A stretch of DNA of 64,000 nucleotides from Saccharomonospora viridis DSM 43017. Lineage in GTDB: Bacteria; Actinomycetota; Actinomycetes; Mycobacteriales; Pseudonocardiaceae. Below are positions 1 to 64,000 of the stretch, piece by piece. The notes under the pieces are model-generated. The model saw only the letters and a list, made by a program, of their open reading frames with translations. It had not been told where the DNA came from and did no database searches. A program made the position numbers and the translations under genes. How positions within the stretch are numbered: position 1 is the first letter of the stretch; each line of letters opens with the position of its first letter. Location of the stretch: the NCBI RefSeq assembly GCF_000023865.1, contig NC_013159.1, forward strand, positions 1,390,001 through 1,454,000, given 5' to 3'.

Positions 1-2
1 AG

Positions 3-629
3 AACGGACACGGCACGCACGTGGCCGGCACGATCGGCGGCGAGCGGTACGGTGTCGCCCCCGACGTCAACCTCGTCGGTGTCCGGGTCCTCGACGCCAA
101 CGGCAGTGGCACCACCGCCCAGGTGATCGCGGGCATCGAGTGGGTCGCCGAGAACGCCTCCGGTCCCTCGGTGGCCAACATGAGCCTCGGCGGCCCGGCC
201 GACGCCGCTTTGGACGAGGCGGTGCGGGGTGCGATCGAGGCCGGTATCACCTTCGGTGTCGCCGCGGGCAACGAGTCGTCCGACGCGAGCGGTTCGTCCC
301 CGGCTCGGGTTCCCGAGGCCATCACGGTGGCCGCCAGCGACCAGGACGACTCCGAGGCGTACTTCTCGAACTACGGTGACGTCGTGGACCTGTACGCGCC
401 CGGTGTGGACATCACCTCGGCCTGGCACGACGGTGGGGAGAACACCATCAGCGGCACGTCGATGGCCACGCCGCACGTGGTGGGTGCCGCCGCGCTGTAC
501 CTGGCCGACAACACGGACGCCACTCCCGCCGAGGTCGCCGACGCGCTGACCTCCTCGGCGACCGAGGGCGCCATCACCGACCCGACGGGTTCGACGCCCA
601 ACCTCCTGCTGTACGTGGGTCAGGAGTGA
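3..629 (+). CDS. Subtilisin-family (S8) serine protease, 3' part only
   Basis: The reading frame is open from base 3 and is cut by the window edge, so the signal peptide, prodomain and catalytic Asp are missing. The first codons read NGHGTHVAGT, the S8 catalytic-His motif. The oxyanion/Ser region is ISGTSMATPHVVGAAALYL near bases 448-507. The substrate-binding strand SVANMSLGGPA lies between them. The protein ends LLYVGQE with no C-terminal extension, like secreted actinobacterial S8A peptidases. It is followed by a hairpin terminator. The GTG at base 21 is an internal Val, not a start. Family assignment is firm; substrate unknown. Confidence 0.95.
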   Translation, partial: NGHGTHVAGTIGGERYGVAPDVNLVGVRVLDANGSGTTAQVIAGIEWVAENASGPSVANMSLGGPADAALDEAVRGAIEAGITFGVAAGNESSDASGSSPARVPEAITVAASDQDDSEAYFSNYGDVVDLYAPGVDITSAWHDGGENTISGTSMATPHVVGAAALYLADNTDATPAEVADALTSSATEGAITDPTGSTPNLLLYVGQE

Positions 630-670
630 GTGACGCCGCGAGGCGATAACCACGCATAGTTCCTCCTACA

Positions 671-706
671 AGGACCGGCCCGGCGCTTCGCGTCGGGCCG
701 GTCTTG
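671..706 (+). terminator. Rho-independent-like hairpin after the subtilase
   Basis: GC-rich inverted repeat (AGGACCGGCCCGGCG, loop CTTCG, CGTCGGGCCGGTCTT) 42 bp after the protease stop codon, followed by a short T-containing stretch. One or two mismatches in the stem. Confidence 0.7.
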
Positions 707-729
707 TTACCAGCGGGTAAAGTCACGGT

Positions 730-1485
730 ATGGCCGTACGGAAGAACATCGTGATCACCGGCGCCAGCTCGGGCCTGGGTGAGGGGATGGCGCGGAAATT
801 CGCCGCGCAGGGACGCAACCTGGCGTTGTGCGCACGTCGACGTGATCGGCTCGATGCGCTTGCGACCGAACTCACCGAACGGCATCCGGGCATCCGCGTC
901 GTGGTGCGGCAGCTCGACGTCAACGACCATGACCGGGTGTTCACGGTGTTCGAGGAATTCCGTGCGGAGCTCGGCACGCTCGACCGCGTGATCGTCAACG
1001 CGGGCATCGGCAAGGGACAGCCGATCGGCAAGGGCTCCTTCCACGCGAACAAACAGACGGTGGAGACCAATCTCGTCGCCGGGTTGGCCCAGTGCGAGGC
1101 CGCGGTGTCGATCTTCAGGGAACAGAACGCGGGGCACCTCGTGGTCGTCTCGTCGTTCAGCGCGTTGCGCGGAATGCCTCGCAACATGACCGCCTACGCC
1201 GCCTCCAAGGCGGGGATCTCCGCACTCGCCGACGGTATCCGCGTGGACCTGCTGCACACTCCGATCCGGGTCACGACCGTGCTTCCCGGCTACATCGAAT
1301 CGGAGATGACCCACCGTAGCTCCGGACGGACACCGTTGATCGCCGACGCGGAAACCGGTGTGCGAGCGTTGGTGAACGCGATCGAGAAGGAGCCGGTCCG
1401 AGCCTACGTGCCGTCCTGGCCATGGGTGCCGTTGAGCGTGCTGGTACGCGCAGTGCCGGCTCGCCTGTTGCGGCGGTTCGTCTGA
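730..1485 (+). CDS. Short-chain dehydrogenase/reductase (SDR)
   Basis: A 251-residue classical SDR, the usual length. It has the N-terminal Rossmann motif TGASSGLG (residues 10-17), the catalytic Ser in VVVSSFSALRG and the YAASK (YxxxK) dyad. NADP(H) use is suggested by the basic residues CARRRDR after the second strand. The C-terminus is rich in hydrophobic and basic residues (VPLSVLVRAVPARLLRRFV) and might touch the membrane. The start ATG sits just after the subtilase terminator. The histidine phosphatase gene follows 17 bp downstream, so the two probably form one operon. The substrate cannot be told from sequence. Confidence 0.9.
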   Translation: MAVRKNIVITGASSGLGEGMARKFAAQGRNLALCARRRDRLDALATELTERHPGIRVVVRQLDVNDHDRVFTVFEEFRAELGTLDRVIVNAGIGKGQPIGKGSFHANKQTVETNLVAGLAQCEAAVSIFREQNAGHLVVVSSFSALRGMPRNMTAYAASKAGISALADGIRVDLLHTPIRVTTVLPGYIESEMTHRSSGRTPLIADAETGVRALVNAIEKEPVRAYVPSWPWVPLSVLVRAVPARLLRRFV

Positions 1486-1502
1486 GTAGGTTGGAGGGCG
1501 AG

Positions 1503-2165
1503 ATGGGCGCTATCTACCTCGTGCGGCACGGCCAGGCTTCATTCGGTGCCGCCGATTACGACGTCCTGTCCGACCTGGGTCGGATCCAGGCCCGTGCGAC
1601 CGGGATCGAGTTACTGCGTCGGGGACTGGTGGTCAAACAGGCCCGGTGTGGCACGTTGTCGCGGCAACGCGCGACGGCGGAGTTGGCGTTGGCCGAGGTC
1701 GCGCCCGGGATCACCGCCGAGGACGATGCGCGATGGAACGAGTACGACCACGTCGACATCGCGGCACATCATGGGGGCGGGGCGGCGCAGGACAGCGCGG
1801 ACCCGCGAGCGTATCAGCACGCGTTGGAGAAAGCGCTGGTCGCGTGGGTCGAAGCGGGGGCCGACAGTCCGTGTGCCGAGAGCTGGCCCGAGTTCTTGGC
1901 GAGGGTACGGGGTGCGTTCGACGAGGTCGTGACGAGCCTCGGAAAAGGTGAACAGGCGGTGGTGTTCACCTCCGGCGGGGTGATCGCGACGCTGTGCGGC
2001 GATCTGCTCGGTGACCCCGTCAAGGGGCTACTGACCCTGAACAGGGTCACGGTGAACGCCGGTGTGACCAAAGTGGTCACGGGCCGATCGGGCACCACAT
2101 TGGTGTCGTTCAACGAACACGGGCATTTCGACGGGGAGTCGGCACATCTGCTGACTTACCGCTGA
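1503..2165 (+). CDS. Histidine phosphatase superfamily protein (phosphoglycerate-mutase-like)
   Basis: 220 residues starting MGAIYLVRHGQASFG, with the phosphohistidine-forming RHG motif at residues 8-10. A GGAGG ribosome site lies about 6 bp before the chosen ATG; longer in-frame starts upstream run into the SDR gene. A second conserved motif (VVFTSGGVIATLCGDLLG) sits where family members carry the second catalytic His; the His itself is not obvious here. Family members dephosphorylate small phosphorylated metabolites or proteins. The stop codon overlaps the 3' end of the convergent tetR gene by 10 bp. Confidence 0.85.
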   Translation: MGAIYLVRHGQASFGAADYDVLSDLGRIQARATGIELLRRGLVVKQARCGTLSRQRATAELALAEVAPGITAEDDARWNEYDHVDIAAHHGGGAAQDSADPRAYQHALEKALVAWVEAGADSPCAESWPEFLARVRGAFDEVVTSLGKGEQAVVFTSGGVIATLCGDLLGDPVKGLLTLNRVTVNAGVTKVVTGRSGTTLVSFNEHGHFDGESAHLLTYR

Positions 2166-2797
2166 GAGGCGGCCGGTGACGCCGTCGTGAGTCGAGGCAG
2201 GAAGTCGTTCACCAGTGACAGCAGCACCCGGCTCAACAGGGTGTGCACCTGGGCCCGGTCCAAAGTGCCACGCACGAGCCACTCCCGTCCGGCGACTTTC
2301 ACCATGCCGCCGAAGGAGCGGATCGTGGCGTTGAGCTGTTCCCAGCCCGGATCGTCAGGGGTGTAACCCATGGCCTCCAGGACGCGGTCGGCGGCGTTGC
2401 GGTCGGCCTCGTCGAGGATGCGTTCGACCTCCAGGTCGCGGCCGATGCCCTCGGGTGTGATGGCGGCGAGCCACATCTTTTCCTGTCGACCGACCATGTC
2501 GAGGAACCAGTCGACGGCCGCCATGACCCGATCTTCGGTCGAAGCCATCGGTAACCGGGTGATGGCCTCGTAAGGCACGTTCAACGCGCGCCGTACCACG
2601 GCCAGATACAGTTCGCGCTTGGTGCCGAAATAATGATTGATCAACCCGCGAGCGACGCCCGCCTGCGCAGCGATATCCGATGTGGACACCTCGGCGTAAG
2701 GACGTGCACTAAATAGCTCGGCAGCACAGGCGAAGATTTGTTCTTTGCGCTCGTCCGGCTCCAGCCGTCGCCATTTCGGCACGGATTCTGTCGTCAT
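2156..2797 (-). CDS. TetR/AcrR-family transcriptional regulator
   Basis: 213 residues. The N-terminal helix-turn-helix reads STSDIAAQAGVARGLINHYFGTKRELYLAV, typical of TetR regulators, followed by a ligand-binding helical domain. The ATG at 2797 (MTTESVPKWRRL) was chosen because anything longer runs through the neighbouring oxidoreductase gene. It lies 13 bp downstream of the GMC oxidoreductase gene on the same strand, so it is probably co-transcribed and may control steroid or alcohol oxidation. Its ligand is unknown. Its 3' end overlaps the convergent phosphatase gene. Confidence 0.88.
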   Translation of the reverse strand: MTTESVPKWRRLEPDERKEQIFACAAELFSARPYAEVSTSDIAAQAGVARGLINHYFGTKRELYLAVVRRALNVPYEAITRLPMASTEDRVMAAVDWFLDMVGRQEKMWLAAITPEGIGRDLEVERILDEADRNAADRVLEAMGYTPDDPGWEQLNATIRSFGGMVKVAGREWLVRGTLDRAQVHTLLSRVLLSLVNDFLPRLTTASPAASQR

Positions 2798-2810
2798 GTG
2801 GTGCAGTTTC

Positions 2811-4520
2811 TCACGATGGCTTGCTTTTCGCCGGGAAGATGGGCAGTCGAAGTGCGCCGGGAGCCTCGGTAGGCACGATCGGGTGGTTCGGGCGGACCGG
2901 ATCGATGCGTTCGTACGCTGCCGACAGCGGGGGTCGAGGATCGGGATCGCCCTTGTTGGGCCACAGTGCCATGGCGCGTTCGGCCTGTGCGGTGATGGTG
3001 AGCGAGGGGTTGACACCGAGGTTGGCCGACACGGCCGAGGAATCCACGACATGCAGCCCCGGGTGTCCGTACACGCGGTGGTAGGGGTCGACGACCCCGG
3101 TTTCGGGTGAGTCGCCGATGGTGCAGCCGCCGATGAAATGTCCGGTCAGGGGTCGGTTGAACAGATCGTTCCAGCCCGCTCCCGCGATTCCACCGATCTT
3201 GTCCGCCACTCGACGGGCCACTTCGTGGCCGATCGGGATCCACGTGGGATTGGGTTCGCCGATGCCCTGTTTGGTGAGCATGCGTCTGCCGAGCAGGCCG
3301 CGCCGGGTGTAGGTGGTGACCGAATTGTCGAGTGATTGCATCACCAACAGCACGATCGTCTGTTCCGACCAGCGGCGGGGATTGTGCAAGGCGGGTAGTG
3401 CGCGTCGCTGACGCACCATCTCCGACAGGCCCGCCAACCACCGTGGTCTGCCCGGAACGGGGTCGGTCAGGACGGCGCCGAGGAGCGCGAGCAGATTGCT
3501 GCCTTTGCCGTAACGCACCGGTTCGATGTGGGTGACCTCGTCGGGATGAAGCGAGGAACTGATCGCCACCCCGCGGTGGTACCCCGCATCGCGGCGAGTG
3601 GTTCGTGCGGCGAGGACGGCTTCGGAGTTCGTCCGGGCGAGTACCCCCAGACGTGGGGAGAGCCGAGGGAGCATTCCACGGTCACGCATGCGATGCAGGA
3701 GACGCTGGGTGCCCAGCGCCGAGGCCGCCAGTACCACCTGTTCGGCCGTGTAGGTCCGCTTGCGCCAGGGTTGCTTCGTGTGGACGGCGGTGCACACGTA
3801 ACCGCCGCCGGGCCGTGGGCGGATCCCGGTCACCGTCGTCAGGGGATGGACGGTGGCGCCCGCGGCTTCCGCGAGGTGAAGGTAGTTCTTGACCGTGGTG
3901 TTCTTCGCCCCGTGGCGGCAGCCGGTGAGGCATTCACCGCAGTGCAGACAGGTGCGGCGGTCGGGACCGACACCACCGAAGAACGGGTCGGCCACGCGCG
4001 TTCCGGGTCGGGTGCCGTCCGGGCCGAAGAAGACGCCGACGGGGGTCGGACGGTAGGTGTGTCCCACCCCCAGGTCGTCGGCCACCTCCCGCATCACTTC
4101 GTCGGACGGGGTCGGCCACGGATTCGTCGTCACCCCGAGCATGCGTTTGGCCTGGTCGTAGTACGGTGCGAGTTCTTCCTTCCAGTCCGTGATGTGCGCC
4201 CACTGGGGATCGGCGTAGAAGGTGCCGGGTGGTTCGTACAGCGTGTTGCCGTACACCAACGAGCCACCGCCCACCCCGGCGCCGCTGAGGACGAGTGCGT
4301 CGGGCAGGAAAGTGATACGCAGGATCCCGGTGCAGCCGAGGAACGGGGCGAACAGGTAGTCGCGTACGCGCCACGACGTCTTCGCGAACTCGTGGTCGGC
4401 GAACCGTCTGCCCGCCTCCAGCACACCCACTCGGTAGCCCTTCTCCGTGAGCCGCAGAGCGCTGACGCTCCCGCCGAACCCGGAACCTATGACGACGACG
4501 TCGTAGTCGAACCGCACCAT
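2811..4520 (-). CDS. GMC-family oxidoreductase, cholesterol-oxidase-like
   Basis: 569 residues. The N-terminal FAD-binding dinucleotide fold is VVVIGSGFGGSVSALRL with the glycines at 12-17. A Cys cluster CLHCGECLTGCRHGAKN is found in the mycobacterial ChoD-type subgroup. The C-terminal FAD/substrate-site block is HFIGGCTIGDSPETGVVDPY then VVDSSAVSANLGVNPSLTI. The family oxidises sterol or other alcohols with O2 or another acceptor. No signal peptide is visible, so it is probably cytoplasmic. It is transcribed with the downstream tetR. The start faces the siderophore-interacting protein gene across 113 bp that contain an iron box. True substrate unproven. Confidence 0.85.
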   Translation of the reverse strand: MVRFDYDVVVIGSGFGGSVSALRLTEKGYRVGVLEAGRRFADHEFAKTSWRVRDYLFAPFLGCTGILRITFLPDALVLSGAGVGGGSLVYGNTLYEPPGTFYADPQWAHITDWKEELAPYYDQAKRMLGVTTNPWPTPSDEVMREVADDLGVGHTYRPTPVGVFFGPDGTRPGTRVADPFFGGVGPDRRTCLHCGECLTGCRHGAKNTTVKNYLHLAEAAGATVHPLTTVTGIRPRPGGGYVCTAVHTKQPWRKRTYTAEQVVLAASALGTQRLLHRMRDRGMLPRLSPRLGVLARTNSEAVLAARTTRRDAGYHRGVAISSSLHPDEVTHIEPVRYGKGSNLLALLGAVLTDPVPGRPRWLAGLSEMVRQRRALPALHNPRRWSEQTIVLLVMQSLDNSVTTYTRRGLLGRRMLTKQGIGEPNPTWIPIGHEVARRVADKIGGIAGAGWNDLFNRPLTGHFIGGCTIGDSPETGVVDPYHRVYGHPGLHVVDSSAVSANLGVNPSLTITAQAERAMALWPNKGDPDPRPPLSAAYERIDPVRPNHPIVPTEAPGALRLPIFPAKSKPS

Positions 4521-4595
4521 GGGGACACGTTGGCGCGTCGGTGGCGGGCCAACAAGAAGGCGTTTGGGTGGTCCCCCTGGTCACCGTCGGCTAGG

Positions 4596-4614
4596 GTTGG
4601 TTAGGCAAACCTAA
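4596..4614. promoter_or_regulatory. Putative IdeR/DtxR iron box
   Basis: The 19-bp site GTTGGTTAGGCAAACCTAA matches the IdeR/DtxR consensus TTAGGTTAGGCTAACCTAA at 16 of 19 positions (counted by eye). It ends 19 bp before the start of the siderophore-interacting protein gene, and the oxidoreductase gene diverges from the other side. Iron-bound IdeR would be expected to repress at least the siderophore gene. Confidence 0.75.
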
Positions 4615-4633
4615 TTTTCGGCAAGGAGTCGGC

Positions 4634-5437
4634 ATGGCGGATCAAGGTCGTCGGAACGGTAAGCCCGTGTTCCGTGGACAAGTGGTGCGCACCGAACGGC
4701 TCACCCCGCACATGATCAGGGTCGTGTGCGGGGGTGAGGGGCTGGCTTCGTTCCAGCACAACGGTTTCACCGACTGCTACGTCAAAATGCTGTTCCCCGT
4801 GCCGGGCGTCAGCTACCCGGAACCGTTCGATCTCGATGCCGTGAAGGCGACCTTGCCGCGTGACCAGTGGCCTCGTATGCGTACCTACACCGTGCGGCAC
4901 CACGACCCCGAGGCGGGGGAGCTCACCCTGGACATCCTCGTGCACGGTGACAAGGGGCTCGGTGGTCCATGGGCCGCGCAGGCACGGCCGGGTGACCAGG
5001 TGCTGCTCCGGGGGCCCGGCGGCGCGTACGCACCCCGTGCCGACGTCGATCACCACCTGTTGGTCGGGGACGAATCGGCTCTGCCCGCCATCGCCGCGTC
5101 CTTGGAGGCCCTTGCCCCGGACGCGACCGCCACGGTGCGACTGCTCGTCGAGGACCCGGCCGAACAGCAGTCGCTGTCGACGAAGGCGGCGGCGGACATC
5201 CGGTGGTCGTATCGCGTCGACGGTGCCGACCTCGTCGAGGAGGTACGGGGGCTCGACCTCGGTGAGGGCACGGTGCAGGCGTTCGTCCACGGCGAGGCGG
5301 GCATGGTCCGGGACTTGCGCGGTCACCTGTTGCGGGAACGCGGACTCGACAAGGAACTGTTGTCGTTGTCCGGTTACTGGCGTCAGGGACGGAGCGACGA
5401 GGACTGGCGTAAGGAGAAGAAGGCCTTCATGGCCTGA
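4634..5437 (+). CDS. Siderophore-interacting protein, FAD-dependent ferric reductase (SIP family)
   Basis: 267 residues, the usual SIP length. The N-terminal FAD-binding barrel contains RMRTYTVRHHDPEAGELTLD, where RxYT binds flavin, and GPWAAQARPGDQVLLRGPGG. The C-terminal domain ends LLSLSGYWRQGRSDEDWR, the conserved SIP tail. The protein reduces ferric siderophores in the cytoplasm to release iron. An IdeR-like box lies immediately upstream, in line with iron repression. An AAGGAG ribosome site precedes the ATG. No siderophore transporter is visible nearby. Confidence 0.92.
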   Translation: MADQGRRNGKPVFRGQVVRTERLTPHMIRVVCGGEGLASFQHNGFTDCYVKMLFPVPGVSYPEPFDLDAVKATLPRDQWPRMRTYTVRHHDPEAGELTLDILVHGDKGLGGPWAAQARPGDQVLLRGPGGAYAPRADVDHHLLVGDESALPAIAASLEALAPDATATVRLLVEDPAEQQSLSTKAAADIRWSYRVDGADLVEEVRGLDLGEGTVQAFVHGEAGMVRDLRGHLLRERGLDKELLSLSGYWRQGRSDEDWRKEKKAFMA

Positions 5438-6473
5438 AAACGCCCTCGACCGTCCTCGAGTTCTGCCAAACTGCCTCCCGCGGCCCGGCGAGTGGGTAGC
5501 GACGCGCGTCGTCCCCGCCGACGGGCAACCGGGGTTGAGCACAGGGGGAGGCCGCCTGGATGGCGATGGCGATCGAAGGCTCGGGACGCGCGAAGGCGGA
5601 ACGGTGTACCCGATCACCAAACGCCGGCCCGGCACCATGGTCGTGGCGGCCACGGTCGCGATCGGCATGGCCGCCGCGGGTGGTGGTCTGGGGTGGCCGG
5701 GTCGGCGGGGTCGGGCGAGGCGGTATTGAGCCGCGCGTTGCGGTCGCAGGTGTAGAAGGCTCGAGCGCATGCCGCGAAGGGGCGGCAGAATCAGGCATGG
5801 CGGCGACTCGGCCTGCGGCGCCTTCCCAGTAAGGTGCGGAGCTTCTCCGAATGTGCAGCACTGTCCTATGGGGACGTACGCGAATTCTTTCCGCGCACGC
5901 CCTGCCGATCGGTGACACGCATCCAGCCGCCGCTGCGCGGTGCTGGGGGCGGTGACGACAGCGGACTTGTGCGTCTTGCCGGCGGGGTGTTCGATCTGGC
6001 TTTTCAGGGCGGACTGGGAGCCGGGGAGACGGAAATGGCCGGCACTGTCTACTTTTGACCTATTCCATCAGTCCTCGACAGAGCGGGAATCCGAGATCGA
6101 ACGGAGCTCGCCGAACCCGCCGACGGCTTGAGTTCCGGGTTCGTGCGTGAGCCGGGATTGTTCGGTGAGCTTGTGCCGACTCGCTCGTCGGCCTCCGGAA
6201 CCCTTACCGCGGTTTCGCCGGCGGGACCTGCTGGTGGAGCGGAGCCACCTCTTGGCGGCGAGCCGTTCGAATGTCCTGCCGGGACGGTTACTCGATCTCG
6301 TTTCCAGGGCTCCGGAAGAGGGTCGGGGATTCGGGTTTTCCGTCACAATCGTCGTGCCGCCACGGCCGAGCGCCTCCTTGCGAGCATCGAGCTCTGTTCG
6401 CGGTATCGGCGGTTCGGCCGTGGCGACGATGACGATCACTGGACGATGTCGAACGGTGTCGAGCGGCGCTGCG
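5438..6473. other. Gene-poor stretch of about 1 kb
   Basis: Several open frames overlap on both strands here, but none has a recognisable domain, a good ribosome site or consistent codon use. One short hydrophobic peptide frame near 5640-5700 (MVVAATVAIGMAAAGGG) looks like the start of a membrane or secreted protein that does not continue. The region may hold the remains of a decayed gene. Confidence 0.5.
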
Positions 6474-6884
6474 TCAGAAAGCGAAGACGCTGTTGGAATG
6501 AGCGTCGGCCAAGCAGCGGTTGGGGTATTCGGTGGTGAACTCCACCGGTGAGCCACGCCAGTGGCCCTGAGCCGATGCCCGCACCGGGGAGTGGATCATC
6601 GTGCACGTCTGATCCTTCACGGGCAGTCGAGTGAAGTCGCCGTCGACCTGTTCCAGTGCCGAGCAGGCTGAATCGGCCTGCGGGTGGTTGCCGAGGGTCG
6701 GGTCGCACATCAACTGAACGGACCTGGTCTCCCCTCGGGAGTCGGTGAGACTGAGCAGGATCGACGATTCGGGTGTCACGGCGGGGCCGGTGCACAGGGC
6801 CGCGGCCGCGCATGCGGCGAGGGATGTCGCTGCGAACATGGGCATGTTTCGACTATCGGCTCGCGGTCGGGCGAACCTGTTCAC
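6474..6884 (-). CDS. Subtilisin inhibitor-like (SSI, I16 family) secreted protease inhibitor
   Basis: 136 residues. A signal-peptide-like N-terminus (FAATSLAACAAAALCTG) is followed by the SSI fold: LMCDPTLGNHPQADSAC, then QTCTMIHSPVRASAQGHWRG, and the C-terminal NRCLADAHSNSVFAF. The four family cysteines are present. By alignment with SSI (CPMVYDP), the reactive bond is Met-Ile in CTMIHSP, suggesting subtilisin/chymotrypsin-like targets. Starts at 6884, 6845 or 6839 are possible; the later ones give a more ordinary signal peptide. The gene stands alone on its strand. A secreted subtilase lies about 6 kb away. Confidence 0.88.
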   Translation of the reverse strand: MNRFARPRADSRNMPMFAATSLAACAAAALCTGPAVTPESSILLSLTDSRGETRSVQLMCDPTLGNHPQADSACSALEQVDGDFTRLPVKDQTCTMIHSPVRASAQGHWRGSPVEFTTEYPNRCLADAHSNSVFAF

Positions 6885-7147
6885 TTGATCAGGTGGTTGT
6901 GTTCGCCCCGTGGTGTTGCTCAGCGTCGTGACCGAGTCACTGGGATGTGACTAATATCACCATTCGGTGTGGTGGGGGGATCGCTCGGCCCGGTGTCGGC
7001 CGATGGACGTTTCCTCATCCGAGTCCTTTCCTGGGTCCTTTCCTGGTCTCGTACCCGATGCCCAGGGGTTTTCGCCTCGCGTGATCTCTGGGATAGGCGC
7101 GTCAGTACGTAAACTTGTGGTCAAGCAGGCGACGAGAGGAGGTGCCG

Positions 7148-8173
7148 GTGGGCAGCGCGGAGGAACGTCGATTCAAGGTCCTGCGTGCCATCGTTGCCGA
7201 TTACGTGTCGAACCAGGAGCCGGTGGGGTCGAAGGCCCTCGTTGACCGGCACAACCTGGGTGTGTCCAGCGCTACAGTGCGTAACGACATGGCGGCACTG
7301 GAGGAGGACGGCTACATCACTCAGCCGCACACCAGCGCGGGCCGTATCCCGACGGACAAGGGATACCGGATGTTCGTCGACAGTCTGTCCGAGGTCAAAC
7401 CCCTGTCCGCGGCCGAGCGGCGAGCGATCGTGCAGTTCCTGGAAGGTGCCGTCGACCTCGATGACGTACTGCGACGGTCGGTGCGGCTGCTCGCGCAGCT
7501 GACCCGCCAGGTCGCAGTGGTGCAGTACCCCACCCTCACCAGTTCCACTGTTCGGCATGTCGAGGTGGTGGCACTCACCTCCGCACGCCTGCTCATCGTG
7601 TTGATCACCAATACCGGCCGGGTCGACCAGCGTACGGTCGATCTGGGGGACGTCATCGCCGACGAAGCGGTGGCCCGCCTGCGCGACGTGCTGAACGGTG
7701 CGCTGTGTGGTCACCGACTGCCCGACGCGGTCGAGAAGGTGTCGGAGCTGCCGGAGCAGGCTCCGCCCGAGATGCGCGACATCATGACCCGGGTCTGCAC
7801 CGTGCTCGTCGAATCGCTGGTCGAACGTCCCGAGGAACGGTTGGTGCTCGGTGGCACCGCCAACCTCACCCGTAACGTCGCGGACTTCCCGGGTTCGCTC
7901 CGCCAGGTGCTCGAAGCCCTGGAAGAACAGGTCGTGGTGCTCAAGTTGCTTGCCGCCGCACGCGACCCCGGTACCGTCACCGTGCGTATCGGGGAGGAGA
8001 ATGAGGACGAGCAGATGCGAAGCACGTCGGTCGTGTCCATCGGATACGGCTCGGACGAAGTGCTCCTGGGGGGCATGGGCGTAGTCGGCCCCACCCGGAT
8101 GGATTACCCCGGGACGATCGCTGCCGTGCGCGCGGTCGCCACGTACGTGGGGCAGATCCTCTCCGGAAAATGA
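7148..8173 (+). CDS. hrcA: Heat-inducible transcriptional repressor HrcA
   Basis: 341 residues. The N-terminal winged helix reads [21 protein letters not shown] then [20 protein letters not shown], followed by the GAF-like HrcA domain. The GTG start (MGSAEERRF) is preceded by AGAGGAGG; a longer in-frame start at 7115 is less likely. HrcA represses chaperone genes by binding CIRCE elements, and GroEL assists its activity. No CIRCE element is visible in the 260 bp upstream. The gene is followed 31 bp later by dnaJ, the same order as Rv2374c-Rv2373c in mycobacteria. Confidence 0.97.
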
Positions 8174-8204
8174 CTTGTGCAGGCTTTAGGAGGGCGGCAA
8201 AACG

Positions 8205-9362
8205 GTGGCCAAGGATTACTACGGCATCCTCGGCGTGTCGAAGAATGCGACCGACCAGGAGATCAAACGCGCCTACCGCAAGCTGGCGCGTGAGCTGCAC
8301 CCCGATGTCAACCCCTCCGAGGACGCACAGCACAAGTTCAGTGAGGTGACCACCGCCTACGAGGTACTGTCCGACCCGCAGAAGCGCAAGATCGTCGACC
8401 TCGGCGGTGACCCGATGGACAACGGGGCCGGGGCGGGCGCCGCGCGTGATCCGTTCGCCGGTTTCGGCGGGCTCGGCGACATCATGGACGCCTTCTTCGG
8501 TGCCGCCACCGGTGGTGCGCGGGGCCGGGGGCCGCGAAGCAGGGTGCAGCCCGGTTCCGACGCCCTGATTCGACTCCAGCTGACGTTGGAGGAGTGCGCC
8601 ACCGGCGTCAACAAGCAGATCACCGTGGACACGGCCATCCTGTGCGACCGGTGTCGGGGCGCGGGTACCGCCGAAGGCGGCAGTGTCGTCACGTGCGACA
8701 CGTGCGGTGGCCAGGGCGAGGTGCAGTCCGTGCAGCGTTCGTTCCTCGGTCAGGTCGTCACGGCTCGGCCGTGTCCGACCTGCCGTGGATACGGCGAGGT
8801 GATCACCGACCCGTGTCAGCAATGCGGTGGTGACGGACGAGTACGGGCCCGGAGGAACGTCACGGCGAAGATCCCGCCCGGTGTCGGTGACGGCATGCGC
8901 ATCCGGCTGTCCGGACAGGGCGAGGTGGGCCCGGGCGGCGGCCCCGCGGGTGACCTGTACGTCGAGGTCGAAGAACTGCCGCACGAGGACTTCGAGCGAC
9001 ACGGCAACGACCTGCACTGCAAGCTGCGGGTACCGGTCACCACGGCGGCGCTCGGGGCGGTGGTTCCGCTGGAAACGCTCGTGGACGGCGAGACGGAAGT
9101 GGAGATCGAGCCCGGCACTCAGCCCGGTACCGAGCGGGTGCTGTCCGGGCTGGGGATGCCGCGGTTGCGGTCGTCGGGTCGGGTGGACGGCCGCGGCGAC
9201 CTGCACGTGCACATCGAGGTCGTGGTGCCCACCAAGCTCGACGAGGAGCAGGCCGGGCTGCTGCGTGAGCTGGCGAGGCTACGGGGTGAGGAGGCCCCGA
9301 GCTTGGCGGGCAACGGTCACAAACAGGGTGGTCTGTTCTCCAAGCTGCGCTCGAAGCGCTGA
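8205..9362 (+). CDS. dnaJ: Chaperone DnaJ (DnaJ2 type)
   Basis: 385 residues. J domain at 1-70 with the HPD motif ([11 protein letters not shown]), then a Gly/Phe-rich linker. The zinc-binding domain has four CxxCxGxG repeats ([32 protein letters not shown]), and a C-terminal client-binding domain follows. It stimulates the DnaK ATPase. GTG start with AGGAGG upstream. Placed between hrcA and rsmE, it is the second dnaJ of actinobacteria rather than the one next to dnaK-grpE. Confidence 0.97.
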
Positions 9363-9386
9363 CGACATCCGAGTCGGACGACAATC

Positions 9387-10139
9387 GTGGTAGACGCGAC
9401 ACCCCCCGTGTTCCTCGTGCCGTCGTTGCCCGACACCGGTTTCGCGGTGCTCGAGGGCGAGGAGGCACACCACGCCGTCACCGTGCGCAGGCTCCGGGAG
9501 GGTGAACGGCTGGCGTTGTCCGACGGTCGTGGCGGACTGGCCGACTGCGTGGCCCATGCCGTGCATCCGGGTCGGAACCCCACCGTGGAACTGCGGGTGG
9601 AGACGACACGTCACGTGTCCGCTCCGGCGCTTCGGGTCACGGTCGCGCAGGCCTTGGCGAAAGGCGACCGCGGGGAGCTGGCGGTGGAGACGGCCACCGA
9701 GGCCGGAGTCGATGCCGTCGTGCCGTGGCGGGCCGCTCGCAGCGTGGCGCGTTGGGACGACGGCCCCCGGGGTGCCAAGGCGTTGGCGAAATGGCGTGCC
9801 ACCGCGCGTGCGGCGGCCAAACAGGCACGTCGGGCCTGGGTGCCCGAGGTGACCGAGCCGATGACCACCCGACAGCTCGCGGCCAGGATCGCCGAGACCG
9901 ATCTCGCGCTGGTACTCGACGGGGACGCCTCCGAGTCCTTCGTCGACGTCGATTTCCCGGAGGAAGGGGAACTCCTGCTCGTCGTGGGTCCCGAAGGCGG
10001 TGTCGCGCCCGAGGAGCGTGCCACGTTCGTGGAGGCGGGTGCGCGCTGTGTTCGGTTGGGACCGACGGTGTTACGGACTTCCACGGCGGCCACGGTGGCG
10101 CTCGGCGCGCTCGGTGCGCTGACTGCACGATGGGGGTAG
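9387..10139 (+). CDS. rsmE: 16S rRNA (uracil(1498)-N3)-methyltransferase RsmE
   Basis: 250 residues. An N-terminal PUA-like part (FAVLEGEEAHHAVTVRRLREG) is followed by a SPOUT methyltransferase domain. The knot motifs are LLLVVGPEGGVAPEE and CVRLGPTVLRTSTAATVAL, which bind S-adenosylmethionine. It methylates U1498 of 16S rRNA in the assembled 30S subunit. GTG start 24 bp after dnaJ; probably in the hrcA-dnaJ operon, as in mycobacteria (Rv2372c). Confidence 0.95.
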   Translation: MVDATPPVFLVPSLPDTGFAVLEGEEAHHAVTVRRLREGERLALSDGRGGLADCVAHAVHPGRNPTVELRVETTRHVSAPALRVTVAQALAKGDRGELAVETATEAGVDAVVPWRAARSVARWDDGPRGAKALAKWRATARAAAKQARRAWVPEVTEPMTTRQLAARIAETDLALVLDGDASESFVDVDFPEEGELLLVVGPEGGVAPEERATFVEAGARCVRLGPTVLRTSTAATVALGALGALTARWG

Positions 10140-10427
10140 GCCGAACGGGCGGTCGTTGAATAGAGCGAGCGACATAAGTCTTGTGTTTTCTTCGTGTTCT
10201 GCTTCGCAGGTGGCCTTGTGCCCCCTACGCTTGCCACACTTGCGCAGCGCGCGATTCTCGCGCGGGGCAAGGACCCGCCGGACACCTCCCCCTCGGTCCG
10301 GCGGAGCCGCGGAGGCGGGTGGAGTGACCCCCAGGCTGCACCGCCCCGCGGCGCCCGCGCCGGCGGGACGGGACAGAATGGACTCCAGGGTGGGACCACA
10401 CCGCGACATACGACGCCGGGAGGGCTT

Positions 10428-10820
10428 GTGAGCGAGCGCGACGCCACCGAGGACACCACCGCCGACAACGGCTCAGAAACGTTGTTCGAGCGGATCATCG
10501 CCAGGGAGATCCCCGCTGACATCGTCTACGAGACCGACACCACGATCGCGTTCCGCGACATCAAGCCGCAGGCCGCCACGCACGTCCTCGTGGTCCCCAA
10601 GACCCGCTACCGGAATGTCGCCGAACTGGCCGCCGCCGATCCGCGGTTGCTGGCCGACGTCATAGCCACGGCGGGCAAGGTCGCGGAGCTGGAGGGGCTG
10701 GGCAACGGTTATCGAGTGGTGTTCAACACCGGTGCCGATGCGGGACAGACGGTGTTCCACGTGCACGCCCACCTGCTCGGTGGGGAACAGCTCGGTCCGT
10801 TCGGTCGTTACTCCCAATGA
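10428..10820 (+). CDS. HIT-family (histidine triad) nucleotide-binding protein
   Basis: 130 residues. ETLFERIIAREIPADIVYETD is the usual HIT N-terminus, and the triad is VFHVHAHLLGG. The closest relatives are HinT-type purine nucleoside phosphoramidases, which cleave AMP-lysine and related adenylates. The GTG start at 10428 has GGGAGGG about 5 bp upstream; a longer open frame to 10194 is non-coding in character. The 288 bp between rsmE and this gene show no gene or clear site. Confidence 0.93.
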   Translation: MSERDATEDTTADNGSETLFERIIAREIPADIVYETDTTIAFRDIKPQAATHVLVVPKTRYRNVAELAAADPRLLADVIATAGKVAELEGLGNGYRVVFNTGADAGQTVFHVHAHLLGGEQLGPFGRYSQ

Positions 10821-10933
10821 GGTGTGAGAAGCGGGTAAACTCCTGTGCCCCAACACGATCGGTGCTATTAGCATTGACGTGTCTGTCCTGTTGTCGACCA
10901 GCACGAACGTGCAGAAAGTAGGCCCGAGGCCAC

Positions 10934-11983
10934 GTGGCCGGAACCGAACCGCTGCGATCCACGAAAGCCACAGCGCCCCAGGAACGTTCGGCGCAGTCGA
11001 AGTTCTCGATCCCCGATGCCGCCGTGCTCGTGTTGCTCGGCTCGGGGGATGAGAACCTGCGTGTCGCCGAGGAGCTGCTGGACGCCGACGTTCATGTTCG
11101 TGGCAATGAGGTTACGTTGACAGGGTCGGCCGGTGACGTGGCGTTCGCCGGGCGGGTGTTCGAGGAGTTGATGACTCTGGCTCAGCGGGGCCAGCAGGTG
11201 AGTCCTGACACTGTTCGTCGCACCGTGACCATGCTCTCGTCGGGGAGTTCCGACTCGCCCGCCGAGGTCCTCAGCATGAACGTCTTGTCGCGGCGCGGCC
11301 GCACGATCCGTCCCAAGACGTTGAACCAGAAACGGTACGTCGACGCCATCGACCAGTACACGGTGGTGTTCGGCGTCGGCCCGGCGGGTACGGGAAAGAC
11401 GTACTTGGCCATGGCCAAGGCCGTGCAGGCGCTGCAGAGCAAGCAGGTCACGCGCATCATCCTGACCAGGCCCGCCGTCGAAGCGGGGGAGCGGCTGGGA
11501 TACCTACCCGGCACGCTGTACGAGAAGATCGACCCGTACCTGCGGCCGTTGTACGACGCGTTGCACGACATGGTCGACCCGGAGTCGATCCCGAGGTTGA
11601 TGCAGTCGGGCACCATCGAGATCGCCCCTTTGGCCTACATGAGGGGGCGGACGTTGAACGACGCGTTCATCATCCTCGACGAGGCCCAGAACACCACTCC
11701 CGAGCAGATGAAGATGTTCCTCACTCGGCTCGGCTTCGGATCCAAGATCGTGGTGACCGGCGATGTGACGCAGGTCGATCTGCCGAACGGGCAGCGTAGC
11801 GGGCTACGAGTGGTGCGTGAGATCCTCGAAGGCGTGAACGACCTGCACTTCTCCACTCTGACGAGTCATGACGTGGTCCGGCACAAGCTGGTGGGCGACA
11901 TCGTCGACGCCTACGAGAAGTGGCAGGCGACGCAGGAGGGTGCCGACGAGGTTTCGGCGGCCGGTGGGCGAGGTCGTCGGTGA
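10934..11983 (+). CDS. phoH: PhoH-like ATPase
   Basis: 349 residues. An N-terminal region of about 120 residues is followed by the PhoH P-loop domain, with Walker [17 protein letters not shown] and Walker [18 protein letters not shown]. The family couples ATP hydrolysis to RNA handling and sits next to ybeY in many bacteria, suggesting a role in rRNA or RNA metabolism. GTG start with an AGTAGG ribosome site. The stop overlaps the ybeY start by 4 bp (GTGA), indicating translational coupling. Confidence 0.95.
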
Positions 11984-12531
11984 GTATCGAGATCGCCAAT
12001 GAATCCGGGATCGACGTCGACGAGGCGTCGATCGTGTCGGCTGCTCGGTTCGCGTTGGACCGCATGGAGGTCAGTCCGCTCGCCGAGCTGTCGATCGTGC
12101 TGGTCACGCTCGACGTGATGGAAGACCTGCACGAGCGGTGGATGGATCTTCCCGGGCCCACCGACGTGATGGCGTTCCCCATGGACGAGCTGGAGGTGGG
12201 CCGTCGCCCCGACGCGGCGGAGCCGTCACCCGCACTGCTCGGCGACATCGTGCTCTGCCCTGCGTTCGCGAAGGACCAGGCGCGCAAGGCCGGACATTCC
12301 CTGCTGGACGAGCTTCATCTGCTCACCGTGCACGGGGTGTTGCACCTGCTCGGCTACGACCATGCCGAGCCGGAAGAGGAACGCGAGATGTTCGCTCTCC
12401 AAAACCGCATCCTGGCCGATTTCCAGGACATGCTCGCCGCTGCGCGGAAGCAGGACGTCCAGCGCAGCAGCGACGACCGGTTGTTGGGTGCGGCGGGACT
12501 CGACGGAAGGTCTGATTCGGAGACATCGTGA
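11980..12531 (+). CDS. ybeY: Endoribonuclease YbeY (rRNA maturation factor)
   Basis: 183 residues. The zinc-site signature [11 protein letters not shown] (HxxxHxxGYDH) follows DELHLLTV, and the N-terminal half has the usual [20 protein letters not shown]. The enzyme is needed for 16S rRNA 3' processing and ribosome quality control. The GTG start at 11980 is inside the phoH stop. The gene overlaps the next gene by 4 bp, so phoH-ybeY-CBS are coupled. Confidence 0.96.
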
Positions 12532-13901
12532 CCTCTTCGGCCACCGTCTTGGTCGTGGCAGTCCTGCTCGTGCTGTTCGGTGGGGTCTTCGCGGCGGCTG
12601 ATGCGGCCATCAGCACGGCATCGGTCGCGCGGGCCGAGGGCCTGGAGCGGATGGGGCGGACCGGGGCTCGGCAGCTTCTTCTGGTACTCCGCGACCGCAC
12701 CCGGCACATGAACCTGCTGTTGCTGTTGCGGATGGGCTGCGAGCTGACCGCCACCGTGCTCGCCACCGTGGTGGCGTTGCGTTGGATCGAGCCCGAATGG
12801 CTCGCGCTGTTGCTCGTCGCCGTCGTCATGGCGCTGGTCAGCTACGTGCTGGTCGGTGTCGGCCCCCGTACCGTGGGTAGGCAGCACCCGTATCGGGTCG
12901 GCCTCATCGTGGCGGGGCCGGTACGGGTGTTGGGGACCGTGCTCGGACCGCTGAGCAGGCTGCTCATCGTGCTCGGCAACGCCATCACGCCGGGTGGAGG
13001 GTTTCGGGAAGGTCCGTTCACGAGCGAGGCGGAGCTTCGGGAACTCGTCGATCTCGCGGAGAAACGCGGTGTCGTGGGCACCGACGAGCGCGAGATGATC
13101 CATTCGGTGTTCGAGCTCGGGGACACGGTGGCGCGTGAGGTGATGGTGCCGCGCACCGAGATCGTGTGGATCGAGCAGAACAAGACCGTGCGGCAGGCGT
13201 TGGCTCTGTCCATGCGGACCGGATTCACCCGCATTCCCGTGATCGGTGAGTCGGTGGACGAGATCGTCGGTGTGGTGAACCTCAAGGACCTCGTGCGGGC
13301 GGCCATCGCCGAGGACGGCACCACCCGTGAGGTCAGGGAGTTGATGATCCCCGCCGATTTCGTGCCCGACTCCAAACGCCTCGACAGCCTGCTGAAGCAC
13401 ATGCAGGTCTCCCGTCACCACATGGTCATCGCTGTGGACGAGTACGGAGGTACGGCCGGGCTCGTCACCATCGAGGACATCCTGGAAGAGATCGTCGGTG
13501 AGATCACCGACGAATCCGACACCGACGAACGGCCACCCGTCGAATACGTCGACGACCAGGTGGTGCGGGTCTCCTCGCGATTGGGGATCGACGACCTGGG
13601 TGAGTTGTTCGACGTCGACCTGTCGGAACACGACGTGGAGACGGTCGGCGGTCTCCTCGCCCAGCGGCTGGGCCGTGTCCCGTTGCCCGGCGCGGAGGCC
13701 GAGATCAACGGACTGCGGCTACGCGCGGAGGGTGGCAAGGACCGTCGGGGCCGCATGAGGATCACGACCGTGGTCGTGCGGGCGGCGGACGGGCGCCCCA
13801 TCGGCCCCGGTACCCCCGATACCGCCGAGAACCGTAGTGACCGCGGCGATCGCAACGACCGTGACGGTCGCAACGACCGTGAGACCGGGACAGGAGAGTG
13901 A
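12528..13901 (+). CDS. CBS-domain integral membrane protein (CNNM/HlyC/CorC family)
   Basis: 457 residues. The N-terminal DUF21/CNNM membrane domain has about four hydrophobic segments (for example [22 protein letters not shown]). A CBS pair follows ([16 protein letters not shown] and [19 protein letters not shown]), then a CorC-type C-terminal domain ([20 protein letters not shown]). The last 40 residues are a charged Asp/Arg/Asn-rich tail. The family is linked to Mg2+ or Co2+ efflux, and older annotations call it hemolysin. Start GTG overlaps ybeY by 4 bp. Confidence 0.92.
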
Positions 13902-13904
13902 AGC

Positions 13905-14240
13905 ATGCCTGACCTCGACCCCGAGGACGAGAAACTGATCACTTTGGCGCGTTCGGCACGTGCCAGGACGCAGGCGGCCGAAGGGGCGGCCGTGCGTGAC
14001 ACCGACGGCCGCACGTACGTCGCCACGACGGTGGAGCTGCCGTCACTGAAGCTGACCGCCTTGCAGGCCGCAGTGGCCGCGGCGGTGTCCAGTGGAGTCG
14101 AGAGCCTGGATGCCGCTGTCGTGGTGACGGAGGAGAACACGGTGCAGGAGGCGTCGGTGCGGGCGGTACGCGATCTCGCGGCGCAAGCCCCGATCCTGCG
14201 AGCCGATTCGTCCGGGACTGTGCAGGAGACGCTACGGTGA
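13905..14240 (+). CDS. Small conserved protein between the CBS protein and Era, cytidine-deaminase-like without the active site
   Basis: 111 residues. ARTQAAEGAAVRDTDGRTYVA and LTALQAAVAAAVSSGVESLDA resemble the start of a cytidine deaminase fold. The zinc-binding HAE and PCxxC motifs of active enzymes are absent, so catalysis is unlikely. Its position (before era, overlapping it by 4 bp, 3 bp after the CBS gene) is conserved in actinobacteria (Rv2365c region). Function unknown. Confidence 0.75.
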   Translation: MPDLDPEDEKLITLARSARARTQAAEGAAVRDTDGRTYVATTVELPSLKLTALQAAVAAAVSSGVESLDAAVVVTEENTVQEASVRAVRDLAAQAPILRADSSGTVQETLR

Positions 14241-15139
14241 GCGAGGCTGAGCATCGCTCGGGGTTCGCGTGTTTCGTCGGCAGGCCCAACGCCGGCAAGT
14301 CCACGCTGACCAACGCGCTGGTGGGTTCGAAGGTCGCCATCACGTCGAGCAAACCGCAGACCACCCGGCACGCCATCCGCGGCATCGTGCACCGGGAGGA
14401 TGCGCAGCTCATCATCGTGGACACCCCGGGGCTGCATCGCCCCCGCACGCTGTTGGGCCAACGTCTCAACGACATCGTGCGGGCCACGTGGTCCGAGGTG
14501 GACGTCGTCGGTTTCTGTGTGCCGGCGGACGAGAAGATCGGGCCGGGTGACCGGTTCATCGCCAACGAACTGACGAAGATCGCGCGTCGGACACCGGTGC
14601 TCGGCATCGTCACGAAGACCGACCTCGTGAGCAAGGAGCAGGTCGCCAAACAACTGCTCGCCTTGCAGGACGTCATGGACTTCGCCGACCTGATCCCCGT
14701 GTCGGCCGTCGACGGCTACCAGGTGGACACGTTGGCGGATCTGTTGGTGGCGCGGCTGCCGGAGGGGCCGGAGCTGTATCCGGACGGGGACCTCACGGAC
14801 GAACCCGAGCAGACGCTGGTGGCGGAGCTGATCCGAGAGGCGGCGTTGGAAGGTGTGCGCGACGAGCTTCCGCATTCCATCGCCGTGGTCGTCGAGGAGA
14901 TGTATCCGCGTCCCGGCCGCGACGACCTCGTCGACATCTACGCCCACGTGTATGTGGAGCGCCCCAGTCAGCGGGGCATCGTGCTCGGTCACCGCGGCAG
15001 TCGACTCAAGGACGTCGGAGCGCGGGCTCGTCGACAGATCGAGGCGTTGCTGGGCAGCAAGGTGTACCTCGACCTGCACGTCAAGGTGGCCAAAGACTGG
15101 CAACGTGATCCGAAGCAACTCCGCCGACTCGGTTTCTGA
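14237..15139 (+). CDS. era: GTPase Era
   Basis: 300 residues. G1 is GRPNAGKS and the switch/G2 region is KPQTTRHAIRG. G3 is DTPGLH and G4 is TKTD. A C-terminal KH domain contains IVLGHRGSRLKDVGARARRQIEALLG. Era binds the 3' end of 16S rRNA during 30S assembly, matching the neighbouring ybeY and rsmE. GTG start overlaps the upstream gene by 4 bp. Confidence 0.97.
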   Translation: MSEAEHRSGFACFVGRPNAGKSTLTNALVGSKVAITSSKPQTTRHAIRGIVHREDAQLIIVDTPGLHRPRTLLGQRLNDIVRATWSEVDVVGFCVPADEKIGPGDRFIANELTKIARRTPVLGIVTKTDLVSKEQVAKQLLALQDVMDFADLIPVSAVDGYQVDTLADLLVARLPEGPELYPDGDLTDEPEQTLVAELIREAALEGVRDELPHSIAVVVEEMYPRPGRDDLVDIYAHVYVERPSQRGIVLGHRGSRLKDVGARARRQIEALLGSKVYLDLHVKVAKDWQRDPKQLRRLGF

Positions 15140-15189
15140 GTGATCAGGTAGTCTCTCGCGCGTCCGTCACCACCCTGGGGGAGAGCCAT

Positions 15190-16020
15190 ATGACTAATCC
15201 CTACAGCCAACAGCCTTTCGGTCAGCAGCCCGCGGGCTTCGGTCAGCAAGCACAGCCGGGCCAGCAGGCGTTCGGTCAGCAAGCACAGCCGGGCCAGCAG
15301 CCGTTCGGTCAGCAAGGTCAGCAAGGTCAGCAAGGTCAGCAGGTCCAGCAGCCGTTCGGACAGCCGTCGCCGTCCGGTGGCTTCCCGCAACAGCCGTTCC
15401 CACCGTCCGGTGGCTTCCCGCAGCAGCCGGGACAGCCGTACGGCGTGCCGGGAGGATTTCCCGGTCAACCGCCCATGGGCGCACCGGCCTTCCCCGGGCA
15501 GGCACGCATCGTCGTGCCGGGTGCACAGATCCAATTCCCGAACACGGGACCGTTGGTGCTGGGCACCATGGGCAGTCGTTTCCTCGCCCGCCTCGTCGAC
15601 GGTCTCATCATTGGTTTCCCCCTCGGGATCATCATGATGATCCTGCAGTTCGCGGTGGTCGCCTCTGACCCGGACATGTGGTGGGTCGTGCTTTTGATGG
15701 CGCCGCTCTACTCCATCACGATGCTGCTCTACGAGGGCATGATGATCTCCTCGCGGGGCGCCACGGTGGGCAAGAGTGTCGCCGGGCTCCGGGTCGTCAC
15801 GGCCAACTCGGCCGGCCAGCACGGTGCGGGGACCGGCAGCGGTCCCGCGTTCACCCGGATCGCGGTGATGATCCTGCCCGCTCTGGTGCCGTTCCTCGGC
15901 GGTTTCATCTCCTTGCTGATGATGCTGTCGCCGTTCTTCGACGAGCAGGCCAGGCAGGGGTGGCACGACAAGGCCGCCAAGACGTACGTGATCTCCACCA
16001 AGGCGATGCCGATGTACTGA
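15190..16020 (+). CDS. RDD-family membrane protein with a Gln/Gly/Pro-rich N-terminal repeat region
   Basis: 276 residues. Residues 1-100 are low-complexity repeats of GQQ, AQPGQQ and FGQQ units, then GGFPQQP repeats. From about residue 125 comes an RDD domain with three hydrophobic segments (GLIIGFPLGIIMMILQFAVV, WWVVLLMAPLYSITMLLYEG, FTRIAVMILPALVPFLGGFI). The RDD hallmark is SRFLARLVDGLI. The disordered N-terminus is common in actinobacterial RDD proteins. A strong ribosome site (GGGGGAG) precedes the ATG. Function not known. Confidence 0.88.
   Translation: MTNPYSQQPFGQQPAGFGQQAQPGQQAFGQQAQPGQQPFGQQGQQGQQGQQVQQPFGQPSPSGGFPQQPFPPSGGFPQQPGQPYGVPGGFPGQPPMGAPAFPGQARIVVPGAQIQFPNTGPLVLGTMGSRFLARLVDGLIIGFPLGIIMMILQFAVVASDPDMWWVVLLMAPLYSITMLLYEGMMISSRGATVGKSVAGLRVVTANSAGQHGAGTGSGPAFTRIAVMILPALVPFLGGFISLLMMLSPFFDEQARQGWHDKAAKTYVISTKAMPMY
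15241..15345 (+). repeat. Tandem repeats coding for the Gln/Gly-rich region
   Basis: A 36-bp unit beginning GGTCAGCAAGCACAGCCGGG is present twice, followed by four or five copies of the 9-bp unit GGTCAGCAA. Copy number is likely to vary between strains by slippage and stays in frame. Confidence 0.85.
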
Positions 16021-16045
16021 CGGCCCTCGGCAGTGATTTGCGGAT

Positions 16046-16082
16046 CGACCGGTCGTGACATGCTCTGTGTCACGACCGGTCG
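16046..16082 (+). terminator. Strong hairpin between the RDD gene and recO
   Basis: Perfect 15-bp inverted repeat CGACCGGTCGTGACA / TGTCACGACCGGTCG with a 7-nt loop, 25 bp after the RDD stop. No long T tract follows, as is common for high-GC actinobacterial terminators. Confidence 0.8.
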
Positions 16083-16205
16083 TCGTGTTCGGTACCGTCG
16101 CTCGTCGAGCGTCCTGTGGTGGTCCACGTGCCCGCGGCCCGCCCGGCTGGAGTGGTGGCGGGCCTGATGCGCGGGAGTGTCCCCGTCACGTGGGACGATG
16201 GGACC

Positions 16206-17057
16206 GTGAGTCTGTATCGGGACACCGGCGTGGTGCTGCGGGGGCACAAGCTCGGTGAGGCCGACCGCATCATCACGTTGCTCACTCGGCGGCACGGCAA
16301 GGTTCGGGCGGTCGCCAAGGGTGTGCGACGCACGACATCCCGTTTCGGTGCTCGACTGGAGCCGTTCGGGCATGTCGACGTGCAGTTCTACACGGGACGC
16401 ACGCTGGACGTCATCACGCAGGTCGAGACCGTGGACGCGTTCGCGCTGCCCATCGTCGGGGACTACCAGCGCTACACGGCCGCCAGCGCCATCACCGAGA
16501 CGGCCGACCGGCTCACCGCGGAGGAGGGGCAGCCGGCGCTCAAGTTGTACCTGCTGGTCGTCGGGGCACTACGGGCGTTGGCCGAAGGGCGGCGGGACGC
16601 TTCCTTGGTGCTCGACGCGTTCCTGCTGCGGTCGATGGCGTTCGCCGGATGGGCGCCCGCCATCACCGAATGCGCCCGCTGCGGACAACCCGGCCCGCAC
16701 GGTGCCTTCAACGTCCAGGCCGGTGGCTCGTTGTGCTCGCGCTGCCGTGTCCCCGGGTCGGTGCATCCCTCTCCCGAGGTGCTCGTCCTGCTCGCCGCCT
16801 TGTTGCACGGGGACTGGGAGACCGCCGAGAGCAGTGCCTACGGCGTGCGCCGTGACGTGAGTGGGCTGGTCGCGGCGCATTTGCAGTGGCATCTGGAACG
16901 TCAGCTGAGATCCCTGCCATTCGTGGAACGCCGTACCCGTCAGGCCCCGATCACGGACACGTTAGGGTCGAACACGATGTCCGGCGAGACGGAGGTATCG
17001 AGTGCGGCGCAGGGGACGCGAAGCCGCGAAAGCGCACGTGGAGTTACGGGAGCCTGA
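16206..17057 (+). CDS. recO: DNA repair protein RecO
   Basis: 283 residues. The N-terminal OB fold starts [21 protein letters not shown] Cys4 zinc-binding region (CARCGQPG ... CSRCR) lies near the middle, with a helical remainder. RecO loads RecA on gapped DNA with RecR and anneals strands. The GTG at 16206 matches the family start; the in-frame upstream GTG at 16116 would add 30 unusual residues. The 3' end overlaps uppS by 56 bp. Confidence 0.94.
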
Positions 17058-17832
17058 TCCTCACCCCTCAGGTGCCAAGCCACCGAACATCCCGCCGGAG
17101 CTGGTCCCGAAACACGTGGCCCTGGTCATGGACGGTAACGGCCGGTGGGCTAACCAGCGGGGACTGCCCCGAATCGAGGGACACAAGCGCGGCGAGGCCG
17201 TAATGATCGACGTCGCCAGCGGCGCGGTGGAGCTCGGCATCAAGTGGCTGTCGGTGTATGCGTTCTCGACGGAGAACTGGAAACGCAGCCCCGACGAAGT
17301 GCGGTTTTTGATGGGCTTCAACCGCGACACCATCCGCAGGCAGGTGGACTACCTGGGGTCGATCGGAGTACGCATCCGCTGGGCTGGTCGCGCTCCGCGG
17401 CTGTGGCGCAGCGTGATCAAGGAGCTGCGGGATGCCGAGGAGAAGACCAAGCACAACACGCGGATGAACATGACGATGTGCGTCAACTACGGGGGGCGCG
17501 CCGAACTCGGGGACGCCGCGCGACGGATCGCGCAACTCGCGGCCGCGGGGAAGATCGATCCGGACAAAGTGGATGATCGGATGCTGGCGAAGTATCTGTA
17601 TCAGCCCGAGATGCCGGACGTGGACCTTTTCCTGCGCCCCTCGGGTGAGCTGCGGACCTCGAATTTCCTGTTGTGGCAGTCCGCGTACGCCGAGTTCGTC
17701 TTCCAGGACACGCTCTTTCCGGATTTCGATCGCAGGAAGTTGTGGGAGGCGTGCCTGGAGTACGCCAAGCGCGACCGTCGCTTCGGGGCCGCGGTGGACG
17801 CCGCCCGCCCGAACGGGGGTGGCTCGACATGA
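17002..17832 (+). CDS. uppS: Cis-prenyltransferase, decaprenyl/undecaprenyl diphosphate synthase
   Basis: 276 residues. The pyrophosphate-binding motif is VMDGNGRWA, followed by FSTENWKR and the C-terminal [24 protein letters not shown]. It elongates an allylic diphosphate with isopentenyl units to make the lipid carrier of cell-wall precursors. The N-terminal 35 residues are basic and variable. The GTG start with GGAGG upstream lies inside recO, an overlap of 56 bp; the same pair (Rv2362c-Rv2361c) is adjacent in mycobacteria. Confidence 0.95.
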
Positions 17833-18251
17833 TGTCGGAGGCGGTCGACACCGCCGCGCTGCTGACGTCGGCCCAGCAGGCTCTCGAACGGTTCCTGGAT
17901 GTGCGCGTCGACGACGACGGCACGCTCACCTTCTCGCACGCCGACGTCCCGTGCGTGGTGCAGGCCATGCGGTTGGCCGAAGGGTTGTCCGTTTTGAGCC
18001 TGACGTGTGTGGTGGCGTGGGACCTGCCCCATGAGCCCACGGTGGCTGCGACGGTCGCCGAACGTGCGGGGCAGGGCCTGTTCGGCACACTCGGCATCGT
18101 CCCCACCGAACGCGGCATGGATCTCACGTTGCGTTACGCCTTTCCGGCGCAGGGACTCGACGAGAGCGCCCTGGGAACGTTGCTGATGCTCGTGGTGTCC
18201 ACGGCATCACAGATCCGTTCGGAACTGTTGGGGGCGGGACCGAAGCGGTGA
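17829..18251 (+). CDS. Conserved actinobacterial protein, possibly YbjN/T3SS-chaperone-like
   Basis: 140 residues. The pattern is of alternating strands and helices ([56 protein letters not shown]). This resembles the YbjN / secretion-chaperone-like fold, but I cannot assign it firmly. The ATG at 17829 overlaps the uppS stop by 4 bp, so it is coupled to uppS; the equivalent position in M. tuberculosis is Rv2360c. Function unknown. Confidence 0.75.
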
Positions 18252-18321
18252 GGAGGGTTTCCGCGCGAGCGGCCGCGGCACTCGACGGGCGATGGTCGCA
18301 TCAGCGGTGGTCGCCCGCGGT

Positions 18322-18345
18322 CCCACCGGCCGTCCGGCGGGTTTT
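18322..18345 (-). terminator. Weak hairpin between the convergent uppS operon and zur
   Basis: CCCACCGG / CCGGCGGG arms (one mismatch) with a CCGT loop, followed by TTTT when read on the plus strand. It could end either transcript. Confidence 0.35.
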
Positions 18346-18383
18346 CGGTTCGCGTTCGTCCGCGCGGGTGGGGACGGTGGAAC

Positions 18384-18812
18384 CTACTTCTTCTCGGCGC
18401 ACGTGGCGCACGTACCGGTGATCTCGACCGTGTGGGCGATGTCGGAGAAGCCGTTGCTCGAGGCGACCTTCTCCGCCCAACGTTCCACGGTGGGACCCTC
18501 CACCTCGACGGTGTATCCGCAGTGTCGACACACCAGGTGGTGATGGTGGTGTGTCGAGCACTGTCGGTAAACGGCCTCGCCGGAGTCCGTCCGCATCACG
18601 TCGATCTCGCCGGCCTCGGACAGTGACTGCAACGTGCGGTAGACGGTGGTCAGGCCGATGCCCTCGCCGCGTTTGCGCAGTTCGTCATGCAGTTCCTGGG
18701 CCGAACGGAAGTCGTCGATCTCGGCGAGGAGGTCCACCACGGCGGCACGCTGCCGTGTTGCCCTCCGCCCCGGCAACGGAGCCCTGGTACGGCGAGTGTC
18801 GGTGGGGTTCAT
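18384..18812 (-). CDS. zur: Fur-family zinc uptake regulator (Zur/FurB)
   Basis: 142 residues. The winged helix contains FRSAQELHDELRKRGEGIGLTTVYRTLQSL. The metal sites are HHHHHLVCRHCGYTVEVEG and CATCAEKK (two CxxC pairs binding structural zinc). Zur represses zinc-uptake genes and zinc-free ribosomal protein paralogues. It overlaps the upstream ArsR/SmtB gene by 4 bp on the same strand. The smtB-zur operon beside glyS is also found in M. tuberculosis (Rv2358-Rv2359), which makes Zur a better call than iron Fur. Confidence 0.92.
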   Translation of the reverse strand: MNPTDTRRTRAPLPGRRATRQRAAVVDLLAEIDDFRSAQELHDELRKRGEGIGLTTVYRTLQSLSEAGEIDVMRTDSGEAVYRQCSTHHHHHLVCRHCGYTVEVEGPTVERWAEKVASSNGFSDIAHTVEITGTCATCAEKK

Positions 18813-19216
18813 ACCGGCTGCGCATCCTCCTGCACGTGTGTGACGGCGTCCACGACGATGTGGGCCAGGTGGTCGTCCACCAAGTGGTACACCACCTCGC
18901 GGCCTCGCCGCTCACCCCGTACCACTCCGGCCGTTTTCAGCACCCGGAGGTGCTGGCTGATCAATGGCTGGGCCATGTTCAGCGCGTCCACCAGTTCGTG
19001 TACGCAGCGTGGACCGTGGTGGAGCTGCAACACGATCGCGATCCGTACGGGGGCGGCCAGCGCTCGCAGAAGTTCACCCGCATCGGTGAGGGTGGCGGCC
19101 GAGGGCGGTGCGACAGCGGCCGGAGGTTGCCGTCCGGGGGAGTGCTCTCGGCGTTCGCCCAGTTCACTGGCGTCAGACGAGCCCGAACGCGTCGCGTCGG
19201 AGCTCGCCGTCGCCAT
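18809..19216 (-). CDS. smtB: ArsR/SmtB-family metalloregulator
   Basis: 135 residues. A disordered N-terminus of about 40 residues is followed by the ArsR winged helix: ELLRALAAPVRIAIVLQL, then CVHELVDALNMAQPLISQHLRVLKTAGVV. Zinc ligands are likely in the C-terminal helix VYHLVDDHLAHIVVDAVTHV, where the spaced Asp/His pattern matches SmtB alpha5 sites. It would sense zinc and control the smtB-zur operon. The ATG at 19216 was chosen because a GGAG site lies upstream and longer starts would run through the operator palindrome. Confidence 0.88.
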   Translation of the reverse strand: MATASSDATRSGSSDASELGERREHSPGRQPPAAVAPPSAATLTDAGELLRALAAPVRIAIVLQLHHGPRCVHELVDALNMAQPLISQHLRVLKTAGVVRGERRGREVVYHLVDDHLAHIVVDAVTHVQEDAQPV

Positions 19217-19257
19217 GATGCTCTCCAACCTTGATTGTCCTGCAGCGTTCGGGAAGT

Positions 19258-19275
19258 GCACTAGCATTCTAGTGC
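19258..19275. promoter_or_regulatory. Palindromic operator upstream of smtB
   Basis: Perfect 7-bp inverted repeat GCACTAG-CATT-CTAGTGC, 42 bp before the smtB start codon. Its placement fits an autoregulatory ArsR/SmtB operator controlling the smtB-zur pair. Confidence 0.6.
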
Positions 19276-19329
19276 TCATCCGCCAGGGATGATCCATGAG
19301 CGGCAGTGCCGACCAGGCGAGGGGGAAGC

Positions 19330-20448
19330 GTGAGTCGTGTCGTGTCGAAACTCGTGGCCGCGACGGTGGTCACGGCGGTCACCGTCCTCGCGGCGGCACC
19401 CGCTGGGGCGTCCCCATCGGCGGTGGACCCGGACAGAGGGCCGGTGGCGTTCGCCAATGTGGCGTCGTTGGCGGTGACCGACAACGGCCACGGCACGCCG
19501 GGAGGCTCGGTGATCAGCGAGACGCAGCGCTCACCGCTCACTCCGGGGACGTCCCGGCTCGGCAAGAGCCGGTCGGCGTTGCCGGGTTCCGAGGGGGAGC
19601 GTGCGGCTGTGGGGCCGAACTACCTGCTGGAGATCGATCACCACGATGTCTCGGCCACGCTCCACTCCCGTGGAGAGCCCAGTGCCACGGCACGCGCGGA
19701 TTACGTCCTCACCGACCTGGCCGCGGGGACCCCGGTGTTGTCCTTCACCTCGTCCGTCACCCATGTCGCGTGCGAGGGCGTGGACGACGTGAAGACGGAG
19801 GCATCGGCGGATCGGCTCGCAGTGGTCGACGCGACTGGGGAGTTGACGCCCGTGGCGTTGCCTGCCCCGGGCGATGAGGTGCGCAGGGCGGGGCTGCCGT
19901 TCGGCGCGTCGGTGGAGCTCGGCGACGACGAGGAGGCGACCTCCGACATCACCGTCCGGCGTGTCGCCGACTTCGCCGAACTGTTGCGCCAGGACCAGTG
20001 GCGTGACGGTGACGTCACCGCGGTGTCGGGTTGGGTGGTGGAGATCGACACGCACGTGCGGTCCGTCGAGGCCCGGGACCACCTCGACGACCAGCTCGAT
20101 CTGCCCGAACCCACCGCCGGGGCCGGTGAGAGCGGGTCGCGCACCATCAGGACGACCCTCGTGTTGGGTGGGGTGAGCTGCTCGATCCCGCACGACTTCG
20201 TCGCCGGAGGGGGCGGTGGGGCCGAGCCGCGGTCCCCGTCGGTCCCGGCGACGATCCCCGCGGGGGTGGGGGCGCCGGGGGACGTTTCGGAAGGGGAGAC
20301 GGAAGGTGCCGTCGTGCGGGCGGCTGTTCCACAGGACGGCGGTCAAGCCTCCACGTGGGGTGTGGGGCTGCTCGCCGGCGGCGCCGTGCTCGGTGCGGCC
20401 GCTTGGTTGTTGACGCGGCATACCAGGACCTCCGGGCGCCGTCCATGA
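19330..20448 (+). CDS. Secreted, C-terminally membrane-anchored protein of unknown function
   Basis: 372 residues. The signal peptide is SKLVAATVVTAVTVLAAAPAGASP. An extracellular domain of about 300 residues has no recognised fold. After a Gly/Pro/Glu-rich linker the C-terminus is a hydrophobic stretch (WGVGLLAGGAVLGAAAWLL) and a basic tail ([11 protein letters not shown]). This is the layout of a sortase substrate, but no LPxTG is present; VPQDGG occupies that position. GTG start with GAGGGGGA upstream. It overlaps the sortase gene by 4 bp, so the two are coupled. Confidence 0.8.
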   Translation: MSRVVSKLVAATVVTAVTVLAAAPAGASPSAVDPDRGPVAFANVASLAVTDNGHGTPGGSVISETQRSPLTPGTSRLGKSRSALPGSEGERAAVGPNYLLEIDHHDVSATLHSRGEPSATARADYVLTDLAAGTPVLSFTSSVTHVACEGVDDVKTEASADRLAVVDATGELTPVALPAPGDEVRRAGLPFGASVELGDDEEATSDITVRRVADFAELLRQDQWRDGDVTAVSGWVVEIDTHVRSVEARDHLDDQLDLPEPTAGAGESGSRTIRTTLVLGGVSCSIPHDFVAGGGGGAEPRSPSVPATIPAGVGAPGDVSEGETEGAVVRAAVPQDGGQASTWGVGLLAGGAVLGAAAWLLTRHTRTSGRRP

Positions 20449-21125
20449 CCCGAGGGTGCCGGTCGCTGCTGTGGCAGCGCAGGGTCGCCGCGGTGCTGGG
20501 GGTGCTCTCCCTGGTCGCGGTCACGGTCGGGGTCACGCTGTTACGTAATGCCCCGACTCCCCGGGCGGAATCGCCCGCCGACGTTGAACGTCCCGTCGTG
20601 GACGTCGCCGACCCACTCCGCGCGCCCGCTTCCTCCGAACCCGTTCGAAAGACCACCACGGCCGTGCCGCCACCGCAGCCTCCGGGCACCGTTCGACTGG
20701 CCGGTGCGTCCGAGGCGTCCATGTTGGTCCGTACGGCGCTCGCCGACGACGGCACGTTGCCGATCCCCGCCGGGGTCGACCGGGTCGCGTGGTGGGGCGC
20801 CGACTTCGGTGCCGAGCGCGGGGTGTCCCTCGTCGCCGGACATGTGAACTGGCATGGGACTAACGGTCCGTTCGCCGCGTTGTGGGGCCACCGTGTCGGT
20901 GATGAGGTGACCGTGCGTGATCCCGAAGGTCGTGAGTGGGTGTACCGCGTTGTGGGCGCCGAGACGGTGCGGAAAAGCGAGTTGGCCACACGGGCTCCCG
21001 AGCTGTTCGCTCAGGACGGTCCTCATCGGCTGGTCCTCGTCACATGCGGAGGTGACTACCTCGGTGGTACGGACGGGTACTCCGACAACCACATCGTCAC
21101 CGCCGAACTGGTGAGTGCACCCTGA
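20445..21125 (+). CDS. Class F-like sortase
   Basis: 226 residues. An N-terminal membrane anchor ([20 protein letters not shown]) and a Pro-rich linker precede a sortase domain. The catalytic His lies in [10 protein letters not shown] and the catalytic Cys in [14 protein letters not shown]. The final strand reads [10 protein letters not shown], where related class F enzymes usually have YRDN, so the catalytic Arg appears to be Ser here. The ATG at 20445 overlaps the upstream secreted-protein gene by 4 bp. It probably acts outside the membrane on that partner or on other surface proteins. Confidence 0.85.
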
Positions 21126-21198
21126 CGAGCCGCATCCCCACCGGCTGCGTCGCTCACCTCGCCGGATACGCTGTGAGTTCAGAGATAGCCCAATCCGG

Positions 21199-22608
21199 AT
21201 GCCTTCGGAGCGTGGAGTGCCCGCCAATACGATTGAGACCGTCGTCAACCTGTGCAAGCGTCGTGGTTTTGTCTTCTCGTCGGGAGAGATCTACGGCGGT
21301 ACCCGGTCGGCGTGGGACTACGGACCGCTCGGCGTCGAGTTGAAGGACAACATCAAACGCCAGTGGTGGAAGGCCGTGGTGCAGAACCGTGAGGACGTGG
21401 TCGGTATCGACTCGTCCGTGATTCTGCCGCGCCAGGTGTGGGTGGCGTCGGGCCACGTGGGCGCGTTCCACGATCCGCTCGTGGAGTGTCTGTCCTGCCA
21501 CCGCAGGTACCGTTCCGACCAGCTCGCGGAGGAGTACGCGGAGCGCACCGGTGCCGAGGTCGTCGATGAGAACGACCTGTCCCAGGTGCCCTGCCCCAAC
21601 TGTGGCACCCGTGGCAAGTACACGGAGCCGCGAGAGTTCAACATGATGCTCAAGACCTTCCTCGGGCCGGTGGAGTCGGAGGAGGGGCTGCACTACCTGC
21701 GCCCCGAGACGGCGCAGGGCATCTTCGTCAACTTCCTCAACGTGCAGACGACCACGCGCAAGAAGCCGCCGTTCGGTATCGGCCAGATCGGCAAGTCGTT
21801 CCGCAACGAGATCACGCCGGGTAACTTCATCTTCCGTACGCGTGAGTTCGAGCAGATGGAGATGGAGTTCTTCGTCGAGCCCGGCGAGGACGAGAAGTGG
21901 CACCAGTACTGGATCGACGAGCGCACCGAGTGGTACGTCGATCTGGGTATCCGTCGGGAGAACCTGCGGCACTACGAACACCCGAAGGAGAAGCTGTCCC
22001 ACTACTCCAAGCGCACGGTCGACATCGAGTACCGTTTCCGCTTCTCGTCGGGACAGGAGTGGGGCGAGCTGGAGGGTATCGCCAACCGCACCGACTTCGA
22101 CCTCACCACACATTCGAATCACTCGGGCGTGGACCTGTCGTACTTCGACCAGGCGTCCGGCCAGCGGTACCGGCCGTTCGTGATCGAGCCGGCAGCGGGA
22201 GTGGGCAGGGCGATGATGGCGTTCCTGCTCGACGCCTACACCGAGGACGAGGTTCCCAACGCCAAGGGCGGGATGGACAAGCGCGTCGTGCTGAAGCTGG
22301 ACCCGCGATTGGCGCCGTACAAGGTGGCGGTGTTGCCGTTGTCGCGTAACGCCGACCTCACCCCGAAGGCCCGCGACATCGCCGCCCAGCTGCGTAAGCA
22401 CTGGAACACCGACTTCGACGACGCGCAGTCCATCGGTAAGCGTTACCGCCGGCAGGAGGAGATCGGCACGCCGTACTGCGTGACGGTGGACTTCGACACG
22501 TTGGAGGACCACGCCGTGACGGTGCGGGATCGCGACACGATGGCGCAGGAGCGCGTCTCCATCGACCAGCTGGAGTCGTACCTGGCTGCGCGGTTGGTCG
22601 GTTGCTGA
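21199..22608 (+). CDS. glyS: Glycyl-tRNA synthetase (class II, alpha2 type)
   Basis: 469 residues. Class II core motifs are visible: [46 protein letters not shown] and [14 protein letters not shown]. The C-terminal anticodon-binding domain contains [20 protein letters not shown]. The [19 protein letters not shown] segment with CLSCHRRY forms the zinc insertion of the eukaryotic/actinobacterial type. The ATG at 21199 is preferred; GTG at 21214 is an alternative. Adjacent to smtB-zur as in mycobacteria (Rv2357c). Confidence 0.97.
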
Positions 22609-22609
22609 C

Positions 22610-23242
22610 GTGGCCGCGGCGGGGAGGAAGTGGCTGCCGCGCGTTGTTGTCGGGCTCGTTCTCGTAGGGCTACTGCTCGTCGGGGGCACCGCGTTCCGGG
22701 TGTGGTACGTGGCGCGGGCCGACGAGCGTCCCCGAGTGGACGCCATCGTGGTGCTGGGGGCCGCGCAGTACAACGGCAGGCCGTCGGAGATCTTCCAGGC
22801 GCGGCTCGACCACGCTCGTCAGCTCTACGAGGAAGGTGTCGCTGACGTCATCGTCACGACCGGGGGCATGCGGGACGGCGACGCTTACACTGAGGCCGAG
22901 GCCGGTGCGAACTGGTTGGTGAGCCAAGGAGTGCCGGTGGAGGCGACGTTGCCCGTGGGTGAGGGCAGTGACACGTTGCGCTCCTTGCGCGCGGCGGCGG
23001 TGGTGCTCCGGGAACGCGACTGGAACGACGTCGTGCTCGTGAGTGACCCGTGGCATTCGCTACGGGCGAAGATCATGGCGGAGGACGCCGGGCTTTCGGT
23101 GTGGACTTCGCCCACCCATTCCGGGCCGATCGTGCAGACGCGTTCCACCCAAGCGCGGTACATCCTGCGGGAGACCGCCGCGTTGCTGTACTACCGCTTG
23201 TCGAAAGACCCGGCGGATCAGGTGAACGATCTGGGGATGTAG
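22610..23242 (+). CDS. YdcF-family (DUF218) membrane-anchored protein
   Basis: 210 residues. One N-terminal membrane segment (VVVGLVLVGLLLVGGTAF) precedes a DUF218 domain: VDAIVVLGAAQYNGRPSEIFQARLDHA, VIVTTGGMRDGD and the DTLRSLRAAAVVLRER helix, then VSDPWHSLRAK. The family includes SanA and YdcF, linked to envelope or S-adenosylmethionine binding, without an assigned reaction. GTG start one base after glyS, so co-transcribed. Confidence 0.88.
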   Translation: MAAAGRKWLPRVVVGLVLVGLLLVGGTAFRVWYVARADERPRVDAIVVLGAAQYNGRPSEIFQARLDHARQLYEEGVADVIVTTGGMRDGDAYTEAEAGANWLVSQGVPVEATLPVGEGSDTLRSLRAAAVVLRERDWNDVVLVSDPWHSLRAKIMAEDAGLSVWTSPTHSGPIVQTRSTQARYILRETAALLYYRLSKDPADQVNDLGM

Positions 23243-23417
23243 CGCTGTCGGTGGCGCATCCCCGGATCATCACTCGAACGTGTGGCACGGCCGTCTCACT
23301 GCATGAGAGGGTTTGGGAACGCGATCGTTCACTTACTAGCGTCGATGGAAGAGGCACCGGTGGCCGCAGCACACCGCCACTCTCCGCTGATTCGATCCGA
23401 CGTGAAGGAGTAAGCCG

Positions 23418-24716
23418 ATGAGCGAGGGATGGTCGTTCGAGACCAAGCAGATCCACGCGGGGGCGCAGCCCGACCCGACGACCGGGTCCCGCGCCACGCC
23501 GATCTACCAGACGACCTCCTACGTCTTCCGGGACACCCAGCACGGCGCTGACCTGTTCAGCCTGGCCGAGCCGGGCAACATCTACACGCGGATCATGAAC
23601 CCGACCCAGGACGTGTTGGAGCAGCGGGTCGCCGCGTTGGAGGGCGGTGTGGCTGCGCTGGCGTTCTCCTCCGGGTCGGCCGCCACCACCGCTGCGGTGT
23701 TGAACGTCGCGGGCGCGGGAGACCACGTGGTGTCCAGCCCGGCCCTGTACGGCGGGACGTACAACCTGTTCAAGTACACCCTGGCCAAGCTCGGCGTCGA
23801 GGTGACGTTCGTGGAGGACCAGGACGACCTCGACGCGTGGCGGGCCGCGGCCAAGCCGAACACCAAGTTGTTCTTCGCCGAGACCCTGGCGAACCCGGGC
23901 AGCAACGTGCTCGACATCCGCGGTGTGGCCGACGTGGCCCACGAGATCGGTGTGCCGCTGGTCGTGGACAACACCATCCCCACGCCGTATCTGTTGCGGC
24001 CGATCGAGCACGGCGCCGATGTCGTGGTGCACTCGGCGACCAAGTACCTCGGCGGGCACGGCACCACGATCGCGGGTGTGCTCGTGGACGGCGGTACGTT
24101 CGACTTCGGCGCGCACCCGGAGCGGTTCCCCGGGTTCAACGAGCCCGACCCCAGCTACCACGGTCTCAAGTACTGGGAGGCCCTGGGGCCGGGGGCGTTC
24201 GCGACGAAGGCGCGCGTGCAGTGGCTGCGTGACACGGGCTCGGCCATCGCCCCGCTGAACAGCTTCCTCATCCTGCAGGGCATCGAGACGCTGTCGCTGC
24301 GCATGGAGCGGCACGTCTCCAACGCCCAGGCGCTGGCCGAGTGGCTGGAGCAGCGGGACGAGGTGGAGAAGGTCTACTACGCCGGTCTGCCGTCCAGCCC
24401 GTACTACGAGGCGGCGAAGAAGTACCTGCCGAAGGGTGTGGGCGCCGTGGTGTCGTTCGAACTGCGCGGCGGTGTCGAGGCCGGACGTGCGTTCGTGGAC
24501 GGCACCGAGTTGCACAGCCAGCTGGTGAACATCGGTGACGTGCGCAGCCTGATCGTGCACCCCGCCAGCACCACGCACAGCCAGCTCACCCCGCAGGAGC
24601 AGCTCGCGGGCGGGGTGACGCCGGGACTGGTGCGGCTGGCCGTGGGGTTGGAGGGCCTTGAGGACCTCAAGGCGGACTTGGAGGCCGGTTTCCGGGCGGC
24701 GAAGGCGGTTCAGTGA
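23418..24716 (+). CDS. metY: O-acetylhomoserine sulfhydrylase (MetY-type, PLP enzyme)
   Basis: 432 residues, typical of the family. The N-terminus is WSFETKQIHAGAQPDPTTGSRATPIYQTTSYVF. The PLP-binding lysine lies in VVHSATKYLGGHGTTI. It makes homocysteine from O-acetylhomoserine and sulfide, and fits directly with metX downstream, with which it overlaps by 4 bp. AAGGAG precedes the ATG. The 175 bp upstream hold a short inverted repeat (GAACG-CGAT-CGTTC at 23317-23330) that could be a regulator site. No S-adenosylmethionine riboswitch is recognisable there. Confidence 0.95.
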   Translation: MSEGWSFETKQIHAGAQPDPTTGSRATPIYQTTSYVFRDTQHGADLFSLAEPGNIYTRIMNPTQDVLEQRVAALEGGVAALAFSSGSAATTAAVLNVAGAGDHVVSSPALYGGTYNLFKYTLAKLGVEVTFVEDQDDLDAWRAAAKPNTKLFFAETLANPGSNVLDIRGVADVAHEIGVPLVVDNTIPTPYLLRPIEHGADVVVHSATKYLGGHGTTIAGVLVDGGTFDFGAHPERFPGFNEPDPSYHGLKYWEALGPGAFATKARVQWLRDTGSAIAPLNSFLILQGIETLSLRMERHVSNAQALAEWLEQRDEVEKVYYAGLPSSPYYEAAKKYLPKGVGAVVSFELRGGVEAGRAFVDGTELHSQLVNIGDVRSLIVHPASTTHSQLTPQEQLAGGVTPGLVRLAVGLEGLEDLKADLEAGFRAAKAVQ

Positions 24717-25846
24717 GTTCGTCGACAGGCAACGTCGGTCTCCCGCCTGCCACCGGTGCGTGGCAGGCGGGAGACCCGCCTGGGCGTCGGAAGTGGTTCC
24801 GTCCCGAGGGCGTGGTGCGCTTGGAGTCGGGGCAGGAACTGCCCGACGTCGAGATCGCGTACGAGACATGGGGCACGCTCAACGCCGATGCCTCCAACGC
24901 GGTCCTGATCGAACACGCGTTGACCGGGGACAGTCACGCGGCGGGGGAGATCGAACCCGGCCACCCGAGTCCGGGCTGGTGGGACGACCTCATCGGCCCC
25001 GGCAAGGCGTTGGACACCGACGAATTGTTCGTGGTGGTGCCCAACGTGCTGGGTGGATGCCAGGGGTCGACCGGGCCCGCCTCGCTGGCCCCGGACGGTC
25101 GGCACTGGGGCAGCCGGTTCCCCCGCCTGACGATCCGTGATCAGGTGTCGGTCGAGGTCGCCTTGGCCGACGCGCTGGGGATCGAGCAGTGGGCCGCGGT
25201 GCTCGGCGGGTCGATGGGCGGCATGCGTGCGCTGGAGTGGGCGGTGATGGAACCCGCCCGCGTGCGGGCGTTGATGGTGCTGGCCAGCCCCGCCGCATCG
25301 TCAGCCGACCAGATCGCGTGGGCCTCCCCGCAGATCCACGCCATTCTCGCCGACCCGAACTGGCGCGGCGGTGACTACCACGCCTGTGGTCCGGGTGAGG
25401 GGCCGCATCGGGGGCTCGGTATCGCGCGCCGCATCGCCCACACCACCTATCGCAGCGCCGCCGAACTCAACGAGCGGTTCGGTCGCAGCCCTCAGGGCGG
25501 GGGAGACCCCCGGTTCGCCGTCGAGTCCTACCTGGACCACCACGCGGACAAGCTCGTCCGGCGGTTCGACGCGGCGAGTTACGTGCTGCTGACCCGCTTG
25601 ATGAACGGACACGACGTCGGACGCGACCGTGGGGGAGTCCGCGAGGCCCTGTCGCGGGTGACGGCCCGGACGATCGCGGTGGGCGTCGACTCCGACCGGC
25701 TGTACCCGCCGTCGCAGGTGCGGGAGCTGGCCGACGGTATTCCCACCGCCCGCTACGCCGAGATCACCTCGCCGTACGGGCACGACTCGTTCCTCGTCGA
25801 GACCGAGCAGGTGGCGACGTTGGTCAAGGAGCTTTTGGGGGGCTGA
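24713..25846 (+). CDS. metX: Homoserine O-acetyltransferase
   Basis: 377 residues, alpha/beta-hydrolase fold. The nucleophile elbow is VLGGSMGGMRALEW with the catalytic Ser. The substrate region ALTGDSHAAG and PNVLGGCQGSTGPASL are typical of MetX. The Asp/His end is YGHDSFLVE. It acetylates homoserine with acetyl-CoA to feed MetY. The GTG start lies inside the metY stop (GTGA overlap). Together they form the direct-sulfhydrylation route of methionine synthesis. Confidence 0.95.
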   Translation: MSSSTGNVGLPPATGAWQAGDPPGRRKWFRPEGVVRLESGQELPDVEIAYETWGTLNADASNAVLIEHALTGDSHAAGEIEPGHPSPGWWDDLIGPGKALDTDELFVVVPNVLGGCQGSTGPASLAPDGRHWGSRFPRLTIRDQVSVEVALADALGIEQWAAVLGGSMGGMRALEWAVMEPARVRALMVLASPAASSADQIAWASPQIHAILADPNWRGGDYHACGPGEGPHRGLGIARRIAHTTYRSAAELNERFGRSPQGGGDPRFAVESYLDHHADKLVRRFDAASYVLLTRLMNGHDVGRDRGGVREALSRVTARTIAVGVDSDRLYPPSQVRELADGIPTARYAEITSPYGHDSFLVETEQVATLVKELLGG

Positions 25847-25980
25847 TGCGGTGGCATGGCGGGGCGGGGACATCCGCTCTCGTTCCCGTGCGGTGAGAGC
25901 CTCAGCCGCACGGAAGCGTCGGCCGGTGGTGCGGTCGTTCGCCGACAGAGCCGGTGTGTCCGAGGTGGACGCTCCTTTCC

Positions 25981-27207
25981 TCAGAGCCGTTCGGCGAGGA
26001 AGCGGGCCAGGACCTCTCGGGTGATCTGGCTTGCGAAGCCACCCCAGTTGAGGTCGAACATGTGTTCCGTCCACGGCAGACTCAACACCCGGTGGGTGAC
26101 TCCGGCGCGCTCCAGCCGGTCGGCGAAGGCGCGGATGTCCTCCGGTGAGACGAACACGTCGTGCCCGGCCTGGATGAGCAGGGTCGGCGGGGCCTGGGCG
26201 TCGACGTAGGTGATGGGCGACAGCGCGCGGTTCAGCCGCCGCGCCTGCTCGGTGCCCGCGACCGCCCCGGTCATCCGTTCCTGCTGCTGTTCGAGGTCAG
26301 GCCCGATCTCGGCCGAGTGCCGCAGCCGCCACGGCAGCACCGCCGCCTCGGTGGCGTCGGTGGCGGTGTACCAGGCGATGGCCGCCTGGACGTCGGTGGA
26401 CTCGCGGTGCTCGGGGCAGCTCGACGGGATCTGCTCGTCCGTGCTGTAGGAGGCGAGGAGGGTGAGCAGGCCGCCCGCCGACTGCCCCATGAGCGCGATG
26501 CGGTCGGGGTCCGCGCCGTAGTCCTTCGCGTGTCGGCGTACCCAGCTCACCGCGCACTTGACGTCTCCCGGAGCCGCCTGCCAGTCGCCGTGGGGGAAGA
26601 AACGGTAGTCGATGTCGAACACGACGTATCCCTGGTCGGCGAGCCAGGTGTCCCAGCGGGGGAACATGCTCTGGGGGTAGTCCTCCGCGCCCCCGTGGAC
26701 GTTGATCACGACGGGCAGCGGTTCCCCGGTTCCCGGCTTCCCGGGTCGCCACACGTCGAGCATGAGGTCCTCGCCGTCGACGGTGGCGTAGCGCACGGTC
26801 TCCGGTGCCCGGTCGGTGTCGACGGCGAGTCCGGCGACGTAGTCGGGCAGGGACAGCGACACGTCGTGGTGGCGCGCGGTGTTCCACAGAGCCACCGGTG
26901 GGACGAGTGCGGCGACGAGCGCGACCGCGTTGAGTCCCGCGACGACCGTGCTGGTGCGGCGCCACGTGGTCCAGCGCAGGGCGAGGACGGCCAGCGCGGT
27001 TCCGGCCAGTGCGACACCGGCCGGGACCAGCGCGAACTCCAGGACGAGCAGGGCGAGCTGCCAGACGTCGTACGAGGGCGGGGGCAGCAGCACGAGTGCG
27101 GCGGCCGCGACGAGAGCGACGGCGCTCAGGGCGGAGAGTGCCAGGGCCGCCCGGCCGAGGCCGGTGCGGAGTCGGCCGGGCTCGGCCGGGGCGGGCTCCG
27201 GTTTCAT
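25981..27207 (-). CDS. Membrane-anchored alpha/beta hydrolase (BD-FAE/HSL-like)
   Basis: 408 residues. Three to four N-terminal hydrophobic segments (residues 20-130) precede a hydrolase domain. The oxyanion motif is VVINVHGGAEDYP, the nucleophile GQSAGGLLTL, the acid AGHDVFVSPED and the catalytic His LPWTEHMF. It is likely an esterase or lipase-like enzyme acting at the membrane. The ATG at 27207 has AAAGG upstream; an in-frame upstream start would run through the operator. It diverges from a TetR gene with a shared palindromic operator, so it is probably that regulator's target. Confidence 0.85.
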   Translation of the reverse strand: MKPEPAPAEPGRLRTGLGRAALALSALSAVALVAAAALVLLPPPSYDVWQLALLVLEFALVPAGVALAGTALAVLALRWTTWRRTSTVVAGLNAVALVAALVPPVALWNTARHHDVSLSLPDYVAGLAVDTDRAPETVRYATVDGEDLMLDVWRPGKPGTGEPLPVVINVHGGAEDYPQSMFPRWDTWLADQGYVVFDIDYRFFPHGDWQAAPGDVKCAVSWVRRHAKDYGADPDRIALMGQSAGGLLTLLASYSTDEQIPSSCPEHRESTDVQAAIAWYTATDATEAAVLPWRLRHSAEIGPDLEQQQERMTGAVAGTEQARRLNRALSPITYVDAQAPPTLLIQAGHDVFVSPEDIRAFADRLERAGVTHRVLSLPWTEHMFDLNWGGFASQITREVLARFLAERL

Positions 27208-27229
27208 GGTCGCACCTTTCGAAGTCAGT

Positions 27230-27264
27230 CGTATCGATACGAGTGTATCGATACGAACGTATCG
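27230..27264. promoter_or_regulatory. Tandem palindromic operator for the TetR regulator
   Basis: Two palindromes sharing the core GTATCGATAC (27231-27240 and 27245-27254) are spaced 14 bp centre to centre, with a further half-site CGTATCG at 27258-27264. They sit 23 bp before the hydrolase start and 35 bp before the tetR start, as expected for two TetR dimers on one operator. Confidence 0.75.
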
Positions 27265-27298
27265 CATCGAGATCGGTGCCGTCGGGGATACTTCGACT

Positions 27299-27916
27299 AT
27301 GCCTCGACACGTCGACCGATCAGAACGCCGCACGGCGGTGGGCCACGCCCTGATGCGCATCGTCGCCAGAGACGGGATGGAGGCGGTGAGCGTGCGCTCC
27401 GTCGCGGCGGAGGCCGGGATGTCGGTCGGTGCGGTCCAGCGCTACTTCGCGGGCAAGGACGAGATGCTCCGGTTCGCGCTGCACGTGGCGGTGGACGCGG
27501 CGGCGGCGCGTCTGTCCGAGGTCCGCATCGGGCCCGGCGGGCTCTCCTTCGCGGAGGGCCTGCGGCAGGCGCTGTTGACGTTCCTGCCGACGCCGGAGAC
27601 GCTGGCCGAGGCCCGTATCCTGGCCGCCTTCGAAGCGCGGGCGGTGGTGGACGCGGACTTCGCGGCGGTGCTCGCGGAGCTGGACGACGAGGCGCGCCGC
27701 AACGTCCGCCGGGCGCTGGACTACGCCTCCTCGACCGGTGAACTCGCTCCGGGCCAGGACCTGGAGGCGCTGACCCACCTGGTTCTGCTGCTCATGGACG
27801 GCGTGCTGTGGTACGGGCTGCGCTCCTCCGCGTCCGGCAGGGAAGGGCTGACCGCGGCCGTCGACGCCGTCGTCGCCCTGGTGACGGGCGGCCCGGCGCG
27901 CACCGCCGCCCGCTGA
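27299..27916 (+). CDS. TetR-family transcriptional regulator
   Basis: 205 residues. The helix-turn-helix is VSVRSVAAEAGMSVGAVQRYFAGKDEMLRFAL, followed by the C-terminal domain GLRQALLTFLPTPETLAEARI found in TetR_C_6-like regulators. The ATG at 27299 follows the operator. It is divergent from the hydrolase gene and probably represses it and itself. The dgt gene starts 41 bp downstream on the same strand, so some co-transcription is possible. Confidence 0.9.
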   Translation: MPRHVDRSERRTAVGHALMRIVARDGMEAVSVRSVAAEAGMSVGAVQRYFAGKDEMLRFALHVAVDAAAARLSEVRIGPGGLSFAEGLRQALLTFLPTPETLAEARILAAFEARAVVDADFAAVLAELDDEARRNVRRALDYASSTGELAPGQDLEALTHLVLLLMDGVLWYGLRSSASGREGLTAAVDAVVALVTGGPARTAAR

Positions 27917-27957
27917 ACCGCCCTCGTCCCGCCCGCTCGCCCGTAAGCTCCCTTGGC

Positions 27958-29229
27958 ATGTCCTACACCACGCACGACGTGCAGCGCAGGTACACCGAGC
28001 GGCCGAAGTCCTCCACGCTGCCCGGTGCGCGCGGTGACGGGCGGACACCGTACGCGCGCGACCGCGCCAGGGTGTTGCACTCGGCGGCGCTGCGCAGGCT
28101 CGCCGGGAAGACGCAGGTCGTCGGCCCCGGTGAGGGGGCCGAGGTGAGCGGGGTGCCCCGGACCCGCCTGACTCATTCCCTGGAGGTGGCCCAGATCAGC
28201 CGCGGGATCGCCGCCGACCTCGGTGCCGACCCCGACCTCTGCGACACCGCCGGGCTCGCCCACGACATCGGCCACCCGCCGTTCGGGCACAACGGCGAGG
28301 CGGCGCTCGACGAGGCCGCGCGGGCGTGCGGCGGATTCGAGGGCAACGCGCAGACGCTGCGCATCCTCACGAGGTTGGAGCCCAAGGTGCTGGGCGAGGC
28401 CGGGGAACCCTACGGACTCAACCTCACCCGGGCCTGCCTCGACGCCACGATGAAGTACCCGTGGCCGCGCCGGGACGGGCAGCGCAAGTTCGGCGTCTAC
28501 GCCGACGACCTCGACGCGTTCACCTGGATCCGCAGCGAAGCGCCGGGAGAGGACACGTGTCTGGAGGCTCAGATCATGGACTGGGCCGACGACGTGGCGT
28601 ACTCGGTGCACGACGTCGAGGACGGCGTGCTGGCCGGCCGCATCTCGCTGCCGGTGCTCGCGGACGCGCAGGAGCGGGCCGCGCTGGCGGGGCTCGCGGC
28701 GGAGCACTTCTGCGCCCTGTCCGTGGCCACGGTCGAGGGTGCGGCCCTCGGCCTGCTGGAACTGCCCGCCGTGGCCGATCTGGTCCGCACCCCCTACGAC
28801 GGCTCCCCGGCGGCGCAGGCGGCGCTCAAGCGCATGACGAGCGAACTCGTCGGCCGTTTCGTGTCGGCGGCGGTCACCGGCACCCGCGCCGTCCACGGGG
28901 AGGGCCCGCTGTCCCGGTACGGCGCTCGGCTGGAGGTGCCCGACCAGGTGGCCGCCGAGGTGGCGCTGCTCAAGGCGTTGGCCCTGCGGTACGTGATGAG
29001 CGACCGGCGGCGGTTGGCGGTCCAAGAGGGACAACGGCAGCTGCTTTTAGAACTGGTGGAGACGCTGCTTCGGCGTTCCCCGGAGGCGCTCGACGTGAAC
29101 CTGCGGCCGGCCTGGGACGCGGCCTCGGACGATGCGGCGCGAGTGCGGGTGGTGGTGGACCAGGTCGCCTCGTTGACCGACGCGCAGGCCAAGATCTGGC
29201 ATTCCTGGCATCTGGGCCGGCACGGTTGA
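27958..29229 (+). CDS. dgt: Deoxyguanosinetriphosphate triphosphohydrolase-like protein
   Basis: 423 residues. The HD-domain metal ligands are TRLTHSLEVAQISR, AHDIGHPPFGHNGE and MDWADDVAYSVHDVEDG. It hydrolyses dGTP or other dNTPs to nucleoside and triphosphate, limiting dNTP pools. The ATG (MSYTTHDVQRRYTERP) is the family start. Order dgt then dnaG is conserved with mycobacteria (Rv2344c-Rv2343c), although two genes lie between them here. Confidence 0.94.
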   Translation: MSYTTHDVQRRYTERPKSSTLPGARGDGRTPYARDRARVLHSAALRRLAGKTQVVGPGEGAEVSGVPRTRLTHSLEVAQISRGIAADLGADPDLCDTAGLAHDIGHPPFGHNGEAALDEAARACGGFEGNAQTLRILTRLEPKVLGEAGEPYGLNLTRACLDATMKYPWPRRDGQRKFGVYADDLDAFTWIRSEAPGEDTCLEAQIMDWADDVAYSVHDVEDGVLAGRISLPVLADAQERAALAGLAAEHFCALSVATVEGAALGLLELPAVADLVRTPYDGSPAAQAALKRMTSELVGRFVSAAVTGTRAVHGEGPLSRYGARLEVPDQVAAEVALLKALALRYVMSDRRRLAVQEGQRQLLLELVETLLRRSPEALDVNLRPAWDAASDDAARVRVVVDQVASLTDAQAKIWHSWHLGRHG

Positions 29230-29251
29230 CTCGTCGAGGTACCGTCGGGGA

Positions 29252-30379
29252 ATGCCGGAACGCGATGCCGTCCAAGCTCATCTGAATTTCGCCCTCGCCG
29301 TGCACCGAGCGTCGGGCTCACCCAACGGCAATGCGTGCTTCTCGCCGTACTCGGTGGCGGGCGCGTTGGGGCTGGTCACCCGTGCGGCCAGAGGGGAGAC
29401 CGCCTCCCAACCGGCCGCGCTGTTGGCGGGCGCACCGGAACGCGTGTCCGAACAGGCCGACCTGTTGCGTGCGGCGGCCGTGCTCGACGCCCCGGCCAGG
29501 GGGCAGGACGAGCCGACGTTGGCGGTGTCCAACACGTTGTGGGTGTGGCGTCGGTTGGAGGTGAAACCCGGTTTCACCGACGTCGTGGCCGAGTGGCCCT
29601 CGGGCGCGGTGGCCACGGCACCGTTCGTGGAGGACCCGGAGGCCGCGCGGACCACCATCAACGCCGACGTGGCCCGCACGACCCGCGATCTCATCCCCGA
29701 ACTCCTGCTGCCGGGCACCATCGGTGGTGACACGGTGGCGGGCCTGGTCAGCGCGCTGTATCTGAAGGTGGCGTGGACCAATCCGTTCCGGGACACCGAC
29801 ACCGTCGAGGACGACTTCCACACCCCGACAGGTGTCGTCCGGGTACCGATGATGCGGCAGGCCGAACGCCTCGGCTACGCCCGGCACGCGGGTTGGCAGC
29901 TGGTGGATCTGCCCGCCGTCGGAGGGGTGAGCGCGTCGGTGTTGCTACCCGATCGCCCCTTGGTCGAGGCCGAGCCCGAACTCGACGCCGCGACGGTGGA
30001 CGCGTTGTTGAACGCGCGCCGTGAGGCGATGGTGCGGTTGACGATGCCCCGACTGTCGCTGGACGTGCGCTGCCCGCTGAAGGACACGCTGAACTCGTTG
30101 GGCGTGCGCACGATGTTCACACCGACCGCGGACTTCGGTGAACTCAGCGATGACCCCCGGCTGTTGGTGTCCGATGTCCTGCACCAGTCGGTGCTGCGCC
30201 TCGACGAGAACGGCCTGGAAGGTGCTGCGGCCACCGCGGCCATGATGCGGTTGGTGTCGGCCCCCGCGGGAGAGCCCGTCACCGTGGAGGTGAACCGTCC
30301 GTTCCTGTTGCTGGTGCGGCATCGGGCCAGCGGGGCGGTCTACTTCCTGGCTCGGGTGACCGAACCGTGGTCGCGCTGA
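29252..30379 (+). CDS. Serpin-family serine protease inhibitor
   Basis: 375 residues, full serpin length and no signal peptide, so it is probably cytoplasmic. Serpin landmarks are NACFSPYSVAGALGLVTRAA, ALYLKVAWTNPF, VPMMRQAERLGYA and the C-terminal VEVNRPFLLLVRHRASG. The hinge and reactive loop read GLEGAAATAAMMRLVSAPAG. Counting from the hinge Gly, P1-P1' falls at Val-Ser, which would suit an elastase-like target. The Ala-rich hinge implies an inhibitory serpin. It lies between dgt and the membrane protein gene. Confidence 0.9.
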   Translation: MPERDAVQAHLNFALAVHRASGSPNGNACFSPYSVAGALGLVTRAARGETASQPAALLAGAPERVSEQADLLRAAAVLDAPARGQDEPTLAVSNTLWVWRRLEVKPGFTDVVAEWPSGAVATAPFVEDPEAARTTINADVARTTRDLIPELLLPGTIGGDTVAGLVSALYLKVAWTNPFRDTDTVEDDFHTPTGVVRVPMMRQAERLGYARHAGWQLVDLPAVGGVSASVLLPDRPLVEAEPELDAATVDALLNARREAMVRLTMPRLSLDVRCPLKDTLNSLGVRTMFTPTADFGELSDDPRLLVSDVLHQSVLRLDENGLEGAAATAAMMRLVSAPAGEPVTVEVNRPFLLLVRHRASGAVYFLARVTEPWSR

Positions 30380-32166
30380 CGTCCACTCCCGTCCGACCTG
30401 CCGTCGAGGCGGCCGAGCCCCCCGTCCGACGGCGGCGCACGCGGCCGTTCCGGCCGGTCGACGCCGTGATCATGCTGGGGTACGGCCTGGCCGCGTTCCT
30501 GCTCTATCGTCCACTGTGGCTGAACCTCGACAGTGGGTACCTGCGGTTCAGTGGTCAGGACCAGAACCTGTGGGAGTGGTTCTACGCCGTCACGGCGCAC
30601 AACGTGCTGAACTTCGAGAACCTGTTGTTCACCACGTTGCAGAACCACCCGGACGGGGTGAACCTCTCGGCGAACACGGCCATGTACGGCCTGGCCTTGC
30701 CGCTGACCCCCGTCACCATCCTCTTCGGACCCACGGCCACCTTCACCCTGGTCCTCACCGGTGGGCTCGCCGGCACCGCCTCGGCCTGGTACTGGGTGCT
30801 GTCCCGGCACCTCGTGGACTCCCGGGTGGGCGCGGCCGTCGGTGCGGCGTTCTGTGGATTCGCGCCGCCGATGATCTCCCACGCCAACGCGCACCCGAAC
30901 TGGGTGGCGTTGTTCGTCATGCCCTTCATCGTGTTGTGGCTGCTCAAGATCGTGCGTGGGGCCCCGCCCGTGTCCAGCGGGATCGTCCTCGGCCTGCTGG
31001 TGACCTGGCAGGTCTTCATCGGCAAGGAACCGTTGCTGGTCATGGCGACCACGATGGTGGTGTTCGCCCTGGTCTACGCCCTCATGGCACCCGGGCACAC
31101 GCTCGCGGTGGCCCCGCGTCTCGGTGCCGGGCTCGGTGTCGGAGCCGCGGTGTCCCTGGTGATCGTGGCGGTGCCGCTGTGGTGGCAGTTCTTCGGACCG
31201 CAGAGCTACTCGGCCTTGGAACACGGTCTGCGGGGTAACGACGCCGCCGCGTTCACGGCGTTCGCCTCCGACTCACTCGCGGGTGGTGAGTACAGCGGTG
31301 CCGGGCTGGCCATGAACCGCACCGAGGAGAACGCGTTCTTCGGCTGGCCGCTGGTACTGGTGGTGCTCGGGATCACGGTCGCGCTCTGGCGGGTGCTCGC
31401 CGCCCGGGCCGTCGCGGTGACCATGCTGGCGATGGCCTGGATCTCGATGGGCGCGATCGTCATCGTCGACGGCGAGGGCACCTCGATCCCCGGGCCGTGG
31501 ATGTTGCTGTTCGACCGCCCCCTGTTCGAATCGGTCCTGGAGACCCGCTTCTCCCTGGGGTGCGTGCCGCTGATCGGCATCCTGCTGGCGATGGCCACCG
31601 AGCGGGTGCTGCGGCTACGGGTGCGTTCCGACCAGCGTCGCGCCGCGGCGGTCGTGTGGTGTGGGGTGTTGGCCACCGCGCTGTTGCCGATCGTCCCCAC
31701 CGAGTTGCACGTCACCGAACGCAAGGCCGCACCGGCGTTCTTCACCGAGGGGGACTGGCGCGTCTATGTCCGGGACGGGTCGGTGGTGCCCGTGCCCCCA
31801 CCCGATGTCGCGGACGCCGAGGCCCTGCACTGGCAGATGGAGACGGGTATGGGCTTTCCCTTGGTGGAGGGCTACTTCGTCGGGCCGAACGAGGAAGGCG
31901 ACGGGATGTACGGCGCTCCCCGCAGGCGGACCTCACTCATCCTGGAATACGTCGCCATGAGGGGCGAGACCTACGAGGTCACCGCTTACGACCGCGTCAT
32001 CGCACGAAGCGACCTGCGTTACTGGGAGGCGGACGTGGTGGTCCTACCGCTCGACGCCCCGTACCGGCACGAGCTGCAGGCGACGGTCACGGACCTGCTG
32101 GAGGACCCGGGACATCCGGTCAAGGACGTGTGGGTGTGGGACGTCCACGCGCTGCTGACACGGTAG
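30367..32166 (+). CDS. Polytopic membrane protein, GT-C glycosyltransferase-like
   Basis: 599 residues with about ten hydrophobic segments between residues 35 and 460 and a soluble C-terminal part. NLDSGYLRFSGQDQNLWEWFYAVTAHN after the first membrane segment resembles the first extracytoplasmic loop of GT-C enzymes, which holds an acidic catalytic residue. No specific subfamily can be assigned. GTG start overlaps the serpin 3' end by 13 bp. Similar proteins are common near dnaG in actinobacteria. Role in glycan transfer is inference. Confidence 0.75.
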   Translation: MVALTSTPVRPAVEAAEPPVRRRRTRPFRPVDAVIMLGYGLAAFLLYRPLWLNLDSGYLRFSGQDQNLWEWFYAVTAHNVLNFENLLFTTLQNHPDGVNLSANTAMYGLALPLTPVTILFGPTATFTLVLTGGLAGTASAWYWVLSRHLVDSRVGAAVGAAFCGFAPPMISHANAHPNWVALFVMPFIVLWLLKIVRGAPPVSSGIVLGLLVTWQVFIGKEPLLVMATTMVVFALVYALMAPGHTLAVAPRLGAGLGVGAAVSLVIVAVPLWWQFFGPQSYSALEHGLRGNDAAAFTAFASDSLAGGEYSGAGLAMNRTEENAFFGWPLVLVVLGITVALWRVLAARAVAVTMLAMAWISMGAIVIVDGEGTSIPGPWMLLFDRPLFESVLETRFSLGCVPLIGILLAMATERVLRLRVRSDQRRAAAVVWCGVLATALLPIVPTELHVTERKAAPAFFTEGDWRVYVRDGSVVPVPPPDVADAEALHWQMETGMGFPLVEGYFVGPNEEGDGMYGAPRRRTSLILEYVAMRGETYEVTAYDRVIARSDLRYWEADVVVLPLDAPYRHELQATVTDLLEDPGHPVKDVWVWDVHALLTR

Positions 32167-32429
32167 GCACCGGAGGCGGGGACTGGTGCGGCCCCCGGTC
32201 GGCGGTCGCAGGGTGATCACCTCGGGCGAGGCCCCGGACCCGGACATGATCGTCCCGGCCCCGCCGTGTGGCCGGGACGGGGTGGCGCCTCCCACTGGAT
32301 CGGGCAGCGCCGAGAACGGTCGGGGTCGCCGCGTGTTCTTCGGCCACGTGGGGCGGGCCGTCGGCCGGCATGGACCCGGGTGCGGACACGCCGGCGAGAC
32401 CGCGGAACCCGGTGTTCTACAGTGAGCGA

Positions 32430-34343
32430 GTGGCGGGACGGATCCGGGAAAGCGACATCGCGCAGGTGCGTGAACGCAATCGGATCGACGAGATCGTCGG
32501 TGAATACGTGGCGTTACGACGCGCCGGTGGCGGGGCTTTGAAGGGCTTGTGCCCTTTCCACGAGGAGAAGACACCCTCGTTCAACGTGCGGCCCACGCAC
32601 GGCACCTTCCATTGCTTCGGCTGCGGTGAAGGCGGCGACGTCATCAAGTTCGTCATGCAGATCGAGCACCTCGGCTTCGTCGAAGCCGTCGAACGGCTCG
32701 CCGACCGCATCGGACTGCAGCTGACCTACGAGGGAGGCGGCAGTAGCGTCCGCCGGGACCGTGGTACCCGCCTGCGACTGGTCGAGGCGCACAAGGCCGC
32801 CCAGGCGTTCTACGCCGAACAGCTCACCACTCCGGAGGCCGAGGCCGCGCGCGCGTTCCTCACCGAACGGGGGTTCGACCAGAGCACGTGGACGAAGTTC
32901 GGTTGCGGGTACGCCCCGGCGGGATGGGACCGACTCACGAAACACCTGCTGCGCAGCGGTTTCGAGCTGTCCGAGCTCTACAGGGCACAGTTGTCCAAGG
33001 AGGGCAGGCGCGGTCCGATCGACCGGTTCCACCGCAGGCTCGTGTGGCCGATCAAGGACCGCGGTGGGGACGTCGTCGGGTTCGGTGCGCGACGCCTGTT
33101 CGACGACGACCCGATCCAGGCCAAATACCTCAACACCAGCGAAAGCCCCATCTACAAGAAGTCGCAGGTGCTGTTCGGCCTCGACCAGGCCAAGCGGGAG
33201 ATCGCGCGACGACACCAGGTGGTGGTCGTCGAGGGGTACACCGACGTGATGGCCATGCACGCCGCCGGGGTGCCGACGGCGGTGGCGACGTCGGGTACGG
33301 CGTTCGGCGAGGACCACATGCGCGTGCTGCGGCAGCTCATGATGGACGACGACGCCTTCCGCGGAGAGGTGATCTTCACCTTCGACGGCGACGAGGCGGG
33401 CCAGAAGGCCGCGCTCAAGGCGTTCGAGGGGGACCAGACGTTCGCGGGCCAGACCTACATCGCGATCGCGCCGGACGGGATGGACCCGTGCGAGCTGCGC
33501 CTGGCCAAGGGTGATGCGGCCGTGCGTGATCTGGTGGCGCGGCGCATCCCGCTGTTCGAGTTCGCCATCAAAAGCCTGCTCGCCTCCTACGACCTCGATT
33601 CGGTGGACGGCCAGGTGGCCGCGTTACAGCGGACCGTGCCGCTGGTCGCGCAGATCAAGGACCGTGCCAAGCGTGACGGCTACGCCACCAAACTGGCGTG
33701 GTGGGTCGGCTGGCAGGACGAGGCCATGGTGGTGCGGCGGGTGCGGGAGACCGCCGACGGCGCGCCGGCGAGGACGAACGGCACTCGGCGTTCCTCCGCA
33801 CGCGCCGGTCGGGCCGGTGGTGCCCGCGGCAACGGCACGGGCGGACAGTTGGAACGTCCCGACCCGAGGAACCCCGACCTGCGGGCGCAGCGCGAGGTGT
33901 TGAAGGCGGCGCTGCAGGAGCCCGCGCTCGCCGGCCCCGAGTACGACGCGTTGCCGGAGGACGCCTTCACCCATCCCGCCTATGTGGGGGTGCATCGGGC
34001 GCTGCTCGCGGCCGGCGGCACCGGCAGTGGACTCAGCGGGTCCGCGTTGATCGAGGCCGCGTCCGCACACGCCAGCGACCGCACCGTCGTCTCGTTGCTG
34101 TCGGAGTTGGCGGTGGAGCCGTTGCAGGCCAAGGACGACGCGGATGTCCGTTACGTGTCGAGTGTGCTCGCGGCGGTGCAGGAGAACCTCGTCGGCCGTC
34201 AGATCGGGGAACTCAAGTCGCGGTTGCAGCGGTTGTCCCCGGTGGACGCCGCCGAGGAGTATCGTGCCCTGTTCGGTGACCTCGTGGCGTTGGAGCAATA
34301 CCGTAAGGCGCTACGGGAGCAAGCCATGGGCGGATGGGGCTGA
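32430..34343 (+). CDS. dnaG: DNA primase DnaG
   Basis: 637 residues. The N-terminal CHC2 zinc finger is LCPFHEEKTPSFNV...FHCFGCGEGGDV. The core follows, with the TOPRIM motifs VVVEGYTDVMAMHAAG and FTFDGDEAGQKAA. The C-terminal DnaB-binding domain is less conserved and preceded by a Gly/Arg-rich linker. It makes RNA primers for replication. The GTG at 32430 (VAGRIRESDIAQVRER) matches the actinobacterial family start; the open frame extends to 32268 without family similarity. Confidence 0.96.
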   Translation: MAGRIRESDIAQVRERNRIDEIVGEYVALRRAGGGALKGLCPFHEEKTPSFNVRPTHGTFHCFGCGEGGDVIKFVMQIEHLGFVEAVERLADRIGLQLTYEGGGSSVRRDRGTRLRLVEAHKAAQAFYAEQLTTPEAEAARAFLTERGFDQSTWTKFGCGYAPAGWDRLTKHLLRSGFELSELYRAQLSKEGRRGPIDRFHRRLVWPIKDRGGDVVGFGARRLFDDDPIQAKYLNTSESPIYKKSQVLFGLDQAKREIARRHQVVVVEGYTDVMAMHAAGVPTAVATSGTAFGEDHMRVLRQLMMDDDAFRGEVIFTFDGDEAGQKAALKAFEGDQTFAGQTYIAIAPDGMDPCELRLAKGDAAVRDLVARRIPLFEFAIKSLLASYDLDSVDGQVAALQRTVPLVAQIKDRAKRDGYATKLAWWVGWQDEAMVVRRVRETADGAPARTNGTRRSSARAGRAGGARGNGTGGQLERPDPRNPDLRAQREVLKAALQEPALAGPEYDALPEDAFTHPAYVGVHRALLAAGGTGSGLSGSALIEAASAHASDRTVVSLLSELAVEPLQAKDDADVRYVSSVLAAVQENLVGRQIGELKSRLQRLSPVDAAEEYRALFGDLVALEQYRKALREQAMGGWG

Positions 34344-34347
34344 TCGT

Positions 34348-34875
34348 ATGGGCCTGTTGCGCAGGATCTTCGGCCAGGACGTACCCGACGTGGTGCGACA
34401 GCGGCTCGCGGACGGGGAGCACGTGCTCGCCACCGCCGCCACGGGCACCGGCGGATATGTCGCGGTGACCGCACTCGGGCTCTGGGTGCCCGACGAGCAG
34501 GGTGTGCGTCGGATCGGTTGGGACGTGATCAGCAAGGCGGTGTGGCAGGGGGACGTCCTGACGGTGATCGAGGCGGAGGTGGTCGAGCGCGCGGGCGAGG
34601 CCCAGGTGCTGCGTGATCTGCCGCCGATCCGGCACGTGTTGCCGAAGCCGGGCAAGATCCCCTACCTGGTGCGGCAACGGGTGGAGAGCTCGATCCGCTC
34701 CCGGTATCGCAAGGAGTTGCCCGGTGGTGGGGCGTGGTTCGTGGTGCGCAAGCTTCCCGGCACCGACGGCTCCGTGCTGCAGGTGCGTCCCGATCCGGGA
34801 ACCGAACCCGACGTCGTGCGGGACATCGCACGGGAGGCCGCCGCGACGTTCGCCGCGAGTCGCGCGGGGAGCTGA
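34348..34875 (+). CDS. Conserved actinobacterial protein of unknown function
   Basis: 175 residues starting MGLLRRIFGQDVPDVVRQRLADGEHVLAT, 5 bp after the dnaG stop. The body alternates short strands (GGYVAVTALGLWVPDEQGVRRIGWDVI) like a PH-domain-type fold, then a helix-rich C-terminus (VRQRVESSIRSRYRKEL). No catalytic motif is visible. Proximity suggests co-transcription with dnaG. Function unknown. Confidence 0.75.
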   Translation: MGLLRRIFGQDVPDVVRQRLADGEHVLATAATGTGGYVAVTALGLWVPDEQGVRRIGWDVISKAVWQGDVLTVIEAEVVERAGEAQVLRDLPPIRHVLPKPGKIPYLVRQRVESSIRSRYRKELPGGGAWFVVRKLPGTDGSVLQVRPDPGTEPDVVRDIAREAAATFAASRAGS

Positions 34876-34945
34876 TCCTCGTCACGGTCGCTGAGGACGC
34901 AGTACCGTCGTGTCGGCATCCGGTGGTGAGACGAGGAGGTCGGCC

Positions 34946-35713
34946 GTGTGGGACCCGCAGGCGTATCTGGACTACGACGAACTGCGGTCGCGACCGTTTC
35001 ATGAACTCGTCGCCCGCGTCGGTGCCGAACGGCCCCGTCGGGTGGTGGACGCCGGGTGTGGGCCCGGCACGTTGACCGCGGAGCTGGAACGCCGGTGGCC
35101 CGGCGCGGTGGTGGAGGCGTTCGACAGCTCACCCGAGATGGTCGCCGCCGCCCGGGAGCGTGGCGTGGACGCCCGACTGTTCGACATCACCGAGTGGCGA
35201 CCCGAGCCGGACACCGACGTGGTGGTGAGCAACGCCGTGCTCCAGTGGGTCCCGGGACATGCGGCGTTGCTACGCCGTTGGGTGGAGCAGTTGCCCGCGG
35301 GAGCGTGGGTGGCCGTGCAGGTGCCCGGCAACATGAACGCGCCCTCGCACCGGTTGGTGCGTTCGTTGGCGGGCAGTGAGCCGTGGGCCACGCGGTTGCG
35401 GGACGTGCGGTTGCGTGGGGCCGAGGCCGTGCACGAGCCGTCGGACTACGCGGAGCTGTTCGCCGACCTCGGCTGCGTCGTGGACGCGTGGGAGACCACG
35501 TACGTGCAGCGGTTGACGGGACAGGACGCGGTGTTGGACTGGATCACCGGAACAGCGTTGCGGCCGATCGCGGCCGCGCTCGGCCCCGACGACTGGGAGG
35601 CGTTCCGTCGAGAGCTGGCGCCGTCGTTGCGTGAGGCCTATCCGCCCAGGGCCGACGGCACCACGTGGTTTCCGTTCCGCCGGATCTTCGTGGTGGCCCG
35701 CACGCCCGCGTGA
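34946..35713 (+). CDS. tam: Trans-aconitate 2-methyltransferase-like SAM-dependent methyltransferase
   Basis: 255 residues. [25 protein letters not shown] is the Tam N-terminus. S-adenosylmethionine motif I is [20 protein letters not shown], with [19 protein letters not shown] and the C-terminal [15 protein letters not shown]. The enzyme esterifies trans-aconitate, relieving inhibition of aconitase. GTG at 34946 has GAGGAGG upstream. Confidence 0.88.
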
Positions 35714-35717
35714 CGCA

Positions 35718-35975
35718 CTACGACAGGCCGGATCGCCTCGACGCGGAGGAGACCTGCCCGTCGGGGCTGTGCGCCGAGCCGGAACGCCGGGAGCCGGCCG
35801 GGAGCCGCTCGCCGATCTTCTCCCCGATCTTGGCGCGCACCACGCCGGCCGCGCCCTGCACCGCGGGGTGATCGGCGAACTTGCGGTAGGTACGCACGAT
35901 CTGTTCGTAGCGGGCGCGTCCCGCGCGGGCACCGAGGACGTAACCCGTCGCGGCGCCCAAGAGGAACATCTTCAT
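35718..35975 (-). CDS. Small YtxH-like protein
   Basis: 85 residues. The short N-terminal hydrophobic stretch MFLLGAATGYVLGARAGRARYEQI contains the Gly-rich pattern of YtxH-type proteins, then a charged helix (RAKIGEKIGERLPAG). Likely a membrane-associated small protein of unknown role. An AGGGAGG ribosome site precedes the ATG. Convergent with tam, 4 bp apart. Confidence 0.7.
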   Translation of the reverse strand: MKMFLLGAATGYVLGARAGRARYEQIVRTYRKFADHPAVQGAAGVVRAKIGEKIGERLPAGSRRSGSAHSPDGQVSSASRRSGLS

Positions 35976-36146
35976 CTCGGCCTCCCTGTGGTGCGAACTG
36001 CGCGTTCCGTCATTGTCCCGCAGGCTCCCACGGCACGCCGGGCATGAGTCCGCGAAAAGGGAGGGGGTGGTGTGAGAGGTCGATCAGGGATGCGCTACAG
36101 TACTTAAGCGTCGGGCCGGGGAGATCCCCGGAAACGACACGAGCGA

Positions 36147-36219
<73 letters not shown>

Positions 36220-36224
36220 CAACC

Positions 36225-36249
36225 GCCCAGGCCGAAGGCCTGGGCTTTT
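36225..36249 (+). terminator. Terminator of tRNA-Asn
   Basis: Perfect 9-bp inverted repeat GCCCAGGCC-GAA-GGCCTGGGC followed by TTTT, 5 bp after the tRNA. Confidence 0.9.
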
Positions 36250-36918
36250 GTGTTTATCGGGCTTTAACTCGAGCCTTGTCGTATTTTGTCGTAACAATGA
36301 CTAGGCTACGGGCCGGCCTCCGGCTCCAGCAGGATGTGCTTCAGGGCCGCGACGTTGCCACAGTTCGATGCTCGAGTAGCTCGATAGCGTTGTTCCACAA
36401 CAGCCAGGCCGCTACTGATTGGTCCGCGGTCACTGTGTTCTGCGGGGCTGGCTAGTTTCACGGAGCACGGTCCTGTTCTACGCTGCGTGTGCGTTGTGGC
36501 CTTGGCGACCCCGTAGACGTCCGCCGCTTCATGGAAGCACTCCATGGTGTTATTCGGATCGACCACTCGCCAGTTCTCCCGCTACGAGGTGTGAAGTGCC
36601 CCCCTGCTAAAGATGTTGCTAAGCCCTCGGTCACGCACTACTTACCGGCGTCGAACTTGACAACACCGGATCGTATACCTGCTGCGGTATATGCCAAGAG
36701 AAGCCGACTTCGCGCCAGCGGCCAACTGCTCAGCGTTGCCGGAAGCCCTCTTGACTCACTCGACTGGCACTGATTTTGACCGGCCGGTGCGTCGCGCTAA
36801 ATACCCCACCCTGGCCGCATGCGAGGCCGCCTTTGGCGCCGGTCACCATCGCTGATGCTGATACTGCCCACCACTCGTCTTCTCTTGGATAGTCTCTGCG
36901 TCATAAGGCGCTCAGAGT
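36250..36918. other. Gene-free stretch between tRNA-Asn and CRISPR array 1
   Basis: Visibly more AT-rich than the core genome, with short overlapping open frames and frequent stops. A minus-strand frame at 36306-36566 (86 codons, with GNVAALKHILLEPEAGP) might be a relic of a mobile-element gene. Nothing can be assigned. Confidence 0.4.
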
Positions 36919-36964
36919 GAATGAAAAACGGGTCGCCAGGCGGTAAACATGCAGGTCACGAAGT
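36919..36964 (+). promoter_or_regulatory. Leader box of CRISPR array 1
   Basis: 46 bp immediately before the first repeat. It begins GAATG and ends AAGT, and aligns without gaps with the boxes before arrays 2 and 3 (shared CGGGT, CGGTA, GGTCA and AAGT). It fixes the transcription direction as plus. Confidence 0.8.
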
Positions 36965-37420
36965 GTCCGCCCCGCGCGTGCGGGGATGAACCCTCATCAC
37001 CGACCACTAGGAGTTCCAGTCATGCGTCCGCCCCGCGCGTGCGGGGATGAACCGTACTCGGTGAGCGCGTGCTCGATCACCAGCTGGTCCGCCCCGCGCG
37101 TGCGGGGATGAACCGGTCGGGATGAAACGCCACCCAGGCTGGGGTGTGTCCGCCCCGCGCGTGCGGGGATGAACCTACGGATGTGCTCGATGACGGGCGT
37201 GCCACTGGGTCCGCCCCGCGCGTGCGGGGATGAACCCTGGACGGCGTCGCCCGCGTCGGGACGCCTCGGGTCCGCCCCGCGCATGCGGGGATGAACCGGT
37301 GCTCACCTCCCCAGGTTGTCATCCACCTGAGTCCGCCCCGCGCATGCGGGGATGAACCGTGGAACGGTTCGACCAGGGGCAACGGCAACTCGTCCGCCCC
37401 CGCGCATGCGGGGATGAACC
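36965..37420 (+). CRISPR. CRISPR array 1, type I-E, eight intact repeats
   Basis: 28-bp repeats start at 36965, 37026, 37087, 37148, 37209, 37270, 37331 and 37392, a 61-bp period with 33-bp spacers. Each reads GTCCGCCCCGCG, a 3-nt loop, then GCGGGGATGAACC, the I-E stem and 3' handle. The first five have loop variant CGTG, the last three CATG. The last repeat has one extra C (29 bp). The leader lies on the left, so new spacers would enter there. Decayed repeats follow. Confidence 0.98.
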
Positions 37421-37450
37421 GCTGCCAGGTACTCGACAAGGGCCTACTGG

Positions 37451-37595
37451 GTTCTGCCTGTGCACGCAGAAATGAATCATCAACATGGGCAGTGTGTTTT
37501 CGGGGAACGTTCACCTCGGTGCGTAGGGGCTGAACGCAATGTCACCCGCCTGTGGGTTGGCGAGCACGTCTGTCCCACAGATGCAGGACCAATCG
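37451..37595 (+). repeat. Degenerate repeats at the old end of array 1
   Basis: Three progressively decayed units in phase with the array: 37451-37478 (ends AAATGAATC), 37509-37536 (ends GGGGCTGAACG) and 37568-37595 (starts GTCTGTCCC). Stem pairing is largely lost, so they are unlikely to be processed. Confidence 0.75.
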
Positions 37596-38168
37596 CTACC
37601 GCTGTCTGATTCATGAGTGCGGGAATGTGTCGATCGTGCCTCTAGACCGTCAGAACCGTTAGTTGGGTTGGGTAGGGAGGTAGTGACCTGGGGCTCGATA
37701 TTGGTTCATGCATCGGACATCACGCTGGACAACGACACTCTCCTCGAGCTGGCGAACCGTGGTCGAGTAGATCGCGGCTGGATGGTGCGTGCTGGCAGCT
37801 GGGCGATGGATTCTGGGATATGACCGAAAACTGCGTCGGGACGGTCACTGAGGCCATTACGATCACACAGTCAGAGGATGACTTGGCTTGGCTGCCTTGC
37901 TTAGTTCCGCACGACTGATGTAGGCGTAGCCATGTTCTCGTGCAACAGCAGCTGAGCCCGTAAGGATCCGTCCTTTTTGGTCATCCGTAGACAAGTTGTC
38001 GGTAAGCTTGCCACGCTAGGACTGTGATCCGTTTGTTCGTCTGTCGATCTGCCAAACCAATTAGCGCTACACGTAGACGCCGCCGAGCGGGAGTGGGTTA
38101 GTGCTACGGCGGTGGAAGCCAGATCTTTGACGGAACGGCTCCACGCAATAGCTTCTGCGTGGGGGCGT
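37596..38168. other. Gene-free stretch between array 1 and the cas3 mini-array
   Basis: About 570 bp of comparatively AT-rich sequence. The longest plus frame (37617-37823, 68 codons) has no ribosome site or similarity I recognise. It could hold a small RNA partner of the mini-array, but nothing in the sequence shows one. Confidence 0.4.
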
Positions 38169-38258
38169 TTGTTTTCCCCGCATACGCGGGGCGATCACCG
38201 CTTCTCCGTCCAATCACCGGTTGTACAGCGGTTCATCCCCGCAGAGCGCGGGGCAGTG
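38169..38258 (-). CRISPR. One-spacer mini-CRISPR with degenerate repeats, divergent from cas3
   Basis: Read on the minus strand: a first repeat (38258-38230) with stem GCCCCGCG-CTCT-GCGGGG and an intact ATGAACC handle; a spacer of exactly 33 nt (38229-38197); then a second repeat (38196-38169) with stem GCCCCGCG-TAT-GCGGGG but handle changed to AAAACAA. Orientation is opposite to the three arrays, and no leader box is present. It ends 81 bp before cas3. The first 12 nt of its spacer match 38301-38312 in the cas3 promoter region at 10 positions. This layout resembles CreA/CreR regulatory crRNA-like genes. Confidence 0.7.
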
Positions 38259-38300
38259 GTTAGAGGCTAGCACTGTCACTCGATCGGGCTATATAAAGAA

Positions 38301-38312
38301 CCTGTATAACCG
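38301..38312 (+). promoter_or_regulatory. Candidate target of the mini-array spacer in the cas3 promoter
   Basis: CCTGTATAACCG here versus GCTGTACAACCG at the 5' end of the mini-array spacer (mismatches at positions 1 and 7). It is flanked 5' by GAA where a I-E PAM would sit, and contains TATAAC, a possible -10 element, 30 bp before the cas3 ATG. Alternatively the two sequences are inverted half-sites of a protein operator. Confidence 0.45.
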
Positions 38313-38339
38313 TTAAAAGCTTCTGCTACTGTCGCGATC

Positions 38340-40838
38340 ATGCAAGCGCCCTGGGGGAAACGGCGCGGGCTTGAAGCTGCTGACGGCAGCCCGCGCGAAT
38401 ATCCGCTCGTCTGCCACCTCTGCGACACCGCCGCCGCCGCGCTCGTGCTCTGGGAGGACCACACCGCGCCCGGTGTCCGCGAGTGGGTTGCCAACGAACT
38501 CGACATGACCCCACACGAGGCAGGACGGTTCATTGCCTACCTCGCCGGACTGCACGACATCGGTAAAACCACCCCTGGTTTCCAGTGTCAGGACAGCACT
38601 GACAAAAACAGCGTCGACACAATCCGGCACGAGATCGCGAGCTATCTGGCCGTGCCCACACTCATCGAGCACCCCGAAAAGCCAGCCTCGTTCATCTCAG
38701 GTATCGCGCACCGGATCGGGGAAATCCTCGGCGGCCACCACGGCGTCTTCCCACCCGTCGACCGCCGCACCCGCAAACCGTTACACGTACCTGAACTCGG
38801 CGGCCCCGAGTGGGACACCGCACGGCGCACTATCCACACCGAACTGAGAGCTCACCTCAACCCCACCCTGCCCACATGCCTGCCGCAGCCTGTCGCAGCA
38901 GCGCTCACCGGGCTGGTGATCGTGGCCGACTGGATCGTCTCCGATGCCCGCTGGATCCTCGAATCACAGTGGGACGCTCCCATCGGTATCGCCGCGCGCT
39001 GGGAACACACCCTGAACGCCACCCGCGCCCGTGTCCACCAGCTCGGGCTCGCCCACCCCACCCCCGGACCGCTGGATCTCGCCCGGATCCTCGGCGGCCC
39101 CAACCGGTCCCCGAACCCGCTCCAGCAGTCGATCATCGACGACTTCCACCCCACCGGGCCCGGCCTGTTAACGATCGCCACCCCCACCGGGTCCGGGAAA
39201 ACCGAAACCGCGTGGATCGCCGCCCACAAACTCGCCACCGCCACCGACAGGTACGGCACCCTCATGTGCCTACCCACGCAGGCCACCACGAACTCGATGT
39301 GGGCCCGCACCAGCGCCACCGTCGACAACACGGTCACCCTCGCCCACTCCATGGCCGTGTTCCACAGCCCCTACCGCCACTACTCCACCCACGACCCCGA
39401 CGCGTTGCGGTGGCTCAACGGCAGGAAACGCCCGATGCTGTCCGCCCACGCGGTCGTCACCATCGACCAACTCCTCGCCGCCGGGCTCACCGCGAAACAC
39501 AACATGGTCCGCCAATGGGCGCTCACCGGCAAGGTCGTGATCGTGGACGAGGTCCACGCCTGCGATATCTACATGCTCACCGTTCTCGCCCGCGTCCTTG
39601 AATGGTTGGGCCGCCTGGGCGTGCCGGTAGTGCTGCTGTCAGCGACGCTTCCTGGGCATGTGTCGCGGCAGCTCACCGCCGCCTACCTCACCGGTGCAGG
39701 ATGCTCATCCCCGAACCCTCGCCCTGTGGCCTACCCGGGTTGGGTGTGGCACCCCATCACCGGTAGCCCGGTCGAACCACGGAACCGAGCACAAATCAGC
39801 AGAGCGCACGCTCGCACCGCCCGCGTCACCGTCACCCACTACACCGGCCCCGTCGAGGCCGCCGCCGCCAACGCCATCCAGCCCGTCGCTAAAAACGGCG
39901 GGTGCGCAGCAGTGGTGTGCTCCACCGTCGACACCGCCCAACGCATCTACATCCGGATTCGCGACACCTACCCCGGCATGTGCGTGTGGCTGCTGCATTC
40001 CCGGTTCCCCCACGCCCACCGCGCTGAGATCGAAGCCGACATTGTGTCGATGTTCGGCCCAGCCGGCGACCGCCCGGACGGAGTTGTGGTGGCCACCAGC
40101 GTCATCGAGCAGTCCCTCGATGTCGACTTCGACGTGATGATCTCCGAACTCGCCCCGGTGGCGTTGCTGTTCCAGCGCCTCGGACGCGTGTGGCGGCATG
40201 ACAATCCCCGCCCCGCGTGGGCCACCGAACCCACCCTCCACATCCTCGACCGTGACGGGGCACTGCCATACGGCCCGGCCGCGATCTACCGCGACTCCCT
40301 GCGCGAACTCCGCGCCACCCGAGCTGCGCTCGCCGGCCACGGAACCCTGATTCGGATCCCTGAGGACGTGTCCACGCTCGTGCAGCAAGTCCACAACCGC
40401 GACCTCGATGATCTTAACGACCTCCAGTCTCAGCGGGAACGCCGTGACGCCGGATTGGCCAACATCGTCGCCATCCCCAACCCCCACCAGCTCGGTCACC
40501 TGGAAACAATGACCTGCCCCGACGTCGACGACGCCACCGTGGCCGCCCGCCTAGGCATGGACACCATTCGCCTCATCCCCGCCCACATCGGAATCGACGG
40601 CCGCTACTACCTCGACCCCAAACACGAAATCCCCTACCCACAAGGCCGTCCACCACACCGGTTCGTTGAAGCCGCGCTCAACGCGAGCATCACCTGCCCC
40701 GCCCACTGGGTGCGTGACTGGCCCACCAACCCCGACTGGGCGGGCACCCACCTCGCCGACACTGTGCTGTTCCCCAACACCTGCCATGACGGGCTGCGCC
40801 TGGACCCCGAACTCGGCCTCGTGAAAGGAAACCAGTGA
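38340..40838 (+). CDS. cas3: CRISPR-associated nuclease/helicase Cas3 (type I-E)
   Basis: 832 residues. The N-terminal HD nuclease has His26 in VCHLCDTAAAA and His72-Asp73 in GLHDIGKTTPGFQ. The SF2 helicase follows with Walker A TPTGSGKTETAW near residue 283, DEVH box VIVDEVHACD near 402, SATLPG and motif VI FQRLGRVWRH. Cas3 unwinds and degrades DNA that Cascade has bound. No strong ribosome site precedes the ATG. It opens the cas operon and overlaps cse1 by 4 bp. A mini-CRISPR lies upstream. Confidence 0.97.
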   Translation: MQAPWGKRRGLEAADGSPREYPLVCHLCDTAAAALVLWEDHTAPGVREWVANELDMTPHEAGRFIAYLAGLHDIGKTTPGFQCQDSTDKNSVDTIRHEIASYLAVPTLIEHPEKPASFISGIAHRIGEILGGHHGVFPPVDRRTRKPLHVPELGGPEWDTARRTIHTELRAHLNPTLPTCLPQPVAAALTGLVIVADWIVSDARWILESQWDAPIGIAARWEHTLNATRARVHQLGLAHPTPGPLDLARILGGPNRSPNPLQQSIIDDFHPTGPGLLTIATPTGSGKTETAWIAAHKLATATDRYGTLMCLPTQATTNSMWARTSATVDNTVTLAHSMAVFHSPYRHYSTHDPDALRWLNGRKRPMLSAHAVVTIDQLLAAGLTAKHNMVRQWALTGKVVIVDEVHACDIYMLTVLARVLEWLGRLGVPVVLLSATLPGHVSRQLTAAYLTGAGCSSPNPRPVAYPGWVWHPITGSPVEPRNRAQISRAHARTARVTVTHYTGPVEAAAANAIQPVAKNGGCAAVVCSTVDTAQRIYIRIRDTYPGMCVWLLHSRFPHAHRAEIEADIVSMFGPAGDRPDGVVVATSVIEQSLDVDFDVMISELAPVALLFQRLGRVWRHDNPRPAWATEPTLHILDRDGALPYGPAAIYRDSLRELRATRAALAGHGTLIRIPEDVSTLVQQVHNRDLDDLNDLQSQRERRDAGLANIVAIPNPHQLGHLETMTCPDVDDATVAARLGMDTIRLIPAHIGIDGRYYLDPKHEIPYPQGRPPHRFVEAALNASITCPAHWVRDWPTNPDWAGTHLADTVLFPNTCHDGLRLDPELGLVKGNQ

Positions 40839-42289
40839 CCAACATCGCCACCGACCCGGTCATCCCGGTGACACGATCCGACGGCACCACCACCCGCCTC
40901 GGCCTACGTGACCTTCTCGTCCACGCCCACAAGATCCGCCACTTGGATATCCCCATCCCCCCAGCCGAGGCCGGGCTCCTGCGGATCCTGTACACGATCA
41001 CCTGCCGTATCACCGGCCTCGACACCCACGACAACCGCAACACATGGGCGGAGCATCGCAACACGGTCCTCGCCACTGGGCGGTTCGACGCGGACGCCAT
41101 TAACGCCTACCTCGGCAAGCACTGCTGGGACCTGTTCGACGAACAACGACCGTGGATGCAAGATCCCCGACTCCCTGACCAAGCGGAACGCAAGACCGCA
41201 AACGTCCTCGACATGACCAGGCCCGGAGACAACTCCGCGATCTGGTGGAAGCACACCCACGCCGACTACGCCCCACCCTTGCCCGCACACGAAGCTGTGC
41301 AATGGCTGATCGTGCACCACTACTACGGGTCCGGAGGCGCTGGCGGGAAACGCACCGTCACACACAACAACAAGACAGTGTCGGACCAGTACATGTCCTC
41401 CGGCCCGTTGCGGTCCACCGTCACCTACTACCCACTCGGCGCGACACTGTTCGAAACCCTGCTCGCAGGCATCCCCGCACCCTCACACACCACCACAGGC
41501 GACGCCGCGCCATGGGAAACCGACCTCAACCAGCCACTCGGCACCCCACCCGCCCCCACGTGGCCCGCCGGGATTCTCACCGGCCAATCCCGACACGCGC
41601 TCCTGCTCGACCACACCGACAACGAGGTCGACGGCGTCTACCTGACGTGGGCGTGGAAAGAACGCCACACCCCGATCCTGGATCCGTATTGCATTCACAA
41701 CATCGACCCCAAAACCGGCGAAGCCCAGCCACGCCAAGCGAACACCTCCCGCTCGGCGTGGCGGGACTTCGACGCGCTGCTGGCCGACCGTCCCACTCAC
41801 ACCCGTCCCGCCGTGCTGGGGGATGCGCTCGACCTTCCCGACGATCTCCAAGACACCCTGCGGGTTCGGGCGATCGGCTGGCACCAGGACCGACAGGCCA
41901 CCAACACCGGCTGGTATGTCTCCGAAACTCCGCCACTGCTGCGGTACATGGATGAGCACGACCCCGCCCGCGCGGCGCTAGCTGAAACCCTCGTCACCAC
42001 AGCCGACAAGGTTTACGGGGCGATGCGCAAAGCGCTCCACAAGGCGTGGAAGGACGCCGACCTCGGCGATCCCAAACAGTGCCCGTGGAAGGACGCCGCT
42101 GATCACCTGTACTGGCCCGCCGCTGAACACATCTTCTGGGCACACCTTGATGCCAACACCCCACCAGAGCGGGAGTTCGTGGACACCGCTGTGCGTGTCA
42201 TCGACACCGTCACCGCCCCACATGCCGACCGCCTCTTGGTCGCTCGCGAAACCGCCCGAGCCATCCGCACAGTGAGAGGAATCAAATGA
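40835..42289 (+). CDS. casA: Cascade large subunit Cse1 (CasA, Cas8e)
   Basis: 484 residues. The N-terminus NIATDPVIPVTRSDGTTTRLGLRDLL and ILYTITCRITGLD are typical of Cse1. The central part has DQYMSSGPLRSTVTYYPLGATLFETLL and the C-terminal part forms a four-helix bundle. It recognises the PAM and recruits Cas3. GTG start overlaps cas3 by 4 bp and the stop overlaps cse2 by 4 bp, indicating tight coupling. Confidence 0.95.
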   Translation: MTNIATDPVIPVTRSDGTTTRLGLRDLLVHAHKIRHLDIPIPPAEAGLLRILYTITCRITGLDTHDNRNTWAEHRNTVLATGRFDADAINAYLGKHCWDLFDEQRPWMQDPRLPDQAERKTANVLDMTRPGDNSAIWWKHTHADYAPPLPAHEAVQWLIVHHYYGSGGAGGKRTVTHNNKTVSDQYMSSGPLRSTVTYYPLGATLFETLLAGIPAPSHTTTGDAAPWETDLNQPLGTPPAPTWPAGILTGQSRHALLLDHTDNEVDGVYLTWAWKERHTPILDPYCIHNIDPKTGEAQPRQANTSRSAWRDFDALLADRPTHTRPAVLGDALDLPDDLQDTLRVRAIGWHQDRQATNTGWYVSETPPLLRYMDEHDPARAALAETLVTTADKVYGAMRKALHKAWKDADLGDPKQCPWKDAADHLYWPAAEHIFWAHLDANTPPEREFVDTAVRVIDTVTAPHADRLLVARETARAIRTVRGIK

Positions 42290-42792
42290 CCAGCCCCACC
42301 GCCAAATTCGTGCAGCACATCGTGGACCGCTGCGACGATCTCGGCGTCCGTGCCGACCTCCGCAGCGGTGTCGCGATCCCCATCGACCGCGCCCCCCGCA
42401 TGCACGCTCACGTCGCCCGATGGACACGCGACGACTACCCCTACGAGACCGCCGCCCGCTACACCGTGGCCGCGCTCATCGCCTACAAACCCGAGGGCGC
42501 GATCCCCGACGAATCCCCCGGCAACCTCGGCGCATCACTCGCGCTCGCCACACACCTCGTCGCGGACACCCGCGAGCGGCTGCTGCACATGGTGACCAGC
42601 CAACCCCCGTCACGAATGCCAGTCACCGTTGCCCGGGTCGTCGCGCAACTTCGCGACGGCGAAATCCCCGTGGACTTCGTGCGACTGTGCGACGACCTCA
42701 ACGCATGGCCATGGCGACGCCGAGACATCACCCGCCGCTGGATGCAGTCCTACTACCGCCACACCATCCCGACCAACGACGACAACGAGTGA
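42286..42792 (+). CDS. casB: Cascade small subunit Cse2 (CasB)
   Basis: 168 residues, all-helical by composition. ADLRSGVAIPIDRAPRMHAHVARW near the N-terminus and IPVDFVRLCDDLNAWPW are family-like. A basic segment (WPWRRRDITRRWMQSYYRH) likely touches the displaced DNA strand. Two copies line the Cascade belly. ATG start overlaps cse1 by 4 bp; cas7e starts 14 bp after the stop. Confidence 0.93.
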   Translation: MTSPTAKFVQHIVDRCDDLGVRADLRSGVAIPIDRAPRMHAHVARWTRDDYPYETAARYTVAALIAYKPEGAIPDESPGNLGASLALATHLVADTRERLLHMVTSQPPSRMPVTVARVVAQLRDGEIPVDFVRLCDDLNAWPWRRRDITRRWMQSYYRHTIPTNDDNE

Positions 42793-42806
42793 AAGGAAAC
42801 CACCCC

Positions 42807-43913
42807 ATGTTCGTGGACATCCACGCCCTGCACACCCTGCCCTACTCCAACGTCAACCGCGACAACCTCGGCGCGCCCAAATCGTGCTGGTACGGAGGAA
42901 CCGAACGCATCCGCGTGTCCTCACAGGCGTGGAAACGCGCGATCCGTAAGGCCGTCGAACAGGACCTTGAACAGCCGACCGAACGGACCCGCCGCATCGC
43001 CTCCCTCGTCGCGGGAATCCTCACTGAACGTGGGTGGGGCGCTGAGGACGCTCGGCGCGCCGGGCGCGCCGTGATCTACGCCTACGGTCTCGAACCTGCC
43101 GCCGATGACGACGACACCGACACCCTGCTGTGGACCCCGCCCGCTGCCGAGGCGTTGGCTGGTGTGGTGGAAAAGCACCGCGACACAGTGGTCACGCTTC
43201 CGTTGCCGAAGGGAGAGGGCAAAAAAGCCAAGAACCCGCCCGCGAAGGACATCACCGACGCGGTGAAACCCATGGCCGGCGAGGTGAAGTCCATTCTCAA
43301 CAGGACCACCCCGACGATCGCGCTGCTCGGCCGCATGCTGGCTGACCGCCCCGACCACACCATCTACGGCCTCGCCGAGATCGCGCACGCGTTCACCGTC
43401 CACGAGGCTGCACCCGAATTCGACTACTTCACCGCCGTGGACGACCGTGCCGCGAACACCGGAGCCGGGCACGTCAACACCGCCCAGTTCACCACTGGCA
43501 CCTTCTACCGCTACTCCAGCATCAACATCACCAGGCTGGTCGACGTCGTCGGAGAGCAGGACGCGCGAGCAGTGCTGTTGGCGTGGGCACGCCGATTCAT
43601 CACCGTCACCCCGGCTGGAAAACAAACCGCTACTGCCGCCCGCACGGCTGCGGACTTGGCGCACATCGTGGTCCGCAACGCCCCACAGTCCTACGCCCCC
43701 GCGTTCGAAACGCCGATCGTGTCCACCGGCGGCTATCTCGACCCGGCTGCTCGTGCTCTCGGGGACTACGCCACCCGCCTCGCCGCCTATCTCGGCGACA
43801 CCCCCGTCGAGCACGGGTATGCCACCACCCTCCCCACCAATGTCGACGGGCTCGGAGGCCGGTTCGACACCCTCGACACGTTGATCAACGCGACGGTGGG
43901 GGCTGTGGCGTGA
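42807..43913 (+). CDS. casC: Cascade backbone subunit Cas7e (CasC, Cse4)
   Basis: 368 residues starting MFVDIHALHTLPYSNVNRDNLGAPKSCWYGG, with RIRVSSQAWKRAIRKAVE, the conserved Cas7e N-terminal motif. The middle contains EFDYFTAVDDRAANTGAGHVNTAQF and FYRYSSINITRL. Six copies bind the crRNA spacer. GAAAGGA precedes the ATG at 42807; the frame is open further upstream inside cse2 but without similarity. Overlaps cas5e by 4 bp. Confidence 0.96.
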   Translation: MFVDIHALHTLPYSNVNRDNLGAPKSCWYGGTERIRVSSQAWKRAIRKAVEQDLEQPTERTRRIASLVAGILTERGWGAEDARRAGRAVIYAYGLEPAADDDDTDTLLWTPPAAEALAGVVEKHRDTVVTLPLPKGEGKKAKNPPAKDITDAVKPMAGEVKSILNRTTPTIALLGRMLADRPDHTIYGLAEIAHAFTVHEAAPEFDYFTAVDDRAANTGAGHVNTAQFTTGTFYRYSSINITRLVDVVGEQDARAVLLAWARRFITVTPAGKQTATAARTAADLAHIVVRNAPQSYAPAFETPIVSTGGYLDPAARALGDYATRLAAYLGDTPVEHGYATTLPTNVDGLGGRFDTLDTLINATVGAVA

Positions 43914-44620
43914 CCACGCTCGTGCTGCACCTGGACGGTCCCATGCAGGCGTGGGGCCACGCTTCCCAGTGGGATCACCGCGACACTCTCGACTATCCCA
44001 CCCGGTCCGGGGTGATCGGGATGATCGCTGCCGCGCTCGGCAAACAATGGGGCGACAGTCTCGACGATCTCTCCCCACTACGGTTCACCATCCGCATCGA
44101 CCGGCCTGGACGTCGGATCGTGGACTACCACACCGCTGGCGGAGGCTACGAAGTCGGGATCGCACGAGTCAAAGGCGGCAACCGGGCTCATGCCGTTCTC
44201 TCCGACCGATTCTACATGTCCGACGCCGCGTACACGGTCGCCATCACCGGACCCGACACGCTCCTCTACCGAGTAGACGACGCGCTCCGCGCGCCGGTGT
44301 TCGGCCCGTTCCTCGGTCGCCGGTCCTGCCCGCCCGCAGGGCCGTGGCATCTCGGCCTCCATGACGGTGATCCGTTACGAACACTGCCACTACACAGGGA
44401 CAAACCCCGCGACGGTGACACCGTGGCTGTGGAGTTCGTGTCCGACCACGAAACACACGGCCCCACGGATCGAGTGGACACCACACTCACGGATCCACAC
44501 GAATTCGGCCCCCGCCGCTCGTACGGGACCGTCACCACCCACCGTTGGACCGAAACCCTGCCTGTCGCTATGTGTGGCGGAACCGGGATCCAGTGGTTCG
44601 ACGCACTCACCACTGTTTGA
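43910..44620 (+). CDS. casD: Cascade subunit Cas5e (CasD)
   Basis: 236 residues. VTTLVLHLDGPMQAWGHASQW is the Cas5e RAMP start, followed by YPTRSGVIGMIAAALG and DYHTAGGGYEVG. C-terminal part contains FGPRRSYGTVTTHRW. It caps the 5' handle of the crRNA. GTG start overlaps cas7e by 4 bp. Unlike ordinary I-E operons, cas6e does not follow directly: a leader and CRISPR array come first. Confidence 0.95.
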   Translation: MTTLVLHLDGPMQAWGHASQWDHRDTLDYPTRSGVIGMIAAALGKQWGDSLDDLSPLRFTIRIDRPGRRIVDYHTAGGGYEVGIARVKGGNRAHAVLSDRFYMSDAAYTVAITGPDTLLYRVDDALRAPVFGPFLGRRSCPPAGPWHLGLHDGDPLRTLPLHRDKPRDGDTVAVEFVSDHETHGPTDRVDTTLTDPHEFGPRRSYGTVTTHRWTETLPVAMCGGTGIQWFDALTTV

Positions 44621-44653
44621 CACGAGTGATCCGCTGATTGACAACTCCATACT

Positions 44654-44699
44654 GAATGCAAATCGGGTTACCGTCCGGTAGAACCGCTGGTCAACAAGT
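44654..44699 (+). promoter_or_regulatory. Leader box of CRISPR array 2
   Basis: 46 bp from GAATG to AAGT, homologous to the leaders of arrays 1 and 3, with only 33 bp separating it from the cas5e stop. It is probably a promoter for array 2 and possibly for cas6e. Confidence 0.8.
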
Positions 44700-44964
44700 G
44701 TCCGCCCCGCGCATGCGGGGATGAACCGAACTTCAAGGCGGTGTCACCGGCGGAGATCATGTCCGCCCCGCGCATGCGGGGATGAACCCTTCCCGGCGGT
44801 GTAGGACTTGCCCGTCCCTGCGTCCGCCCCGCGCATGCGGGGATGAACCGTTGTGCGAGACGTCTAATTCGGAGAGTCCCGGGTCCGCCCCGCGCATGCG
44901 GGGATGAACCGACAGTCGTGCTGCACACCCGCCACATCAAAAAGTCCGCCCCGCGCATGCGGGG
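44700..44964 (+). CRISPR. CRISPR array 2, inside the cas operon between cas5e and cas6e
   Basis: Four intact 28-bp repeats (44700, 44761, 44822, 44883) and a fifth (44944-44964) that stops after position 21, right after the GCGGGG side of the stem. There are four 33-bp spacers. Repeats carry the CATG loop variant, identical to the older repeats of array 1. The cas6e ribosome site AAAGGAG starts 10 bp after the truncated repeat. The plus orientation and leader position match arrays 1 and 3. Confidence 0.97.
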
Positions 44965-44986
44965 ACATCACAGAAAGGAGAACGCT

Positions 44987-45580
44987 ATGCCCACCTACCT
45001 CACCAAAATCACCACACCAAAATCCGTCACCCGCGACATCCACCGCACCCACAAAATCCTCACCACCGCCGTCTGCCCACCCAACATCACCACTCCAGGC
45101 CGCGTCGCAACCCGCCTCTTGCATCGAGTCGAGCGGGGTGGACGCGAAATCCTGGCTCAATCAGCAACACCACTCGATCCGACACGTCTCGAGGGCGGTT
45201 GCGTCATCGCCGGAACAAAACTCCTGGATCCACTGCTGGACCACCTCGACAACGGAACTGTGGTGCGGTACAAGATCACCGCCAACCCCGTCCATGCGCC
45301 CAACCGTGTGAGACGTCCGATCACCGATCCTGACCGGATCCTCGCCTGGTGGCATCGCACCGCTGATCGCATCGGTCTCGTACTGGACTCCACGGCACTC
45401 CTCGACACCGCGAAGACAAGCGGTATGCGGCGGGACCAGAGGGTTGTGGTGCAGACCGCCACCATGGAGGGGGTCGCCACGATCCGCGATGTCGACACAG
45501 TTCGGGACGCCATAGTGCTCGGTGTTGGGCATGCGCGCGCGTATGGCTGTGGGCTGCTGTCTGTTGTCCCCCTTGAATAG
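44987..45580 (+). CDS. casE: CRISPR RNA endonuclease Cas6e (CasE, Cse3)
   Basis: 197 residues. MPTYLTKITTPKSVTRDIHRTHKIL aligns with the CasE N-terminus, with His22 at the position of the E. coli catalytic His20. The Gly-rich RNA-binding loop is LGVGHARAYGCGLLSV near the C-terminus. It cuts pre-crRNA at the base of the repeat stem and stays bound to the 3' hairpin. The ATG at 44987 has AAAGGAG 6 bp upstream. Its 5' leader carries a truncated CRISPR repeat, a potential substrate of the enzyme itself. Confidence 0.95.
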   Translation: MPTYLTKITTPKSVTRDIHRTHKILTTAVCPPNITTPGRVATRLLHRVERGGREILAQSATPLDPTRLEGGCVIAGTKLLDPLLDHLDNGTVVRYKITANPVHAPNRVRRPITDPDRILAWWHRTADRIGLVLDSTALLDTAKTSGMRRDQRVVVQTATMEGVATIRDVDTVRDAIVLGVGHARAYGCGLLSVVPLE

Positions 45581-45611
45581 GATCCTGAGATGTCGCGCAC
45601 AACTTCAGAGT

Positions 45612-45657
45612 GAATGTGAATCGGGTTACTCCTCGGTAGAACCGCAGGTCAGGAAGT
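45612..45657 (+). promoter_or_regulatory. Leader box of CRISPR array 3
   Basis: 46 bp before the first repeat, GAATG to AAGT. It is most similar to the leader of array 2 (shared AATCGGGTTAC and CGGTAGAACCGC blocks). Confidence 0.8.
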
Positions 45658-46112
45658 GTCTGCCCCGCGCATGCGGGGATGAACCGCCCATCAGCATCGA
45701 CTGGGGCGAGCCGTTCACGTCTGCCCCGCGCATGCGGGGATGAACCGACCCTGCCGGGGGTTCCGCTGGACGACTACGCGTCTGCCCCGCGCATGCGGGG
45801 ATGAACCGTATTGTTGGGGTTGTCACGGAGCCCAACACAGGTCTGCCCCGCGCATGCGGGGATGAACCCCTGGAAGGGACGGTGGTGGGGTGCCGCCGTC
45901 TGTCTGCCCCGCGCATGCGGGGATGAACCGTCACCGCCGTGGGCGGCTGCGCTCGGCCGATCGTCTGCCCCGCGCATGCGGGGATGAACCGTCGCTGATC
46001 TTGAGGGTGCCGCGCAGAATGTCGTCTGCCCCGCGCATGCGGGGATGAACCGCGGATCAAGCGGCTGGAGTCGCGGCTGGTGCTGTCTGCCCCGCGCATG
46101 CGGGGATGAACC
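45658..46112 (+). CRISPR. CRISPR array 3, eight repeats, downstream of cas6e
   Basis: Repeats start at 45658, 45719, 45780, 45841, 45902, 45963, 46024 and 46085, all 28 bp with 33-bp spacers and uniformly GTCTGCC at the 5' end (arrays 1 and 2 have GTCCGCC). It stands where cas1-cas2 would normally follow cas6e. Decayed repeats follow. Confidence 0.98.
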
Positions 46113-46143
46113 TGGGGAGCAGCTCACGCACGGCACATTTTGT

Positions 46144-46235
46144 GTCTGCTCTTACCACACAGGTGGGATGTGCCGGACACTACCACTCGAAATGTTGTCG
46201 AGGCAGCGTTTGCCCTGCGTATGCAGGGAATGAGC
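46144..46235 (+). repeat. Degenerate repeats at the old end of array 3
   Basis: A strongly decayed unit near 46144-46173 (starts GTCTGCTC) and a clearer one at 46208-46235 (GTTTGCCCTGCG-TAT-GCAGGG, ends AATGAGC), whose stem still pairs. Confidence 0.7.
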
Positions 46236-47113
46236 TTTGCGGCGGAAGCGGAAGGGGACGGGAGCGCCGAGATGTTCGCATGTGTGGAATACCCTCGCTT
46301 TTAGGAACAAATATTCATGCAGTAGATTATGCGATCTTCTCAACCTTCAGAAGGTGGAAGATGTTCAGCGCTGGCCTTCATGACCTCGTAGCGGCCGTTC
46401 GGGGATATCAGTGGAGCATCTCGTGGTCACGGTAATCAGGAATGATCGTCGGCAAATCCAGTCCTGGAATGCCGTCATCCGCGCCGCGCGCGGCAATGGT
46501 GTCGATGCCATCGAAGATGGATGAAGAACAAGAGAAAAGCGCCGGTTCTTGTGGCGATGATTCCAAATCCAAGGACGGCGATAGAACCTCGGTGGCGTGG
46601 TTCACGGAGATGTCGATCTTCTTCCCAGCAATGGTGTTGGCTGGGATTAGCGATGTCGAAGTGCTAGCCAGTGCACCTGGGAGCTCTGTTGCTCGTCCGG
46701 GTGAAGTTTGTTTCGAGAGTGAGAAAGCGTTAGCGCTCACTAGTTCGGATCGACTGCGTAGCAGTGGTGCAGAGATCAGCATCGCGATTCTGCCTTACCG
46801 AGCGCTCAGTGCCAAGGTAATGGCATGTTGAACCTCGTGAGCTCCCCACCCGGACGTGTCACCTGGGCGTGCCCACGGGTGAGGACGAGGAGGCCACGGT
46901 GCGGCGGATCTCGTCGTACGCGCCGGACGGTGACCGGGCACCGGTGTTCTCGCCGATACCCTGGCCGGCTATCGCCACTCGACGTGCAGGTTTCCTACCC
47001 GCCGCTTACGGCTACTTCTCCGCCCGGGCCCGAGTCCTGCGTCGGCGCGGTGATGTGGCAGTGCGTCCGGCCGACGACAGCTCGTCGGTCCGGCACGGAG
47101 GGAGATCGTCATC
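46236..47113. other. Stretch between array 3 and the BCCT gene without a firm gene
   Basis: About 880 bp, the first half more AT-rich than the core. Two opposed frames are possible: minus 46408-46782 (124 codons, Ser-rich, with AAGG upstream of the ATG) and plus 46442-46831 (129 codons). Neither has a recognisable domain. There is no cas1, cas2 or transposase sequence here. Confidence 0.4.
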
Positions 47114-48820
47114 ATGCTGAAGAAGTTGGAACGGGTGCTCGGGTTGAAGACGAACCCGTCGATCTTCTTCAGCGCGGCGTTTTTGATCCTGGCCTTCGTC
47201 GTGGGGTCCATCCTGTTCACGGCGGAGGTGGACAGTGTCTTCCGGGCCGTGTCGAACGCGGTGAAGACGAATCTCGGCTGGCTCTACATCCTCGGCGTGA
47301 CGTCCTTTTTGCTCTTCCTGCTGTGGATCGCGTGCAGCCGTTACGGCAACGTGCGACTCGGCGGCAAGGACTCGCGGCCCGAATACACCAACGTGACCTG
47401 GTTCGGCATGCTGTTCGCCGCGGGCATCGGCTCGATCCTGATGTTCTGGGGCGTGGCCGAGCCCATCAACCACTTCGCGAACCCACCCTTCAGCGGCGCG
47501 CACGCCCAGGTGGACGCCTTGGCGGGGAGCATGGGCAGTCCCCAGGACTTCGCCAAACGACTCGGCGAGATGCCCGTGAGTCCGGGCGCGACCGCGCCTT
47601 TGAGCGAGAACGCCGCCAACGAGGCGATCGGCTTCGCGCTCTACCACTTCGGCCTGCACACGTGGTCGATCTTCTCGCTGCCCGCCCTGGCCTTCGCCTA
47701 CTTCGCGTACAAGCGAGGCCTCCCGTTCCGGGTGAGCTCCATCTTCCACCCGCTCCTCGGCAACCGGATCAACGGTCCGCTCGGCCGGGTCATCGACACC
47801 GTGGCCGTGATCGGCACGCTGTTCGGTGTCGCCGTCTCCGTCGGCCTCGGCACGCTGCAGATCAACAGCGGCCTGAACGAGCTGTTCGGTGTGGAGGTCA
47901 GCGGAGTGGTCCAAATCCTGATCATCGCGGTGGTGACCACCTTCGCGACGATCTCCGTGGCGACCGGCCTGGACAAGGGCATCAAATGGCTGTCCAACAT
48001 CAACATCGGGATGGCCGTCGCGTTGTTGCTGTTCATCCTCTTCACCGGCTCGACGGTGTTCCTGCTGCGCGGCGTGATCGAAAGCACCGGCACCTATCTG
48101 AGCATGTTGGTGCCGCTGTCGTTCTGGAATGACGCGCTTCCTGCAGGGGACTGGGGCTGGCAGGGCACCTGGACGGTGTTCTACTGGGCGTGGACCATCA
48201 CCTGGGCGCCGTTCGTCGGTATCTTCGTCGCCCGCATCTCCAAGGGCCGCACGATCCGCGAGTTCGTCCTCGGCGTGCTGGGCTCGCCGGTGGCGTTCTC
48301 CGTCGTCTGGTTCAGCATCTTCGGGATGTCGTCCATCAACATCGAATGGAACGAACCCGGCTCGCTGATCGGCCCGGTGGTGCAGGAAGGTGACACGGCC
48401 GCCGCGCTGTTCACCTTCCTGGAGCACTTCCCGGCCCCCGAGTTCATGATGGGGTTCTCGGTGCTCATTGTGATCATCTTCTTCACCACGTCCGCCGACT
48501 CGGCCTCGCTGGTGGTGGACATGCTGACCTCGGGTAACACGACCAATCCCCCGGTGCGGCAGCGCATTTTCTGGGCGGTGTTGGGCGGCACGGTCGCCGC
48601 CACGCTGATCGCCGCCACCGGGCAGGAGGCGCTGCAGGCGTTGGAACAGGTCATCACCGTGATCGGGCTGCCGTTCTTCATCATCGCGTTCGCGATGATG
48701 TATTGCCTGGTCAAGGCGCTGAGGAAGGACATCCCCGAGGAAGAGCTCCTGTCGCCCCGCGCCCGGTCACTGTTGGAACGGGAACGCAAGAGGCGCGAGG
48801 CGGAACCGGAGCCGGACTGA
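47114..48820 (+). CDS. BCCT-family betaine/choline/carnitine transporter
   Basis: 568 residues and about 12 membrane segments. The BCCT landmarks are WFGMLFAAGIGSILMFWGVAEP, the Trp-rich segment WTITWAPFVGIFVARISKGRT followed by IREFVLGVL, and the Gly segment in SVGLGTLQINSGL. Imports compatible solutes with Na+ or H+. The charged C-terminal tail (LLERERKRREAEPEPD) may sense osmotic conditions, as in BetP. GGAGGG precedes the ATG. Confidence 0.94.
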   Translation: MLKKLERVLGLKTNPSIFFSAAFLILAFVVGSILFTAEVDSVFRAVSNAVKTNLGWLYILGVTSFLLFLLWIACSRYGNVRLGGKDSRPEYTNVTWFGMLFAAGIGSILMFWGVAEPINHFANPPFSGAHAQVDALAGSMGSPQDFAKRLGEMPVSPGATAPLSENAANEAIGFALYHFGLHTWSIFSLPALAFAYFAYKRGLPFRVSSIFHPLLGNRINGPLGRVIDTVAVIGTLFGVAVSVGLGTLQINSGLNELFGVEVSGVVQILIIAVVTTFATISVATGLDKGIKWLSNINIGMAVALLLFILFTGSTVFLLRGVIESTGTYLSMLVPLSFWNDALPAGDWGWQGTWTVFYWAWTITWAPFVGIFVARISKGRTIREFVLGVLGSPVAFSVVWFSIFGMSSINIEWNEPGSLIGPVVQEGDTAAALFTFLEHFPAPEFMMGFSVLIVIIFFTTSADSASLVVDMLTSGNTTNPPVRQRIFWAVLGGTVAATLIAATGQEALQALEQVITVIGLPFFIIAFAMMYCLVKALRKDIPEEELLSPRARSLLERERKRREAEPEPD

Positions 48821-48832
48821 CGGCCGATGCCG

Positions 48833-50005
48833 TCAGCGACGGTGGGGACCCCGAGGGGGACGCGGTCGGCGCGGGGGAGGGGACCACCGGTCGTGGTCGG
48901 TGAGCTCCGGTGGCCAGTGCGGGGTGCGGGGAAGCAGCCTCGTGGGCGCGCTGTCGGGGGTCTGACGTGTTGTGGCGGGGAGAACGCTCGTCTCGTCCTC
49001 AGGCAGCGGCCGTTCGAAGACCGTTTTCTCCTTGGGTAACGGTCGCTCGAAGACCGTCGCATTCTCGGCGATCGGTCGTTCGAAGACCGTCTCGTCCTCG
49101 GGGAGGGACCGTTCGACGAGCGGGTCCTCCTCCGAAGCCGGTCGTTCGAGGAACGCGTCGTCCTCCCCGTAATCGTCATAGTCGTCGTAGTCGTCGTAGT
49201 CGCTGTGGTCTTCGTCGTCCGCTCGACGTGATCGCGCAACAGCGTCGTCGGCGTCGTCGGCGGGTGACGATCGGTCGGAGGCCTCCTCGCCCTCGGGACG
49301 CGACCGTTCCGGGGCGGTGGTGGGTCCGCCGGGGCCGAGCAGCACACCGAGAGTCGCCTGCGATCGGAGCCGGTCGACCAACGGGGTGACCCGCTGAGTC
49401 ACCAGGGACAGCACCGCCGTGGCGACCAGCACGCCGAGGCCGAATCCGACACCCACATCGTGCGGATAGTGCACGCCCACGACGACCCGGGAGAGCGCCA
49501 CGAACGCGCCCAGGATCAGTGCGGTGACGCCGAGACGGCCGCGTCGACACAAAAACACCGCCATCGCCGCGCCCCCGGCGATGGTCGAGTGGTTGCTCGG
49601 GAACGACCAGTCGCCGACGGGAGGACAGTCGGTCAACGGGACGGCCCCCGGCACCGCCCGGCATGGCCGGTCCTGTTCGATGATCAGTTTGGCGATCTCG
49701 CTGATCCCGTAGGCGAGCATCGTCGCCGCCGGGGCGAGCAACGCCGCCGCCATGGCCCGCCCGGACTCCCCCCGGGCTCGCCACCACCCGAACACCATCA
49801 TCAGGCCGAGCGCCACCACACCGGCCTCGGTGAAGAAGACCGCGAAGTGCTGCACCCACGAGGGCGCGGCGTTGGCGGCGTCGAGCACAGCCCGGTACAG
49901 CTCTGCGGAGACGTCGGGCACGCCGTCGACGTCGAGCGACTCGGCCGCCTGCGCGGGGACGGCGCTGTGTCCGCCGGAGACGGTCTCGGCGGCCTCATGG
50001 AACAT
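48833..50005 (-). CDS. PAP2-family membrane phosphatase with a long repetitive acidic tail
   Basis: 390 residues. Residues 1-210 form a six-segment PAP2 domain with the three phosphatase motifs KLIIEQDRP, SFPSNHS and SRVVVGVHYPHD. It is likely a lipid-phosphate or undecaprenyl-diphosphate phosphatase. Residues 230-390 are disordered, with an Asp/Tyr run (DYDDYDDYDDYGEDD) and four copies of a 10-residue unit like ETVFERPLPE. CAGGAG precedes the ATG. The tail is unusual for the family. Convergent with the BCCT gene, 12 bp apart. Confidence 0.88.
   Translation of the reverse strand: MFHEAAETVSGGHSAVPAQAAESLDVDGVPDVSAELYRAVLDAANAAPSWVQHFAVFFTEAGVVALGLMMVFGWWRARGESGRAMAAALLAPAATMLAYGISEIAKLIIEQDRPCRAVPGAVPLTDCPPVGDWSFPSNHSTIAGGAAMAVFLCRRGRLGVTALILGAFVALSRVVVGVHYPHDVGVGFGLGVLVATAVLSLVTQRVTPLVDRLRSQATLGVLLGPGGPTTAPERSRPEGEEASDRSSPADDADDAVARSRRADDEDHSDYDDYDDYDDYGEDDAFLERPASEEDPLVERSLPEDETVFERPIAENATVFERPLPKEKTVFERPLPEDETSVLPATTRQTPDSAPTRLLPRTPHWPPELTDHDRWSPPPRRPRPPRGPHRR
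49010..49130 (-). repeat. Coding repeats in the PAP2 tail
   Basis: About four diverged 30-bp units coding for the TVFERP repeat; on the plus strand the shared core is TTCGAAGACCGT. Copy number may vary between strains. Confidence 0.7.
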
Positions 50006-50028
50006 CGCGGTGACTCCTGGGTGTCAAC

Positions 50029-50051
50029 TGATCAACATAGTGTGTTGATCA
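50029..50051. promoter_or_regulatory. Palindrome upstream of the PAP2 gene
   Basis: 9-bp arms TGATCAACA / TGTTGATCA with a 5-bp spacer, starting 24 bp before the PAP2 start codon. A candidate operator or promoter-associated site; the binding protein is unknown. Confidence 0.5.
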
Positions 50052-50139
50052 CGTTAACGAGCCAGGAAGTCACCCATGTCGGCCGGTCGGTCGAGACGTG
50101 ATCGACGCGGCGGCCACCGCCGTGCGGGCGTGAGGCCGG

Positions 50140-50775
50140 TCAGGAGATCCCCTGTTGGGGGAGCAACATGTCCTCGGCGGCGGTGACGGCCTCCGGGTCG
50201 CGGTCGGTACGGGCGCCGGAGAACGGGCGGTCCATCAGCTGCCTGTTGAGGTCCGACACCGCGTCGACCAGGTACTCGACCTTGCGGCGCAGTTCCCACA
50301 GTTCGGTGGTGTCGTCGCTCGTTCCCATTCCGTTGTGCGCGGCCGCTCGTTGGGTGGCGGGCAGGAACACCTCCTGCAGGTCACGCGGGAGATGCTCCAG
50401 CGCACGTTCGAGTGAGCCGGGGGACAGCAACCTCTGCATCCCCTCGGACACCCGCCGCATAGCGGATCGCACGTCGGTGCGGCGGATGGTGGCCGACTCG
50501 GAGATGCGATCGATGTACTCGTCGGCGCTGTAACGCAGGGGCACCTTGCTCGGCACCCAGCCGTCGTAGAACATGCCGCGCAACAATTCGGGCAGCTGTG
50601 CCGCGAAGTGGGCGGCCGATTCCACGGTGAGCCGGTCGCGGAACGTGTGCAGCCAGGCCCGCACCACCCGGTAGGTGTAGCGGCGGTCGTCGGTGCCCAG
50701 CGCCGAGGCGACCGTGGTCAGCCATTCGTGGGCGGTGTTCTGTGCTCGGGCGAGTGGATCGCCGGTGTTCGTCAT
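50140..50775 (-). CDS. DUF2267-domain protein
   Basis: 211 residues. The N-terminal half carries the DUF2267 pattern: HEWLTTVASALGTDDRRYTYRVVRAWLHTFRDRL, AAHFAAQLPELLRGMFYDGW and PLRYSADEYIDRI. The C-terminal half is charged with a probable coiled helix (LWELRRKVEYLVDAVSDLN). Function unknown; members are often near stress or phosphate genes. AGGAGGACGGC precedes the ATG, an excellent ribosome site. Confidence 0.88.
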   Translation of the reverse strand: MTNTGDPLARAQNTAHEWLTTVASALGTDDRRYTYRVVRAWLHTFRDRLTVESAAHFAAQLPELLRGMFYDGWVPSKVPLRYSADEYIDRISESATIRRTDVRSAMRRVSEGMQRLLSPGSLERALEHLPRDLQEVFLPATQRAAAHNGMGTSDDTTELWELRRKVEYLVDAVSDLNRQLMDRPFSGARTDRDPEAVTAAEDMLLPQQGIS

Positions 50776-50921
50776 GCCGTCCTCCTGTGTCAGGACCGTG
50801 GATAGACGTCCCTCAGGAGCCAGTGTCCGCGCCCGGCCACGGCGGACACAGGGTCGAACGACTCCATCGAGGCGCCCGGTGGCCTGTGACTTTCGTGCGT
50901 CACAAGGTGGTTGGATGAGAC

Positions 50922-51116
50922 ATGCCCACCGATCGGGAACGGGGGGTCGAGCCGGAAGATGAGGACGTCGCGTCCCGGCAGGCGGCGTGGTTGTCGGCTT
51001 CAGCGGTGTCGGGCGGAACGCGCTGCCCCGATGCCGTGATCGGCCTTGAAACGGTGTTGTCCCGGCTCACCCCGAGTGATCCGGAAGGTGCATGGCGCGC
51101 TGCGGATGGCCGCTGA
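50922..51116 (+). CDS. Possible small hypothetical protein
   Basis: 64 residues, hydrophilic N-terminus (MPTDRERGVEPEDEDVASRQ), no recognised domain. Only a weak GGA precedes the ATG. It ends 53 bp before tRNA-Met. It may be non-coding. Confidence 0.3.
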   Translation: MPTDRERGVEPEDEDVASRQAAWLSASAVSGGTRCPDAVIGLETVLSRLTPSDPEGAWRAADGR

Positions 51117-51169
51117 CGCACACGCTATAGTGCGTTTTGCTGGGTCGGACGCGGACGGCATCCGACCCT

Positions 51170-51243
<74 letters not shown>

Positions 51244-52194
51244 CTCGTCTGATCTCGAATCGCAACCACCGACGAGATCACGCGTGATCGCTCGGCCATG
51301 GACAGCGCGTTGACGTGTCCGGCTGAGCCGGCTGGACGCTGCGGCCATTCGATCAACTGGGGCGGTGGTCGGTCTGTTCCGGAGTTTCGAGTCAGCACTT
51401 GCGTGTGGCACTCGCTGCTCGAGTCATCGAAGGCTGTGTTAGAAGCTTGGCGTCCATGGTTTTTGTCCATGAACTCGTGCCGTTCACTGTTCTTCAGTCC
51501 TGACGGGTGATTTCGTGACCTCATGATCCTTTGGCCACGTGTTCGGGTCCCGCCCGGATCACTGTCGACCTTCCAGGTGCGCCAACGGTCAATGCGGAGC
51601 GCTTTGCTCTTCCTGCTATTACCCTGGACGGTAGTTGGGCTGGTTTCTGCTTGCCGTTGGGAAGCGACCGTGTTTGCATGCTCGTGTTCTGGTGTCCCGG
51701 CAGGGTATCGGGTGAGGTCAAGCCGAGCGCGGGCACTGCACGCGATGGTGACGTTCTCGCCCTCGCTCTCGCGGCGTAGTGGGAGCTTCGGTTGCTGGTC
51801 GAGCTCGAACCTGGCGTGCTTGTTCGACAGGCTGGGGCGCAGGTATGGGTTTGCCGCAGCCACATCCACGTCGACACGTCGCTGGGCGGGCTTGTGGACA
51901 TAGTTCCGCTGCAGGCTCAGGGCCGGACCCGACACCTAACCGGCCAGTCCGCATTCCGCTCGGGGACCGATATCCAGTGCCTTCGCCCCGTAATCGCGAT
52001 CCGACATGAGATGGGCCCCGACATGAGACGGGCACTGTCCTTCGGCTGCGGATGTGCGTCCGTCAAGGGGGGCGTGGTGTTGGCTTTTCCGGGCCCACGG
52101 ATCTCGCTGGCAATATCACCGGGACGAATTCGTTGACGTCCTGACACAGATTCATACCTAGGTGGGCGCAGTGGCCCGTGGTGATTTCTGTTGG
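51244..52194. other. Decayed stretch downstream of tRNA-Met
   Basis: About 950 bp with overlapping frames on both strands and no convincing gene. A plus frame at 51792-52136 (114 codons, MLVELEPGVLVRQAGAQVWV) reads somewhat like protein but has no assigned family. It contains the tRNA-like copy at 51519-51563. Probably the remains of an integrated element. Confidence 0.45.
51519..51563 (+). repeat. Decayed copy of the tRNA-Met 3' half (possible att relic)
   Basis: 45 bp matching tRNA-Met bases 51201-51245 at 38 positions, with a fully conserved block TCCCGCCCGG. It spans the anticodon loop to just past the tRNA end, the part usually duplicated by tyrosine integrases. It could equally be a tRNA pseudogene. 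Confidence 0.65.
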
Positions 52195-52494
52195 TCATGG
52201 GGAAGGACCGCGCGTCTTCTGTGGTGATGGCGTGGCCCGGAGGTCGCAGTGCCCGCTCACGCAGGCCAGTGGTCTACATGAGCTGCTGGAGTGTCCTTTG
52301 AGGATGGCGTGCGGCAATGGTGTGGTCGGATCGGCCCAGGCGATGAGGCGCCAGTCGTCATCGACCAGGGACAGGTCGGCAGCGACGGATGGCCGATCGG
52401 CAACGCGGGGAAGTGCAGCGGTTGTCGAGTGCCACAGCTGTGTGGGGTTCGTCGTCGAGAGGATCCAGTCGCTGACGGGCACATCGACGATCAC
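52195..52494 (-). CDS. Small protein coupled to the zinc-finger gene, unknown function
   Basis: 99 residues from GTG at 52494. The first 68 residues read like ordinary protein (VIVDVPVSDWILSTTNPTQL, VAADLSLVDDDWRLIAWADP), and the rest is Ser/Pro-rich and basic. The GTG overlaps the stop of the zinc-finger gene by 4 bp (GTGA), a strong sign that both are translated. No known family recognised. Confidence 0.55.
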   Translation of the reverse strand: MIVDVPVSDWILSTTNPTQLWHSTTAALPRVADRPSVAADLSLVDDDWRLIAWADPTTPLPHAILKGHSSSSCRPLACVSGHCDLRATPSPQKTRGPSP

Positions 52495-52739
52495 TGTGTG
52501 TCCGTCTGCCCGGGGGCATCGGGTATCTCGTTCGCCGGGAAGTCGAGTCGGATGCGGATTTCCCGATCGCACTGCCAGCAGGTGGGATCGAGCCAGACTC
52601 CGACCATGTCGTCTGCCTTCGGGGTAACGGTCGCGCCGCACAGAACCGGTAGTGCCCGTGCTGCGGCTGGATGGTGATGCTCGGTGTCGTAGGCGTGTCG
52701 TTTGCCGTCCGCCTGTTGCCAGAGGTAGCGCTGCACCAT
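52491..52739 (-). CDS. Small zinc-finger-like protein
   Basis: 82 residues. MVQRYLWQQADGKRHAYDTEHHH then a single Cys (VLCGATVTP) and a CxxC pair (DPTCWQCDREIRIR) give a possible zinc site with the upstream His cluster. Similar small proteins occur beside GntR regulators on integrative elements of Pseudonocardiaceae. GGGGG lies just before the ATG. Divergent from the gntR gene 110 bp away and coupled to the next small gene. Confidence 0.65.
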   Translation of the reverse strand: MVQRYLWQQADGKRHAYDTEHHHPAAARALPVLCGATVTPKADDMVGVWLDPTCWQCDREIRIRLDFPANEIPDAPGQTDTQ

Positions 52740-52849
52740 GCCCCCAGACCGGTAATGTCATCTGTGCCAGTTGGTGCGGTGGCAGACCGGGAAGCAGAGG
52801 TCAAGACGTGATCTGGTCATGACAACCGACCCCGGGGAGAATCGGTCGA

Positions 52850-53611
52850 ATGGTGGACAAGACAAGCGGTGTCCCCGTGCACCGACAGGTCGCAGCGGAC
52901 TTGAGGGAGCGCATCACCGCGGGCGAGTACGCGCCTGGCGACAAGCTGCCCAGTGAGCGAGCCATGATCGAAACCTATGGTGTTTCGCGGCTCACCATTC
53001 GCGAAGCCCTCAGCATTCTGCGCGCTGAAGGAGTTGTTGTCACCGAGCACGGGCGCGGAGTGTTCGTGCGTCCACCCGCATCCATCCAGCGTCTGTCGCG
53101 ATCCCGGTTGTCGCGGGCGGCGCGCGCGGAGAACAAGGGCGCCTTCCTCGCCGACGCGGCCGCGCAGGGCTTCACGCCCAGCAGTTCGGTGCGCGTGCGG
53201 TTCGAGCCGGCCGACGAGCGTGCCGCCGGTCATCTCGGAATCCAGCCGGGAGATGAGGTGACCGTGCGGGATCGCGTGATGCGGGCCGACGGGCTCGTGG
53301 TGCAACTCGCCGTTTCCCGCCTGCCGCGCACGTTCACGCGCGGCACCGCGATCGAAGAGGTCGACACCGGCCCTGGCGGAGCGTACGCGCGACTGGAGGA
53401 AGCCGGACACACCATCGGCCACTACGCCGAGCACGTCGGCTCCCGCATGCCCACACCCGAGGAGGCATCAGCACTTCAGCTCGGTCAAGGCATCCCGGTC
53501 ATCACCGTGACCCGCGTGGCCTACCGGGAGGACGGCACACCACTGGAGATGAACGACATGGTCCTCCCCGCCGACCGGTACGAACTGACCTACGAATGGG
53601 CCGCTGAGTAG
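52850..53611 (+). CDS. GntR-family regulator with UTRA domain
   Basis: 253 residues. The winged helix is VHRQVAADLRERITAGEYAPGDKLPSERAMIETYGVSRLTIREALSILRAEG. A UTRA ligand domain follows ([55 protein letters not shown]). UTRA-GntR proteins sense small metabolites. On actinomycete integrative elements, GntR (KorSA-type) proteins control transfer, which fits the neighbouring tRNA and zinc-finger gene, but a purely metabolic role is possible. Confidence 0.92.
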   Translation: MVDKTSGVPVHRQVAADLRERITAGEYAPGDKLPSERAMIETYGVSRLTIREALSILRAEGVVVTEHGRGVFVRPPASIQRLSRSRLSRAARAENKGAFLADAAAQGFTPSSSVRVRFEPADERAAGHLGIQPGDEVTVRDRVMRADGLVVQLAVSRLPRTFTRGTAIEEVDTGPGGAYARLEEAGHTIGHYAEHVGSRMPTPEEASALQLGQGIPVITVTRVAYREDGTPLEMNDMVLPADRYELTYEWAAE

Positions 53612-54096
53612 GTCCGGCATCGCGCGATCACGACACGGACGCGAGGCCGGTAGCCGTCAGGTCCAGTGGCAACCACCGTTGTCCACGGCAGAATACCGCT
53701 TACGGTACGGCCTGCGACGAGCGGAAGCCGGTCCGTGCCACCGAAAGCCGGACGGGGCTCACCGGTGGACGGGGGGTTCACGTCGGTGTCGAGGCGGTTC
53801 CGGGTAATCGGCAAAGGTATTCCGCCATTCCGATGTGCTCGGACAGAAGAGCCGGATAGGGGTCTGATGCGCACTGGCGCGTACTCCCGAACCGTTCAGA
53901 AAGGACGGTTGCCGACCGAACGGCTTCAGCCACTGTGGGCGATTGTCGCGGGAAACGATCGGGACGGTGTTCCGATCGTTTCCCGCGATTCAGGATCGAC
54001 CCGACAGCTCGACGATCAGCGGGCTTTCGTTCGGGAGGCCTGCGGTCGGGACGGGCGTTCCCGCGCCGGCCCGACCGTTTCGAATCAGCACCGTGG
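53612..54096. other. Gene-free stretch between gntR and the secretion-associated operon
   Basis: About 485 bp between convergent genes. No credible frame; it holds the strong hairpin at 53946-53988. Confidence 0.5.
53946..53988 (-). terminator. Perfect 17-bp hairpin
   Basis: Arms TCGCGGGAAACGATCGG / CCGATCGTTTCCCGCGA with a 9-nt loop, about 110 bp beyond the stop of the secretion-associated operon. Probably its transcription terminator; it could act in both directions. Confidence 0.75.
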
Positions 54097-54951
54097 CTAC
54101 ACGACCGTCGGCGCCGTCTGTTGGCTGTCGGACCAGGCGTCGAGCGCGCGGATGAGGCCGTCGAACAGGTCACGGAGCACGGTCAGCCAGGTGATGGCGT
54201 CCGTCATCGCCTTCCCCAGCGCTGTCAGCAGCTTGCCCACCTTGCTCACCACGCGGGAGATCGCGGTCGTGGCCTGGGCGGCCACGGCGGGGGCGGCCGT
54301 GCCCAGCGAACACAGCAGTTCGATGGTCCAGCTCACCAGGGAGCCCGCGATGCTGGCGAGCAGATCCCGCACCGCCGTGCGGACACCGTTGACGACCTCG
54401 GCCATCCCCACGGTCAGACCGGCGATGCCGTGCGCCGCGCCCGCCGCGTTGTTGTACACGGCGGAGAGTTCCTCCGCCTTCGCGCGGTAGGCCTCAGCGG
54501 CACCGCCCAGCCAGTTCTGCGTCTCCGCCGGAGCCGCGCTCTTGACCTCCTCGGCGAGCTCGGTCATCTCCTTCTCGATGTTGGTCCACGACTCCGCGTA
54601 GGCCTTCACCATGTCCGGGTTGCCCGCGAGCTTGTCGAGCGCCTCCCGCGCAGGCTCGATGTGTTCGAGCATCCACGAGATCACCTGGCCCGCGACGAAG
54701 CCGATCGGGTCCGTGACGGCGGCGGCGGTGTCGAGCCCCACCCCGACCAGGCCACTGACCGACAACGCCCAATCGCCCCGGTCGATGCCTTCGGCGATCG
54801 CCCACCCGGCCTCGAACGGCGTGATCCCGGTCATGAACCCGGTGCCGTCCCGGCTCGGGATTTCCATCTTCGTGAACGGGTCGCCGTCCTTACGGTCCTC
54901 GGCGTAGAAGTTGTCCGGGTCGGTGTTGTCCACGACCAACGGGTTGTTCAC
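54097..54951 (-). CDS. WXG100-like type VII secretion-associated protein
   Basis: 284 residues. A helical region holds the WxG-like turn NWLGGAAEAYRAKAEELSAVYNN preceded by SWTNIEKEMTELAEEVKS. This is followed by an Ala-rich helical half with hydrophobic stretches (DLLASIAGSLVSWTIELLCSLG). This is the N-terminal module of ESX-exported effector proteins, but no toxin domain follows. GTG start overlaps the upstream small ESX gene by 4 bp. Export through a type VII system is inference; no core ESX gene is in the window. Confidence 0.75.
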   Translation of the reverse strand: MNNPLVVDNTDPDNFYAEDRKDGDPFTKMEIPSRDGTGFMTGITPFEAGWAIAEGIDRGDWALSVSGLVGVGLDTAAAVTDPIGFVAGQVISWMLEHIEPAREALDKLAGNPDMVKAYAESWTNIEKEMTELAEEVKSAAPAETQNWLGGAAEAYRAKAEELSAVYNNAAGAAHGIAGLTVGMAEVVNGVRTAVRDLLASIAGSLVSWTIELLCSLGTAAPAVAAQATTAISRVVSKVGKLLTALGKAMTDAITWLTVLRDLFDGLIRALDAWSDSQQTAPTVV

Positions 54952-55298
54952 CGGGCCCCGCCCCCGTGCACGAAGTTCCCGGACGCCTCGACGTCACGGC
55001 CGATCCGGTTGAGCCGTTCGACGATGAACTCTTCGAGCCGTTCGTAGGCGTTCGCCGCCTCGTCCAGGGCCCGTGCCAGGTTTTGAGTCACTTTCTGGGT
55101 CTTCGCCAAGGCCTCGGCACCTCGGTTCTGCGGTTCCCGCACCATCGAACCGAACGGCTGGCACAACACGCCGTACGCTTCGTCGAGACCGGCCAGGTGC
55201 GAGCCGGCGTCCGCGGCCGTGCCAGCCCTCTGCGAGAACGACTCCATCGTCTTCGCGTGGCTGCGGAGTTCCTCCAGCACCACTTGGAAGTCGGCCAT
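54948..55298 (-). CDS. EspC-like / ESX secretion-associated small protein
   Basis: 116 residues, helical. MADFQVVLEELRSHAKTMESFSQRAGTAADAGSHL is the EspC-type start, and the C-terminal helix is ALDEAANAYERLEEFIVERLNRI. Such proteins pair with larger WXG100-like substrates. GAAAGGACGC precedes the ATG. It lies between the YbaB-like gene and the larger effector-like gene, coupled to the latter by a 4-bp overlap. Confidence 0.78.
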   Translation of the reverse strand: MADFQVVLEELRSHAKTMESFSQRAGTAADAGSHLAGLDEAYGVLCQPFGSMVREPQNRGAEALAKTQKVTQNLARALDEAANAYERLEEFIVERLNRIGRDVEASGNFVHGGGAR

Positions 55299-55311
55299 CA
55301 GCGTCCTTTCT

Positions 55312-55836
55312 CTAACGCCGCAGGATGGACCCGCCACCCAGATCGTCGTCTTCGTCCTCGAGTGGACGTGGCCGAGGCCGTCGCGGTTCCGGTTTCCGTT
55401 CAGCCGATTCGTCTTCGAGTCGACCGATCGACAATTCGCGCAGGGACGGATCGTCCCCGTCCTCGTCGACCGGGTCGGGGAAGCGTTCGGCGTACTGGTT
55501 GACGATGTTGTTACCGGCGGGGTCGTCGCCGACCGTCTCGTGCACGAGGGTGGCCACCTGCTCACGCAGCTTGGCCTGCGCCTGCCGCAGACAACTCATG
55601 ATCGTGGCGGACACCATGGCCGGGTCCATCCCTTTTGTCCGCTCCGACAGCTCCAGATCGGTCAACACGCCGTTCGCGTCGACGGTGACCGTCACCTCAC
55701 CACCCGCCGAGCGCTCCGTGACGCCGACCGAGCCGAGGCGCTGGTGTAGCGCGGAATAGCGCTGTGCCTTCTGTTGCAGGTTCTCCGCGAATCGCTGCAG
55801 TTGCTCACCGGCCTTGATGGGGTCCTGGCCCAGCAT
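55312..55836 (-). CDS. YbaB/EbfC-family protein of the ESX locus
   Basis: About 174 residues. The N-terminal YbaB-like region has AENLQQKAQRYSALHQRLGS and GEVTVTVDANGVLTDLELSE. The C-terminus is acidic and Arg/Pro-rich (KPEPRRPRPRPLEDEDDD). EspL-type relatives serve as cytoplasmic factors of ESX systems; others bind DNA. ATG at 55836 gives better spacing to GGGAG than the GTG at 55839. Confidence 0.8.
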   Translation of the reverse strand: MLGQDPIKAGEQLQRFAENLQQKAQRYSALHQRLGSVGVTERSAGGEVTVTVDANGVLTDLELSERTKGMDPAMVSATIMSCLRQAQAKLREQVATLVHETVGDDPAGNNIVNQYAERFPDPVDEDGDDPSLRELSIGRLEDESAERKPEPRRPRPRPLEDEDDDLGGGSILRR

Positions 55837-55913
55837 CACTGCTCCCTCACGATCCGTGGTTGCGCAGCGAATTTAGCAGCCGGGTCAGGACGTCGGCGGC
55901 GGATAGGGCGGCA

Positions 55914-56747
55914 TCACAAAGGCGGTGTCGCGCGCCAGGTCGAAACGCGTACGGAGAGCAACCGGGCGAACACATGCGGTTCGTCCACAGGTAACAGCAC
56001 GGTTCGGGAGGGAGTGTGCAGGAGCACGGCGGGTCCGGGCGTGGCCTGCACCGCGGAACCGTCGGACAGCATCAGCCACGGAACCGGTCCGGCCGCCTCG
56101 GGCAGCACGGTGGGCTGGACGTCGCGTAGTTCGGAGAAGAGGAGTCGGTCGTGGCCGACGGCTCGGTGCCGACGCGCCGTCCACTCGAGGCCGGTCCTGC
56201 CGATCGACACCGAACCGGACACGAGTCCGGTGTCGCGAAGCCGTGCTCGAACCGCGACGGTGAACGGTGTCGCGCCCAGTTCCGGGGAGACGGGGGTCAA
56301 CAACGTGCTCATGGCTCGGCGGGCGAAGGACACGGCGAGTGTCACCGCCGCCAACGCGAGGACGAGGACCACGGTCGCGACGGCGGCCCCGGCCCCACCC
56401 GAACCGGCGGCGACACCGACGACCGGGAACACGCCGAGCAACAATTGGGCCCCACCGGTGAAGAACGCCGCCCGCACCCACCGCGGTGGTTCATGCACCA
56501 ATCCGCGGACACCGGCGAGCGCGATCACGGCGGGGAGTATCGAGCCCGCCATCGGTGGGATCAGCCACGCCGTGAAACCGTCCGTGGCGCCGGTGAGCAC
56601 GGCCGCGAGTACGCACAGCACGACGATCGCCCACGGGCAGCCGGCCAGTGCCGTCAGGAGCAGGCCGCGCGCCCGGTCCCACCGGGGTTGGAGCAGTGCG
56701 GCCGCCTGCGGATCGGCGACCCCGGGCATCGTGGTCGGAACGAGCAT
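55914..56747 (-). CDS. Membrane protein at the head of the ESX-associated operon
   Basis: 277 residues. Four hydrophobic segments lie between residues 25 and 145 (for example WAIVVLCVLAAVLTGATDGF and AVATVVLVLALAAVTLAVSF). A cytoplasmic C-terminal domain follows, with RDVQPTVLPEAAGPVPWLML, resembling a PH-like fold. No known family. First gene of the four-gene minus-strand cluster, 77 bp before the YbaB-like gene. Confidence 0.7.
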   Translation of the reverse strand: MLVPTTMPGVADPQAAALLQPRWDRARGLLLTALAGCPWAIVVLCVLAAVLTGATDGFTAWLIPPMAGSILPAVIALAGVRGLVHEPPRWVRAAFFTGGAQLLLGVFPVVGVAAGSGGAGAAVATVVLVLALAAVTLAVSFARRAMSTLLTPVSPELGATPFTVAVRARLRDTGLVSGSVSIGRTGLEWTARRHRAVGHDRLLFSELRDVQPTVLPEAAGPVPWLMLSDGSAVQATPGPAVLLHTPSRTVLLPVDEPHVFARLLSVRVSTWRATPPL

Positions 56748-57253
56748 GCCCGAAACCTAACAGCGGCGACGAGCGGGAAACAGGCCGTGGCGGTGGGGTG
56801 GGGTCCCGAGCACCGACCGACGAGTGGCGTGCCCGGCGGAGCCGCTCTCGCTCGCCGAAGGCACCGTCCGCGCCGCGATGAATCCGCCCCACTCGGGCAG
56901 AAGACCTGCTGGTCCTTCATGGACAGTCCATGACGGCCACCGCGGCACGCCGGGTGGTGTGGAGCGGGATGTCCGTCGCGTCGCCGAAGACGCCGATCGA
57001 GTCAGCGCTCGTGCGCGTGCCGGACCGTTCGTCACGGACGACTCCACGCGGTGCCGTGGAAGCCCGGTGTGGGGAGGGGGAAACCACGCCCGGCGAACAC
57101 CCCGGCGGTGTCGCTTGCACATCCGGACCACGACAGGAGGCGGGGTAGGACCGAGGACGGGAGACCATGACGCCCCGACGACCTCCGGTACGAGGTCGTC
57201 GGGGCGTCACCTCACGGTGCCCGCACCGCGGGTCGATCGAACCCGGGACCGGA
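56748..57253. other. Intergenic stretch upstream of the secretion cluster
   Basis: About 500 bp with overlapping GC-rich frames but no gene I can support; contains the cyanase terminator at its right end. Confidence 0.45.
57168..57209 (-). terminator. Perfect 18-bp hairpin after cynS
   Basis: Arms TGACGCCCCGACGACCTC / GAGGTCGTCGGGGCGTCA with a 6-nt loop, 45 bp beyond the cyanase stop. Confidence 0.8.
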
Positions 57254-57703
57254 TCACCAGCGGTAGTCGAGGAACTTCCCGTCGAAGGTCACGACCACGC
57301 GGTCGCCGTCCGGGTCCTCACGGCGGGAGACGTCGACGCGGAAGTTGATGGCGCTCATGATGCCGTCGCCGAACTTCTCGTGGATCAGTTCCTTCAGCGC
57401 GGGCCCGTAGACCTTCAGGGCCTCGACGAAACGGTAGATCGTCGGGTCGGACAGCACCTCGGGGTCGCTGCCGCGCATGGGTTGGCGCTGCAGGCTTTCC
57501 GCCACCGAGGAGTCCAGATCGAGCAACCGGCACACCCGATCGGCCTGCTCCTGGGTCATCGGGTGCTGACCGAGCAACGCCGCTGTCGTCCATACGACCG
57601 GAGCGCCGATCTCCTCGGCGATCGCCTCCCACGTCAGTCCCTTGCGGATGCGGGCGGACACGATGAGTTCGGCGGCCTCGGACTTGCTCAGGATCGGGGT
57701 CAT
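57254..57703 (-). CDS. cynS: Cyanate hydratase (cyanase)
   Basis: 149 residues. An N-terminal helix-turn-helix-like domain (SEAAELIVSARIRKGLTWEAIAEEIG) precedes the catalytic domain IYRFVEALKVYGPALKELIHEKFGDGIMSAINF, containing the active-site Arg, Glu and Ser. It converts cyanate and bicarbonate to ammonia and CO2. The ATG follows a good GGAGGAC site. It diverges from the catalase gene; no cynT carbonic anhydrase is nearby. Confidence 0.95.
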   Translation of the reverse strand: MTPILSKSEAAELIVSARIRKGLTWEAIAEEIGAPVVWTTAALLGQHPMTQEQADRVCRLLDLDSSVAESLQRQPMRGSDPEVLSDPTIYRFVEALKVYGPALKELIHEKFGDGIMSAINFRVDVSRREDPDGDRVVVTFDGKFLDYRW

Positions 57704-58210
57704 ACCGTCCTCCTTCCAAAACAGGCGCACCCTGATTGTGGATGTCGCATGCGTGCCGTCGCAGCGGGAGGCCTCGTGGAGGGCCGGGCCACGACGGGAG
57801 CCGGACCCGCGGGGCAGGGACCGTGACCGGGGTGGGTTCGAGAAAGCCACGAGGGTGTTCAGTCGCGGCGCGACCGCTGTGAAGGGCGGCCGGGTCCGGC
57901 GGTTCCCCGGAGGAGGAGCGCCGCCGTGTCGGTCTCCCACGAATCCCTCCTCTCACGAATCCCGCCGACTGCGACCACGCGGACTCGCTGGTCGCCGAGT
58001 GTCATGCCCCGGTTTCTTTGAGTGTCACGGGCCGACCGGGGCGGGAGCCGCAGTGCCGGTGACACGGCCCGAGCGGGTGCCTGCGCAAAGGGCGCGGATT
58101 CACCGTGTTCCCGCTTATCCGTCCTGCCGACGGGGTAGAGGGACGTCGTGGCGGTCGTGCCACGGGGGTCGACGACGCCCGAAACGCGCAGGCACGTGGG
58201 AGGAGTCACC
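57704..58210. other. Divergent intergenic region between cynS and the catalase gene
   Basis: About 500 bp; it must hold both promoters. Short frames on both strands have no support. The catalase frame is open back to 58148. Confidence 0.45.
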
Positions 58211-60484
58211 GTGGACGAGTCCAACCCGATCTGGTCAGTGGTCAGCAGGATCGTCGACAGGGTGCGGGAAGGGGACGAATCCACCGAGACCATCCCGGGG
58301 CAGCCGGCCGGCCAGTCGCCGGCGTTGGAGGAACCGACCGAACCCCGGGACCCCCTTCACCCGAAGCCCGACCAAGCCGCCCCGGAGCTGCGCACGGCCA
58401 CGGGCAGGCCGGTGGACGGCTCCGCGCAGGACAGGGCGCAGGACGGCGCACACCTGACCAGCGCACAGGGGGTTCGGCTGTCCGACTCCGATCACTCGCT
58501 CAAGGCGGGACCCCGTGGGCCGGTGCTGTTGCAGGACCACCACCTGCGGGAAAAGCTCATGCACTTCGACCACGAGCGGATCCCCGAACGCGTGGTGCAC
58601 GCGCGGGGAGCGGCGGCCCACGGCGTGTTCGTCAGCTACGGGACGGCCGCCAACGTCACGAAGGCGGCGTTCCTCCAGGAGGGTGTCGAGACGCCGACCT
58701 TCACCCGGTTCTCCACGGTGATCGGGTCCCGGGGTTCGGCGGACACCGTTCGGGACACCCGTGGTTTCGCCACCAAGTTCTACACCTCCGAAGGCGTGTA
58801 CGACCTGGTCGCCAACAACATCCCGGTGTTCTTCATCCAGGACGCGATCAAGTTCCCCGACCTCGTCCATGCCGCCAAACCGCATCCGGATCGGGAGATC
58901 CCCCAGGCCCAGAGCGCGCACGACACCTTCTGGGACTTCGTCTCCCTGCACACCGAGGCGATGCACCACACGATCTGGGTCATGTCCGACCGGGGCATCC
59001 CGCGCTCCTACCGGACCATGGAGGGCTTCGGCGTCCACACCTGGCGGCTGGTCAACGCCCACGGCGAGACGACGTTGGCGAAGTTCCTGTGGAAACCCAA
59101 ACTGGGCGTGCATTCCCTGGTGTGGGAGGAGGCGCAGATCTGCAACGGCGTGGACCCCGATTTCCACCGCCGTGATCTGGCCGATGCGATCGAGGCCGGC
59201 ATCTATCCGGAATGGGAGCTGTGCATCCAGACCTTTCCGGACACGCCCGAGCAGACGTTCGAGGGCATCGACCTGTTGGACCCCACCAAGCTCGTCCCCG
59301 AGGAGTTGGCGCCGGCTCAGCCGGTCGGGCTGCTCACCCTCAACCGCAACCCGACCAACTACTTCGCCGAAACAGAGCAGGTCGCCTTCCACGCCGGACA
59401 CCTGGTGCCCGGCATCGACGTCACCGACGATCCACTGCTGGCCGGCCGGCTGTTCTCCTACCTCGACACCCAGCTCCTGCGGCTCGGCGGGCCCAACTTC
59501 GCGCAACTGCCGATCAACCGCCCCCACGCGCCCATCAACGACATGCTGCGGGACGGCATGCACCAGACGGCCGTGCACACCGGTGTCGCCCCCTACAAAC
59601 CCAACTCCCTGGACGGTGGGTGTCCCTTCTTCGCCGGTGTTCCCGAAGGCGGATACGTCGAGGTCCCCGCGCCGGTCGCGGCCGCGCAGAAGGTACGCGA
59701 GGCACCCGAGTCGTTCGCCGATCACTTCACCCAGCCGCGGATGTTCTGGTTGAGTCTGTCACCGGTCGAACGTGAGCACACCATCGACGGCTTCGTCTTC
59801 GAACTCGGCAAGTGCTACGAGCAGGCGGTCAAGGAACGCACGCTGCGGGCACTCGCCGAGATCGACCACTATCTGTGCGAGAGGGTGGCGGAGGGACTCG
59901 GACTGCCCGCGCCCGAGCCTGCTCGGGAACTCCCGGATGTGCCGCCGAGTCCGGCGTTGTCCCAGGTGGGGAGCATATGGCCCGTCAAGGGGCGGGTGGT
60001 CGGCATCGTCGCCGACGACAGCGCCGACCTCGACGAGGTCCGATTCCTGCGGAGCGCGGTCTTCAACGGCGACATGGTGCCGCTGATCATCGCGCCCACC
60101 GGAGGTGAACTCGGGGCCGACACCGACGATCCCCTCACCGTGCAACGCAGTTTCGTCACCGGACGGTCCGTCGAGCTCGATGCGTTGATCCTGGTCTCGG
60201 CACCCACCCCGGGCGGGGACGCTTTCGCCACCCGCGACGCCAAGGCGTGGAGCGGTGCCGACGCGTCCGTCGACCCGCGCGTGGAACTCATGCTCACCGA
60301 GGCGTATCGACACGCCAAACCGTTGGGTGCCTTAACCGCCGCCCGGTCCGCGTTCGACAGTGCGAGGATCCCCACGAGAGCGCCGGGAGTCGTCATCGAC
60401 GACGACGTCGAAGCGCTTTTCCGGGGGGTCGTCGATCTGCTCCATCAACACCGGATCTGGGAACGGTTCCCGGCCCACGCCTAG
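58211..60484 (+). CDS. katE: Large-subunit monofunctional catalase (HPII/KatE type)
   Basis: About 757 residues, the large clade-2 catalase size. The distal-side His lies in [13 protein letters not shown] and the Asn in [15 protein letters not shown]. The proximal haem Tyr is in [16 protein letters not shown]. The C-terminal flavodoxin/GAT-like domain is [20 protein letters not shown]. It breaks down hydrogen peroxide. The GTG at 58211 has GGAGG 7 bp upstream; 58148 is an alternative start. The N-terminal 80 residues are acidic and disordered, as in HPII. Confidence 0.95.
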
Positions 60485-60726
60485 GTCGGTTCCCCGGGAT
60501 GGCCGTGTCGTGCGCGGTGCGAGGGAGATCCCTGCCTGTGCGACCGGGGGGATCGGAAGGTGATCGACTGGCGTGGCACGCGGACCCCTTCGACCGTTCG
60601 GGAACCGGGTGATGCCGAAGCTCGCTCGCGGATGTGGTCCACTCGGCTGGACCGAACATGAAAGCCTTTCATTGCCGGTGCGCTGCGATTAGGGTCTTCC
60701 GTCAACGATCAACGGAAGGACTCGCA

Positions 60727-63582
60727 ATGTCGCGACTTTCGCGCACTGTGGCCGTGTTCGCCGTCGCGGCCGTGGTCGGTACCGGCTTGACCGCACCTCC
60801 CGCGAGTGCACGCCACGCGCCCCTGCCCGAGCCGGCCCCGGACTACTGCGGCGAGCAGTGTCACGACATCCTGCCGCCCGGCCAGAGCGGCAACGCCACC
60901 TTCATCGAGCTCATCGGCCACCTGCTGTTCGGCACCCTGCCGAAACACTCCGGGGATCAACTCGACGCCTACGACGAACTCGCCGCCCGGTATTCGAGCC
61001 TGACCACCGACACCATCGACGAGTTCTTCAACGACCATTCGTTCGGCGTTCCCGCGGACCAGGTCGAGCGGAGTTACCGGCCGCGCGAGGACGTCACCAT
61101 CGTCCGCGACAAATCCACCGGGGCTCCCCACATCACCGGCACCACCCGGTCCGGGACCATGTTCGGCGCCGGATACGCCGCCGCCGAGGACAAGCTCTTC
61201 CTCATGGACGTGATGCGCCGGGCCGGGCGGGGGACGGTCTCCTCGTTCGCCGGGGGCGCACCCGCGAACCGTGCGCTGGAGCAGCAGTTCTTCGCCGCCG
61301 CGCCGTACACCGAGGAGGAACTGCAACAACAGCTCGACGACGTCGCCCGCAAGGGCGAACGCGGCGCCCAGGCGATCGAGGACCTCGAGTCCTATGTGGA
61401 AGGGATCAACGCCTACATCGAGAAGGCGCACCGGGGACGTTACTTCCCCGGTGAGTACGTCGCCACCGGACACATCGACGCGATCACGAACAAGGGGCGT
61501 ATCGAGCCGTTCAAACCGACCGACATCGTCGTGCTCGCCGCGTTGATCGGTGCCCAGTTCGGCGGTGGCGGTGGTAACGAGGTGCAGAACGCCATCGCCC
61601 GCCTGGAACTGCACGAACGATTCGGCGTCGAACGTGGAGAGGAGATCTGGAGGGTCTTCCGCGCCGAGAACGACCCCGAGGCCATCAGCACCATCCACGA
61701 CGGACAGGTCTTCCCGTACGGCAACGCGCCCGAGGACCCGGAGGGCGTCGTGTGGCCGGACCGGGGCTCGGTGATCGAACAGCAACTCGTGTTCGACCCG
61801 ACCGGATCGGCCGCCGAGCGCGTCGACACGGCCGCGAAGAACGCCGCGCCGAGGAGGCACGACGTGCCACGGCCGGACTCGGACGATCAGACCGAGGTAC
61901 TGCGCGGGATCTTCGACGACGGTGTCCTGCCCGAGAGTCTGGGCCGGGCTCGGGGCATGTCCAACGCGTTGGTCGTGTCGGGCGCCCACACCGACAGCGG
62001 ACACCCGGTCGCAGTGTTCGGACCCCAGACCGGCTACTTCGCACCCCAACTGCTCACCCTCCAGGAGTTGCAGGGGCCGGGGATCTCGTCGAAGGGCGCG
62101 TCGTTCGCGGGCCTGAGCTTCTACACCCTGCTCGGTCGCGGCCAGGACTACGCCTGGAGCGCCACCACGGCGGGTCAGGACATCATCGACACCTACACCG
62201 TGGAACTGTGTGAACCGGACGGTGGCCCGGCCACCATCCACTCGTCGTCCTACCTGTTCCGCGGCGAATGCGTGCCGATGCGCACGGTGGAACGACACAA
62301 CGAGTGGGAACCCAACCTCGGTGACTCGACCCCGAAGGGTTCGTACCGGTTGGTGTCGTTCCGCACCCACTACGGTCCGGTGACCCACCGCGGCACCGTC
62401 GACGGCAAGCCCGTGGCGTTCACGACGGTGCGGTCGACGTTCCTGCACGAGATCGATTCGATCATCGGGTTCCAGAAGTTCAACGATCCCGAGGCCATCA
62501 CCTCGGCGGAGGACTTCCAGCGCGCCGCCCACGACATCAACTTCACGTTCAACTGGTTCTACGTCGACGCCGACGACGCCGCGTACTTCAACTCCGGGGC
62601 GAACGTCGTGCGCCCGCCACAGGTCGATCCGAGCATGCCGATCGCCTCGGACCCCGCCTACGAGTGGGAGGGCTGGAACCCGGACGACAACACCGCGCGG
62701 TACATGTCGTTCGAGGAACATCCCCATTCGATCAACCAGGACTACTACATCAGTTGGAACAACAAACAGGCACCGGGAACGGCGGGCGCACTGCCGGAGA
62801 AGGGCGCCGTGCACCGCGGGGACCTGCTGGACCACCGGATCGCCGAACGTCTGGAGGCAGGTGACACGTTCGACCGGGTCAGTCTGACCCAGGTCATGGC
62901 CGAGGCCGGGGTCACCGACCTGCGTGCCGAACGGGTCCTGCCCGATCTGCTGCGGCTGATCGACACCGAGCCCGTCGACGACCCCGAACTGGCCGCGCGC
63001 GTCGACGAGTTGCGGGAGTGGTCGGAGGACGGCGGTCGGCGGGTGGAGACCGAACGCGGCAGCCACGTCTACGAGCACGCGTCGGCGATCCAGCTGATGG
63101 ACGCGTGGTGGCCGCTGCTGGTGCGGGGCATGTTCGAACCGGAGCTGGGCACCCCGGCCTACCAGGCGTTGACCGATGTGCTGCGCATCAACGAGTCGCC
63201 CTCCGGTTGGCAGAACGGGGAGCCGGGACTGCAGTCCGGCCAGGGGCACCAGGGCTCGGCGTTCCAGCACGGCTGGTTCGGACAGGTGTCCAAGGACGTT
63301 CGGGTGGCGCTCGGTGACGATGTGCCCGGCGGGCTCGACGAGTCGCTGTGCGGAGGAGGCGACGCGTCGGCGTGCCGCCAGGTGCTGCTGGACACGTTGG
63401 CCGAGGCGGCCGTGACCCCGGCGGAGGAGGTCTACCCGGGTGATGCGGAGTGCGAGGCCGGTGACCAGTGGTGCGCCGACGCCATCGTGCACTCCAAGAT
63501 CGGCGGCATCGGCCACAAGAAGGTGACCTGGCAGAACCGCCCGACCTACCAGCAGGTCGTGGAGTTCCCCTCCCGCCGCTGA
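60727..63582 (+). CDS. Penicillin acylase-family Ntn hydrolase, secreted
   Basis: 951 residues. The signal peptide is RTVAVFAVAAVVGTGLTAPPASA. The alpha-chain region starts near EDVTIVRDKSTGAPHITG and AGYAAAEDKLFLMDVMRRAGRG. A linker precedes the autoprocessing site GMSNALVVSG, where the Ser becomes the N-terminal nucleophile of the beta chain. Relatives include penicillin G, cephalosporin and acyl-homoserine-lactone acylases; the substrate is not evident. GGAAGG precedes the ATG at 60727. Monocistronic, with a terminator just after it. Confidence 0.92.
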   Translation: MSRLSRTVAVFAVAAVVGTGLTAPPASARHAPLPEPAPDYCGEQCHDILPPGQSGNATFIELIGHLLFGTLPKHSGDQLDAYDELAARYSSLTTDTIDEFFNDHSFGVPADQVERSYRPREDVTIVRDKSTGAPHITGTTRSGTMFGAGYAAAEDKLFLMDVMRRAGRGTVSSFAGGAPANRALEQQFFAAAPYTEEELQQQLDDVARKGERGAQAIEDLESYVEGINAYIEKAHRGRYFPGEYVATGHIDAITNKGRIEPFKPTDIVVLAALIGAQFGGGGGNEVQNAIARLELHERFGVERGEEIWRVFRAENDPEAISTIHDGQVFPYGNAPEDPEGVVWPDRGSVIEQQLVFDPTGSAAERVDTAAKNAAPRRHDVPRPDSDDQTEVLRGIFDDGVLPESLGRARGMSNALVVSGAHTDSGHPVAVFGPQTGYFAPQLLTLQELQGPGISSKGASFAGLSFYTLLGRGQDYAWSATTAGQDIIDTYTVELCEPDGGPATIHSSSYLFRGECVPMRTVERHNEWEPNLGDSTPKGSYRLVSFRTHYGPVTHRGTVDGKPVAFTTVRSTFLHEIDSIIGFQKFNDPEAITSAEDFQRAAHDINFTFNWFYVDADDAAYFNSGANVVRPPQVDPSMPIASDPAYEWEGWNPDDNTARYMSFEEHPHSINQDYYISWNNKQAPGTAGALPEKGAVHRGDLLDHRIAERLEAGDTFDRVSLTQVMAEAGVTDLRAERVLPDLLRLIDTEPVDDPELAARVDELREWSEDGGRRVETERGSHVYEHASAIQLMDAWWPLLVRGMFEPELGTPAYQALTDVLRINESPSGWQNGEPGLQSGQGHQGSAFQHGWFGQVSKDVRVALGDDVPGGLDESLCGGGDASACRQVLLDTLAEAAVTPAEEVYPGDAECEAGDQWCADAIVHSKIGGIGHKKVTWQNRPTYQQVVEFPSRR

Positions 63583-63596
63583 CGAAGCTCGACAGG

Positions 63597-63639
63597 CCCA
63601 TCGCGGTGTTCTCGACCAGAGCACCGCGATGGGGGTTTT
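63597..63639 (+). terminator. Terminator of the acylase gene
   Basis: Perfect 12-bp arms CCCATCGCGGTG / CACCGCGATGGG, extendable with one mismatch, followed by GGTTTT; 14 bp after the stop codon. Confidence 0.85.
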
Positions 63640-64000
63640 CGGGCGGCTGGGGACACCCCTGTTCTGGTCCGACCACAAAGGACATACGTGCTGTCCGGGG
63701 TGTATACGGCGCGGGTGACCGCGTGGAACCGAATACGGCATGGACGTCCGGTTGGGTCCTCCCAGCCGGGCGTTCTGCGTTGCTCACTCCTTCCCGGGCG
63801 TTTTTCCGGGATCGCAGATCGTGTGGTGGGGTTTCCTCGTGCGTCGACGGTGCACGACGGGGCCGGCCACGCGCGTGAGTGGTGAATTCGAGCGGTCACA
63901 GCGCGTGGGTGATCACCGTCGGGAGCGACCCGGCCGATCCACGCCTTCGGCTGTGCGACACCTTCTGGTTTCGCGAACGACGTCGGATCCGGGTTTGATC
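63640..64000. other. No gene seen at the right end of the window
   Basis: Short overlapping frames only; no ribosome site with a convincing coding frame. A gene may begin beyond the window. Confidence 0.4.

Follow-up and report, generated by a model that had tools for sequence, protein, structure and literature searches.

Upstream of the type I-E cas3 gene of Saccharomonospora viridis, the minus strand carries a mini-CRISPR of two repeats and one spacer (38258–38169; positions refer to the window, the whole 64,000-nt stretch of DNA analysed). We consider it likely that this element is a CreR, a crRNA-like RNA by which Cascade would repress its own operon, with both the RNA and the repression deduced from the sequence. 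In function it would probably act on the defence genes as a built-in thermostat, of a kind already known. According to a review, CreRs mediate autorepression in types I-B, I-E, and V-A by way of partial complementarity to the promoter (PMC13131331). Since that review already names type I-E, the newness implied by the initial annotation falls away: CreR in type I-E is in print, and the S. viridis locus is a further case. Its placement follows the descriptions in reviews (PMC13131331, PMC12737573), with which it shares a mini-CRISPR beside a cas operon, partial cas-promoter complementarity, and no toxin gene seen. Among the titles and abstract openings listed for S. viridis CRISPR and for type I-E mini-CRISPRs and cas promoters, the element itself was not found.

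The adjoining operon has a type I-E order. On the plus strand, cas3 (38340–40838) is followed by cse1/casA (40835–42289), cse2/casB (42286–42792), cas7/casC (42807–43913), and cas5e/casD (43910–44620), then by an array, cas6e/casE (44987–45580), and another array. These genes were identified by Pfam Cas3_HD and Cas3-like_C_2 with NCBIfam cas3_core (cas3), PF09481 and TIGR02547 (cse1), PF09485 and TIGR02548 (cse2), TIGR01869 (cas7), and TIGR01868 (cas5e). The presumed processing enzyme Cas6e scores above the cut-off for PF08798 when taken in a longer frame, and just under the cut-off for TIGR01907 (43.1 bits, cut-off 45.2). All type I-E effector genes are present, so the locus has the intact effector complex genes expected beside a CreR; cas1 and cas2 were not among the ten ORFs scanned. 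Three plus-strand arrays flank or interrupt the operon: array 1 (36965–37420, eight repeats), array 2 between cas5e and cas6e (44700–44965), whose truncated last repeat ends some 20 bases before the cas6e start, and array 3 (45658–46112, eight repeats). Decayed repeats trail arrays 1 and 3 (37450–37600 and 46144–46236) at roughly the array period; in the repeat near 46208, the stem is compensated (CCCTGCGTATGCAGGG). Elsewhere in the genome (contig C1: 1764820, 1793762, 1786313–1796770, and 2192829–2199433) lie two more cas3-like loci, along with several other arrays whose I-E repeats are similar.

The first repeat, R1 (38230–38258, minus strand), is a degenerate I-E repeat that retains the stem and the full ATGAACC handle, with one extra loop base. 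The second, R2 (38169–38196, minus strand), keeps the stem, and its handle is degenerate or lost. Compared with the array repeat, each outscores all 2000 of 2000 sampled background windows. A 33-nt spacer (38197–38229, minus strand) separates them. On re-reading the sequence, the coordinates, minus orientation, 33-nt spacing, and repeat anatomy given in the initial annotation are all borne out, and the element is what is looked for in a CreR, a degenerate mini-CRISPR adjoining a cas operon. In predicted folds, R1 pairs with R2 in the free 97-nt RNA rather than forming two separate repeat hairpins, and the 61-nt product retains the R2 hairpin. Just past the mini-array, the plus strand carries a terminator-like hairpin with a T-rich tail (38139–38164). 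Rfam gave no match over 36800–46600, and a scan for sigma-70-like promoters on both strands of the locus found none.

The repeat stem, handle, and 61-nt period are those of an ordinary type I-E array spacer, whereas the S. viridis element has a single spacer, degenerate repeats, and a strand opposite to the operon, and its guide matches its own promoter and no phage that we found. Searches of IMG/VR (with every sixth base left free) and of 50,697 phage records returned no match to the guide; such an absence is weak evidence, and it was on this weak ground that an immune spacer against a known phage was dropped as a reading. The anatomy also resembles that of CreA in the CreTA modules of I-B haloarchaea and I-F Acinetobacter, where the handle is kept in the first repeat and lost in the second and where pairing is short and PAM-proximal; in haloarchaeal CreTA, the handle is reported to be kept in psi-R1 and degenerate in psi-R2 (PMC9458426). 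Unlike CreA, which targets a toxin promoter, the S. viridis guide is directed at the cas3 promoter, and overall its R1 has not diverged further than its R2.

Across the window's three arrays, 14 of 20 spacers start with G, as expected if this G is the last base of an AAG-type PAM. We therefore counted the base after ATGAACC (38229) as PAM-derived, which places guide positions 1–32 at 38228–38197. In this frame, the guide CTGTACAACCGGT pairs with CTGTATAACCGTT at 38302–38314 through positions 1–5, 7–11, and 13, and the only mismatches within guide positions 1–13 are at 6 and 12. The full target (38302–38333, plus strand) lies in the cas3 promoter/leader, 38 to 7 bases ahead of the start codon, and is preceded by a PAM of AAC (38299–38301, plus strand). 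In E. coli Cascade, every sixth crRNA base is flipped out and unpaired (PMC5904413, PMC13122317), so both mismatches fall where the complex does not read. Position 6 nevertheless matches more often than chance at E. coli off-target sites (PMC5904413). In the I-F CreA, positions 6, 11, and 18 are unpaired (PMC10097628). With 11 effective matches and an AA PAM, the guide has the partial complementarity to the operon promoter, with a PAM, that is described for CreR, given the inferred position of the promoter.

Several details of the match had been anticipated. The 10-of-12 match at 38301–38312 is as the initial annotation stated it, and the poor complementarity past that match persists beyond guide position 13, with 18 of the 33 spacer indices mismatched overall. 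Its mismatches at 1 and 7 both exist, but the first lies outside the guide because that base is read as PAM-derived, and the second is guide position 6. Its GAA PAM becomes AAC when re-read in the I-E frame. This PAM is of the AA type but is AAC and not AAG, which counts against the CreR reading. The S. avermitilis PAM is reported as AAG (PMC4762764), and T. fusca Cascade is reported to prefer AAG, with recognition at −1 called less stringent (PMC6546366).

If the element were instead the decayed relic of an ordinary minus-strand array, one that formerly extended away from cas3, its promoter match would be a coincidence. Decayed repeats do trail arrays 1 and 3, as noted above, but here the handle is kept in R1 only, and the match itself is hard to obtain by chance. 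None of 20,000 spacer shuffles reached the observed 11 effective matches against 38235–38400 (the best, 10, occurred 8 times), and the 20 array spacers reached at most 6 in the same region. When 25 guides were compared with the whole 64-kb window, two array spacers gave runs of 11 and 12, which favors coincidence, although neither run had an AA PAM. Run length alone is thus no proof, and the case rests on location, PAM, and run together. In the genome (a single contig of 4,308,349 bp), CTGTANAACCG occurs exactly six times, in the spacer, at the cas3 site, and at four other places, and of these exact seed matches, the one at cas3 alone has an AA PAM. The four others (PAMs GTC, GGT, ATC, and GCC; open frames of at least 845 bases) were rejected as further targets of the guide.

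To set the locus among its relatives, we assembled sequences lying upstream of I-E-like cas3 genes, drawing on the genus, family, order, class, phylum, named genomes, and ten plasmids (taken from 219 matching records). In each we looked for a hairpin and handle resembling those of a repeat and followed directly by 33 bases with a match near cas3. Genomes with matches numbered 5 of 12 in the genus, 16 of 390 in the family (E ≤ 1e-100), 15 of 397 in the order (1e-90), 22 of 394 in the class (1e-60), 5 of 386 in the phylum (1e-60, with the L033 protein), and 6 of 10 in the genus of L033, in genome sets that overlap. Loci L001–L006, L041, L042, L052–L054, L077, and L082 (duplicates or other stretches) were left out, as were loci with fewer than 200 bases ahead of the estimated cas3 start. 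A loose survey of 64 loci and 2133 guides gave five hits with runs of at least 11, namely L031, L032, and L033 (12), the window (11), and L058 (11); ten shuffled rounds together also gave five. A strict filter (AA PAM, stem of at least 6 pairs, target within −100 to +20), set after these hits had been seen, was applied to 78 loci and 2746 guides. Because L078 and L081 duplicate L062 and L070, these 78 loci stand for no more than 76 places. Four hits resulted, the window, L031, L032, and L033; the longest run in fifteen shuffled rounds was 8, seen once.

The strict filter found nothing at the other 74 of the 78 loci, among them L027, which has the nearest cas3. There, an array with leader-like sequence directly before cas3 seems to read away from it, judging by the inferred leader direction; this lends the remnant explanation some support, and mini-arrays may arise from array remnants. 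Survey hits judged spurious were the run of 11 at L058, whose "repeat" is not CRISPR-like, those at L036 and L039, where repeats match repeats, a run of 27 at L090, read as a duplicated spacer, and a run of 10 at L080. The other two cas3 loci of the S. viridis genome, L012 and L013, gave no hit with a run of at least 9, with only about 285 bases available upstream of L013. No DNA relatives of the cas3 start were found among the plasmids. At L047 (the same place as L053), cas3 contains an in-frame TGA.

The three related hits all belong to one other genus of the same family, and their Cas3 proteins are 43–44% identical to that of the window. Each has a minus-strand degenerate repeat, a PAM of AAG, and a target ahead of cas3, which starts at −35, −35, and −37 in L031, L032, and L033, respectively, versus −39 in the window. 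Scored against the L031 array repeat, R1 can be recognised in each (equalled by 4, 11, and 10 of 2000 background windows), and R2 is weak (equalled by 137, 19, and 144 of 2000). The L031 and L032 guides begin GATTGAGTGTTTGAC and face targets GATTGATTGTTTTAC and GATTGACTGTTTTAC, respectively, and the L033 guide GGTTGGCTGTTCGAC faces GGTTGGCTGTTCTAC. In an alignment of L031 with L033, 438 of 516 columns are identical; the guide has changed at indices 1, 5, and 11, and the target has changed at the same three indices to the same bases (3/3). Index 6 differs between these two loci in both guide and target and matches in L033 only, and indices 12 and 15 are mismatched in all three relatives. The combination of PAM and seed is unique in all three genomes, and its one site is at cas3.

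A guide–target match kept by selection in relatives, as expected of a CreR, is thus seen through these three compensated positions. The initial annotation had proposed conservation in related genomes as a check. Three relatives do keep the architecture, with a different, internally matched, and co-varying guide and target, although the strict filter found no such element at 74 of the 78 loci, and the window's own guide has no relative among the surveyed loci, so that covariation is seen in L031–L033 only. These independent co-varying cases, together with the AA PAM and the promoter location, make the array-remnant explanation unlikely. The I-E autorepression by a CreR-like element proposed at the outset is, on the sequence evidence, the best explanation.

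Covariation would also arise if guide and target were two sites of one protein regulator, which we consider quite improbable. On the opposite strand, L031–L033 have additional CAATCA-like motifs near −64 and −48 relative to cas3, of which the one at −64 also differs in L033; they may mark a second site or an operator, and those of L031 speak for a protein regulator. Against it, the guide copy comes directly after a repeat hairpin and handle, the mismatches lie at indices 6 and 12, the target follows an AA PAM, and no third copy was noticed in the window. Very improbable is an antitoxin guide of the CreA type, acting on a toxin RNA (CreTA) and not on the cas genes: CreA has the same anatomy and works through Cascade (PMC9458426), but the target sits directly before cas3, leaving too little space in that direction for a separate gene.

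The CreR reading has its own difficulty in E. coli, where off-target Cascade bound by PAM and seed is reported to have left local expression unchanged and six PAM-distal mismatches are said to lower promoter repression (PMC5904413). This is countered by the 11-bp seed reported for both archaeal CreAs (PMC10097628) and by the covariation in L031–L033. Also weighing against the reading are the negative sigma-70 promoter scan, the R1–R2 pairing predicted for the free 97-nt RNA, the weak R2 of the relatives, the 74 loci lacking a strict hit, and the choice of the strict filter after a loose survey in which shuffled rounds gave as many long runs.

We propose that a minus-strand transcript of the mini-CRISPR would be cut by Cas6e at the repeat stems, yielding a crRNA-like RNA with an intact AUGAACC handle that would be loaded into the operon's own Cascade. 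The complex would then bind the TATA-rich cas3 promoter/leader, using the AA-type PAM together with a PAM-proximal match some 13 nt long, and may hinder RNA polymerase. With so short a match, the R-loop would stay incomplete and Cas3 would not be recruited, leaving cas3-cse1-cse2-cas7-cas5 repressed without cutting. Array crRNAs or anti-CRISPRs that take up Cascade would be expected to lift the repression, as suggested by reviews of CreR (PMC12737573).

More tentatively, and with considerable doubt, the I-E CreR of this family could be a fast-turnover circuit. The guide would differ from lineage to lineage, guide and promoter seed would change in step (as in the three compensated changes that separate loci of about 85% identity), and the aim would always stay just before cas3. 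In the window, transcription of the mini-array must start within a stretch that the target overlaps. A single Cascade could therefore switch off its own guide as well as cas3, making the thermostat self-limiting.

The four guide–target pairs are offered for testing the minimum pairing that Cascade needs to repress, and they bear on the E. coli report of transcriptionally inert seed-only binding (PMC5904413). They also serve as a warning that solitary degenerate repeats adjoining cas genes may be regulators and not debris. The compensated changes provide natural evidence for selection, in actinomycetes, on the autorepression of type I-E operons guided by Cascade.
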